A stretch of 42,655 nucleotides of DNA, taken from an uncultured Holophagaceae bacterium (lineage in GTDB: Bacteria > Acidobacteriota > Holophagae > Holophagales > Holophagaceae). Numbering within the stretch: position 1 is the stretch's first letter; every line of letters starts with the position of its first letter. Of the stretch, positions 1 through 42,655 are shown piece after piece. The stretch covers positions 1 through 42,655 of the forward strand of contig CAIOFF010000006.1 of assembly GCA_903857495.1 (NCBI GenBank), given 5' to 3'. A model generated the notes under the pieces. It was not told the DNA's origin and made no database searches. It worked only from the letters and a program-made list of their open reading frames with translations. The translations under genes were made by a program, and so were the position numbers.

Positions 1-121
1 ACCCCAACTCCAGCTTCGCCTGGATCATTGCTCGTTCCTCGCAACTCAGATGTGTGTAGTGGTTTCCCATGCATCCATTCTTTCTGAGGAATGTTGCACT
101 TGGGAATTGAGCGCGCCCCTG

Positions 122-375
122 AAAAGCGGTCCACAGATGACGCAGATGCCGCGCCTCCACCCTAGGCCTTGCTGCCCTGGGCACCCGGTCCCTGCCGGTG
201 ATCAAGGCGATTGCACAGATGGAGCCCCATGCTGACGCTGCGGCCCTCTCCCTGCAGTCAGGGACCTCACTGGCAATGGCTCTGGTTTCGCGTCACTGCC
301 CCGAAGCGTACCCGGCACCAGGCAGGTGGGTCGGCGCCGATCTGCGGAATCTGCGTCATCTGTGGTTCCGCTTTT
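122..375. repeat. inverted repeat pair, ~30-bp arms
   Basis: The left arm (122-152) and the reverse complement of the right arm (344-375) share AAAAGCGG, then one or two variable bases, then CCACAGATGACGCAGAT, one mismatch, then CCGC. The arms enclose 191 bp with weaker further similarity between the two flanks. Repeats with a core of the type CCACAGATgACgCAGAT occur dispersed in many bacterial genomes. Here they could be the ends of a small non-autonomous element or two opposed copies of a dispersed repeat. No coding sequence is visible between the arms. Confidence 0.6.
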
Positions 376-460
376 GATCTTGAATGGCTGGGGCTGAGCT
401 TGGCCGATAACCGGGAAAGATCTTTTGGAACCGGTGATGAACAGCGATGAACGGTGATAA

Positions 461-580
461 CGGCCTGTTGCCACCGCTTCGCGCTGCGACAGCCGCATGC
501 AGCGCATCGCCGTCATCCAGCAGCCCAGCGTCATCGCCGCAATCCTCTACTGCCTCAGCCAGAAAGAACAGCCGCCTTGA
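461..580 (+). pseudogene. probable IS91-type (Y2) transposase C-terminal remnant
   Basis: In one frame the segment reads CDSRMQRIAVIQQPSVIAAI followed by a short tail ending QPP and a TGA at 578-580. This resembles the C-terminal end of IS91-like transposases, where a zinc-type CGGRM segment precedes a stretch of the form RIAxIxxPxVIxxILxxL. An in-frame stop at 458-460 cuts off everything upstream, so only about 35 residues survive. The call rests on recalled family resemblance and a short segment; chance similarity is possible. Confidence 0.3.
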
Positions 581-760
581 TGCTGTGCTGCCTCTGCGTA
601 GTCAGACGCCTAATATATGGGATGAGTTGATCTTGACCCGGGCGAAGCCTTGGCCCATCGTGGGCCCAAACCTCTTTAACAGTCGAAGGCAAGGCCACGA
701 AAGCGCCACCAGGCCCAGCTCGGCGCCCTGGAAGAACGAGCAGGACCTTCGGATTCGCGT

Positions 761-1276
761 TTGACCTCAATAGCGGAGTCGGGACGCGTCAAAATGGGGC
801 TTTTGAATTCCCTATACACCGGCACCACGGACGAGCACACGGACGGCTGGTTCATCGGCTTCTCCACCAAGGTGGTCTGCGGCGTCTGGGTGGGGCTCGA
901 TGAGAAGAAGATGATCTTCAAGGGCGCCGATGGCGCCAAGGTGGCACTGCCCATCTGGATCGACTTCATGAAGGCCGCCCTGCCCACCACCGGCGACAAG
1001 GAAGACTTCAAGGCGCCGGAGGGCATGGAGTGGGCGGATGTGGATCGCTTCACCGGCCTGCTGGCCACCTCCGCCACCACGGACAAGGTGCTGCGCCTGG
1101 CCTTCAAGCCCGGCACCACCCCCCGCTCTGGCAGCGATGCCGAGGCCATCCGGAAGATCCGGGAAGCCCGGGAGAAGGCCAACGCCCAGCCTGTGGAGAA
1201 CCGCCCCTGGGGCCGACCGGTCCAGACCGAACCTCCCAAGCCCGTGGACCTGAATGGGAACGATCCTAACGGGTGA
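761..1276 (+). pseudogene. C-terminal fragment of penicillin-binding protein 1A
   Basis: From about base 818 the frame encodes TGTTDEHTDGWFIGF and then GVWVGLDEKK. This is the end of the transpeptidase domain of class A penicillin-binding proteins (PBP1A/MrcA type), followed by a Pro-rich tail ending DLNGNDPNG. Full-length PBP1A is about 700-850 residues; here only about 150 remain. The glycosyltransferase domain, the SxxK and SxN motifs and the lysine of KTGT are all missing. Upstream of 818 the sequence (GLLNSLY) bears no relation to the family. The remnant cannot be an active enzyme. Its stop overlaps the stop of the convergent S9 peptidase gene by 11 bp, which suggests the 3' end sits in its original context and the 5' part was removed by a rearrangement. 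Confidence 0.7.
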
Positions 1277-3410
1277 GCTGGAAGTCCTTGTGCCCGGTCT
1301 GCCAGAGCAGGAAGGCGTACTGTCCGGCGAAGTTCCGGAAGGTGACTGTCTTGTCCTCGGTGAAGTGCCCGTTGTCGTAGTTCACCTTCATGAGTACGGG
1401 CCGCTGCGAGGTGGTGGCGTTCTGGAGCGCCGCAATAAACTTCCCGGGCTGCCAGGGGGCCACGCGGGGGTCATTCCAGCCACCGACTCCCAGAACCGCT
1501 GGATAGCTGACCCCCTGACGGACATGCTGGACACCATCCATCTCGTAGAGGGCCTGGCACTCGACGGGATCCTGCACGGACCCGTACTCCTTGGCATTGG
1601 CGGGGCCATCGGTGCCGAACTCGGAGCGCATGGCGTTGGCGTCCCCCACATTGCAGACCACGGCCGCAAAGAGGTCGGGTCGCTCGGTGATGGCCCTGCT
1701 GATAAGAATGCCGCCCGCACTTGTGCCTATCCCACCAAGCCGCTGGGCCGAGGTGTAGCCCTTCCTGATGAGGTACCCTGCGCAGGCATTGAAGTCCTTC
1801 CAGGTGTTCGGCTTCGTGGCCTTGAAGCCGGCCTTGTGCCAGGCTTCACCCTTCTCGCCGCCGCCCCGCACGTGGGCGAAGGCCAGGACCACACCCCGGT
1901 TGGCCACGGAGTGGAGGGTGCGGAAGCTGGGGGAGATGCTCATGCCATAGCAGCCGTAGCCCTCCAGGATGCAACTGGAGGAACCATCCAGCGGAAGGTT
2001 TCGGGGGTGAACGATGGACAGCGGGATCATGGTTCCGTCTTCTCCTGGCACCTCTACTTCCTCGGCCACCAGGCCTTCGAAGGCGGGATAGGGGATGGCC
2101 GTGTTGAAGGTGCTCTTGGCCACGGTCTGCCGGGCCGCATCCAGCTCGAAGAGGGTGGTCGGAGCGGTCCAGGAGGAGACTGCCACCAGGCACCGGTTCG
2201 AGGTCGGGTCGGGGCAGGTGAGGCCCACACTGCCTGTCATGGGTAGCCGGACCTCGGTGAGCCTTCCGGTCTTGAGGGCGTACCTGGTGACCCGGCCCAC
2301 AATGCCATTCGAGGAGACCACGAGGAGGTAGTCCTTGCAGGTGGTGATGGACTGGATGACGTCCTGGCCCTCTGGGATGACCGTCTTGGCCCGGCTCCAG
2401 TCCGGGTGCTCGAGGCTTGTCTGGATGACCTTGAACCTTGGGGCGCCGGAGTGGGAGATGGCGAAGACCTGGTCTCCATGCAGGGCAGTGTCTACCAGAT
2501 TGTCTGTGCGCTGGCAGAGCACCCTCCAGGCGGGGCCCCCGGCCTTCATCGACGAGGCCGATGCCACGAACAGCCGTTGCTCGCTCTGGGCGGTGAAGGC
2601 CCCCCCCAGCACGTAGCCAGGTGCTGAGGGATCGACCCAGGTGGTCGGCAGCTCCTCGGGGGTGAGGCCCAGTCCTGGGAAACCCTCCTTGCTGAGGACA
2701 TTCAAATCCTGGGCAGGCGGCGTTCCAAGCACGTGCCGCTTGGAGCTTCGATCGAGGTGGAAGGCCACGCTCTGCGGGTCGCCATGACTCCCAAAGTCAT
2801 AGCAAAAGGACCTGCTGTCGGGAGCCCAGCTGGAGGGCCCGTAGCTGGCCTCGATGAGGTCCGGGCGCAGTTTGGCGGTGGCCACCTCCAGCACCCGGAC
2901 ATCCCCCACCTCGGCCCCTGCGGCGGAGATCCCCATGGCCACAAACCTGCCGTCGAAGGACGGCAGGATGGCCTGCAGGGTTGAGGTCACGCCCGGCTTA
3001 TAGGTGGAAGGGTCGAAGAGCAGCTCCTCCTTGCCCTGCCAGCCCTTGCGGAAGAACAACTTCCCGACATCTTCCCCCGCCAGGGTCTTGCGGTAGAACA
3101 CCCGCCCGTTCCGGCAGCTGATGTCCCGATAGGCCGCCGGCTTGAGCCGGTCCAGGGCCATCCATTCCTGCACCAGGGCCTCCCGACCGGGGAGCTTGGC
3201 GAGCACGTCATCGGTCAAGGTCGCCTGGGCCTTGAACCAGGCGGTGGCATCCGCACCCTTCAGTTCCTCAAGCCAGCGGTAAGGGTCCCGGTAGGTGGCC
3301 CCGAAGTAGGTGTCGGCAGCTTCCACCTGCTTGGATGGTGGATAGGTCCACTGGGCTAGCGCCGGGAGGGTGATCAGGAGTGCGTGAGCGATCACTGGGA
3401 AGAGCTTCAT
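1266..3410 (-). CDS. prolyl oligopeptidase family serine peptidase (S9A), secreted
   Basis: A 714-residue protein with an N-terminal signal peptide (residues 1-20, ending PALAQ), so it is likely periplasmic or secreted. The N-terminal part (about 25-420) looks like the beta-propeller of S9A peptidases, starting with the typical DxYRWLE segment. The C-terminal alpha/beta-hydrolase domain has the nucleophile motif GTSAGG with Ser564, Asp647 in GGWNDPRV and His682 in YDNGHF, so the catalytic triad is intact. Enzymes of this family cut short peptides after proline. The start is supported by a GGAGG about 7 bases upstream. The next gene in the same orientation (another secreted hydrolase) is 326 bp away, so co-transcription is uncertain. 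Confidence 0.9.
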   Translation of the reverse strand: MKLFPVIAHALLITLPALAQWTYPPSKQVEAADTYFGATYRDPYRWLEELKGADATAWFKAQATLTDDVLAKLPGREALVQEWMALDRLKPAAYRDISCRNGRVFYRKTLAGEDVGKLFFRKGWQGKEELLFDPSTYKPGVTSTLQAILPSFDGRFVAMGISAAGAEVGDVRVLEVATAKLRPDLIEASYGPSSWAPDSRSFCYDFGSHGDPQSVAFHLDRSSKRHVLGTPPAQDLNVLSKEGFPGLGLTPEELPTTWVDPSAPGYVLGGAFTAQSEQRLFVASASSMKAGGPAWRVLCQRTDNLVDTALHGDQVFAISHSGAPRFKVIQTSLEHPDWSRAKTVIPEGQDVIQSITTCKDYLLVVSSNGIVGRVTRYALKTGRLTEVRLPMTGSVGLTCPDPTSNRCLVAVSSWTAPTTLFELDAARQTVAKSTFNTAIPYPAFEGLVAEEVEVPGEDGTMIPLSIVHPRNLPLDGSSSCILEGYGCYGMSISPSFRTLHSVANRGVVLAFAHVRGGGEKGEAWHKAGFKATKPNTWKDFNACAGYLIRKGYTSAQRLGGIGTSAGGILISRAITERPDLFAAVVCNVGDANAMRSEFGTDGPANAKEYGSVQDPVECQALYEMDGVQHVRQGVSYPAVLGVGGWNDPRVAPWQPGKFIAALQNATTSQRPVLMKVNYDNGHFTEDKTVTFRNFAGQYAFLLWQTGHKDFQLTR

Positions 3411-3736
3411 GGGAGGGACCTCCGCTGGCTTGCCTGCTTGGTACGGGGTGGGACTCGATCCTAGGGGAGTCGCAGGAGTCTAGGAAGTCGAACCTCCAGC
3501 TACCCGGGAAATTCCTCCGCTGCCCTCACCGTGAATCGCCTTCTGGGGCCTAGCAGAATCTTGCTGGCGGGTGCTGGGAGAACGGGCCCTGGCCGGCGCG
3601 AAAATGACCCAGTTTGGCCGCTGCTCCTGGGTCCGGTTGACCCCACTTGAGCCAGAGCCGATATACACCGCGTTCTCTGTGGTTGGCAGTTCTTTTCCCC
3701 CGGGATTCCCGGATGAACCTGTTTTTCTGACTCGGA
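3411..3736. other. intergenic region with possible IS21-like end remnant
   Basis: No gene is visible. At about 3598-3663 the minus strand carries GTGGGGTCAACCGGACCC and, further along, AACTGGGTCATTTTCGCGCC. Repeated GGGTCA/TTTTCGCGCC blocks of this type are common just inside the right ends of IS21-family elements. No istA or istB coding sequence is present, so at most this is a scar. The short minus-strand frames through the region do not resemble any protein I know. The promoter of the S9 peptidase gene should lie at the low-coordinate end. Confidence 0.3.
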
Positions 3737-5686
3737 TTACTTCCCAGAAACCGCCAGCGGTACCACCGGCAGTTCGACGAAGCTGTCTTTGCCGGGGGCG
3801 TGCCAGATGCGGTGGGCGGCGGGGCGGTAGTCGGCGGGCTTGGCCAGGAAGATGTTGGGCACGAAGGTCTGGGGGTTCCGCTCGTAGAGGGGGAACCAGC
3901 TGGACTGCACCTGCACCATGATCCGGTGGCCCGGCAAGAAGACATGGTTGGCCGTGGGCAGGGCGAAGCGGTAGGGCAGCGCCTCCCCGGGCTTGATGGG
4001 CACAGCCTGCTCCAGGCTCTCCCGGTAGCGGCCCCGGAAGATGTCAGCGGAGACCATCTGCTGGTAGCCACCCAGGCCAGGCTGGGCCGGGACCTCGTCC
4101 GGGTACACATCGATCACCTTCACCACCCAGTCCGCATCCGTCCCCGTGGTGGAGGCCACGAGGTTGGCCACGGGCTCACCGCTGATGCGCAGGGGGGCCT
4201 TCATGGGCTCGGAGACGAAGGCCAGTACATCGGTCCGGCCCGAGGCCTCGCGCTGATCGTCCGTGTGCCACTGGGGCCAGGTGAGGCCATTGTCGTAGCC
4301 CACGGGCTGGATGGGCCGGGCGCGGAAAGGCACAGGCTTCGCGGGATCCGACACGAACTCTTCGAAGGGTGCCACCCCGGCCTTGGGTGCCTCGGCCGAC
4401 ACCGTCAGGCCCGCCCCCAGGTGATAGCGGGTGGCGGGGTGCGGGGTGCCCTCCCCCGCCAGGGGCCAGCCGGGCAGCTTGCGCCAGGCGTTGGTGCCGG
4501 TCTCGAAGGCGCTGACCGGGGGCAGGCCAGAGGGCGGGCCGCCCTTGAGGTGCTGATCGAGGAACGGCTTCAGCACCTCGCGGCGAAACTGCAGAGCCGT
4601 GTCCTGGCTGAAGCGGAGGGGCCCCAGGCTGCTGCCCTCCTTGATCATGCCACCGTGGTTCCAGGGCCCCATGGCGAGGTAGAGCAGATCCCCCTTGCGG
4701 TCCTTGGGCTTGAGGGCCTTCCACACCGCCACCGCACCGTAGATGTCCTCCGCGTCAAAGAGGCTGTGTACCAGCAGGGTGGGTACCACCATGGGCCGCG
4801 CCGCCAGGACGCGGTCCATGGCCTGCTGCTGCCAGAAGGCATCGTAGGCGGGATGTTCGACGACCTTGCGCCAGAAGCCCAGCTGCTCCATGCCCCGGCT
4901 CCGGGCCAGATCACCCGTGGACCCCGCCTGCAGGTAGAGGTTGTAGTCGTCGAAGTGGCTGGTCCACCACTTGTGCTCGTTGCCGCGGGAGGCCTGCTGC
5001 TCGTAGAAGTAGACCAGGGACGACGGCGAGAAGGCTCCATTGTGAAACCAGTCATCCCCGCGCCAGCCGTCCACCATGGGGTTCATGGGCACGGCGGCCT
5101 TGAGGGCCGGGTGGGGGTCCACCAGGGCCATCAGAGCCAGGAACCCGTCGTAGGAGATGCCCAGGATGGCCGCCCGGCCGTTGCTCTCCGGCAGGTTCTT
5201 CACCAGCCAGTCCAGGGTGTCCCAGGTGTCGGTGGCGTGATCCACCGCTGAGGCATTGAGGGGCCCCCGCAGGGGCAGGGTCATGGCGTAGTCGCCCTCG
5301 CTGCCATACTTCCCGCGGATGTCTTGGACCACCCGGATGTAGCCGCCCTCCAGGGTGAGGTCGGTGACGTTGTCGTAGCCCTGCAGCACCGGCCCCAGGT
5401 GGGCGCTGGCGGCGTGAGCGGTGAGCTCCGCCGCATTGTAGGGCGTGCGCGTGAGCAGGATCGGCGCCCCCTGCGCACCCTTGGGCACCAGGATGATGGT
5501 CTTCAGCTTCACCCCGTCCCGCATGGGGATCATCACCACCCGCCGCTCGTGGTCCCAGGTCCCCGTAGCGACCTTGAACTCTGCGGGCATCTCGCGGGGC
5601 AGGGTGGGCTGCTGGGCGGGCAGGGATAGGCCAGCCAGCAGGGCCAGCGGCAGGGTCAATAAGCGACGAAGCGGCGTGACAGACAT
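3737..5686 (-). CDS. CocE/NonD-type hydrolase, alpha-amino-acid ester hydrolase-like, secreted
   Basis: A 649-residue protein with a signal peptide (about 1-25, LLAGLSLPAQ). The alpha/beta-hydrolase core carries the nucleophile motif GISYDG (Ser178), an acid in LFDAEDIYG (probably Asp311) and His344 in GPWNHGG. DDWFHNGAF (about 211-219) is typical of alpha-amino-acid ester hydrolases and glutaryl-7-ACA acylases. The C-terminal third (about 400-649) fits the jelly-roll domain of X-Pro dipeptidyl peptidase-like (S15/CocE) enzymes. Expected activity is hydrolysis of esters or amides of amino acids or short peptides in the periplasm; the exact substrate cannot be read from sequence. A GGGAG lies about 8 bases before the ATG. 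Full family length, nothing broken. Confidence 0.88.
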   Translation of the reverse strand: MSVTPLRRLLTLPLALLAGLSLPAQQPTLPREMPAEFKVATGTWDHERRVVMIPMRDGVKLKTIILVPKGAQGAPILLTRTPYNAAELTAHAASAHLGPVLQGYDNVTDLTLEGGYIRVVQDIRGKYGSEGDYAMTLPLRGPLNASAVDHATDTWDTLDWLVKNLPESNGRAAILGISYDGFLALMALVDPHPALKAAVPMNPMVDGWRGDDWFHNGAFSPSSLVYFYEQQASRGNEHKWWTSHFDDYNLYLQAGSTGDLARSRGMEQLGFWRKVVEHPAYDAFWQQQAMDRVLAARPMVVPTLLVHSLFDAEDIYGAVAVWKALKPKDRKGDLLYLAMGPWNHGGMIKEGSSLGPLRFSQDTALQFRREVLKPFLDQHLKGGPPSGLPPVSAFETGTNAWRKLPGWPLAGEGTPHPATRYHLGAGLTVSAEAPKAGVAPFEEFVSDPAKPVPFRARPIQPVGYDNGLTWPQWHTDDQREASGRTDVLAFVSEPMKAPLRISGEPVANLVASTTGTDADWVVKVIDVYPDEVPAQPGLGGYQQMVSADIFRGRYRESLEQAVPIKPGEALPYRFALPTANHVFLPGHRIMVQVQSSWFPLYERNPQTFVPNIFLAKPADYRPAAHRIWHAPGKDSFVELPVVPLAVSGK

Positions 5687-5742
5687 GCAGACTCCCGAAT
5701 TTACGTTTGAGTACTCGATGCAGGCTTCTGCGACCCTCGGGA

Positions 5743-7628
5743 TCAGGCGCGGAGGACGCTGAACCTACGGAACAGCTCTTGGGGAATGGGGCATTGGAGC
5801 TTCCAGGTTATAGACATGGGTCGATCGCTTTCAACCCCCTCAAGCTCGACCCCCCCCCAAAGCCACATATGGGGACCCTTTGGCTTCCCGCACAAACAGC
5901 TGAAACCTCCAGCCATTGGTGCGACTTTCCAGGTATCGCTTCCCCGCCATTGTTTTGGGCCCCGCCGAGTTCTGTGTCTGCCAATGGAAGCGTTCTGGGC
6001 TGATGGCGTAGTCGTGATAAGTAATCCCTGAGTGGAATCCTTCACGCTTGTCGAGCGTGACAAACAGGAGCTCAACTTGCTCCTCCGTGAGGGCGAGTAA
6101 TCCTGCCTGGAACGGGACGCGCCTTGTCGCGCCGAGCCACCCAACTCCAGTAAGTATTTCTCTGACGTCGTAGGCGCCATGTAAGCGTAGCGGCCAGTCC
6201 GACGGCGCACCCGGTAGATCACGTGCTTCAAGCCCGCTGGTCCCCGCCAACCAATCAGCGACTTCGGTGAGCTCTTCAAACATTGGTGGGTGGGCACGAA
6301 GTCGGCGCAGGAATTCCGGTCCGTCGAAGGTGTCCTTTGTGTCGGGGAAAAGTTGGTAGGCCAGCATCTGCACCCGTTGCCGATCCAGCTTGGTCAGGGT
6401 GCTGTAATCAAAAGGCTTCTTCTGCGACACGGCTCCACAGGTTGAGGCAGTCAGGGTCATTGGCATGAAGCAGACTGCCAAACCTCTTCCCAAGCCAACC
6501 CTCCTTGGGGCCGCAGATTCCCAGGTTCATGCCGGAAGCCCTCCGAAGCCCGGTCCATCCACTTGGTTCCTGGCTCCGACAGAGCTCCGCGAGCGTCAAT
6601 CCCTGATCTACAAGAAATTCGCCCATTCGAGGTGATCGATGCCCGGGAAGGGCTCGATAGGCCAGGAACTCCTGGGTCAGCCGCCGCCAGTTTTGGGTGG
6701 TCGCCGCCCTGAGATTCTCCAAGACGCGTTCCCTTGCCACGCGTTCGAATTGGATGTGACAGGCCGGAGGTAGTGTGGGAAAGCCCGCCTCGACTTCGGC
6801 GATTAATGTTCGCTTGGACAGGCCAGTCAAACACTGAAGAAGCCTGTCAAATCGGAACTCAACCCTGTGCCTCCCGACAAAATCAAGGATCAAGCAGCTG
6901 GTTTTGCCTCTGGCCAAACGAAGGCCTCGGCCGATCTGTTGTTGAAACAAGACAGGGCTCTGTGTGGGTCGAAGCAACAACAGGCACTCCACCTCCGGAA
7001 GATCGATGCCCTCGTTGTACAGGTCGCACGTAAAAACGACGGTGACCTCCTGCCGCGCCAACATCCCGGGAATTCGCTCGCGCAAGGTTCGGTCCGTGGC
7101 TCCTGTCACGGCGAGCGCCTTGTAGCCAGCTTGCCGAAACTGTTCGGCCATTAATTCGGCATGGCGGACACTCACGCAAAAGCCCAGGGTCCGCGCCTGT
7201 TCTGGCATGGATGAGTATTTCTGAAAGGCCTGGGCGATCCTCCGCGCCCGGATGTGGTCCCCCGTCAGAATCTTGTCCAGATCGGCCACTTCCGGTCCCT
7301 GGCTCCACCTCACAATTGAGAAGTCGGTGTCGTCGGTCACGCCATAGTACTCAAAGGGCGAAAGCAGTTGCTCGTCCAGTGCCTTCCAGAGACGCAGTTC
7401 CACGGCGGGGGAACCGTCAATCCGCATGTGGAAATAGGGGGAGAAGCTGACCCCATCGGCTCGCTCGGGTGTCGCAGTAAGGCCAAGCAGAAGTGGTTGA
7501 GGCAGCCCTCTGCGCAGAGTCAGGGGCGTACTGCGCGAACCTTCCTGGAACTCGCCACCACGAAAGCCCCGGCCCAGGAATCGACCTGACCCATCGAGAA
7601 CCAGGCATCGACAAATTCCGCGATCCAT
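5743..7628 (-). pseudogene. broken DEAD/DEAH helicase with DUF3427 C-terminal domain
   Basis: Read on the minus strand, 7628 to about 6420 encodes the second half of an SF2 helicase. It shows LLGLTATPERADG (motif III region), FTCDLYNEGIDLPEVE (motif V) and QQQIGRGLRLARGK (motif VI). A frameshift near 6410-6440 then moves the reading into a second frame (KKPFDYSTLTKLDRQRVQ onward). A further shift at a run of nine C (5850-5858) is needed to reach the final RPMSITWKLQ...LFRRFSV, a typical DUF3427 end. The Walker A region and the usual N-terminal phospholipase D-like part are absent, and the DEAH-box region is degenerate. Intact relatives are about 900-1,100 residues and are often found in defence or mobile regions. 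At least two frameshifts plus the 5' truncation make this a decayed gene. Confidence 0.75.
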
Positions 7629-7752
7629 TGCTGCTCCAGATCGTTAAGCAGCCCCCGCGCGAGGCGAGTGCAGGGGTGGGCGTGCAGCGTGGAACCCCCC
7701 GGCAGGACGGGCCAGCGGCTATGCAACCCGTTCAAATGCCTTACAGTAGCCC

Positions 7753-9498
7753 ATGCCCAAACTCTCAGCCCTGCTCCGACTCGGTGTGTTTCTCGCCCTG
7801 GCCCTCCCGGCGCTGGCCGCCCCGCCGAAGCCCGGTCCCGGGGCGCCGGTCCGCTTTGCGGTGCGCTTCGCGCCCAGCTTGAGTGCGCAGCCCCTGGATG
7901 GTCGGCTCTTCCTGCTGCTCTCCACGGACCCCAGCGCCGAGCCGCGCATGCAGATCGGGGATTCCCCGGACTCGCAGCTCATCTTCGGCACGGACGTGGA
8001 GGGCCTCGCGCCGGGCCAGCGGGCCCTGGTGGACGCCCGGGCGGACGGCTATCCCATCCGCTCGCTGAAGGACCTCCCGCCGGGCGAGTACACCGTGCAG
8101 GCCCTGCTGCACCGCTACGAGACCTTCCACCGGGCGGACGGCCACACGCTGAAGCTGCCCATGGACCGGGGCGAGGGCCAGCACTGGAACCTGGCCCCGG
8201 GGAACCTCTACAGCCGCCCCCGGAAGGTCCGGGTGGGGCCGGGCCAGACCCCCATCCAGGTGCTTCTGGACCAGGTGATCCCGCCCCTGGCGGAGGTTCC
8301 TGATTCCAAGTACGTCCGCCACCTGCGCATCCAGAGCCAGCTCCTCACGAAGTTCTGGGGGCGGCCCATGTTCTTGTCGGCCCTCGTGCTGGTGCCCGAG
8401 GGCTTCGATGCGCATCCCGAGGCCCGCTTTCCCATGCTGCTCATGCACGACCACTTCGTGCGGGACTTTGACGACTCCTTCCGCACGGTGCCGCCGGATC
8501 CGGACCTGAAACCTGACTACAGCGAGCGCTTCCGCCTCTCGGGCTACAACCGCATCCAGCAGGAGGAGGCCTACCGCAACTTCCAGCAGTGGACCGCCCC
8601 GGACTTCCCCCGCTACCTCTTCGTGAAGCTGCAGCACGCCAACCCCTACTACGACGACTCCTACGCCGTGAACTCGGCCAATCTGGGCCCCTACGGCGAC
8701 GCGATCGAGACCGAGCTGATGCCGGCCATCGAGAAGGCCTTCCGGGTCCTGCCCAGCTGGGCCCGCTTCCTCTGCGGCGGCTCCACCGGGGGCTGGGAGG
8801 CCCTGGCGGCGCAGATCTTCTACCCGGACCACTACAACGGCGCCTTCGGCTCCTGCCCGGATCCCGTGGACTTCCGGGCCTACACGATCATCGACCTCTA
8901 CAAGGACAAGAACGCCTTCTACCTGGAGGGCGCCCACAAGCGCGTGGCCCAGCCCGCAGCCCGGGACTACCTGGGCCGCACCTTCCAGACCCTGGAGGAG
9001 GTCAACGCCTACGAGCTGGCCCTGGGCAGCCACGGCCGCTCCGGTGAGCAGTTCGACATCTGGCAGGCGGTGTTCTCGCCCCAGGGCGCGGACGGCTATC
9101 CCCAGCCCATCTTCGACAAGCGGACGGGCCTCATCGACCCCAAGGTGGCCGCCTACTGGAAAGAGCACTACGACCTGCGGGCCATCCTGGAGAAGCAGTG
9201 GCCGGTCCTGGGTCCCAAGCTGCGGGGCAAGCTGCACATCTACTGCGGCAGCGCCGACACCTTCTTCCTCAACGATGCGGTCTACCTGCTGGAGGACTTC
9301 CTGAAGCAGACCCGCAACCCGCCCTACGAGGGCGAGGTGAGGTACGGGGACCGCGCCGAGCACTGCTGGAACGGCGATCCCGAGCACCCCAACCACATCT
9401 CCCGCCTGCACTACAGCACCCTCTACCTGGCGAAGATGCTGGCCCGCATGGAGAAGACGGCCCCCGCCGGGGCGGACCTCAAGAGCTGGCGGTACTGA
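7753..9498 (+). CDS. secreted alpha/beta-hydrolase, putative esterase
   Basis: A 581-residue protein with a clear signal peptide (1-22, FLALALPALAA). Residues about 30-180 form an all-beta N-terminal part. The rest resembles the putative esterase (esterase D/feruloyl esterase-like) fold, with the nucleophile motif CGGSTGGW (Ser344) and a histidine candidate in the C-terminal segment DRAEHCWNGDPEH. The protein is unusually long for an esterase because of the N-terminal domain and a roughly 150-residue region between nucleophile and histidine. Substrate unknown. No strong ribosome binding site precedes the ATG. The following MFS gene starts 70 bp downstream on the same strand, so the two may be co-transcribed. 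Confidence 0.8.
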   Translation: MPKLSALLRLGVFLALALPALAAPPKPGPGAPVRFAVRFAPSLSAQPLDGRLFLLLSTDPSAEPRMQIGDSPDSQLIFGTDVEGLAPGQRALVDARADGYPIRSLKDLPPGEYTVQALLHRYETFHRADGHTLKLPMDRGEGQHWNLAPGNLYSRPRKVRVGPGQTPIQVLLDQVIPPLAEVPDSKYVRHLRIQSQLLTKFWGRPMFLSALVLVPEGFDAHPEARFPMLLMHDHFVRDFDDSFRTVPPDPDLKPDYSERFRLSGYNRIQQEEAYRNFQQWTAPDFPRYLFVKLQHANPYYDDSYAVNSANLGPYGDAIETELMPAIEKAFRVLPSWARFLCGGSTGGWEALAAQIFYPDHYNGAFGSCPDPVDFRAYTIIDLYKDKNAFYLEGAHKRVAQPAARDYLGRTFQTLEEVNAYELALGSHGRSGEQFDIWQAVFSPQGADGYPQPIFDKRTGLIDPKVAAYWKEHYDLRAILEKQWPVLGPKLRGKLHIYCGSADTFFLNDAVYLLEDFLKQTRNPPYEGEVRYGDRAEHCWNGDPEHPNHISRLHYSTLYLAKMLARMEKTAPAGADLKSWRY

Positions 9499-9568
9499 GG
9501 ACTGCGGGCAGCCTCATTCACGGACAAGCTCCTGCCCGTTCATACTCGGACAGGATTCGGAGCCGCTG

Positions 9569-10774
9569 ATGAACGTCCTTCCAGGCCAGGCCAGCAGCGC
9601 GGAGGGGCAGGGCGGGAAGGATCCCTTCCTGCGCATCCAGCTGCTGGTGTTCGCGCTGGTGGCGGCGGTGTTCACCACGGTCTACATCCCCCAGCCGGTG
9701 CTGCCGGTGCTGCGGCTGGAGTTCGGTGTGGCGGAGGGCGTGGCCTCCCGCACGGTGTCCGCGGTGGTGCTGGGCATGGCCCTGGCGAACCTGCCCTTCG
9801 GCGCCCTGGCAGACCGGCTGCCCATCCGCCGCATCCTGCTCACGGGCGGCCTGGTGGTGGCGGTCTGCGGGCTGGCCTCGGCCCTGGCGCCCAGCCTGGA
9901 GCTGCTGGTGGCAGCGCGCTTCGTCCAGGGGCTGTTCATACCCGCGCTGACCACCTGCCTCGCGGCCTACCTGGCCCGCGTGATGCCGGTGGGCCGCCTG
10001 AACGTGGTGATGGGCACCTACGTGTCGGCCACGGTGCTGGGGGGCCTCTCCGGCCGCCTGCTGGCGGGGGTCCTCATGCCCGCCGCGCACTGGCGCTGGG
10101 CCTTCTTCCTGGCCTCGGCCCTGCTGATCGCCGCGGCCCTGGCGGCCTACGCGGGCCTGCCTGTGGAGCCGGACGAGGGTCCCGTGGCCCGGGACACCAC
10201 CCGCTTCCGGGACGTGCTGCTGCGCCACGACCTGATCCGCCTCTACGCGGTGGGGGCCGGCGCCTACTTCGTCTTCTCCTCGATCTTCAACTACCTGCCC
10301 TTCTACCTCTACGGCGCGCCGTTCCACTGGTCCACCCGGGCCGTGACGCTGCTCTACCTGTCCTACGTCATGGGCGTGGTGGCGGGGCCTCTCGCGGGGC
10401 GCCTGAGCAATGCCATCGGCAACGGCACGGCCATGGTGGCGGGAACCCTGGTGCTCGGCGGGGGCGTGGCGCTCACGCTGGTGCCCCGGGGCTGGGCCAT
10501 GGCCGCGGCGCTGACGCTGGTGTGCGCGGGCTTCTTCACGGTCCACGCCGCGGCGGCCGGGGCCCTCAACCGCAAGCTGCAGGCGGGCCGGGGCCGCGCC
10601 AACGCCTTCTACGTGCTGTTCTACTACCTGGGCGGGGCCGCGGGCATCACCCTCAGCGGCCACGGCTACCACGCCCGGGGCTGGCACGGGGTGGTGGGGC
10701 TCTGCGCCGCGGCGCTGCTGGTGCCCCTGGGCACCGGGTTCATGGAGCGGCGGGCCGCCGCGGCGAAGGCCTGA
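9569..10774 (+). CDS. MFS transporter, YnfM/arabinose-efflux-like
   Basis: A 401-residue integral membrane protein with about 12 hydrophobic segments. The MFS signature between helices 2 and 3 is visible as GALADRLPIRR (about residues 71-81). The first helix context YIPQPVLPVLRLEF and the overall pattern resemble the YnfM-like drug:H+ antiporter branch (12-TM). It likely exports a small molecule using the proton gradient; the substrate cannot be inferred. A GGAG sits about 8 bases before the ATG. The 3' end overlaps the convergent EamA-family gene by 35 bp. Confidence 0.88.
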   Translation: MNVLPGQASSAEGQGGKDPFLRIQLLVFALVAAVFTTVYIPQPVLPVLRLEFGVAEGVASRTVSAVVLGMALANLPFGALADRLPIRRILLTGGLVVAVCGLASALAPSLELLVAARFVQGLFIPALTTCLAAYLARVMPVGRLNVVMGTYVSATVLGGLSGRLLAGVLMPAAHWRWAFFLASALLIAAALAAYAGLPVEPDEGPVARDTTRFRDVLLRHDLIRLYAVGAGAYFVFSSIFNYLPFYLYGAPFHWSTRAVTLLYLSYVMGVVAGPLAGRLSNAIGNGTAMVAGTLVLGGGVALTLVPRGWAMAAALTLVCAGFFTVHAAAAGALNRKLQAGRGRANAFYVLFYYLGGAAGITLSGHGYHARGWHGVVGLCAAALLVPLGTGFMERRAAAAKA

Positions 10775-11615
10775 GGGTGTACCAGGCGATGGTGGCGAGG
10801 ATCAGCACGCCGCCCGCCAGGGCGTAGGGGGAAGGCCGCTCGCCCACGCCCAGGAACACCCACACGGGGTTCAGCACCGCCTCCAGGGTGCCCGTCACCA
10901 CCGCGGCGGTGGCCGAGAGCCGCTTCATGCCCGCGTTGAACAGCAGGTAGGCCAGGCCGATCTGGAAGACGCCGAGGTAGAGCAGCATCCCGGACTGGAG
11001 GGGCGTGGGCCGCAGTCCCGGCAGCGCGAAGGGGAGGCAGAGGGCCGCCACCAGCAGGTTGCCGAGGATGATGGCGCTGATGGGATCGGCCTCCGGCTGC
11101 CGCTCCCGCTTGAGCTTGAGCGTCAGGGCGAAGAGGGCCAGGCAGACGCCGGAGATGACCGCCAGCGCATTCCCGGTGAAGCTGCCTGCCTCGAAGCGGC
11201 CCACGAAGAACAGCCCCATGGCGCCCAGGCAGAGCGCCACGGCCACCAGGTCGCGGCCCTGGAGCGACCGCTTCGTGACCCACGGCTCCAGGAACACCAG
11301 GTAGATGGGCGCGGAGAACTGCAGGAAGATCGCGTTCGCGGCGGTGGTGAGCTTGGTGGCGGCCACGAAGAGGATCAGGACGCCGGCGTAGGAGGCGGCG
11401 CAGGCCAGGGAGAGGCCGTCCGGCCGCGGGAAGGGGCGGCCGCCCCGCAGGCGCACCACGACGGCCATGGTGAGGGCCGCCACCAGGCTGCGGACGCCAG
11501 CGATCTGGAGAGGGCCCAGGGGCAGGGCCTTGATGAAGAGCCCGCTGGAGCTCCAGAGGAGGGCCGCCGCGGCCACCAGGGCCGCGCCCCGCAGATGTTC
11601 CCGGTGGCCTGTCAT
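10740..11615 (-). CDS. EamA-family (DMT superfamily) transporter
   Basis: A 291-residue protein with ten predicted membrane helices arranged as two EamA repeats (about 10-140 and 155-285). The start of the first repeat (LLWSSSGLFIKAL) and the conserved FLEPVxxxL-like segment (YLVFLEPWVTK) are typical of this family. Members export amino acids, nucleosides or other metabolites; specificity is not visible. It is divergent from hypC (64 bp apart) and convergent with the MFS gene, with which it shares 35 bp at the 3' ends. It is therefore probably a single-gene transcript. Confidence 0.88.
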   Translation of the reverse strand: MTGHREHLRGAALVAAAALLWSSSGLFIKALPLGPLQIAGVRSLVAALTMAVVVRLRGGRPFPRPDGLSLACAASYAGVLILFVAATKLTTAANAIFLQFSAPIYLVFLEPWVTKRSLQGRDLVAVALCLGAMGLFFVGRFEAGSFTGNALAVISGVCLALFALTLKLKRERQPEADPISAIILGNLLVAALCLPFALPGLRPTPLQSGMLLYLGVFQIGLAYLLFNAGMKRLSATAAVVTGTLEAVLNPVWVFLGVGERPSPYALAGGVLILATIAWYTLRPSPRRPAAP

Positions 11616-11679
11616 GGATCTATTGGAGCACGGGGCTGGATAGGGCTACCCTGATCCCCACCCCCCCCAGGAGTCCCGC

Positions 11680-11922
11680 ATGTGCCTTGGCGTTCCCGGC
11701 CAGATCCTCGACGTGGTGGAATCGCCCCTGCGCCTGGGGCGCGTCGCCTTCGGCTCCACCGTCAAGGAGATCAGCCTCGCCTGCGTGCCGGATGCGGGGC
11801 CGGGGGCCTGGGTCGTGGTCCACGCGGGCCTGGCCCTGGATCAGCTGGATGAGGCCGAGGCCATGCACATGCTGGCGTGCCTGAACGCGCTGGCGGAGGC
11901 CGGGGAGCAGGAGGAGGCTTGA
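11680..11922 (+). CDS. hypC: [NiFe] hydrogenase assembly chaperone HypC
   Basis: An 80-residue protein starting MCLGVPGQI, the invariant HypC/HybG/HupF N-terminus. Cys2 binds the iron that is being fitted with its CN and CO ligands. HypC carries this Fe(CN)2CO unit with HypD and delivers it to the large-subunit precursor in the cytoplasm. Length and sequence are normal for the family. AGGAG lies 5-6 bases before the ATG. It is the first gene of the hydrogenase block and is translationally coupled to hypD, whose start overlaps its stop. Confidence 0.95.
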
Positions 11923-13016
11923 GGTTCGTCGAGGAGTTCCGCGATGGGCGCAAGGCCCAGGCCCTGGGCGAGGCCGTCCGCCGCAGGGTGACGCGCCCCT
12001 GGACGCTGATGGAAGTCTGTGGCGGCCAGACCCACGCCATCGTCCGCTTTGGCCTCGATGAGCTGCTGCCCAGGGAGCTGACCCTGGTGCACGGCCCCGG
12101 CTGCCCCGTCTGCGTGACGCCCGTGGCCATCATCGACCAGGCCCTGGCCATCGCCGCCCGCCCTGAGGTCACCTTCTGCTCCTTCGGGGACATGCTGCGG
12201 GTGCCGGGCAGCGCCGAGGACCTGTTCTCCGTGAAGAGCCGCGGCGGGGACGTGCGGGTGGTCTACTCGCCTCTGGATGCCGTGGCCCTGGCCCGGCAGC
12301 TGCCGGAGCGGCAGATAGTCTTCTTCGCGGTGGGCTTCGAGACCACCGCCCCCGGCAACGCCCTGGCCGTGGCCCAGGCCGCGGACGAGGGTCTGGCGAA
12401 CTTCTCGATCCTGGTGAGCCACGTGCGGGTGCCGCCCGCCATCGAGGCGCTCATGGCCTCGCCCCAGTGCCGCGTGGACGCCTTCCTGGCCGCGGGCCAC
12501 GTCTGCAGCGTCATGGGCACCGAGGAATACCATCCCCTGGCCGCCCGATTCCGGGTGCCCATCGTGGTGACGGCCTTCGAGCCGCTGGACCTGCTGCAGG
12601 GCATCCTCATGGCGGTGACTCAGCTGGAAGAGGGCCGTGCGGAAGTGGAGAACCAGTATTCGCGGCTGGTGAAGGCCGGCGGCAACCGGCCCGCCCAGGC
12701 GCTGATCCAGCGGGTCTTTCAGGTGGTGGACCGCACCTGGCGCGGCATCGGCCCCATCCCGGCCAGCGGCTTCGGCCTCCGGCCGGAGCTTGCGGCCTTC
12801 GATGCGGCCCTCCGCTTCGGGGTGCAGGACGTCGGTGGCGCCGAGTCCCCGGACTGCCAGAGCGGTCTGGTCCTCCAGGGCCTGCTGAAGCCCCCCCAGT
12901 GCCCCGCTTTTGGCACCCTCTGCACCCCGGACCACCCCCTGGGGGCCACCATGGTCTCCTCCGAGGGGGCCTGCGCGGCCTACTACCGCTACCGGCGCTT
13001 CGACCCGGCGCACTGA
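11919..13016 (+). CDS. hypD: [NiFe] hydrogenase maturation factor HypD
   Basis: The protein has the HypD hallmarks: EVCGGQTHA near the N-terminus, [10 protein letters not shown], and conserved cysteines in the C-terminal part ([19 protein letters not shown]) that hold the [4Fe-4S] cluster. HypD is the scaffold on which the Fe(CN)2CO moiety is assembled with HypC and HypE. I place the start at TTG 11919, which overlaps the hypC stop as TTGA and is preceded by a strong GCAGGAGGAGG. This gives 365 residues beginning (M)RFVEEFRDG, matching family N-termini. An upstream ATG at 11877 in the same frame would add 14 Gly-rich residues and looks wrong. Confidence 0.93.
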
Positions 13017-13049
13017 ACAGCGGACTCGCCTGGCCGGCGAAATACTTGT

Positions 13050-13065
13050 TGTGACAAAAGTCACA
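13050..13065. promoter_or_regulatory. CRP/FNR-family binding site candidate
   Basis: TGTGACAAAAGTCACA is a perfect palindrome that matches the CRP consensus TGTGA-N6-TCACA. It sits in the only sizeable non-coding gap of the hydrogenase block, about 70 bp upstream of a TTGACA element and 157 bp before the small-subunit gene. With a start site near 13155 its centre would be about 97 bp upstream, in the range of class I activation. Which member of the CRP/FNR family binds is unknown. Confidence 0.55.
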
Positions 13066-13119
13066 CCAGGCAAGACGGGGCTATTTGCGCATTTGTTCCG
13101 GGAAATTGCAGGACACGGC

Positions 13120-13148
13120 TTGACAGCCCTCGGTCTGCTCCTAGGTTA
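13120..13148 (+). promoter_or_regulatory. sigma-70-type promoter candidate for the hydrogenase structural genes
   Basis: A consensus -35 box TTGACA (13120-13125) is followed after 16-17 bp by TAGGTT/AGGTTA (13142-13148) as a weak -10 box. The region 13141-13195 is AT-rich compared with the surroundings (for example AATTATATATCTTTAGA). That gives a leader of about 65 bases before the small-subunit ATG at 13222, which has GAGGAGG just upstream. A second -10 in the TATATATCT stretch is possible. Confidence 0.4.
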
Positions 13149-13221
13149 ACTCTAACTGTTCCCCCAATTATATATCTTTAGACGCAGTCTCAATTCTTGG
13201 GCCCATGGCCGAGGAGGCAGC

Positions 13222-14340
13222 ATGCCACGAGCAGGAAACTCCCTGTGGGAGGTGATGCGGGAGAAGGGCTACAGCCGGCGGGACTTCATGCAGTTCTGCA
13301 CCTTCGCCGCCACCGCCGCGGGCCTCGGGACCAACGCTTCGGCCGCCGTGGCCAAGGCCTTCGAGAAGAAGGACCGGCCGCCGGTGCTGTGGCTCCACTT
13401 CCAGGAGTGCACCTGCTGCAGTGAGTCTTTCATCCGCGCCTCGCACCCCATGGTGGCGGACGTCCTGCTGGATGCCATCTCCCTGGACTATGACGAGACC
13501 CTCCAGGCCGCTGCGGGCCACCAGGCCGAGAAGTGCAAGGCCGACGTCATGAAGGCCTACGCCGGGAAGTACATCCTTCTGGTGGAAGGCTCCGTGCCCA
13601 CCAAGGAGAACGGAGTCTTCTGTATGATCGGGGGCCGCACCGCCGAGGACATCCTGAAGGAGGCCGCCGCCGGCGCCGCCGCCATCGTGGCCTGGGGCAA
13701 CTGCGCCTCCTACGGCTGCGTGCAGGCCGCGAAGCCCAATCCCACCGGGGCCACGGCCATCCAGAAGCTGGTGAACAAGCCAGTCATCAACGTGCCCGGA
13801 TGTCCGCCCATTGCCGATGTGATGGTGGCCATCGTCACCCACATCCTCATGTTCGGCCGCATGCCGGAGCTGGACTCCCAGGGGCGCCCCAAGGAGTTCT
13901 ACTCCCGGCGCGTCCACGACACCTGCTACCGCCGCCCCTACTACGACGCTGGCCTCTTCGTGGAAGTCTTCGACGACGACAACGCCCGCAAGGGCTACTG
14001 CCTCTACAAGATGGGCTGCCGCGGGCCGCTCACCTACAACGCCTGCGCAGTCACCAAGTGGAACGGGGGCACCAGCTATCCCATCCAGTCCGGTCACGGC
14101 TGCCTGGGCTGCAGCGAGAACGGCTTCTGGGACAACGGACCCTTCTACCGGCACCTGCCCTCCTTCCCGGGCTTCGGCATCGAGTCCACGGCGGACACCG
14201 TGGGCCTGACCCTGGGTGCCGCCGCCGCCGTCGGGGTGGCGGCCCACGCCGTCTCCACGAACATCCGCAAGCGGAAGCTGATCCACGACCAGGTGGTCGA
14301 GGCCGTCAAAGACACGCCTGACAGCAAAGAGGTGGAGTAA
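13222..14340 (+). CDS. hyaA: [NiFe] hydrogenase small subunit, oxygen-tolerant group 1d type
   Basis: A 372-residue precursor with a Tat signal (SRRDFMQFC, residues 18-26) and a C-terminal membrane anchor (about 325-345). The proximal cluster motif is ECTCCSES (Cys63, Cys65, Cys66), with NCASYGC (Cys161, Cys166) and PGCPP (Cys194). This is the six-cysteine set (equivalents of Cys17, 19, 20, 115, 120 and 149 of E. coli Hyd-1) that carries a [4Fe-3S] cluster in oxygen-tolerant hydrogenases. The distal cluster ligands are His232, Cys235, Cys260 and Cys266. The medial [3Fe-4S] cluster uses Cys275, Cys294 and Cys297. The subunit conducts electrons from the NiFe site to cytochrome b outside the cytoplasmic membrane. 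GAGGAGG precedes the ATG. The stop overlaps the large-subunit start. Confidence 0.95.
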   Translation: MPRAGNSLWEVMREKGYSRRDFMQFCTFAATAAGLGTNASAAVAKAFEKKDRPPVLWLHFQECTCCSESFIRASHPMVADVLLDAISLDYDETLQAAAGHQAEKCKADVMKAYAGKYILLVEGSVPTKENGVFCMIGGRTAEDILKEAAAGAAAIVAWGNCASYGCVQAAKPNPTGATAIQKLVNKPVINVPGCPPIADVMVAIVTHILMFGRMPELDSQGRPKEFYSRRVHDTCYRRPYYDAGLFVEVFDDDNARKGYCLYKMGCRGPLTYNACAVTKWNGGTSYPIQSGHGCLGCSENGFWDNGPFYRHLPSFPGFGIESTADTVGLTLGAAAAVGVAAHAVSTNIRKRKLIHDQVVEAVKDTPDSKEVE

Positions 14341-16058
14341 TGAGCAACCGCATCGTCATTGACCCCGTCACCCGCATCGAGGGTCATCTTCGCATCGAGG
14401 CGGTGGTCGAGAATGGCGTGGTGACGGACGCCTTCAGCGCCGGCACCATGGTCCGCGGCATCGAGAAGATCCTCAAGGGGCGCGACCCCCGCGATGCCTG
14501 GGCCTTCACCGAGCGCGTCTGCGGCGTGTGCACCACCGTGCATGCCCTCGCCAGCGTGCGGTCTGTGGAGGACGCCCTGGGCATCACCGTCCCCAAGAAC
14601 GCGGAGCTGGTGCGCAACCTCATGTTCTGCGCCCAGTTCGTCCAGGACCACGTGGTGCACTTCTACCACCTGCACGCCCTGGACTGGGTGGACGTGGTCA
14701 GCATGCTCAAGGCCGACCCCGTGGCCACCTCGAAGCTGGCCCAGTCGCTGAGCCCCTGGCCCAAGTCCAACCCCGGCCACTTCGCCGCGGTGCAGAGCCG
14801 CATGAAGAAGTTCGTGGAGAGCGGCCAGCTGGGCATCTTCGCCAACGGCTACTGGGGCCACAAGGCCTACAAGCTGCCGCCGGAAGTGAACCTCCTGGCC
14901 GTGTCCCACTACCTGGACGCCCTGGAGTGGCAGAAGGAGCTCGTCAAGATCCACGCCATCTTCGGCGGCAAGAACCCCCACCCGAACTACCTGGTCGGCG
15001 GGGTGCCCTGCTCCTTCAACCTCGAGGAAGTGAACGCCATCAACACCGAGCGGCTGAACCATGTGGGCAGCCTCATCAAGGACGCCATCACCTTCGTCGA
15101 GCAGGTCTACGTCCCGGACCTCCTGGCCATCGCCAGCTTCTACAAGGACTGGGGCGCCATCGGTGGCGGCCTGAAGAACTACCTGGCCTACGGCGATCTG
15201 CCCACGAAGGGCTACAACGACCCGAGCTCGTACCTGCTGCCCCGGGGCGCCATCCTCGACCGCAACCTCAACGAGATCCACGAGGTCAACGGGAAGGACG
15301 CCAACGAGATCAAGGAATACATCAGCCACTCCTGGTATCAGTACGGCGGCGGCGACGGCGTGGGCCTGCACCCCTTCAAGGGCGAGACCGAGTTCAACTA
15401 CACCGGCCCCAAGCCGCCCTTCGAGCACCTCAACACCGACGGCAAGTACTCCTGGCTGAAGACGCCGCGGTGGAAGGACCATGCCATGGAAGTGGGTCCC
15501 CTCTCCCGCATGCTGGTGGCCTATGCCAAGGGCAACACCGACGTGAAGGAGCTGGTGGGTGGCGTGCTGAAGCAGCTCAACGTGCCGATTACGGCGCTCT
15601 TCTCGACCCTGGGCCGCACCGCCGCCCGCGGCGTGGAGACCCAGGTCGTGGCCCACTGGATGAAGGGCTTCTACGATGACCTGGTGACCAACCTCAAGAA
15701 CGGCGAGCGCAAGACCTTCAACCCCTACCACTGGGAGCCCGACACCTGGCCCGCCACCGCCGAGGGCGTGGGCATGACCGAGGCGCCCCGCGGCGCCCTG
15801 GCCCACTGGATCAGCATCAAGGACCGGGTCATCGACAACTACCAGCTGGTGGTCCCGAGCACCTGGAACGCCTCGCCCCGGGATGCCAAGGGCCAGCGCT
15901 CCTCCTACGAGGAGGCCCTCATCGGCACCCCCGTCGCCAACCTCGAGCAGCCCGTGGAGATCCTCCGGACCATCCACTCCTTCGATCCCTGCCTCGCCTG
16001 CGCGGTGCACCTCTACGATCCCTCCGGAAAGCACATCCACCAGGTGCAGTTCAACTGA
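14340..16058 (+). CDS. hyaB: [NiFe] hydrogenase large subunit
   Basis: A 572-residue catalytic subunit. The N-terminal nickel-binding motif is RVCGVCTTVHA (Cys61, Cys64) and the C-terminal one is DPCLACAVH (Cys551, Cys554, His557). All four ligands of the NiFe(CN)2CO centre are present. The last 15 residues (558-572, LYDPSGKHIHQVQFN) form the peptide that the maturation protease removes after His557 once nickel is inserted. It has no export signal and should cross the membrane bound to the Tat-bearing small subunit. The ATG overlaps the small-subunit stop (TAATG), indicating coupled translation. Length is normal for group 1 enzymes. Confidence 0.96.
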   Translation: MSNRIVIDPVTRIEGHLRIEAVVENGVVTDAFSAGTMVRGIEKILKGRDPRDAWAFTERVCGVCTTVHALASVRSVEDALGITVPKNAELVRNLMFCAQFVQDHVVHFYHLHALDWVDVVSMLKADPVATSKLAQSLSPWPKSNPGHFAAVQSRMKKFVESGQLGIFANGYWGHKAYKLPPEVNLLAVSHYLDALEWQKELVKIHAIFGGKNPHPNYLVGGVPCSFNLEEVNAINTERLNHVGSLIKDAITFVEQVYVPDLLAIASFYKDWGAIGGGLKNYLAYGDLPTKGYNDPSSYLLPRGAILDRNLNEIHEVNGKDANEIKEYISHSWYQYGGGDGVGLHPFKGETEFNYTGPKPPFEHLNTDGKYSWLKTPRWKDHAMEVGPLSRMLVAYAKGNTDVKELVGGVLKQLNVPITALFSTLGRTAARGVETQVVAHWMKGFYDDLVTNLKNGERKTFNPYHWEPDTWPATAEGVGMTEAPRGALAHWISIKDRVIDNYQLVVPSTWNASPRDAKGQRSSYEEALIGTPVANLEQPVEILRTIHSFDPCLACAVHLYDPSGKHIHQVQFN

Positions 16059-16070
16059 GCGGAGGCCCTC

Positions 16071-16754
16071 ATGCCCTCAACACAGACCTACCGCAGGCTC
16101 TATGTCTGGGAAATGCCGGTGCGGCTCTACCACTGGCTGAACGCCCTGGCCATCGCCGTGCTGGCGGTGACCGGCTACCTCATCGGGCGGCCGTTCACCG
16201 TGGGCTATGCCCAGGAGGCCTCGTTCCAGTACTGGTTCGGCACGGTGCGCTTCCTGCACTTCATGGCCGGCTACGTATTCCTCTTCAACATGCTGGTCCG
16301 GACCTACTGGGGCTTCGTGGGCAACCGCTTCGCCTCCTGGGACAAGTTCATCCCCCTGAACCGCCAGGCCTGGCGGGACATCGTGGAGGTGCTGCGCATC
16401 GACATCCTCCAGACCCGGGGCACGGGGCCCATCCACATCGGCCACAACCGCCTGGCGGGGCTCATCTACTTCGTCACCTTCTTCATCTTCATGTTCCAGG
16501 GCCTTACGGGCTTCGCGCTCTACGGACCCATGAGCCACTCGGTCTTCGGCAACCTGGCCGCCTGGGTGGTGCCCCTCATGGGCAGCGAGGCGGTGGTGCG
16601 CCAGTGGCACCACGCGATGCTCTGGTTCTACGTGCTGTTCACCCTGGTACACGTCTACCTGGTCTTCTACCACGACTATGTGGAGGGCCGCGGCACCACC
16701 TCCTCCATGGTCGGCGGCTGGAAGTTCGAGCGGGAAGACCGGCTTGATGACTGA
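16071..16754 (+). CDS. hyaC: Ni/Fe-hydrogenase b-type cytochrome subunit
   Basis: A 227-residue membrane protein with four hydrophobic helices (about 20-40, 57-80, 128-152, 178-202). Candidate haem ligands are His21 (RLYHWLNA), His63 (RFLHFMAG), His180/181 (QWHHAMLW), His194 and His201. This matches the HyaC/HupC/HoxZ family, which holds two b haems, anchors the hydrogenase dimer and passes electrons to quinone. It starts 12 bp after the large-subunit stop with GGAGG upstream and overlaps the protease gene by 8 bp. Complete and normal in length. Confidence 0.94.
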   Translation: MPSTQTYRRLYVWEMPVRLYHWLNALAIAVLAVTGYLIGRPFTVGYAQEASFQYWFGTVRFLHFMAGYVFLFNMLVRTYWGFVGNRFASWDKFIPLNRQAWRDIVEVLRIDILQTRGTGPIHIGHNRLAGLIYFVTFFIFMFQGLTGFALYGPMSHSVFGNLAAWVVPLMGSEAVVRQWHHAMLWFYVLFTLVHVYLVFYHDYVEGRGTTSSMVGGWKFEREDRLDD

Positions 16755-17211
16755 CGGCCGCACCCTGGTCCTCGGCATCGGCAACACCCTCCTCGGCGAC
16801 GAAGGGGTGGGGGTTGCCGTGGTCGATCAGCTGACCCGGGAGGGCGGCCTGCCCGGCCACGTGGACCTCCTGGACGGCGGCACTGGCAGCCTCGTGCTGC
16901 TGGAGCCCATGCGCGAGGCCGGGCGCATGATCCTGGTGGACGCCACCGCCGACGGCCAGCCGCCGGGCACGGTGCGGCGTCTGGAGCCCCGGTTCTCCTC
17001 GGAGTATCCCGCCAGCCTCACGGCCCACGACATCGGGCTGCGGGACCTGCTGGACAGCTTCTACATGCTGGGCGACGAGGTGCCGCAGGTGGTGCTCTTC
17101 GCCGTGTCCATCGACTGGCCGCAGGACATGCGCTGGGGTCTGAGCCCCGAGGTGGAGGCCGCCATGCCGGGGATCGCAGCCGCCGTCCGCGCGGAGTGCC
17201 TCCGGGCCTGA
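16747..17211 (+). CDS. hyaD: hydrogenase maturation endopeptidase (HyaD/HybD family)
   Basis: A 154-residue protein beginning MTDGRTLVLGIGNTLLGDEG, the family N-terminus. The three residues that bind nickel in HybD are present: Glu19 (GDEG), Asp65 (LVDA) and His94 (TAHDIGL). The enzyme cuts the 15-residue C-terminal peptide from the large-subunit precursor after nickel insertion. The start is ATG 16747, overlapping the cytochrome stop by 8 bp. An in-frame ATG at 16678 lies deep inside the cytochrome gene and would add an unrelated N-terminus. Confidence 0.93.
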   Translation: MTDGRTLVLGIGNTLLGDEGVGVAVVDQLTREGGLPGHVDLLDGGTGSLVLLEPMREAGRMILVDATADGQPPGTVRRLEPRFSSEYPASLTAHDIGLRDLLDSFYMLGDEVPQVVLFAVSIDWPQDMRWGLSPEVEAAMPGIAAAVRAECLRA

Positions 17212-17252
17212 GCGGCTTTCATGCGAAGCTGGAACACCCCCCCGGACGCCCC

Positions 17253-18299
17253 ATGACTGCCGATCCCTTCGCCCTCGCCTGTCCCCGCCCGCTTCGCCAC
17301 GAGACGGTGCAGATGGCCCACGGCGGCGGCGGCCGGCTCATGAAGGAGCTCATCGAGGGGCTCTTCCTGCCCGCCCTGGGTGCCGATCCGGCCGGGCTCC
17401 ATGACAGCGCGGTGGTCGAGGCCGGCGGCGCCCGGCTGGCCTTCACCACGGACGGCTTCGTGGTGCATCCCCGGGTCTTTCCCGGCGGCGACCTGGGCGA
17501 GCTGGCGGTCTACGGGACCGTCAATGACTTGGCCATGGCCGGCGCGAAGCCCCTGGCCCTGTCCACGGCCTTCATCCTGGAGGAGGGCCTGCCCTTCGCG
17601 GAGCTGGCCCCGCTGGTGGCCTCCATGAAGGCCGCGGCGGACCGCTGCGGCGTGCGCCTCGCCACCGGCGACACCAAGGTGGTGGACCGGGGCAAGGCCG
17701 ACGGGATCTTCATCACCACCGCCGGCATCGGCCTCATTCCCGCCGGGGTGGACATCCACCCGCGCCGCGTGCAGCCGGGGGATGCGGTCCTCGTCAGCGG
17801 CGACCTGGGTCGCCACGGCATCGCGGTGATGTCCGTGCGGGCGGGGATCGCGTTCGAGACCCCGGTCACCAGCGACTGCGGGCCGGTCCACCAGCTGGCG
17901 GCAGCACTGCTGGACGCCGGGCTGGACGTCCACTGCCTGCGGGACCCCACCCGGGGTGGCCTGGCCTCGGTGCTCAACGAGATCGCTGCCGCGGCGGGGC
18001 TCGCCATCGAAGCCGAGGAGGCTGCGATCCCCGTGGCGGAGGATGTCGCCGCCGCCTGCGAGATCCTGGGCCTCGACCCGCTCTACGTGGCCTGCGAGGG
18101 TCGGCTGGTGGCCTTCCTGCCCGAGGCCCAGGCCCAGCGCGCCCTGGCTGTCCTTCAGGCCACCCCGGGCGGCGCCGGGGCCGCCCTCATCGGCCGCGCG
18201 GTGGCGGGACCCGCGGGGCGGGTGGGGCTGCGCACGGCCCTCGGCACCTCCCGGCTCCTGGATCTCCTGAGTGGGGAGCAACTGCCCCGGATCTGCTAG
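17253..18299 (+). CDS. hypE: [NiFe] hydrogenase maturation factor HypE
   Basis: A 348-residue protein of the PurM/AIRS fold with DSAVVEAG and RLATGDTKVVDRGKADGIF in the ATP-binding half. It has the invariant C-terminal PRIC, whose cysteine is carbamoylated by HypF and dehydrated to the thiocyanate that supplies cyanide ligands. The start at ATG 17253 gives MTADPFALACPRP. An upstream in-frame ATG (17196) would overlap the protease gene and add 19 residues not typical of the family. The gene ends the hydrogenase block, and its last 4 bp overlap the convergent anti-sigma factor gene. HypF, its partner, is not in the window. Confidence 0.93.
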   Translation: MTADPFALACPRPLRHETVQMAHGGGGRLMKELIEGLFLPALGADPAGLHDSAVVEAGGARLAFTTDGFVVHPRVFPGGDLGELAVYGTVNDLAMAGAKPLALSTAFILEEGLPFAELAPLVASMKAAADRCGVRLATGDTKVVDRGKADGIFITTAGIGLIPAGVDIHPRRVQPGDAVLVSGDLGRHGIAVMSVRAGIAFETPVTSDCGPVHQLAAALLDAGLDVHCLRDPTRGGLASVLNEIAAAAGLAIEAEEAAIPVAEDVAAACEILGLDPLYVACEGRLVAFLPEAQAQRALAVLQATPGGAGAALIGRAVAGPAGRVGLRTALGTSRLLDLLSGEQLPRIC

Positions 18300-19072
18300 C
18301 GGACCACGCCGAACAGCCCGCGCCAGCCCTCGAAGCGGAGGCCGGACTCCAGGCGCACCAGGGCCCAGCACTCGCCCTGGGGATCGGCCTCAGGGGCGTG
18401 CAGGTAGCCGGGGCCGTGGGCGATCCAGTCGCCGGGACCCAGGTGGGCCGGGCCATCCTGGAGGCCGCCGCAAAGCAGCACCGAGACTTCCTCGCCCACG
18501 TGGTCGTGCCGGGGGACGGTGCCGCCCCCCTGGAGCCGGGCCAGGCTCAGGGTGGCGCCGCTCTGGGCGTCCGCCAGGACCCGGGCGATGCGGCCGTCCC
18601 CGATGCGGGACCAGCGCCAGCGGGCCTCGGCGGGCAGGTGGGGCCGGAGGGCTTCCAGGGGATCCGCCGCCGTCGGGGTCAAGGCGAGCTCCTCGCCCTG
18701 CGCCGCCCGGCAGGAGGGGCAGTGGCCGAGGTGGAGCCGGAGGAGCAGGCTGGTGAACAGGTCGCCGCTGCCGTGGAGGGCGGTCCAGGCCTCGGGTTCC
18801 GGGTGGTGCTGGGGGCCGCGGGGCTGCCGTCCCTCGCGCAGCGCTGCCAGGGCGCTGGCCAGGGCGCGCTCCGCCGGGGCCTCTGCGGTGCCGTCCCAGG
18901 CCTGGCGGAGGAGGGCAGGGGTGCGTTCGAAGCTGCGGAGAAAGGTCTGGCAGGGGGGGCAGAGGGCCAGGTGGAGCTTCATGCCCAGCCAGTCCAGAGG
19001 GCCGAGGGCCCCTTCCTCGTAGTCGGTCAGGAGGCTCGTGAACTGCTCACAGGTGGGGACGAGGATGGTCAT
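18296..19072 (-). CDS. ChrR-like anti-sigma factor with two zinc motifs and a cupin domain
   Basis: A 258-residue cytosolic protein. An N-terminal zinc anti-sigma motif His34-x3-Cys38-x2-Cys41 (HLALCPPC) is followed by a second, similar motif His114-x3-Cys118-x2-Cys121 (HLGHCPSC). The C-terminal part (about 150-258) is a cupin with PRHDHVGEE (His189, His191, Glu195) and GPGYLHAPE (His225) as metal ligands, as in ChrR. ChrR proteins hold an ECF sigma factor inactive and release it under singlet oxygen or oxidative stress. The start overlaps the sigma-factor stop by 4 bp (ATGA), fitting a sigma/anti-sigma pair. The second zinc motif is not part of the classical ChrR layout as I know it. Confidence 0.8.
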   Translation of the reverse strand: MTILVPTCEQFTSLLTDYEEGALGPLDWLGMKLHLALCPPCQTFLRSFERTPALLRQAWDGTAEAPAERALASALAALREGRQPRGPQHHPEPEAWTALHGSGDLFTSLLLRLHLGHCPSCRAAQGEELALTPTAADPLEALRPHLPAEARWRWSRIGDGRIARVLADAQSGATLSLARLQGGGTVPRHDHVGEEVSVLLCGGLQDGPAHLGPGDWIAHGPGYLHAPEADPQGECWALVRLESGLRFEGWRGLFGVVR

Positions 19073-19692
19073 TTCCCCTCCGGGGCCGGGGCAAACTCCG
19101 GCAGCAGGGCGCGCAGGGCCAGTCGGGCCCGGTGGACGCGCTGGCGCACCAGCTCGCGGGTGATGCCGAGGTGCTGGGCGATCTCCTCGGTGTTCCAGCC
19201 CTCCAGGTCGCGCAGCACGAACACGGCGCGCTGGTCGTCGGAGAGGCGGTCCAGGCCCTGGCGCACCTTGGCCTTGAGCTCGTCCTGCTCGACATTCATC
19301 AGGGCCTCCGCGTCCTCACTCCAATCGATCAGGGTGTCGACGTTCATGTGATGCCCGTCGTCACCGAAACGTGGCATCAGATCCTCGATGGCATCCTCCC
19401 GGCGCCGGACCCGCTTCCGGCGGGCCATCAGGGCCTGGTTCACGCAGATCCGATAGGCCCAGGTGCTGAACTTGCTGGCCCCCTGGAAGCCCGGCAGCTC
19501 CCGGTGGAGGGTCAGCAGGGCGTCCTGGAGCGCGTCCTGGCTCTCGGCCTCGTTGCCCAGGATCCGGTCGATGACCCGGAAAAGCATGCCCAGGTGGGGG
19601 CGCACGAGGGCCTCGAAGGCCTCAGGATCCCCCTGGGCGGCGGCCTGGACGAGGGCCGCCTCCGGGCGGATCGGCAGGCCGGGCTCAGACAT
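19069..19692 (-). CDS. ECF-type RNA polymerase sigma factor
   Basis: A 207-residue sigma-70 family protein. Region 2 (about 25-95) includes DALQDALLTLHRELPGFQG and FSTWAYRICVNQALMARRKR. Region 4 (about 140-195) has the helix-turn-helix EEIAQHLGITRELVRQRVHR. An acidic insert with GDDGHHMNVDTL lies between them. It should direct transcription of a stress regulon when released from the anti-sigma factor encoded by the overlapping downstream gene. Its own start overlaps the sensor-kinase stop by 8 bp, so all three genes are likely translated in a coupled manner. Confidence 0.92.
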   Translation of the reverse strand: MSEPGLPIRPEAALVQAAAQGDPEAFEALVRPHLGMLFRVIDRILGNEAESQDALQDALLTLHRELPGFQGASKFSTWAYRICVNQALMARRKRVRRREDAIEDLMPRFGDDGHHMNVDTLIDWSEDAEALMNVEQDELKAKVRQGLDRLSDDQRAVFVLRDLEGWNTEEIAQHLGITRELVRQRVHRARLALRALLPEFAPAPEGK

Positions 19693-20908
19693 CGGCGGGC
19701 CTGGGGCCGCGGGGCAGGCGCAGGGTGAAGGCCGAGCCCAGGCCGGGACCCCGGCTGAAGGCCTGCACCTTGCCCCCGTGGCGCGTGGTGATCTCCTTCA
19801 CCAGGAAGAGGCCCAGGCCCGTGCCGGCCACCTGGCGGGTCATCTCGTCCCCCACCCGGAAGAACCGGTGGAACACCCGGGGCAGGTCCTTGGGGGCGAG
19901 GCCATGGCCCAGGTCGCTGACCACCAGCAGGACCTCCTCGCCGTCCCCGTCAAGGGTGACCGTGGTCTCCCGGGGCTCCGCTGCGTATTTGTAGGCGTTC
20001 GAGAGCAGGTTCTCCACCACGGTGCCCAGGGCCTTGGGGTCCGCCTCGATCCAGAGGGGCTCCGAGGTGAACTCCAGCTTCAGCCCGAGCTCGCCGGCGC
20101 CCAGCCGCTGGTCCATGGCTTCGCAGACGCCGCGGAGCCAGGGCCCCAGCTCCAGGGGCACCAGATGCAGCACCAGGCTGCCGGACTCGGCCCGGGCCAC
20201 ATCCAGCAGGTTGCCCACCAGCTCATTGAGCCGCTCCAGATCCTTCTCCATGAGGGTCCGGATGCGGGTCCGCTGCTCTTCCGGCAGGGTGCGGGTGAAC
20301 AGAGTCTCGGTCCAGACGCGCAGGGAGGCGATGGGCGTCTTCAGCTCATGGGTGACTGCGGAGGTGAAGTTGCGCTGCCGCAGCCGCAGGTCCAGCTCCT
20401 CGGAGAGCTTCCGGTAGAGGAGGACCAGGCCCGAGAGCACCACCACCACCATGAAGGCGCCTTCGGTGGCGGCCCGGAAGACGGAGTGCCAGCGCTGATT
20501 GCGCAGCTCGGCCAGGGGTTCAGGCCGCAGGGACAGGAAGGCCGCGCCGTCCAGCAGGGCGAGGTCGTCGGGCGAGTGCGGCGTCGGCACCAGGGCGACG
20601 TGGGGGTATTTCCGCTGGATGGCCTGCCGGCGCTCCTCGAAGCTGGGCAGGGTCGGCAACTGGCCCTCGACGGCGCCGGTGCGGGAGGAGCGGTCGGGCC
20701 GGGCGTGGATGGCGTTGAGGATGCTGAGGCTGTCCAGCTGCCAGGCCTCGGCCCGGCTGGCCTGCAGGGCCTGGGAGCGGGCCTCCAGCAGCCGCCGGGA
20801 CTCCCGGATCTGGACGCTGATCCACCAGCCCACCTGGACGCAGAGCACCAGCGAGACGGCCAGGAAAATGATCCGTTGGAGGGAGAAGGTGGGGGCGCGG
20901 TTCGCCAT
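19685..20908 (-). CDS. membrane sensor histidine kinase
   Basis: I place the start at ATG 20908 (MANRAPTFSL), giving 407 residues. Two membrane helices (about 12-31 and 148-165) bracket a roughly 115-residue periplasmic sensor region with no family I recognise. The kinase core follows: HisKA with FTSAVTHELKTP (His187) and HATPase with the N box ENLLSNAYKYA, then DLGHGLAP and GTGLGLFLVKEI. No receiver domain or response regulator is adjacent; instead the gene overlaps an ECF sigma factor gene by 8 bp. A longer in-frame extension upstream to 21460 runs through the divergent kinase gene and is not real. Confidence 0.88.
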   Translation of the reverse strand: MANRAPTFSLQRIIFLAVSLVLCVQVGWWISVQIRESRRLLEARSQALQASRAEAWQLDSLSILNAIHARPDRSSRTGAVEGQLPTLPSFEERRQAIQRKYPHVALVPTPHSPDDLALLDGAAFLSLRPEPLAELRNQRWHSVFRAATEGAFMVVVVLSGLVLLYRKLSEELDLRLRQRNFTSAVTHELKTPIASLRVWTETLFTRTLPEEQRTRIRTLMEKDLERLNELVGNLLDVARAESGSLVLHLVPLELGPWLRGVCEAMDQRLGAGELGLKLEFTSEPLWIEADPKALGTVVENLLSNAYKYAAEPRETTVTLDGDGEEVLLVVSDLGHGLAPKDLPRVFHRFFRVGDEMTRQVAGTGLGLFLVKEITTRHGGKVQAFSRGPGLGSAFTLRLPRGPRPADV

Positions 20909-20974
20909 GCCTCCATCTTGGACGCATTCTGCACCCCTTGGCAGCACTGCTGTGGGGGGCCATGCTTGGGGACC

Positions 20975-22417
20975 ATGTCCAGCTCGAACGACTCTTCGGG
21001 TCCCAAACCTATGCAGCCCCCCGTCAAGACCAGTTCGGGTCCTCGGCAGCTGCCCACCGTGCCGACGGTGCGGCCCCAGGGTGCCGAGCTGCTGGCCGAG
21101 CTCATGCAGACCCAGCGGCAGCTGACCCAGTCCATGCAGGAGATCAGGGACCTGCGCGCCAAGCTGGGGCGCCGCTCCCACCAGATGCAGGTGCTGCAGC
21201 ATGTGTCGGAGATCCTGGCCGCCACGTCCAAGGGTGGGCAGGTGGTCAGCGTGGTGCTGGATGTGCTGGCCCAGGAGTTCCACTGTCGGCGCGCGGTGGT
21301 CTGGACCCTGGAGGATGGCGGGGCCGGCTACGTCCCCAAAGAGGGCACGGGCCTGGCCAAGGCCCAGTGGTCCGCCATGCGGCTGCCGGCCCCGAACCCG
21401 TTTCCCGAGACGCCGCTGGTGCTGTTCCAGAGCCAGTGGCTGGACGCCCCCGGCGACCACGGCATCCTGGATGACCTCCGCAGCGGGGACGGGTCACCAC
21501 TCTACTTCATCCCCTTCGAGCACCAGTTGCTGCTCCTGGGGTTCGCCATCCTGGCCATGCCCGCGGACCGGCGCTGGGAGGAGGAGGACCTCGACTCCAT
21601 CACCATCCTCCAGCGGCAGGCGGCCATCTCGCTCTACAACGCCTGGCTGTTCAGGGATCTCTCCGAGCAGCGCGACGCGCTCCAGCGCCAGGCCATGGAG
21701 CTGGAGCGCGTCAACGACGCCCTGCGCGAGGCCGACCAGCTCAAGAGCGAGTTCCTGGCCCTGACCAGCCACGAGCTGCGCACGCCCCTGACGGGTATCC
21801 TCGGCTTCACCCGCCTCGTCATGGACGGCCTCTACGACGACGCCGACGAGATGCGCTCGATGCTGCAGGACAGCTACATCTCGGGCCAGCACCTGCTGGG
21901 CCTCCTGAACGACATCCTGGACCTGGCCAAGATCGAGTCCGGCAAGCTGGAGACCCATCCCGAGCCCTTCAGCCTCGGGGTTCTGCTGGATGAGGTCCGG
22001 CCCATCGCCGAGGCCTACCCGCGCAAGCCGGGGGTCGAGCTGGTCTGGCCGGAGCCGAGTGACATCCCCGAGGTCATGGTGGACCCGAACCGGCTCAAGC
22101 AGGTGCTGCTGAACCTGCTCTCCAACGCCCTCAAGTTCACCAAGGAGGGCTGGGTGTCCATCCGGGTGGAGCGGCATCCCGGCGTGGTCAGCCTCTCCGT
22201 GGTGGATACGGGGATTGGGGTCAGCCTCGAGTCCCAGGCCCGGCTCTTCCAGAAGTTCGCCCAGGCGGAAGGCGGCCACAGCCGTGAGTACGGCGGCACG
22301 GGCCTGGGCCTGGTGATCTGCAAGCACCTCATGGAGATGATGGGCGGCACCATCAGCCTGAGCAGCGAAGGCCTCGGTCATGGCAGCACCCTGCGGATCA
22401 CGATGCAGATTGCCTGA
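20975..22417 (+). CDS. cytosolic GAF-domain sensor histidine kinase
   Basis: A 480-residue protein without membrane helices. A disordered Pro/Ser-rich start (1-35) and a short coiled coil (about 38-65) are followed by a GAF-like domain (about 72-222), a second coiled coil (about 226-256), HisKA with LTSHELRTP (His266) and HATPase with NLLSNALKFTKEGW, VDTGIGV and GGTGLGLVICKHLME. It should sense an intracellular signal and phosphorylate an unlinked regulator. The start at ATG 20975 is chosen because the kinase gene on the other strand begins 66 bp away; the long frame continuing upstream overlaps that gene completely. A strong hairpin overlaps its stop codon. Confidence 0.87.
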   Translation: MSSSNDSSGPKPMQPPVKTSSGPRQLPTVPTVRPQGAELLAELMQTQRQLTQSMQEIRDLRAKLGRRSHQMQVLQHVSEILAATSKGGQVVSVVLDVLAQEFHCRRAVVWTLEDGGAGYVPKEGTGLAKAQWSAMRLPAPNPFPETPLVLFQSQWLDAPGDHGILDDLRSGDGSPLYFIPFEHQLLLLGFAILAMPADRRWEEEDLDSITILQRQAAISLYNAWLFRDLSEQRDALQRQAMELERVNDALREADQLKSEFLALTSHELRTPLTGILGFTRLVMDGLYDDADEMRSMLQDSYISGQHLLGLLNDILDLAKIESGKLETHPEPFSLGVLLDEVRPIAEAYPRKPGVELVWPEPSDIPEVMVDPNRLKQVLLNLLSNALKFTKEGWVSIRVERHPGVVSLSVVDTGIGVSLESQARLFQKFAQAEGGHSREYGGTGLGLVICKHLMEMMGGTISLSSEGLGHGSTLRITMQIA

Positions 22418-22439
22418 TCGCGGAGCGGCGCTCCGCGAT
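22417..22439 (+). terminator. strong hairpin at the kinase stop codon
   Basis: ATCGCGGAGC and GCTCCGCGAT form a perfect 10-bp stem with a GGC loop, starting on the last base of the TGA. No T-run follows, so this is not a classical intrinsic terminator. It may stabilise the 3' end of the upstream mRNA or attenuate read-through into the aminotransferase gene. Confidence 0.45.
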
Positions 22440-22471
22440 ATGGAACAATGGACTGCCAGCCTGGAGTCCCC

Positions 22472-23686
22472 GTGACGTACGTCCGCCGCCCCGAGTTCCT
22501 GCCGTTCACCCGCCCGATGGTGGGGGAGGAGGAGATCGCTGAGATCATCGACACGATCCACAGCGGCTGGATCACCACGGGGCCCAAGTCCGCCAAGTTC
22601 GAGGAGGCCCTGCAGGCCTACAACGGGGTGCCTCACTGCCTGGCCATGAACAGCGCCACCACGGCCCAGGAGATCACGATGCAGGTGCTGGGGCTCCAGC
22701 CCGGTGATGAGGTCATCACCACCTCGCTGACCTGGGTGAGCACCCTCAGCACGGTCGTGCTGCAGGGGGGCGTGCCGGTGCTGGTGGACATCGACCCCGT
22801 GACCCTGAACCTCGATCCCGCAAAGCTGGAGGCGGCCATCACGCCCCGCACCGTGGGCATCATTCCCGTGCACCTCACGGGCCTGCCCTGCCCCATGGAG
22901 GCCATCTGGGCCGTGGCGGAGAAGCATGGGCTGTGGGTGGTGGAGGACGCGGCCCAGGCCATGGGCGCCCACTACCGCGGCACCAAGATCGGCGGCAACC
23001 CGCGCTCGGTCATGAGTGTCTACAGCTTCCACCCCAACAAGAACATGACCACCGGAGAGGGCGGCGCCATCGCCTTCTTCAACGACGACTACGAAGGCCG
23101 CATCAAGCGCCTGCGCTTCCACGGGATCGACCGCGATGCCTGGAAGCGCTTTGCCAAGGAGGGCAGCCCCCACACCGAGGTCTTCGAGCCCGGCCGCAAG
23201 GCCAACTTCATGGACCTGCAGGCCGCCATGGGGCTGCATCAGATCCAGAAGCTGGACGGCTTCAATGCCCGCCGCGGGCACCTCTTCCGCCGCTACCTGG
23301 AGCTGCTGGCCGATCTGGACGAGGTGCTGCTGCCCTGGCCCGGGGACGCGGACCACGGCCACTGCTTCCACCTCTTCGTGCTGCGCATCCATCCGGAGAA
23401 GCTGGGCCTGGACCGGGATGCCTTTGTCGCGGCGCTCAAGGAGGAGAACATCGGCACCGGCATCCACTACCGGCCGGCGCATGTCCATCCCTGGTACCGG
23501 GACTTCTATGCCGCCCACCCCCAGCACCTGCCCAAGGACGGCCTGCCCCACAGCGAGTGGAGCGGGGAGCGCCTGCTCAGCCTGCCGCTCTGGCCGGGGC
23601 TGACCGAGGCCGACCAGGATCAGGTGGTGGCGGCCATCCGGCAGGTCATCGCCTGGGCCAGGTCCGGGCATCGCCCCCAGGCTTGA
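22472..23686 (+). CDS. DegT/DnrJ/EryC1/StrS (ArnB-like) aminotransferase
   Basis: A 404-residue PLP-dependent sugar aminotransferase. FLPFTRPMVGEEEI and SGWITTGPK near the N-terminus closely resemble ArnB (UDP-4-amino-4-deoxy-L-arabinose aminotransferase). The PLP lysine is Lys190 in SFHPNKNMTTGEGG, and Asp159 in VEDAAQA contacts the pyridine nitrogen. The product is likely an amino sugar nucleotide for a surface glycan or lipid A. I choose GTG 22472 because GGAG lies 5 bases upstream and the start (M)TYVRRPEFLPF fits. An ATG at 22448 in the same frame is the alternative (412 residues). It stands alone between two kinase genes without other sugar-pathway genes, so the physiological product is unknown. 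Confidence 0.88.
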   Translation: MTYVRRPEFLPFTRPMVGEEEIAEIIDTIHSGWITTGPKSAKFEEALQAYNGVPHCLAMNSATTAQEITMQVLGLQPGDEVITTSLTWVSTLSTVVLQGGVPVLVDIDPVTLNLDPAKLEAAITPRTVGIIPVHLTGLPCPMEAIWAVAEKHGLWVVEDAAQAMGAHYRGTKIGGNPRSVMSVYSFHPNKNMTTGEGGAIAFFNDDYEGRIKRLRFHGIDRDAWKRFAKEGSPHTEVFEPGRKANFMDLQAAMGLHQIQKLDGFNARRGHLFRRYLELLADLDEVLLPWPGDADHGHCFHLFVLRIHPEKLGLDRDAFVAALKEENIGTGIHYRPAHVHPWYRDFYAAHPQHLPKDGLPHSEWSGERLLSLPLWPGLTEADQDQVVAAIRQVIAWARSGHRPQA

Positions 23687-23741
23687 GCTGAATTCACTCA
23701 GGGCGCCCGGGTTGCCGATAGGTGACTGAGGGAAGGCTCCC

Positions 23742-26129
23742 TTGTTGAACCTCGCGATCATCCTGATGTCGGTGACGCTGCAGATCGCCGCGGCGGGCTT
23801 TGCCATCCGCATCAATCGGACCGCCCGGAAGCCGCTCGCCTGGATCCTGCTCTCCCTGGCGCTGGTGCTCATGGCGGCCCGCCGCCTGTATGCGCTGGCG
23901 GAGCTGGCCGGGACCGGCATGCCCGCTCGGCTGCTGCCCAACGAGGTCATGGGCCTGCTCATCTCGGGGCTGATGCTGACGGGGGTGCTCCTCATCGGGG
24001 GCCTCTTCCGGTCCAAGGCCGAGCAGGTCGCTGGGCAGCGGGCGGCCACCACCCGCGCCATGGCTGAGGCGGACAAGCTGAAGGCCGTGATGGCCGCCAC
24101 GCCGGTGCCCCTCTGGATCGCCGAAGATCCCCTGTGCGCCGTCATCCGCGGCAACCCCGCTGCCGAGACCCTCCTCCGCATGGCCCCCGGGGCGAACCAC
24201 TCGAAGTCCGCCTCTCCCGGGGAGCAGCCCGGGCACTTCAGCCTGCTCCGCGAGGGCCGGGAGCTGCTGCCGGAGGAGATGCCCATGCAGCAGGCCGCCT
24301 TGCTCGGGGAGCGGGTCCAGGGCCTATCCCTGGATCTGGCCTTCACGGATGGTCAGGTCCGACAGCTCATGGCCTACGCCACCCCACTCCGGGATCCCGA
24401 GGGACACATCCAGGGCGCGGTGTGCTGCATGGTCGATGTCACGGACCTGCGGCGGGTCGAGGAGGCCCTGCGGGCCAGCGAGGCCAAGGTCCAGCAGAAC
24501 GCGGATCGGCTTGGCGCCCTGGTCCGCCTGAACCAGGTGGAAGGCGCCAGCATCCGGGAGATCCTCGACTACGGCCTGGACGAGGCGGTGGCCCTCACGG
24601 ACAGCGCCATTGGCTACATCTACTTCTACGATGAGAGCACGGAGGAGTTCACGCTCCACTCCTGGTCGAAGGATGTCATGCCGGTCTGTGCCGTCCTGAA
24701 TCCGATGACGACCTACAAGCTGGAGAACACGGGCCTCTGGGGGGAGGTGGTGCGCCAGCGGCGGCCGGTCCTGCGCAACGACTTCTCGGTGCCGGACCCC
24801 CTGATGAAGGGCCGGCCCGAAGGCCATGCGCCTCTCTCCCGGTTCATGAGCGTGCCCCTCTTCAGCGGCAGCCAGATCGTGGCGGTGGTGGGCGTCGGGA
24901 ACAAGCCGGCCCCCTACGAAGAGCAGGACATCGAGCAGCTGACTCTCTTCATGAACGGGCTGTGGAGCATCGTCGAGCGCCGCAAGGCCGAGGAGGCTCT
25001 GGCCAAGGCGCGGAAGATGGAGAGCCTGGGCCTGCTCTCCGGCGGCATCGCCCATGACTTCAACAACATCTTCCAGGCCATGGTGGCCAACCTGGAGATG
25101 GCCGAGGCCGCCTTGCCCGAGGACTCCCGCGGGCACCTCTACCTGCAGCGGCTGAAGACCGCCCTGGATCGCGCCAGCCGCCTCAGCCGCGACATCCTGC
25201 ACAGCTCTGGAGGAGACCTCCGGCGCCCGGAGTCCCTGGAACTCACCCCCCTCATCGCGGAGGTGCTGGACCGTCTGCGGCTGCCGGTGCTCCGGGACTT
25301 CTCCCTGAACCTGCCCCGGGTCATGGTGGATCCCCTCCTGGCGGGTCGCGTGGTGGAAGGCCTGGTCACCAACGCCCAGGAGGCCAATTCCTCCCAGGGC
25401 GTCGTCCGCGTCCGTACCTACCTGCGGGCGGTTACGCCCCTGGACCTGGGCACCGGTTACTGGCCCGAGCCGGTGGAGCCTGGCTCCTATGCGGTGCTCG
25501 AAGTCTCGGACCAGGGCCACGGCATCGACGCGGCGAGCCTGCCTGACATCTTCGACCCCTTCTATTCCACCCGGGACCTGGGCCGGGGCCTGGGACTGCC
25601 CGCGGCCCTGGGCATCGTGCGGAGCCACCGGGGAGGTCTGCAGGTCGAGAGCATCCCCGGCGTCGGCAGCGTGTTCCGGGTGCACTTCCCCTCGCCGGAG
25701 GCGCAGGAGAGTGTGCCGGTCGCGCCGGTGGAGGGACCTCGCGCCCGGAACCTCGTGCTCCTGGCCGATGACGAGGTGGAGCTGCGCGAGGTCATGGCCG
25801 AGATGCTGGAGACCTGGTTCGGCCTGGAGGTGGTGCCGGTCGCCGACGGGCAGGAGGCCCTCGACGCCTTCAACCAGCGGCCCGAGGTCTTTGACCTGGT
25901 GATCCTGGATGCCACCATGCCCCGTCTGGGGGGCGTCGAAGCCTTCAAGGCCATGCGGGCCGTCCGGCCGGGGCTGCCGGGGATCCTCTGCAGCGGCTAC
26001 GCCCTGCCGGCCTCCCGGGACGAGGCCATCACCCAGGGCTTCGCCGACTTCCTGAAGAAGCCCTTCAGCAGCGTGGAGCTGGAGGTCATGCTCAACCGGG
26101 TCATGGGCCGGCGGACGACCCCCGCCTAG
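23742..26129 (+). CDS. hybrid sensor histidine kinase with PAS, GAF and receiver domains
   Basis: A 795-residue protein starting at TTG 23742 behind GAGGGAAGG. Three membrane helices (about 3-21, 32-48, 69-89) are followed by a PAS domain (about 110-240), a GAF domain (about 260-415), HisKA of the HDFNN type (IAHDFNNIFQ, His438), HATPase (NAQEANS, SDQGHGID, RGLGLPAALG) and a C-terminal receiver with DD at 676-677 and phospho-acceptor Asp723 (ILDATMP). The lysine of the receiver is in LKKPFSS. The signal may move from the receiver to an unlinked phosphotransfer protein. Its last 4 bp overlap the convergent nucleotidase gene. Confidence 0.9.
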   Translation: MLNLAIILMSVTLQIAAAGFAIRINRTARKPLAWILLSLALVLMAARRLYALAELAGTGMPARLLPNEVMGLLISGLMLTGVLLIGGLFRSKAEQVAGQRAATTRAMAEADKLKAVMAATPVPLWIAEDPLCAVIRGNPAAETLLRMAPGANHSKSASPGEQPGHFSLLREGRELLPEEMPMQQAALLGERVQGLSLDLAFTDGQVRQLMAYATPLRDPEGHIQGAVCCMVDVTDLRRVEEALRASEAKVQQNADRLGALVRLNQVEGASIREILDYGLDEAVALTDSAIGYIYFYDESTEEFTLHSWSKDVMPVCAVLNPMTTYKLENTGLWGEVVRQRRPVLRNDFSVPDPLMKGRPEGHAPLSRFMSVPLFSGSQIVAVVGVGNKPAPYEEQDIEQLTLFMNGLWSIVERRKAEEALAKARKMESLGLLSGGIAHDFNNIFQAMVANLEMAEAALPEDSRGHLYLQRLKTALDRASRLSRDILHSSGGDLRRPESLELTPLIAEVLDRLRLPVLRDFSLNLPRVMVDPLLAGRVVEGLVTNAQEANSSQGVVRVRTYLRAVTPLDLGTGYWPEPVEPGSYAVLEVSDQGHGIDAASLPDIFDPFYSTRDLGRGLGLPAALGIVRSHRGGLQVESIPGVGSVFRVHFPSPEAQESVPVAPVEGPRARNLVLLADDEVELREVMAEMLETWFGLEVVPVADGQEALDAFNQRPEVFDLVILDATMPRLGGVEAFKAMRAVRPGLPGILCSGYALPASRDEAITQGFADFLKKPFSSVELEVMLNRVMGRRTTPA

Positions 26130-27595
26130 CCCAGCCGCTCGTGGGGCAGGGCGGGCACCGGGGCGTAGAGCGTGCTGTGGGAGTCCACCATGTAGAGGTT
26201 CCCGACCTTGCCCGTGTAGGCGCAGGCGAACTGCTGGATCTGGTCGGCGAAGCGGGTCTGCTCGTCCCGGTCCCGGAACATGGGGCCCCACATGGGATTG
26301 AAGGCGGCTTCCACTGCGGCCATGAGCCGATCCAGCTCCAGGCTCTGCAGCTCTGCCCGGCGCTGCAGCGCCTCGGTGCTGGCCGCCAGGTGGGCCGCCT
26401 CGTGGTCCAGGGCCACGGTGGCATCCGGGCTGAGGCGGGGGCCCAGCACATGGCGGCGCACGCGATTCCGCTTCCACTGATCCAGGAGTACCGAGGCGCG
26501 GCGCAGGGTCCGCCGCCGCGCGGTCTCCAGCCGCAGGAGGGTGCGGAGGTCATCCGCCTTGGCCTCCAGCAGCTTCAGCTCGCGCTCCAGCTCGGGCACC
26601 AACAGCAGGGTGCGCCAGGAGGCATTCTTCTTCGAGCGCAATACGTCGCCGTAGATGTGATCGCCCACGTAAAGCACCTGCTCCCCCTGGGCGCCCAGCA
26701 GGGCTTCCAGCCAGGCGGTGTGCCCGCCGGTGAAGCAGCGGGGGTGCCCCTCCAGCGCCTTGGCCTCGGGTGTCTCGAGGAAGAAGGCCGGCTTGCGGCT
26801 GCTCACCACCACGAGGTCGAAGTAGTCGACCCAGTGAGGCCGGGCCTCGTCCTGCCCGTCAAGCAGGTGGCTCAGCACGCCGTTGGTGAAGCTCCACTCG
26901 CTGTTGGTGAGCAGGAACAGCTTCTTGCCCTCGCGCTTCAGGCGGTCCAGGGCCAGGGCCAGCTGGGGATCCTGGGCGATGAAGAAGTCCCGGTGGGCGA
27001 GGATCTCGGTCTTCATCTCTCCGTTGCGGTGGGCGGTGTCGATGGCCCACCGGGCATCCAGGAAAAGCTGGAGGTAGTTCTCGGCCTTCAGGATGCCCTG
27101 GTCCAGCCCGTCCACCAGCTGGGCGTAGAGGAAGCTCTCGGGGATCTCGAACAGGGTGTCGATGCTGCGGAACCCCTTGGCGGAGGTGGCCAGGCGACGC
27201 CGGCTGTAGACCAGGTCCAGGGCGGGCCGGGGCATGGCCCGGCTGCCATGGCAGGCCCGCACCACCTGGCGCTCGCGGTTGAGCTTGAGAAGGTTGCCCC
27301 GGATCCCGTCCAGCACCAGGCCGCGCACGGCGAAGGTGGGGTTGTAGGCGACCTCGAGCAGCCAGGGGGAGTAGCCGCGCTCCCGCACCAGCAGCCGGGC
27401 CGCCTTCTTGAAGGCCAGCTCATCGATCTCTGGGGAGCGGTAACGGGCCAGCGTGTGGTCCATGTCGAAGCCGATCGCCTTGATGTCCCCCAGCGGCAGC
27501 GTCCGCAGGGCATAGAGCTTGTGGGCCGGGGGCAGACGGTCGACTTCCTCCGTCAGCGGAGGCGCAGCGAGGAGGGCCTGATCCCGGGAAGTCAT
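26126..27595 (-). CDS. HAD-superfamily 5'-nucleotidase (HAD-IG family)
   Basis: A 489-residue protein with the HAD nucleophile motif GFDMDHTLARY (Asp44, Asp46), motif II in FLLTNSEWSFT and motif IV in VLYVGDHIYGDVLRSKK. This is the pattern of the HAD-IG/cytosolic purine 5'-nucleotidase family (cN-II-like), which dephosphorylates IMP/GMP-type nucleotides. The C-terminal third is rich in Arg and Leu and probably helical. The bacterial substrate has to be tested. The gene is convergent with the hybrid kinase (4-bp overlap) and is the last in a minus-strand run that includes the SprT-like gene 51 bp upstream. Confidence 0.87.
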   Translation of the reverse strand: MTSRDQALLAAPPLTEEVDRLPPAHKLYALRTLPLGDIKAIGFDMDHTLARYRSPEIDELAFKKAARLLVRERGYSPWLLEVAYNPTFAVRGLVLDGIRGNLLKLNRERQVVRACHGSRAMPRPALDLVYSRRRLATSAKGFRSIDTLFEIPESFLYAQLVDGLDQGILKAENYLQLFLDARWAIDTAHRNGEMKTEILAHRDFFIAQDPQLALALDRLKREGKKLFLLTNSEWSFTNGVLSHLLDGQDEARPHWVDYFDLVVVSSRKPAFFLETPEAKALEGHPRCFTGGHTAWLEALLGAQGEQVLYVGDHIYGDVLRSKKNASWRTLLLVPELERELKLLEAKADDLRTLLRLETARRRTLRRASVLLDQWKRNRVRRHVLGPRLSPDATVALDHEAAHLAASTEALQRRAELQSLELDRLMAAVEAAFNPMWGPMFRDRDEQTRFADQIQQFACAYTGKVGNLYMVDSHSTLYAPVPALPHERLG

Positions 27596-27646
27596 GGCAG
27601 GAGTGTACTCGGCAGAACCACGGGGTTGGTCCAGTCCTGAAGGGCC

Positions 27647-28057
27647 TCAGCCTTCTTCGGTGCCGATTCCATGTGTGATGCTCTGGTGCCCGAACACCTC
27701 CCAGGCCAGCTGCCGGAAGCGCTCGCTGTGGCCCCAGTCCTTCTCCCGGTCCATCCAGAGCTTGTAGTGGATGAGCTCGTGCTCGAGGATCCGGGCCTGC
27801 ACGGCGGCGGGATCATGGCAGTTCATGCCGCACACCTGCTGGGGCCAGGGCCAGTCCCGGCGGCGCAGCAGCGGGATGCTGAGGCGGATCTCCGGATGCC
27901 ACTTGCCCCGGGCGTCCTTCTCGATCACGAAGAGCCCCGCGCAGCGCACCATGCGCGGCGACCAGACCACTGGCGGCGGCGCCATGTCCCACCCCGCCTC
28001 GCGGAGGATGGCCTGGGCGCGCTGGCGGAGGGTGAGCTGTCCCGGCGCCGACGCCAT
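27647..28057 (-). CDS. SprT-like metalloprotein
   Basis: A 136-residue protein with the zinc motif HELIHYKLW (His93, Glu94, His97) and a downstream His110 in WGHSERF, the arrangement of the SprT/Spartan fold. Homologues are DNA-protein crosslink proteases or proteins of unknown role. Cys76 and Cys80 (QVCGMNC) and Cys39 are also present. It lies 3 bp downstream of the next minus-strand gene and is probably co-transcribed with it. Confidence 0.75.
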   Translation of the reverse strand: MASAPGQLTLRQRAQAILREAGWDMAPPPVVWSPRMVRCAGLFVIEKDARGKWHPEIRLSIPLLRRRDWPWPQQVCGMNCHDPAAVQARILEHELIHYKLWMDREKDWGHSERFRQLAWEVFGHQSITHGIGTEEG

Positions 28058-28060
28058 GCC

Positions 28061-28627
28061 CTACTTCCGGGCCCTCTCGGCGGCCTTGAGGTGCTTGTAG
28101 GAACCCACCATCAGGTTGGGGCCGTGCTCCTCGATGCCCGCCTCCAGGGTCTCGGCGCCGTAGTAGAACTGCTGGTTGATGAAGCTGAGCTGCGGCGCGC
28201 CCAGCTCCGGGAGGCTGCGGAGCACGGCCGAGGCCAGGTGCACCAGCGCATCCGAGGACTGGTACTGGAGGAGGATGCTCCGGTCCAGGAGCAGGTGGTC
28301 TTCATAGCGGTTCGAGGGCCGGGAGTAGAAGAGGCTCTTCCCGTCGAAGAGGATCTGGGTGCCGTCCGTGGCGACGGTGAAGACCTTGCCCTTGTCCGTC
28401 ACATCGAACTGGAAGGCGGTGCCCTTCTTGAAGGCCAGCATGAGGGCCTGGAACTTGGGGTGCTGCAGGTAGGCCGAGCCCAGGTTCACCTTCTTCTGGA
28501 CGCGGGGCACTTCCTTGGCCGTGGGGCCGTACATCATGTGGTTGTAGCGCAGAGCCTCGGCACGCTCCTGGGGGGTCTGCCGCTTGTCTTTCACTTTTTT
28601 AGGGGCTTTACCCGGAGTCGCAGTCAT
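28061..28627 (-). CDS. conserved-looking protein of unknown function
   Basis: A 188-residue soluble protein that I do not recognise. The N-terminus is very basic (KAPKKVKDKRQ) and could bind nucleic acid or be disordered. The rest is a mixed alpha/beta sequence with TATDG-like and beta-strand-rich segments (about 65-105) and a helical C-terminal part. There is no signal peptide, membrane helix or metal motif. It is separated from the SprT-like gene by 3 bp and probably forms a two-gene unit with it. Codon use looks native, so it is likely a real gene. Confidence 0.7.
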   Translation of the reverse strand: MTATPGKAPKKVKDKRQTPQERAEALRYNHMMYGPTAKEVPRVQKKVNLGSAYLQHPKFQALMLAFKKGTAFQFDVTDKGKVFTVATDGTQILFDGKSLFYSRPSNRYEDHLLLDRSILLQYQSSDALVHLASAVLRSLPELGAPQLSFINQQFYYGAETLEAGIEEHGPNLMVGSYKHLKAAERARK

Positions 28628-28710
28628 GGGGTTCCTCGGTGCTCGGCGTGGCCAGACTCATTGTCGCACAAGGGGAAGGGGGCTGCCCCGGACTCCAGCG
28701 GTGACCCTGG

Positions 28711-30714
28711 TCAGAAGTCGAAGGTGGGTCCGCTGAGGGTCTGGGCGTCGAGGAGCTGGCCCTGGGCATCCAGGGTCACGAGGCCCTGGGCCTGGCGGGG
28801 CGTCAGCTGGCTGATCTGCTGGAGGGCCTGGCCGCGCAGCTCGGGGCTGCCACCCTCGGCGCTCTCGAAGAACACCGCCCCCACCCGGTAGGTCTGCTTG
28901 GCCTCCTGGCTCAGGTGCAGCTCGCGGAGCTGGCGCTCGTCCACGGAGTTGGGTGCATCCGTCATGAGGCAGCGGGCCTGGGCGGTCTTGGGGAAGGCGA
29001 TGACCTCGCGGATGTTGTCCACGCCCGCCAGCAGCATCACCAGGCGGTCCAGGCCCAGGGCCAGGCCGCCGTGGGGCGGAGCGCCGTAGCTCAGGGCGTC
29101 CAGCAGGAAGCCGAACTTCTCGCGGGCCTCGGCCTCGCCGATGCCGATGGTTCGGAACATGCGGCTCTGGGTCTCGGCGTCGTGGATGCGGATGCTGCCG
29201 CCGCCCACCTCGAAGCCATTGAGCACCAAGTCGTAGGCCACGGCGCGGCAGGCGCCGGGGTTGGTCTCCAGCAGCTCCAGGTCGTCCGGGTGGGGGCTGG
29301 TGAAGGGATGGTGGCAGGCGATGAAGCGCTGGTGCTCTTCGCTCCAGTCGAGGAGGGGGAAGTCCACGACCCATAAAAACGCGTACGCGTTTTTATCCAT
29401 CAAGAGACGGGAAAGGGCTGGGTCGGACTCGATGGTCGCAAGCTCCGCTGCGACCTTCACCCGGAGGTCACCTAGGACTCGGCTGGTCTGGGCGTCGGTG
29501 CCTACGGCGAAGATGGCCAGGCCCTCGCCGGTGATGCCCAGGCTGGCGCGCAGGGCGGCCTCGTCGGCGGGCTCGAGGAATTTCTTGAAGCTGCTGGCGA
29601 GGCCGTCCTTGCCCCACTTGGCGTAGGGCAGGCCGCCAGCGCCCAGCTGCCGCGCCTGCTCCTGGTAGCCGTCGAGGACCTTCCGGCTGAGGGAGCCCGC
29701 GGCCTCGCCGGGGAAGAACAGGGCCCGCACCCGGCGCTGCCCCTGGCTCTCGGCGGCGGCGCGGAAGAGGTTGAAGCCGCTCTCGGCGAAGAGGGCCGTG
29801 GCGTCCTGGATCTTCAGGCCGCAGCGGAGGTCGGGCTTGTCCGAGCCGTACCACGCCATGGCGTCCCGGTAGGGCAGGCGCGGGAAGGGGGCGGTGACGT
29901 CCTTGCCGACTACCTTGGCCAGCCTGACCATGAGCGGCTCGATGACGCCCTGGACGTCCTCCTGCCGCACGAAGCTCATCTCGATGTCCACCTGGGTGAA
30001 CTCCGGCTGGCGGTCCGCGCGCAGGTCCTCGTCGCGGAAGCAGCGGCAGATCTGGATGTAGCGCTCGAAGCCGCTGACCTGCAGGAGCTGCTTGAACAGC
30101 TGGGGGCTCTGGGGCAGGGCGAAGAACTGGCCCGCGTGGACGCGGCTGGGTACCAGGTAGTCCCGGGCCCCCTCGGGGGTGGACTTGGTGAGGATGGGGG
30201 TCTCGACCTCGATGAAGTCCAGGTCGCGGAAGTGCTCACGGGTGAGGTTGGCGACATCGCTGCGCAGCCGCAGGTTGCGCTGGAGCTGCTCGCGGCGCAG
30301 GTCCAGGAAGCGGTAGGTGAGGCGCAGGTCCTCGCCCACGTTCTCGTCGTCCAGGGGGAAGGGCAGGGGCGCGGCGGTGTTCAGGATCTTCAGGCCGGTC
30401 AGCCGGATCTCGACGTCACCCGTGGCCATGTTGGGGTTCTTGCTCTGGCGCTCGGCCACCACGCCTTCGACCGCCAGGACGAACTCGCTGCGGACGGCCT
30501 TGAGCTTGGCCAGCAGGGCCGGGTCCGCGGTCTCCTCATTGGCCACCAGCTGCACCAGCCCCCAGCGGTCCCGCAGGTCCAGGAACACCAGGGAGCCCAG
30601 GTTCCGGACGCGCCGGCACCAGCCGAGCAGGCGCACAGTCTGGCCGGCGTGGTCGAGGCGCAGGTCGCCGTTGCGGTGGGTGCGTTGGAAGTCGCCGAGC
30701 TGGTCGAGTCTCAT
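28711..30714 (-). CDS. aspS: aspartyl-tRNA synthetase
   Basis: A class IIb synthetase of bacterial type. It has an N-terminal OB-fold anticodon-binding domain (about 10-110), motif 1 (VETPILTKSTPEGARDYL), motif 2 (FRDEDLRADRQPEFTQVD), the GAD insertion domain and motif 3 (GLALGLDRLVMLLAG). I choose ATG 30714 (MRLDQLGDFQ), giving 667 residues; 18 bases more upstream are in frame but have no support. That is about 70 residues longer than most bacterial AspRS. The excess is a C-terminal tail after QLRELHL ending GPTFDF, plus a short insert ahead of FLWVVDFPL. Part of the insert is encoded by a perfect palindrome. The start lies 33 bp downstream of the efflux pump gene on the same strand. Confidence 0.94.
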   Translation of the reverse strand: MRLDQLGDFQRTHRNGDLRLDHAGQTVRLLGWCRRVRNLGSLVFLDLRDRWGLVQLVANEETADPALLAKLKAVRSEFVLAVEGVVAERQSKNPNMATGDVEIRLTGLKILNTAAPLPFPLDDENVGEDLRLTYRFLDLRREQLQRNLRLRSDVANLTREHFRDLDFIEVETPILTKSTPEGARDYLVPSRVHAGQFFALPQSPQLFKQLLQVSGFERYIQICRCFRDEDLRADRQPEFTQVDIEMSFVRQEDVQGVIEPLMVRLAKVVGKDVTAPFPRLPYRDAMAWYGSDKPDLRCGLKIQDATALFAESGFNLFRAAAESQGQRRVRALFFPGEAAGSLSRKVLDGYQEQARQLGAGGLPYAKWGKDGLASSFKKFLEPADEAALRASLGITGEGLAIFAVGTDAQTSRVLGDLRVKVAAELATIESDPALSRLLMDKNAYAFLWVVDFPLLDWSEEHQRFIACHHPFTSPHPDDLELLETNPGACRAVAYDLVLNGFEVGGGSIRIHDAETQSRMFRTIGIGEAEAREKFGFLLDALSYGAPPHGGLALGLDRLVMLLAGVDNIREVIAFPKTAQARCLMTDAPNSVDERQLRELHLSQEAKQTYRVGAVFFESAEGGSPELRGQALQQISQLTPRQAQGLVTLDAQGQLLDAQTLSGPTFDF
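29373..29396. repeat. 24-bp perfect palindrome inside aspS
   Basis: The half-site ATAAAAACGCGT is followed directly by its reverse complement, with no spacer and no mismatch over 24 bp. It is read in frame as part of DKNAYAF just before FLWVVDFPL. Its A/T-rich ends and rare AAAAA/TTTTT runs stand out in a GC-rich gene. It could be a protein-binding site, a replication or segregation motif, or the scar of a small palindromic insertion that kept the frame. Confidence 0.75.
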
Positions 30715-30747
30715 AGCCTTACAGGATCGCATCCGCCGGGGTTGGGC

Positions 30748-33700
30748 TCAAGCGGGCAGCGCGGGGACGGGCTTCTGGCGGCTGCGCAGGCGCTCCCAGC
30801 GGAGGCGGAGGCGGTCCATGTAGAGGTAGATCACCGGGGTGGTGTAGAGGGTGAGCATCTGGCTGAAGAGCAGGCCGCCCACGATGGCGATGCCCAGGGG
30901 CTGGCGCAACTCGGAGCCGGTGCCCATGCCGATGGCCAGGGGCAGGCCACCCAGCAGGGCCGCCATGGTGGTCATGGTGATGGGGCGGAAGCGGAGCAGG
31001 CAGGCCTGGAAGATGGCCGCCTCGGGCGTGGTGCCCTGCCGGCGCTCCACCTCGATGGCGAAGTCGATCATCAGGATGGCATTCTTTTTCACGATGCCGA
31101 TGAGCAGGATGATGCCGATGAAGGCGATGACACTCAGCTCCGTGTGCCAGGCCAGCAGGGCCAGGAGGGCGCCCACCCCGGCCGAGGGCAGGGTGGAGAG
31201 GATGGTCAGCGGGTGGATGAGGCTCTCGTAGAGCATGCCCAGCACGATGTAGACCACCAGCAGGGCGGCCACGACCAGGAGGGGCTGGTTGGACAGGGAG
31301 GCGCGGAAGGCCTGGGCCGTGCCCATGAAGGTGCCCCGCAGGGTGCCGGGCATGCGGATCTCCTGTTGGGCCTTGTCGATGGCGGTCACCGCATCCCCCA
31401 GAGCCACGCCCACGGGCAGGTTGAAGGAGATGGTCACCGAGGGCAGCTGCCCCTGGTGGTTCACGGAGAGGGGCGTGTTCCGGCGCTCCAGCTTGGTGAA
31501 GGCACTCAGGGGGACCAGGTCGCCCGTGGTGGAGCGGACGTAGGTGTGGCGCAGTCCCTCTGGGGTCTGCATGAAGGGGGTGTCCACCTCCATGACCACG
31601 TGATACTGGTTCAGGGGCGTGTAGATGGTGGACACGAAGCGCTGGCCGAAGGCGTCGTAGAGCGCGTTGTCGATGGCCTTGGGCGAGACCCCCAGGCGGG
31701 AGGCGGTGGTGCGGTCGATGACCAGGGAGGCCTCGAGGCCCTTGTTCTGCAGGTCCGTGTTGACGTCGGTGATCTGGGGCACGGTCCGCAGCTTCTGGAG
31801 CACCCGGGGGGCCCAGTCGAAGAGCTCCCGGGCGTCATCGCCCTGGAGGGTGTACTGGTATTGGGAGCTGGAGGCCCGGCCGCCCAGCCGAAGATCCTGC
31901 ACGGGCTGCATGAAGAGGGTGCCCCCCGCGATGTGAGCGGTCTTGCCGCGCAGCCGGGCGATGATCTGATCCGCGGTGTCCTTGCGCTCGTTGTTGGGCT
32001 TGAGCGAGGTGAACAGGCGGCCCGTGTTGCCGCTGCCGACGAAGGCCGTGACATTCTCGATGGCTGGATCCGCCTGGACGATGGCCACATATTGAGTCAT
32101 CAGCTTCTCCATGCCGTTGAAGGAGATGTCCTGGGCGGCCTGGATGGAACCCGTGAGGCGGCCCGTGTCCTGCTGGGGGAAGAAGCCCTTGGGGATGACG
32201 ATGTAGAGCGCCACGGTGGCGACCATGGTGGCAATGGCCACGCCCAGGGTGAGGCCCTGGTGGCGCAGCACCCAGCCCAGGGACCGCTCGTACTTGCCCA
32301 TGATCCACTTCAGGAACCGGTCGCTGGCCTGGAAGATCCGCCCATGCTTCTCCTCGCTGGGGGGCCGCAGGATCCGGGAGCACATCATGGGCGTGGTGGT
32401 GAGGGACACCACCATGGAGATGACGATGGCCACGGACAGGGTCACGGCAAACTCGCGGAACAGACGCCCCACGATGCCGCCCATGAGCAGGATGGGGATG
32501 AAGACGGCGATGAGGGAGATGCTGATGGAGATCACGGTGAAGCCGATCTCCTTGGCGCCGTGGAGGGAGGCCTCCATGGGGGTCATGCCCTCTTCGAGGT
32601 GCCGGGTGATGTTTTCCACCACCACGATGGCGTCGTCCACCACGAAGCCCGTGGCCACCGTGAGTGCCATCAGGGAGAGGTTGTCGATGGTGTAGCCCAG
32701 CAGGTACATCACCCCGAAGGTGCCGATCAGCGAGATGGGCACGGCGACGCTGGGGATGAGGGTCGAGCGCCAGCTCCGCAGGAACAGGAAGACCACCAGG
32801 ATGACCAGCAGGATGGAGATGAGCATGGCGATCTGCACATCCCGGACCGAGGCCCGGATGGTGCGTGTGGCATCGATGAGCACCTTGAGCTCGATGGTGG
32901 GCGGCAGGCTGGCCTGCATCTGGGGCAGGATGGCCCGCACCCGGTCCACGGTCTCGATGATGTTGGCGTCGGGCTGGCGGAAGATGGGCACCATGATGGC
33001 GGGGACGCCGTTGGAGAGTCCGGCGTTGCGGACGTTCTCCACGGAATCCGCGACCCGGGCCACGTCCGAGAGCCGCACGGCATTGCCGTTCCGGTAGCGG
33101 AGGATGAGGGGCTGGTAGTCGGCGGCGCCCTTGAGCTGGTCGGTGGTGTCGAGGGACCAGGTGGTGGTGCGGCTGGCCAGCTCGCCCTTGGGCAGGTTCA
33201 GGTTGGCCGCGGCGATGGCCAGCCGGACATCCTCCAGGGCGAGGCCCTGGGCATTGAGCAGGGCCGGGTTCACATCCACCCGCACCGCCGGCAGGGCGCC
33301 GCCCCAGACAAAGACCTGGCCCACGCCCTCGATCTGGGAGAGCTTTTGCTGCAGCACCGAGGAGGCGATGTCGTACATTCGCTCCCGGGGGATCAGCTTC
33401 GAGGTGAGAGCCAGCAGCATGATGGGTGAATCCGCGGGATTCACCTTGCGGTAGTTGGGGTTGTTCGGCAGATTGGCGGGCAGGTCACCCCGGGCGGCGT
33501 TGATGGCGGCCTGCACATCCCGGCCTGCGGCGTCGATGTTGCGGCCCAGGTCGAACTGCAGGGTGATGTTGGTGGAGCCCAGGCTGCTGGCCGAGGTCAT
33601 CTCGGTGATGCCAGCGATGCGGCCGAACTGGCGCTCCAGGGGCGTGGCCACGGAGGAGGCCATGGTCTCGGGGCTCGCGCCGGGCAGGCCCGCCGAGACC

Positions 33701-33837
33701 TGGATGGTGGGGAACTCCACCTGGGGCAGGGGCGACACCGGCAGGAACTGGTAGGCGATGCCGCCCAGCAGCGCCAGCGCGACCGTCAACAGCGTGGTGG
33801 CGACGGGCCGGTGGATGAAGGGGGCCGAGATGCTCAT
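30748..33837 (-). CDS. mdtC: RND multidrug efflux permease, MdtC/MuxC-like
   Basis: A 1,029-residue RND permease beginning MSISAPFIHRPVATTLL, at ATG 33837. An in-frame extension to 33981 overlaps the preceding pump gene and is not real. The pattern is complete: TM1, large periplasmic loop with FPTIQVSAGLPGASPETM, TM4 with the proton-relay pair VVDDAIVVVENI, second periplasmic loop, and C-terminal TM helices. Two different RND subunits side by side after one adaptor match MdtBC/MuxBC, where B and C form a mixed trimer in the inner membrane. The outer-membrane channel is not encoded nearby. Symbol given by similarity of arrangement, not by proven orthology. Confidence 0.9.
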   Translation of the reverse strand: MSISAPFIHRPVATTLLTVALALLGGIAYQFLPVSPLPQVEFPTIQVSAGLPGASPETMASSVATPLERQFGRIAGITEMTSASSLGSTNITLQFDLGRNIDAAGRDVQAAINAARGDLPANLPNNPNYRKVNPADSPIMLLALTSKLIPRERMYDIASSVLQQKLSQIEGVGQVFVWGGALPAVRVDVNPALLNAQGLALEDVRLAIAAANLNLPKGELASRTTTWSLDTTDQLKGAADYQPLILRYRNGNAVRLSDVARVADSVENVRNAGLSNGVPAIMVPIFRQPDANIIETVDRVRAILPQMQASLPPTIELKVLIDATRTIRASVRDVQIAMLISILLVILVVFLFLRSWRSTLIPSVAVPISLIGTFGVMYLLGYTIDNLSLMALTVATGFVVDDAIVVVENITRHLEEGMTPMEASLHGAKEIGFTVISISISLIAVFIPILLMGGIVGRLFREFAVTLSVAIVISMVVSLTTTPMMCSRILRPPSEEKHGRIFQASDRFLKWIMGKYERSLGWVLRHQGLTLGVAIATMVATVALYIVIPKGFFPQQDTGRLTGSIQAAQDISFNGMEKLMTQYVAIVQADPAIENVTAFVGSGNTGRLFTSLKPNNERKDTADQIIARLRGKTAHIAGGTLFMQPVQDLRLGGRASSSQYQYTLQGDDARELFDWAPRVLQKLRTVPQITDVNTDLQNKGLEASLVIDRTTASRLGVSPKAIDNALYDAFGQRFVSTIYTPLNQYHVVMEVDTPFMQTPEGLRHTYVRSTTGDLVPLSAFTKLERRNTPLSVNHQGQLPSVTISFNLPVGVALGDAVTAIDKAQQEIRMPGTLRGTFMGTAQAFRASLSNQPLLVVAALLVVYIVLGMLYESLIHPLTILSTLPSAGVGALLALLAWHTELSVIAFIGIILLIGIVKKNAILMIDFAIEVERRQGTTPEAAIFQACLLRFRPITMTTMAALLGGLPLAIGMGTGSELRQPLGIAIVGGLLFSQMLTLYTTPVIYLYMDRLRLRWERLRSRQKPVPALPA

Positions 33838-33848
33838 CGTCGCGCCTG

Positions 33849-33892
33849 CTCCAGGCGTGCCGCCTGGAGATTGCTGCCGCCGAGGCGGCAGC
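33849..33892 (-). repeat. two adjacent perfect hairpins between the pump genes
   Basis: Hairpin one: CTCCAGGC (33849-33856) pairs with GCCTGGAG (33862-33869), with a 5-base loop. Hairpin two: GCTGCCGCC (33873-33881) pairs with GGCGGCAGC (33884-33892), with a 2-base loop. Both lie in the 79-bp gap between mdtB-like and mdtC-like genes, just ahead of the downstream ribosome binding site. They could set the ratio of the two subunits by mRNA processing or attenuation, or be a REP-type element. Confidence 0.6.
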
Positions 33893-33916
33893 GGGGCTTG
33901 GGGTGGGACAGCAGGA

Positions 33917-36900
33917 TCATGCTTTTTCGCTTTTGGGCGAAGCCCGGTGCGCACCGCGCAAGCGGCGCGCAAGACGGTCAAAGGCTAAATAGATCACGGG
34001 TGTCGTGTAGAGGGTCAGCACCTGACTGAAGATGAGCCCCCCGACGATGACGATGCCCAGGGGCCGCCGCAGCTCGGCGCCCACGCCGCTGCCCAGGGCC
34101 AGGGGCACGCCGCCCAGCATGGCCGCCAGGGTGGTCATGATGATGGGGCGGAAGCGCAGCAGGGAGGCCTGGTAGATGGCCTGCTCGGGGGGCAGGCCCT
34201 CCTTGCGCTCAGCCTCCAGCGCGAAGTCGATCATCATGATCGCGTTCTTCTCCACGATGCCGATGAGCAGGATGATGCCGATGAGGGCGATGACGCTGAA
34301 GTCCGTGCGGCAGAGCATGAGCGACAGCAGGGCGCCCACGCCCGCGGAGGGCAGCGTGGACAGGATCGTGATGGGGTGGATGTAGCTCTCGTAGAGCACG
34401 CCGAGCAGGATGTAGACGGTCAGGACCGCGGCCAGGATCAGCAGTGGGGTGTTGGTGAGCGAGGCCCCGAAGGCCTGGGCGGTGCCCTGGAAGCCGGTCT
34501 TGAGGCTCGGGGGCACCTCCATGTCCTTGCGCGCGTTCTGGACGGCCTTCACTGCGTCGCCCAGGGAGACGCCGGGCGCCAGGTTGAAGGACACCGTGGC
34601 CGTGGGGAACTGCCCCTGGTGGTTCACCGCCAGGGGCGCGGTCAGGGTCTCCACGCGGGTGAAGGCGCTGATGGGCACGGAGCCGCCGGAAGCGCTGCGG
34701 ACGTAGATATTCTGCAGGTCCTCGGGCCGCTGGTACTGCCGGGGCGGGGCCTCCAGCACCACGCGATACTGGTTCAGCTGGGTGAACATGGTGGAGACCT
34801 GCCGCTGGCCAAAGGCGTCGTAGAGGGCGTCATCCAGCATCTGCGGGGTGATGCCGAGGCGGGAGGCGCTGGTCCGGTCCAGGGTGAGGCGGATCTGGAG
34901 CCCGGCGTTCTGCTGGTCGCTGGCCACGTCCCGCAGCTCGGGAAGGGCCGAGAAGCGGTCCACGAAGCGGCCCACCCACTCGCCCAGCTCCTTGGGGTCG
35001 GCGTCTTCCAGGGTGTACTGGTACTGCGTGCGGCTGACCCGGTCCTCCACGGTCAGGTCCTGCACCGGCTGGAGGTAGAGGCGGATGCCCTCCACCTTGG
35101 CCAGCTGGGGCTGGAGCCGGCGGATGATGTCGCTGGCGTTGAGGTGACGCTCCTCCAGGGGCTTGAGGTTGATCTGGATGCGACCACTGTTGAGGGTGGT
35201 GTTGGTGCCGTCGATGCCGATGAAGGACGAGAGGCTCTCCACCGCCGGATCCTTGAGGATCTCGGCGCAGAGCACCTGCTGCCGCTCGGCCATGGCGGGG
35301 AAGGACACGGTCTGGGGGGCCTCGGAGATGCCCAGCAGCACGCCGGTGTCCTGCACCGGGAAGAAGCCCTTCGGGATGGCGATGTAGAGCAGCACCGTGG
35401 CGGCGAGGGTGGTCACGGCCACGACCAGGGTGGCGGTCTGGTGCTGGAGCACCACGGCCAGGGTGCGGCCATAGAAGGCGATGATCCGCTGGAAGACGCG
35501 CTCGGAGGACTGGTAGAACCGCCCCTGTTCCTCGGGGGGCGTGTGCTTGAGCAGCTTGGCGCACATCATGGGCGTGAGCGTCAGGGACACCACGGCGGAC
35601 ACCAGGATGGTGACGCTGAGGGTGACCGCGAACTCCCGGAAGAGCCGGCCCACGATGTCCCCCATGAAGAGCAGGGGGATCAGCACGGCGATGAGCGAGA
35701 CGGTCAGGGACAGGATGGTGAAGCCGATCTGGCCCGAGCCCTTCAGCGCCGCCTGGAGGGGCGGCTCGCCCTCCTCGATGTAGCGCATGATGTTCTCGAT
35801 CATCACGATGGCGTCGTCCACCACGAAGCCCGTGGAGATCGTGAGGGCCATCAAGGTCAGGTTGTTCAGGCTGTAGCCCAGCAGATACATCACCCCGAAG
35901 GTGCCCACCAGGGAAAGAGGCACGGCCACGCTGGGGATGATGGTGGCGGCCAGGGTGCGCAGGAACAGGAAGATCACCATCACGACCAGGGCGATGGTGA
36001 GCATCAGCTCGAACTCCACGTCCTCTACCGAGGCGCGGATGGTGATGGTGCGGTCCGTGAGGGTGTTCAGCTCCACAGAAGCGGGCAGGGAGGCCCGCAG
36101 CTGGGGCAGCAGGGCCTTGACCCGGTCCACCACGGCGATGATGTTGGCGCCGGGCTGCCGCTGGATGTTGAGGATGACGGCGGGCGTGGTGTTCTGCCAG
36201 GCGGCGAGGCGGCTGTTCTCCACGTCGTCGGTGACCGTGGCGACCTCGGAGAGCAGCACCGGGGCGCCGTTGCGGTAGGCCACCACCAGGGGGCGATAGT
36301 CCTCGCTGGAGAGCAGCTGGTCGTTGGCGCCAATGGCATAGGCCTGGCGGAGCCCATCGAAGCTGCCCTTGGCCTGGTTCACGTTGCTCAGGGCCACGGC
36401 GGTGCGCACGTCACCCAACGTGAGGCCCTTGGCGGCCAGGTCCACGGGATTGGCCTGGATGCGCACGGCGGGCTTCTGGCCACCGCTGATGCTGACGAGG
36501 CCCACACCGGGCAGCTGCGAGATCTTCTGGGCGAGCCGGGTGTCGGCAAAGTCCTCGACCTTGGAGAGGGGCAGGGTCTTCGAGGTCAGGGCCAGGGTCA
36601 GGATCGGGGAGTCGGCGGGGTTGATCTTGCTGTAGATCGGGGGGCTGGGCAGGTTGGCCGGCAGGTAGGTGCCGGCGGCGTTCACGGCCGCCTGGACCTG
36701 CTGCTCGGCCACGTCGATGTTCAGGTCCAGCACGAACTGGAGTGTGATCACCGAGCTGCTGCCAGAGCTGGTGGAGGACATGCGGTTCAGGCCCGGCAGC
36801 TGGCCGAACTGGCGCTCCAGGGGCGCGGTGATGGCCGAGGCCATGACGTCCGGGCTGGCGCCGGGGTAGAAGGTGACCACCTGGATGGTGGGGTAGTCCA

Positions 36901-37018
36901 CCTGGGGCAGGGCCGAGACCGGCAGCTGGCGGAAGGCCAGCAGGCCCACCAGCAGGAGCCCCACCATGAGCAGGGAGGTCGCGATGGGCCGGAGGATGAA
37001 CGGCCTGGAGGGATTCAT
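33917..37018 (-). CDS. mdtB: RND multidrug efflux permease, MdtB/MuxB-like
   Basis: A 1,033-residue RND permease starting [17 protein letters not shown]. The family marks are intact: periplasmic porter segment [21 protein letters not shown]4 with [21 protein letters not shown] (Asp pair of the proton path) and [20 protein letters not shown] near the C-terminus. It begins 4 bp after the adaptor stop and is followed by the second pump gene after two hairpins. Together with the adaptor and the second permease it should form a tripartite exporter for drugs or bile-salt-like compounds. Confidence 0.91.
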
Positions 37019-37022
37019 TCGC

Positions 37023-38207
37023 TCAGCCCTTCGCGCCGGCGGGCTTGGGGAGGGCTACCTTGCTGCCGGGCCGCAGCTTCTCGAGGCCGTCTGTGACGAC
37101 CGTCTCGCCACCGGAGAGCCCCTTCCGCAGGGCCGTCTCGTCGCCATCGGTACCCTGGATCTCGATCACGCGCAGCTCCGTGGTGCTGTCCGGCTTGACG
37201 ATGTAGACAAAGGAGCCCTGGGGCCCGCGCTGCACGGCGGCGGTGGGCACGATGACAACCTCGCGCAGGGTGTCCACCAGCAGCCGCGCGTTGACGAACT
37301 GGTTGGGGAACAGGGCGCGGTCCTCGTTGGTGAAGAGGGCCTTCAGCTTCACCGTGCCCGTGGCGGGATCTACCTGGTTGTCGATGGCTGCGAGGGCGCC
37401 GGAGCCAAGCCGGGACTTGAGATCCCGGTCCCAGGCCTCCACCGGCAGCCGGCCGTTCTTGGCGGTCTGGGCCAGCACCTGCTGGATGTTGTCGGCGGGG
37501 ACGGAGAACACCACATTGATGGGCTGGATCGGGGCGATGGTGGCCAGTCCCGTGGCATCGGTGGCGCGCACCATGTTGCCGGCGTCCACGAGCCGGAGGC
37601 CCACCCGGCCGGAGGTCGGGGCGGTGATGCGGCTGTAGGTCAGGTTCAGCTTGGCGCTCTCCACGGCGGCCTGGTCGGCCTTCATGGCTGCTTCGTACTG
37701 GATGACGGAGGAACTCTGGGTGTCCACCTGCTGGCGCGACAGGATGCCCTGCTGCACCAGGGACTGGAAGCGCCGCAGGTCGGCCAGCGCGTTGTCGCGG
37801 GCGGCCTGGTCCTTGGCGAGCTGGCCTTCGGCCTGCATGAGCTGCACCTGGAAGGGGCGCGGATCGATCTCGGCCAGGAGATCACCGGCGCGGACCATCT
37901 GTCCTTCGGTGAAGGCGACGCGGAGCAGCTGGCCGTCCACGCGACTCTTGACGGTGACGCTCTCCAGGGAGACCACGGTGCCCAGGCCCGTGAGGCGGAC
38001 CGCCATGTCGCCCTTGCGGGCCAGGGCCACGCTCACGGGTACCGGTCGGCCTGCCGGGTTCACGGCGGCGTCCTTCTTGCCCCCGCGGGCGAAGAGCACC
38101 AGGCCGAGGACCGCGGCACCGCCGAGGATGGCCCAGGGGCGCCAGCCACGGAGGAGGGCGGGGCGGTCGGTGCTGGAGTCGAGGGAGGGGAGGTTGGTGT
38201 CGCTCAT
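37023..38207 (-). CDS. mdtA: RND efflux periplasmic adaptor (membrane fusion protein), MdtA-like
   Basis: A 394-residue HlyD/AcrA-type adaptor. A cytoplasmic N-terminus is followed by a membrane anchor (about 25-40, [17 protein letters not shown]). The lipoyl/barrel-sandwich halves are [22 protein letters not shown] and [19 protein letters not shown]. Between them lies an alpha-helical hairpin (about 105-175). The beta-barrel and membrane-proximal domains follow and the C-terminus is Lys/Pro-rich. It has no lipobox cysteine. It links the two permeases to an outer-membrane channel. It is preceded by a marR gene (106 bp gap) in the same direction. Confidence 0.9.
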
Positions 38208-38313
38208 GAGAGATGCTGCCTTCTTTGAATTCCGGTGGGGGAAGTCCGGCGGGGGGACAGTCAGGGACTAAGGGCTCTTCAAGGAACGCTGCTGGAGCTT
38301 CCGGGGCCAGGCC

Positions 38314-38808
38314 TCAGGAGGCGACTTCGTCGCGCTCCCCGGCTGATGCCGGCAGCCCGACGAGCATGGCATCGAGGTTGGCGATCATGGTCCGCAGTCC
38401 GTGCTTCAGAGCCGCCTGCTGCTCCGGGTCCAGGCCGGCGACGAGGCCGGCCTTCATCTCGCCGGCCAGGGCCTGCAGCTCCCGGGCCAGGGGGAGCGCG
38501 TCGGGACTCAGGTTGATGAGGATCCGCCGGCCGTGCTTCGGGTCCGGCCGGGTGGTGAGCAGGCCGCGAGCCACCATGCCCTTGACCACGCGGCTGGCAG
38601 TGGGATCGTCCATCCAGACCTGCTGGGCCAGGGGATGCAGCGAGGTGGCCCCCTGCTCCAGCAGGACCAGGATGACCCAGAACTGCTGCAAGGTGAGGTC
38701 GTAGGGCGCCAGCTGGGCCGCGACGGCATGCTTCAGGCGTCGGCGGACGGCCGCAGCCAGGGTGCCGGCGCCGGCATCGGTGAGGGTGTCAGGCATGGGT
38801 TCTTGCAT
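38314..38808 (-). CDS. MarR-family transcriptional regulator
   Basis: About 164 residues from ATG 38808 (MQEPMPDTLT); ATG 38796 is an alternative start. The winged helix is visible: LQQFWVILVLLEQG, then HPLAQQVWMDDPTASRVVKGMVARGLL as helix-turn-helix, and the wing RPDPKHGRR. MarR proteins usually repress neighbouring efflux genes until a ligand binds. It lies directly upstream of the adaptor and pump genes in the same orientation. An inverted repeat covers its own start codon, so autoregulation is likely. Confidence 0.88.
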   Translation of the reverse strand: MQEPMPDTLTDAGAGTLAAAVRRRLKHAVAAQLAPYDLTLQQFWVILVLLEQGATSLHPLAQQVWMDDPTASRVVKGMVARGLLTTRPDPKHGRRILINLSPDALPLARELQALAGEMKAGLVAGLDPEQQAALKHGLRTMIANLDAMLVGLPASAGERDEVAS

Positions 38809-38831
38809 AAGCAAGAATCCTGGGCAAGAAC
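38799..38831. promoter_or_regulatory. putative MarR operator over the marR start
   Basis: TTCTTGC (38800-38806), a 4-base spacer ATAA and GCAAGAA (38811-38817) form a 7-bp inverted repeat. A third half-site GCAAGAAC follows at 38824-38831 and also pairs with GTTCTTGC at 38799-38806. Read on the minus strand, the repeat straddles the ATG at 38808. TTGACG about 25 bases further upstream is a possible -35 box. The position suits repression of marR and the efflux genes. Confidence 0.5.
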
Positions 38832-38856
38832 GACCCTCGCGTCAAGGGGTATAACA

Positions 38857-38896
38857 ACGCCTGACGGAACCCCTGTACTTGGGCTCGGTCAGGCGT
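38857..38896 (-). terminator. candidate terminator downstream of rhlE
   Basis: ACGCCTGAC (38857-38865) and GTCAGGCGT (38888-38896) form a perfect 9-bp stem around a 22-base loop. On the minus strand the stem follows the rhlE stop by 15 bases and is followed by TGTTATA, a weak T-rich stretch. It may separate rhlE from the marR-efflux operon. The long loop makes it a moderate candidate. Confidence 0.4.
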
Positions 38897-38911
38897 GGGT
38901 ATGACTCGGGG

Positions 38912-40213
38912 TCACTTGCCCCGGAAGCCCGGGCGGGAGGGATGCCGTCCGCGCTCGCCCTGGGGGGCCGAGCCGGAGGAAGGCCGGCTGCTGCGGACAG
39001 GACCGCGGCTCCGGCCGCCGCCACCGCCACTCTGGCGACCCGTCTGGATGGGTTCGGCCGGGATGCTGGGATCCGGCGCGTAGCCCGTCACGACATCCTT
39101 GGGGAGTTCCCGGCGCAGGAGCTTCTCGATGTCCTTGAGAAGCCGGTGCTCATCCACACAAACCAGGGAGAGCGCCTCGCCCTCGGTGCCGGCCCGGCCC
39201 GTGCGGCCGATGCGGTGGATGTAGTCCTCGGGGACCTGGGGCAGCTCGTAGTTCACCACGTGGGGCAGCTGGTCAATGTCCAGGCCGCGGGCGGCGATGT
39301 CCGTGGCCACGAGCACGCGGATGGAGCCTTTCTTGAAGTCTTCCAGGGCCTTGATGCGCTGGGGCTGGCTCTTGTTGCCGTGGATGGCCATCGAGTTGAT
39401 GCCGTCCCGGTCCAGCTGCTCGGAGAGGCGGTTGGCGCCGTGCTTCGTGCGGGTGAACACCAGCACCTGCTCCAGGTTGCGGCTCTGGATGATGTGGGCC
39501 AGCAGGGCGCGCTTGCGCTCCCGGTCCACGGGGTGGACGATCTGCTTCACGAGCTCGGCGGCCGTGTTCTGGGCGGTGATCTCCACCAGGGCGGGATTCT
39601 TGAGGAACTTGGAGGCCAGCTGCTTGATCTCGTCCGTGAAGGTGGCCGAGAAGAGCAGGGTCTGGCGGCTGGCGGGTAGCAGGGCCAGGATCTTCTGGAT
39701 GTCGCGGATGAAGCCCATGTCGAGCATGCGGTCCGCTTCGTCCAGGATCAGCACTTCCAGCTGGCTGAAGTTGAGGTTGCCCTGGCCCTGGTGGTCCAGC
39801 AGGCGGCCGGGCGTGGCCACCACGATCTCGCAGCCGGCGCGCAGGGCCTTGGTCTGGGGGTTGATGTTCACGCCGCCAAAGATGGTGGTGGAGCGCAGGG
39901 GGATGTGCTTGCCGTAGGTGCGGACGCTCTCCTCGACCTGGAGGGCCAGCTCGCGGGTGGGGGTGAGGATGAGGGCGCGGATGGCGTGGCGGGCCGGGGA
40001 GGCCGAGCTGTTCGCGTGCGGCGCCAGCTTCTGCAGCAGGGGCAGGGTGAAGCCGGCGGTCTTGCCGGTGCCGGTCTGAGCCCGGGCCATGAGGTCGCGG
40101 CCCTCGAGCACCAGGGGAATGGCCTGGAGCTGGATGGGGGTGGGGGTCTCGTAGCCCTGCTCGCGAACCGCGCGCAGAAGCTCGGGCAGCAGCCCGAGGG
40201 TTTCGAAGGACAT
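38912..40213 (-). CDS. rhlE: DEAD-box RNA helicase, RhlE-like
   Basis: A 433-residue helicase with all core motifs: Q motif with [13 protein letters not shown], Walker A AQTGTGKT (45-52), PTREL (86-90), TPGR, DEAD (159-162), SAT (190-192) and the C-terminal HRIGRTGR. A basic Gly/Arg/Ser-rich tail (about 390-433) is typical of RhlE and binds RNA. The role is remodelling of rRNA or mRNA structure, often at low temperature. The 137-bp upstream gap to hisS is AT-rich in its hisS-proximal part and could hold its own promoter (for example around 40330-40370, minus strand). AGGAGA precedes the ATG. Confidence 0.92.
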
Positions 40214-40350
40214 GTCTTTCTCCTGAGAGGGCCCGCCCGCGGAAGGTTTCCGGGGGCCCGGTCAGGGCGAAAGTGGGGGTATTCGGATTGGTAAAGAGGC
40301 GGAGACCGGGGGTCGCCTGTGATCACGAAGTCATTAGCCTAGCAGATTGG

Positions 40351-41598
40351 TCAGGAATATCCTAACAATGCTTCTAAATTATCCAATTGGACGACTTCCT
40401 GCTCTCCGGTGGCCATGTGCTTGACCGTGACCGTGCCGGCGTCCAGCTCGCCGTCGCCCAGGATGAGCACCGTCTGGATGCCCATGCGGTTGGCGCTGGC
40501 CATGGCCTTCTTCAGGGCGCCGCCGCGGGTCTCCAGCTGCAGGGCGAGGCCCGCGTCCCAGAGGCGGCGGGCCAGCTGGAGGGCCGCAGTGGCGGCCCGC
40601 TCGCCCAGGGGGATCAGCAGGACCGGGGGCGTGGCCGGGGCCTCGCCGCGCACCTGCTGGAGGATCAGGGCCAGGCGGTCCAGGCCGATGGCCCAGCCGA
40701 AGGCCGGAACCTCGGGGCCGCCGAGCTGCTTCACCAGGCCGTCGTAGCGGCCGCCGCCCAGCAGGGCGCTCTGGGCGCCCAGGTCGGAGCTGAGCAGCTC
40801 GAAGGCCGTGCGGGTGTAGTAGTCCAGCCCGCGCACCAGCCGGGGGTCCTCCACGAAGGGGATGTCCAGGACCGTCAGCAGCTCCTTGAGCCGCGCATGG
40901 TGCTTGGCGGAGCCCTCATCCAGGAAGTCCGTGATGACCGGGTGCCCGGCCAGGGCGGCCTGGCAGCCCTCATTCTTGCAGTCCAGAACGCGCAAGGGGT
41001 TGGTCTCGATGCGGCGGTGGCAGTCCCCGCAGAACTGCTCCTGCCGCTCACCGAAAAAGACCCGGATGGCCGCGTGAAAGGCGGGGCGGGACTCCGGGGT
41101 GCCGACGCTGTTGATGGAGAAGCTCAGCCGCTTGAGGCCCAGCTCCGTGAGGAAGCTGTGGAGCATGAGCAGGCTCTCGGCCTCGCTCTCGGGGCTGGCC
41201 ACGCCGAAGCTCTCGGCTCCGATCTGCCAGAACTGCCGGTACCGGCCCGTCTGCATGCGCTCGTAGCGGAACTGCTGGCCGATGTAGTAGAACAGCACCG
41301 GGTCGTTGGAGCTCAGCAGCTTGTGCTGGATGGCGGCCCGCACCACGCCCGCGGTGTTCTCGGGGCGCATCACCACCTCGCGCCCGCCCTTGTCCGTGAA
41401 CTGGTACATCTCCTTGTTCACGATGTCCGAGCTCTCGCCCACGCTGCGCTTGAAGACGTCCAGCTCCTCCAGGATCGGGGTGCGGATCTCGCCGTAGCCG
41501 TGGCGCCCGAATACGCGCCGGGCTGTTTCCTCGATATGCTGGAACCAACGCAGCTCCGCCCCGAAGAGATCCCGCATACCTTTTACTGACTGGGCCAT
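40351..41598 (-). CDS. hisS: histidyl-tRNA synthetase
   Basis: A 415-residue class II synthetase starting MAQSVKGMRDLFG. Motif 2 is FRYERMQTGRYRQFWQ and the histidine-specific signature is LVRGLDYYTRTAFE. The insertion domain has the usual cysteines (FCGDCHRR, LDCKNEGC), and the anticodon-binding domain forms the C-terminus. The start at ATG 41598 is preceded by GGGAG about 8 bases upstream; the in-frame extension to 41661 would run into the divergent amidase gene. Its ATG and that of the amidase gene on the other strand share two base pairs. Confidence 0.94.
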   Translation of the reverse strand: MAQSVKGMRDLFGAELRWFQHIEETARRVFGRHGYGEIRTPILEELDVFKRSVGESSDIVNKEMYQFTDKGGREVVMRPENTAGVVRAAIQHKLLSSNDPVLFYYIGQQFRYERMQTGRYRQFWQIGAESFGVASPESEAESLLMLHSFLTELGLKRLSFSINSVGTPESRPAFHAAIRVFFGERQEQFCGDCHRRIETNPLRVLDCKNEGCQAALAGHPVITDFLDEGSAKHHARLKELLTVLDIPFVEDPRLVRGLDYYTRTAFELLSSDLGAQSALLGGGRYDGLVKQLGGPEVPAFGWAIGLDRLALILQQVRGEAPATPPVLLIPLGERAATAALQLARRLWDAGLALQLETRGGALKKAMASANRMGIQTVLILGDGELDAGTVTVKHMATGEQEVVQLDNLEALLGYS

Positions 41599-42376
41599 GA
41601 TCCGACTCCCGAGCCTTCTGCTCGCCACCTTCAGCCTACTGTCTTGGGCCCAGGTTCCCAAACCCGAGGGACCGGCGACCCGCCTGAAGGTGATGCTGGA
41701 CCCAGGTCACGGAGGCGAGGACGGCGGCGCCCGGGGGCCGAAGGGGCTGAAGGAGAAGACCGCCGCCCTCGCCTTGGCCCGGGCGGTCTCGGCCAAGCTT
41801 GAAGCGGCGGGCTTCGAGGCCGTCTGCACCCGCGAGGACGACACCCTGGTGCCGCTCTGGGATCGGGCGAAGGCCGCCAATGAGCAGGGCGCGGACCTCT
41901 TCATCAGCCTCCACCTGAACGCCGCCCGGGCCAAGGCGGCTCGGGGGTCGGAGGTCTATTTCCTGAGCCTGGCCAAGGGCAAGAATGACGACGTCGCCGC
42001 GGCGGAGAATGCCGGGGCCGATGCCCCGGCGGGCAGCCCCGACAGCGTGGTGGCCAGCATCCTCGACGATCTGGCCCAGAAGGCCTACCTGCAGGACTCC
42101 GAGCGGCTGGCCGTGGCCCTCCAGGGCCAGCTCAACCACCTGGCCGGCATCAAGGAGCGTGGCGTGAAGCAGGCCCCCTTCATCGTGCTGCGGGGCGCCG
42201 CCATGCCCGCAGTGCTGGTCGAGGTTGCCTTCATCTCCAACCCCAAAGAAGAGAAGAAGCTCCAGGACGCCGCCTTCCGCGCCACGGTGGCCGACGCCAT
42301 CACCCAGGGCGTCCGCCGCTACTTCGCCGGCACCAATGGCGGCGTCCGGCGGCGGATGGTCGGTGGGCGCAGCTGA
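41597..42376 (+). CDS. N-acetylmuramoyl-L-alanine amidase (Amidase_3), secreted
   Basis: A 259-residue protein with a signal peptide (about 1-19, LLLATFSLLSWAQ). The zinc amidase domain shows MLDPGHGGEDGG (first His), ISLHLNA (second His) and VLVEVAFISN (catalytic Glu), as in AmiA/AmiC. It cleaves the stem peptide from MurNAc in the periplasm, for example during cell separation. There is no AMIN or LysM targeting domain. The start codon overlaps that of hisS and I see no ribosome binding site in front, so translation may begin on a leaderless or very short-leader mRNA. Confidence 0.9.
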   Translation: MIRLPSLLLATFSLLSWAQVPKPEGPATRLKVMLDPGHGGEDGGARGPKGLKEKTAALALARAVSAKLEAAGFEAVCTREDDTLVPLWDRAKAANEQGADLFISLHLNAARAKAARGSEVYFLSLAKGKNDDVAAAENAGADAPAGSPDSVVASILDDLAQKAYLQDSERLAVALQGQLNHLAGIKERGVKQAPFIVLRGAAMPAVLVEVAFISNPKEEKKLQDAAFRATVADAITQGVRRYFAGTNGGVRRRMVGGRS

Positions 42377-42386
42377 GCGCTGAATC

Positions 42387-42485
42387 AGGCCCGACCTTGA
42401 ACGAAAGCCCATTCGAAGCCATGATGGAGGGCCGTGCTTGCCACGGTGATCCGTACCCGTAGCTCAGTTGGGAGGCTCCGCCTCC
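42387..42485 (+). repeat. 99-bp direct repeat, copy 1, with tRNA-like 5' segment
   Basis: This segment is identical to 42557-42655. It starts AGGCCCGACCTTGAACG and ends with GGAGGCTCCGCCTCC, a 6-bp hairpin with a TCC loop. Near the end CCCGTAGCTCAGTTGGGAG reads like acceptor stem end and D-arm of a tRNA gene. The following bases (GCTCCGCC) do not complete a tRNA. A shorter imperfect similarity (GAGCGCTG) extends upstream into the amidase stop. Confidence 0.85.
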
Positions 42486-42511
42486 GCGAGCGAGCGGAGC
42501 GAGGAGCGGGA

Positions 42512-42532
42512 GGACAGCGCGGGGCGCTGTCC
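42512..42532. repeat. hairpin in the spacer between the direct repeats
   Basis: GGACAGCGC (42512-42520) and GCGCTGTCC (42524-42532) form a perfect 9-bp stem with a GGG loop. It is nested inside a longer-range pairing of CCTCCGC (42481-42487) with GCGGAGG (42538-42544). The 71-bp spacer is thus almost entirely self-complementary, which suggests a structured repeat rather than a gene. Confidence 0.6.
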
Positions 42533-42556
42533 GTCAGGCGGAGGAGCGCTGGCCGG

Positions 42557-42655
42557 AGGCCCGACCTTGAACGAAAGCCCATTCGAAGCCATGATGGAGG
42601 GCCGTGCTTGCCACGGTGATCCGTACCCGTAGCTCAGTTGGGAGGCTCCGCCTCC
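42557..42655 (+). repeat. 99-bp direct repeat, copy 2, cut by the window end
   Basis: Exact second copy of 42387-42485, offset by 170 bp. It reaches the last base of the window, so the repeat may continue as a tandem array with a 170-bp period. It holds the same tRNA-like GTAGCTCAGTTGGGAG segment and the terminal GGAGGC/GCCTCC hairpin. Confidence 0.85.

Follow-up and report, generated by a model that had tools for sequence, protein, structure and literature searches.

The end of the DNA stretch studied here carries what is probably a tandem array of tRNA-Arg(CCG) 5'-pseudogenes, each split by a 72-bp dispersed element (E in the following), which lies between an amidase gene and a live tRNA gene and represents a dispensable by-product. 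The array is real and unusual, and probably mostly inert. Its units have a fixed anatomy, they are found in the syntenic position in related genomes, they recur at two tRNA-Arg genes, and the element within them belongs to a family present throughout the genus. The window, that is, the whole stretch of 42,655 bases that was analysed, is identical with contig C6, one of the 70 contigs (3.70 Mb) of this genome.

A unit consists, in this order, of a leader bearing a putative promoter, nucleotides (nt) 1-19 of tRNA-Arg(CCG), the 72-bp element and tRNA nt 23-33, and the next leader starts two bases after GAGCGCTGGCC (Table 1). The first tRNA piece comprises the 5' strand of the acceptor stem, the 5' strand of the D-stem and the first part of the D-loop, and the second piece the 3' strand of the D-stem and the 5' half of the anticodon stem. 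Element E takes the place of D-loop nt 20-22, with the two strands of the D-stem retained on either side of it; the units are devoid of tRNA nt 20-22 and 34-77. The amidase gene is the upstream neighbour of the array.

Table 1. Features of the array and of the genes next to it in the window.
Feature	Position	Strand	Evidence
hisS, histidine--tRNA ligase (neighbour)	40351..41598	-	TIGR00442, 459 bits (cut-off 286.75)
N-acetylmuramoyl-L-alanine amidase gene (syntenic)	41597..42376	+	PF01520 (Amidase_3), 181.5 bits (cut-off 27); ORF
Leader of unit 1	42387..42452	+	promoter-like TTGAAC 42397-42402, 17-nt spacer, CATGAT 42420-42425
tRNA-Arg(CCG) nt 1-19, unit 1	42453..42471	+	100% match to the intact gene of G029
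72-bp dispersed structured element E	42472..42543	+	match to model R1 over 1-72, 91.5 bits (this copy is among the 21 training sequences of the model)
tRNA-Arg(CCG) nt 23-33, GAGCGCTGGCC	42544..42554	+	read directly against the intact tRNA of G029
Leader of unit 2	42557..42622	+	TTGAAC 42567-42572, CATGAT 42590-42595; 100% identical to unit 1
tRNA-Arg(CCG) nt 1-19, unit 2	42623..42641	+	100% match
Second E, first 14 bases, cut by the contig end	42642..42655	+	identity with unit 1

The original prediction, made from the letters of the window, had described a canonical tRNA 5' portion that breaks into a GGAGGC hairpin. The tRNA portion is real, as GTACCCGTAGCTCAGTTGG equals nt 1-19 of the intact tRNA-Arg(CCG) of the related genome G029 with no mismatch. 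The break exists as well, with one correction: the tRNA sequence ends at TTGG (42471), and the GAG that follows already belongs to E. No complete tRNA was found in the window either with ARAGORN or in Rfam at the gathering score (zero matches each). An intron in the D-loop, with E spliced from the RNA and the tRNA restored, was ruled out because nt 34-77 do not come after E in the units.

The stretch 42387-42485 recurs at 42557-42655 with 100% identity over its 99 nt and a spacing of 170 bases, far beyond chance, which confirms the predicted pair of exact copies with a 170-bp period. The identity is real, but the right-hand limit of the 99-bp repeat is nothing other than the contig end. Since the window stops there, 99 is probably an assembler k value (word length), a property of the assembly. 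Steps of 99, 119 and 141 occur in a common series of assembler k values. A comparison covering the starts of 40 of the 70 contigs and two contig ends revealed that four pairs have exactly 141 bp in common and one end 119 bp, others sharing 123, 101 or fewer bases, while the end of C6 repeats 99 bases of itself; together with the k series, these shared ends again indicate that 99 probably comes from the assembly. The true biological unit is 170 bp, not 99.

Given this coincidence, the terminal second copy might be a spurious loop made by the assembler, the true locus having one unit and then the intact tRNA, as do the nearest relatives G029 and G069. We consider this unlikely. If the intact copy of this genome resembles that of G029, it shares only 85 bp with a unit, so that a 99-base word should separate the two; moreover, the second copy continues 14 bases into E, and therefore two or more units in the genome of the window are likely, though not assured. 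A single copy followed by a complete tRNA, the arrangement named in the original prediction as speaking against an array, is indeed seen in G029 and G069, whereas G063 has two real units before the tRNA on a single contig, showing that such arrays are not merely artefacts. The first unit of the window would be left untouched by an artefact of this kind and is not in doubt. Another contig of the same genome (C21, locus L377) starts within a tandem array that has a repeat length of about 126 bp and contains T-arm-like pieces; repeat arrays may therefore break this assembly elsewhere too.

The origin of the array from a tRNA gene, one of the possibilities initially proposed, is borne out by five related genomes (G029, G069, G063, G009 and G005), in which tRNA-derived tandem pseudogene units directly precede an intact tRNA-Arg(CCG). 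In the close relatives G029 and G069 a single unit stands before a leader and the intact gene; in G063, whose 3.73 Mb form a single contig, there are two full units repeating every 153 bases; and in G009 and G005 units also stand before the intact tRNA, G009 carrying further E copies back to back. G014 has two adjacent E copies, then a leader and the tRNA, and no tRNA head. An intact tRNA-Arg(CCG) is present in 39 of the 47 genus genomes; in these, E lies shortly upstream of the gene at six of 39 loci and a full unit in five of 39 genomes, the window being an additional case, with its tRNA not assembled. G008 has another tRNA-Arg(CCG)-like match, at C12:77302, which was not counted.

In a tree of 23 amidase sequences, which does not contain G005 and G014 and has several weakly supported branches, the five placeable carriers are spread over more than one clade: G029 and G069 cluster with the window, and G063 and G009 are placed apart from them. 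This means either several gains of the array or frequent losses. Seven further genomes have remnants of an upstream tRNA copy on the same strand (within nt 10-54) in front of the live gene, tRNA pieces on the opposite strand upstream of other genes not being counted; the upstream duplicate is therefore probably old in the genus. In each species the tRNA pieces of the units agree with its own tRNA (GCGCTGG in the clade of the window; GCGTTGG in G005, G009 and G063), which would fit gene conversion or recent copying.

A search of the own genome for the intact matching tRNA, as had been suggested, gave no match to the G029 tRNA-Arg(CCG) at E-values up to 1e-10. The end of contig C52 carries the sequence that in G029 starts 65 bases behind the tRNA. 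Both observations indicate that the gene most likely resides in the unassembled gap between C6 and C52. CGG accounts for 65 of the 187 arginine codons in six genes of the window, and a tRNA with the anticodon CCG is therefore probably needed.

The leaders of the units resemble those of the live genes. The pattern TTGANN-17-CATSAT, with a spacer of always 17 bases, occurs upstream of 30 of the 39 intact tRNA-Arg(CCG) genes of the genus and also in the unit leaders; the remaining nine intact genes are without the usual leader. A consensus promoter scanner made no call at the unit leader (eight of 12 consensus bases, threshold 9), and its assignment as a putative promoter is based on conservation. 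Leader identities between the clade of the window and other clades are unreliable, owing to extra bases beside the tRNA, and were left out. In G029 and G069 the hexamers of the distal leader are altered and those of the proximal leader are not. This suggests that the units are dispensable, and the changes would argue against a strict need for them.

Element E was characterised with an alignment of 21 of the 24 collected copies (72 columns). The three-way junction drawn for it has 96.4% standard pairs, and the helix 41-49/53-61 shows changes on both sides in seven of nine pairs, with a covariation score of 0.332 compared with 0.126 in shuffles (0 of 500) and at most 0.079 when the pairing was slid. 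Helix 1 has two pairs changed on both sides and a mismatch at one position in 12 of the 21 copies, helix 2 has none changed on both sides, and the minimum-energy fold differs from the junction as a whole. Thus one hairpin appears well supported, while the remaining helices are weakly supported, if plausible. The spacer between the repeats, which consists of E and tRNA nt 23-33, had been called strongly self-complementary; judged by folding energy, it stands out just mildly to moderately (z = -1.38 for 105 nt; z = -2.53 for the 72 nt of E), and covariation is the better structural evidence. The proposal of a structured RNA family holds in part, for a genus-wide E with covarying pairs; it covers only the inserted 72-bp element, whose status as an RNA is predicted.

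The model of E finds matches in all 47 genus genomes, 2-39 in each at E-values up to 0.001, further copies in the genome of the window among them, and in one of 23 genomes of other families, once. This sole outside match (L299 in G054; 57.6 bits) is in another family of the same phylum. Seven of 19 copies in G063 and six of 18 in the genome of the window lie within 500 bases of a tRNA, which is more than expected given that 1.4% of G063 is within about 600 bases of a tRNA, with the proviso that several of these copies share one tRNA, so that the counts are not independent, and that most copies are not near a tRNA. At five loci in five genomes (L017, L019, L021, L024 and L030) E occupies seemingly one conserved place, after a GTARTCSACCM-type sequence; this place may be at a gene end and not next to a tRNA.

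Rfam gave no match at the gathering score for E in the window and no family at E-values up to 0.1 for six loci; a mir-4788 match in L102 (35.5 bits, cut-off 91) was taken as chance. With blastn against at least 120 stretches of named genomes, drawn by too loose a pattern, the best E-value was 0.012 and none of the stretches carried E. Y1 transposase (PF01797) was sought as the mover of E and rejected as absent from genomes with units: it was not found in G000, G029, G069, G063, G009 and G005, and it is present in five of the 47 genus genomes, none of which has CCG or CCT units.

A separate observation concerns several tRNA genes, downstream of which there are inverted copies (20-26 nt) of their own T-arm, in G063 (L335, L342, L348, L350, L351 and L353) and in the genome of the window (L101, at the end of C52). 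Some of these copies form tandem repeats with a unit length of about 127 bp, and terminator-like hairpins as well as E-like elements lie between them. In G063, such a match is below an E-value of 1e-5 at six of 30 loci; a control of mismatched pairs, counted only at an E-value of 0.05, gave 30 of 120, and T-arm matches weaker than 1e-5 are therefore chance.

The same junction is found at a second arginine tRNA. A pattern search for the transition from the D-loop into E, fixed to GCTCAGNTGG so that tRNAs with other D-arms would be missed, yielded 12 sites in nine of the 47 genomes, and the reversed control pattern none. Of these, eight belong to tRNA-Arg(CCG) units, including the pair at the end of the window. 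In G063, G031, G035 and G030 the remaining four precede an intact tRNA-Arg(CCT) as units that are interrupted at the same position. Among the fetched loci of tRNA-Arg(CCT), E lies upstream of the gene in five of 20, a weak match in L283 (18.9 bits) being left out of this count. The sequences of the four CCT units retain the stem GCAGCTCC/GGAGCTGC, while the loop varies; the retained stem could mean function, the four sequences falling short of proof of selection.

These observations are probably best accounted for by the following order of events. An upstream duplicate of tRNA-Arg(CCG) would have become dispensable, E would then have inserted into the D-arm of this spare copy, and the 3' half of the copy may have been lost at the junction to the next leader. 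Unequal recombination between the repeated leaders could have gained and lost units, giving the present numbers of one in G029 and G069, two in G063 and probably at least two in the genome of the window. The last, intact copy, with its own promoter, would supply tRNA-Arg(CCG). Each unit could start a short promoter-driven RNA made of a tRNA head and hairpins, for which an essential role is not expected.

Three observations sit uneasily with such a plain course of events. At the array site, E of the window is 97.2%, 98.6% and 95.8% identical to E of G063, G009 and G005, respectively (88.9% for G014), which is above the identity of the amidase DNA (81.8% for G063 and 82.6% for G009); this could mean either a constraint on an RNA or a young, recently mobile element. 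The use of one D-loop position at two tRNA genes could also mean function, and so could the extended stem retained in the CCT units. The units might accordingly yield short tRNA-headed hairpin RNAs that regulate or spare the supply of tRNA-Arg(CCG) and tRNA-Arg(CCT), for instance as decoys for tRNA enzymes, or they might be extra promoters feeding the tRNA. The promoter copied with every CCG unit seen, an E nearly unchanged between clades despite amidase divergence, one architecture at two arginine tRNA genes, the covarying helix and the extended stem kept in the CCT units while their loops differ are all compatible with such a role. It is nevertheless improbable: few genomes with an intact tRNA-Arg(CCG) have a full unit and these are scattered in the tree, G029 and G069 have a damaged distal promoter, many E copies are unconnected with any tRNA, and transcription of the units is itself a prediction. 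That the units arose as a by-product of duplication and insertion is more probable than that they serve as a dedicated regulator.

Slightly more doubtful still is a combined scenario in which a still-mobile E homes to the D-arm hairpins of arginine tRNAs without a Y1 transposase, the insertion is tolerated because the promoter and the tRNA 5' end were duplicated along with E, and the chimeric RNAs tune the CCG and CCT tRNAs.

The gene for tRNA-Arg(CCG) is also an integration hotspot in the genus, with displaced 5' and 3' parts of the tRNA. The usual leader with uninterrupted nt 1-43/45 is found 38 kb (G020; L107 and L106) and 5 kb (G067; L105) from the intact tRNA, and nt 32/33-77 lie 3.3 kb (G002; L108) and 2 kb (G031; L128) downstream of it. 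The missing leaders of nine of the 39 intact genes are perhaps due to integration. That the repeats are themselves att-like scars of an integrase using this tRNA, as originally proposed, is very improbable and finds no support in the units: the real integration site, the missing leaders and a tRNA match that ends at nt 33, near the scar breakpoints, would suit it, but E interrupts the units at nt 19/23 and fills the break, their period is only 153-170 bp with no gene inside, and the scars of G020 and G067 run through this position uninterrupted. Att scars at tRNA genes share with the array a truncated tRNA copy near the intact gene; they differ in that here no integrase gene, island or typical 3'-end fragment lies between the units.

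Of the known systems, tandem repeats at the tyrT locus of Escherichia coli come close in layout. There, 178-bp repeats each contain the last 19 nt of tRNA-Tyr, and the locus gives rise to rtT RNA. In both arrays a tRNA gene is accompanied by tandem units of 150-180 bp, every one of which contains a fragment of that tRNA; at tyrT the fragment is from the 3' end and the array is downstream, whereas here a 5' fragment with a putative promoter is upstream and split by a dispersed element.

We rate the array as a REP-like element inside tandem tRNA duplicates. The comparison with the literature drew on parts of PMC3733652, PMC3174227 and PMC5799277. According to the sections of PMC3733652 used here, REPs are of GTAG and CGTC types, the latter without a dedicated transposase and with a stem of 8-9 bp that ends in CGTC and has a loop of 4-5 nt, the stem almost invariably starting with A-T; REPs of some species sit inside other palindromes, and the tRNA passages in these sections concern tRNA-enzyme genes, not tRNA genes. 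Like REPs, E is short, structured, palindromic and dispersed in one lineage, and it is nested in palindromes (the D-stem and flanking inverted repeats). By eye, CGTC follows the covarying hairpin in 13 of the 21 aligned copies, and the helix has nine pairs with a 3-nt loop, or eight pairs with 5 nt when the closing pair is opened. Unlike REPs, which are single hairpins of 20-40 bp, E has 72 bp and several stems and was amplified together with a tRNA head. The first pair is G-C in 21 of 21 copies and the second C-G or G-C in 20 of 21, at variance with the A-T pairs in the first and second positions of CGTC-type stems, and the unit-bearing genomes do not have the Y1 transposase (RAYT) that goes with GTAG-type REPs. 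E also resembles, by description, the Rickettsia palindromic elements, palindromes of one lineage that insert into genes and spacers (PMC3733652), as it is palindromic, belongs to one lineage and enters genes and spacers; in contrast to them, the tRNA duplicate in which it sits has ceased to be a complete gene. In titles and the beginnings of abstracts, with partial coverage of the literature, no tRNA 5' units split by a palindromic element were found.

In practical terms, a short-read assembly broke at the array, and the tRNA gene is missing from the assembly. If the units are expressed, they would represent RNAs with a tRNA head that escape tRNA finders. In one genus, 5' fragments of two arginine tRNA genes, bearing putative promoters, are split by the same element at one fixed position, and if E enters the apexes of hairpins without a known transposase, this locus would record its choice of target.
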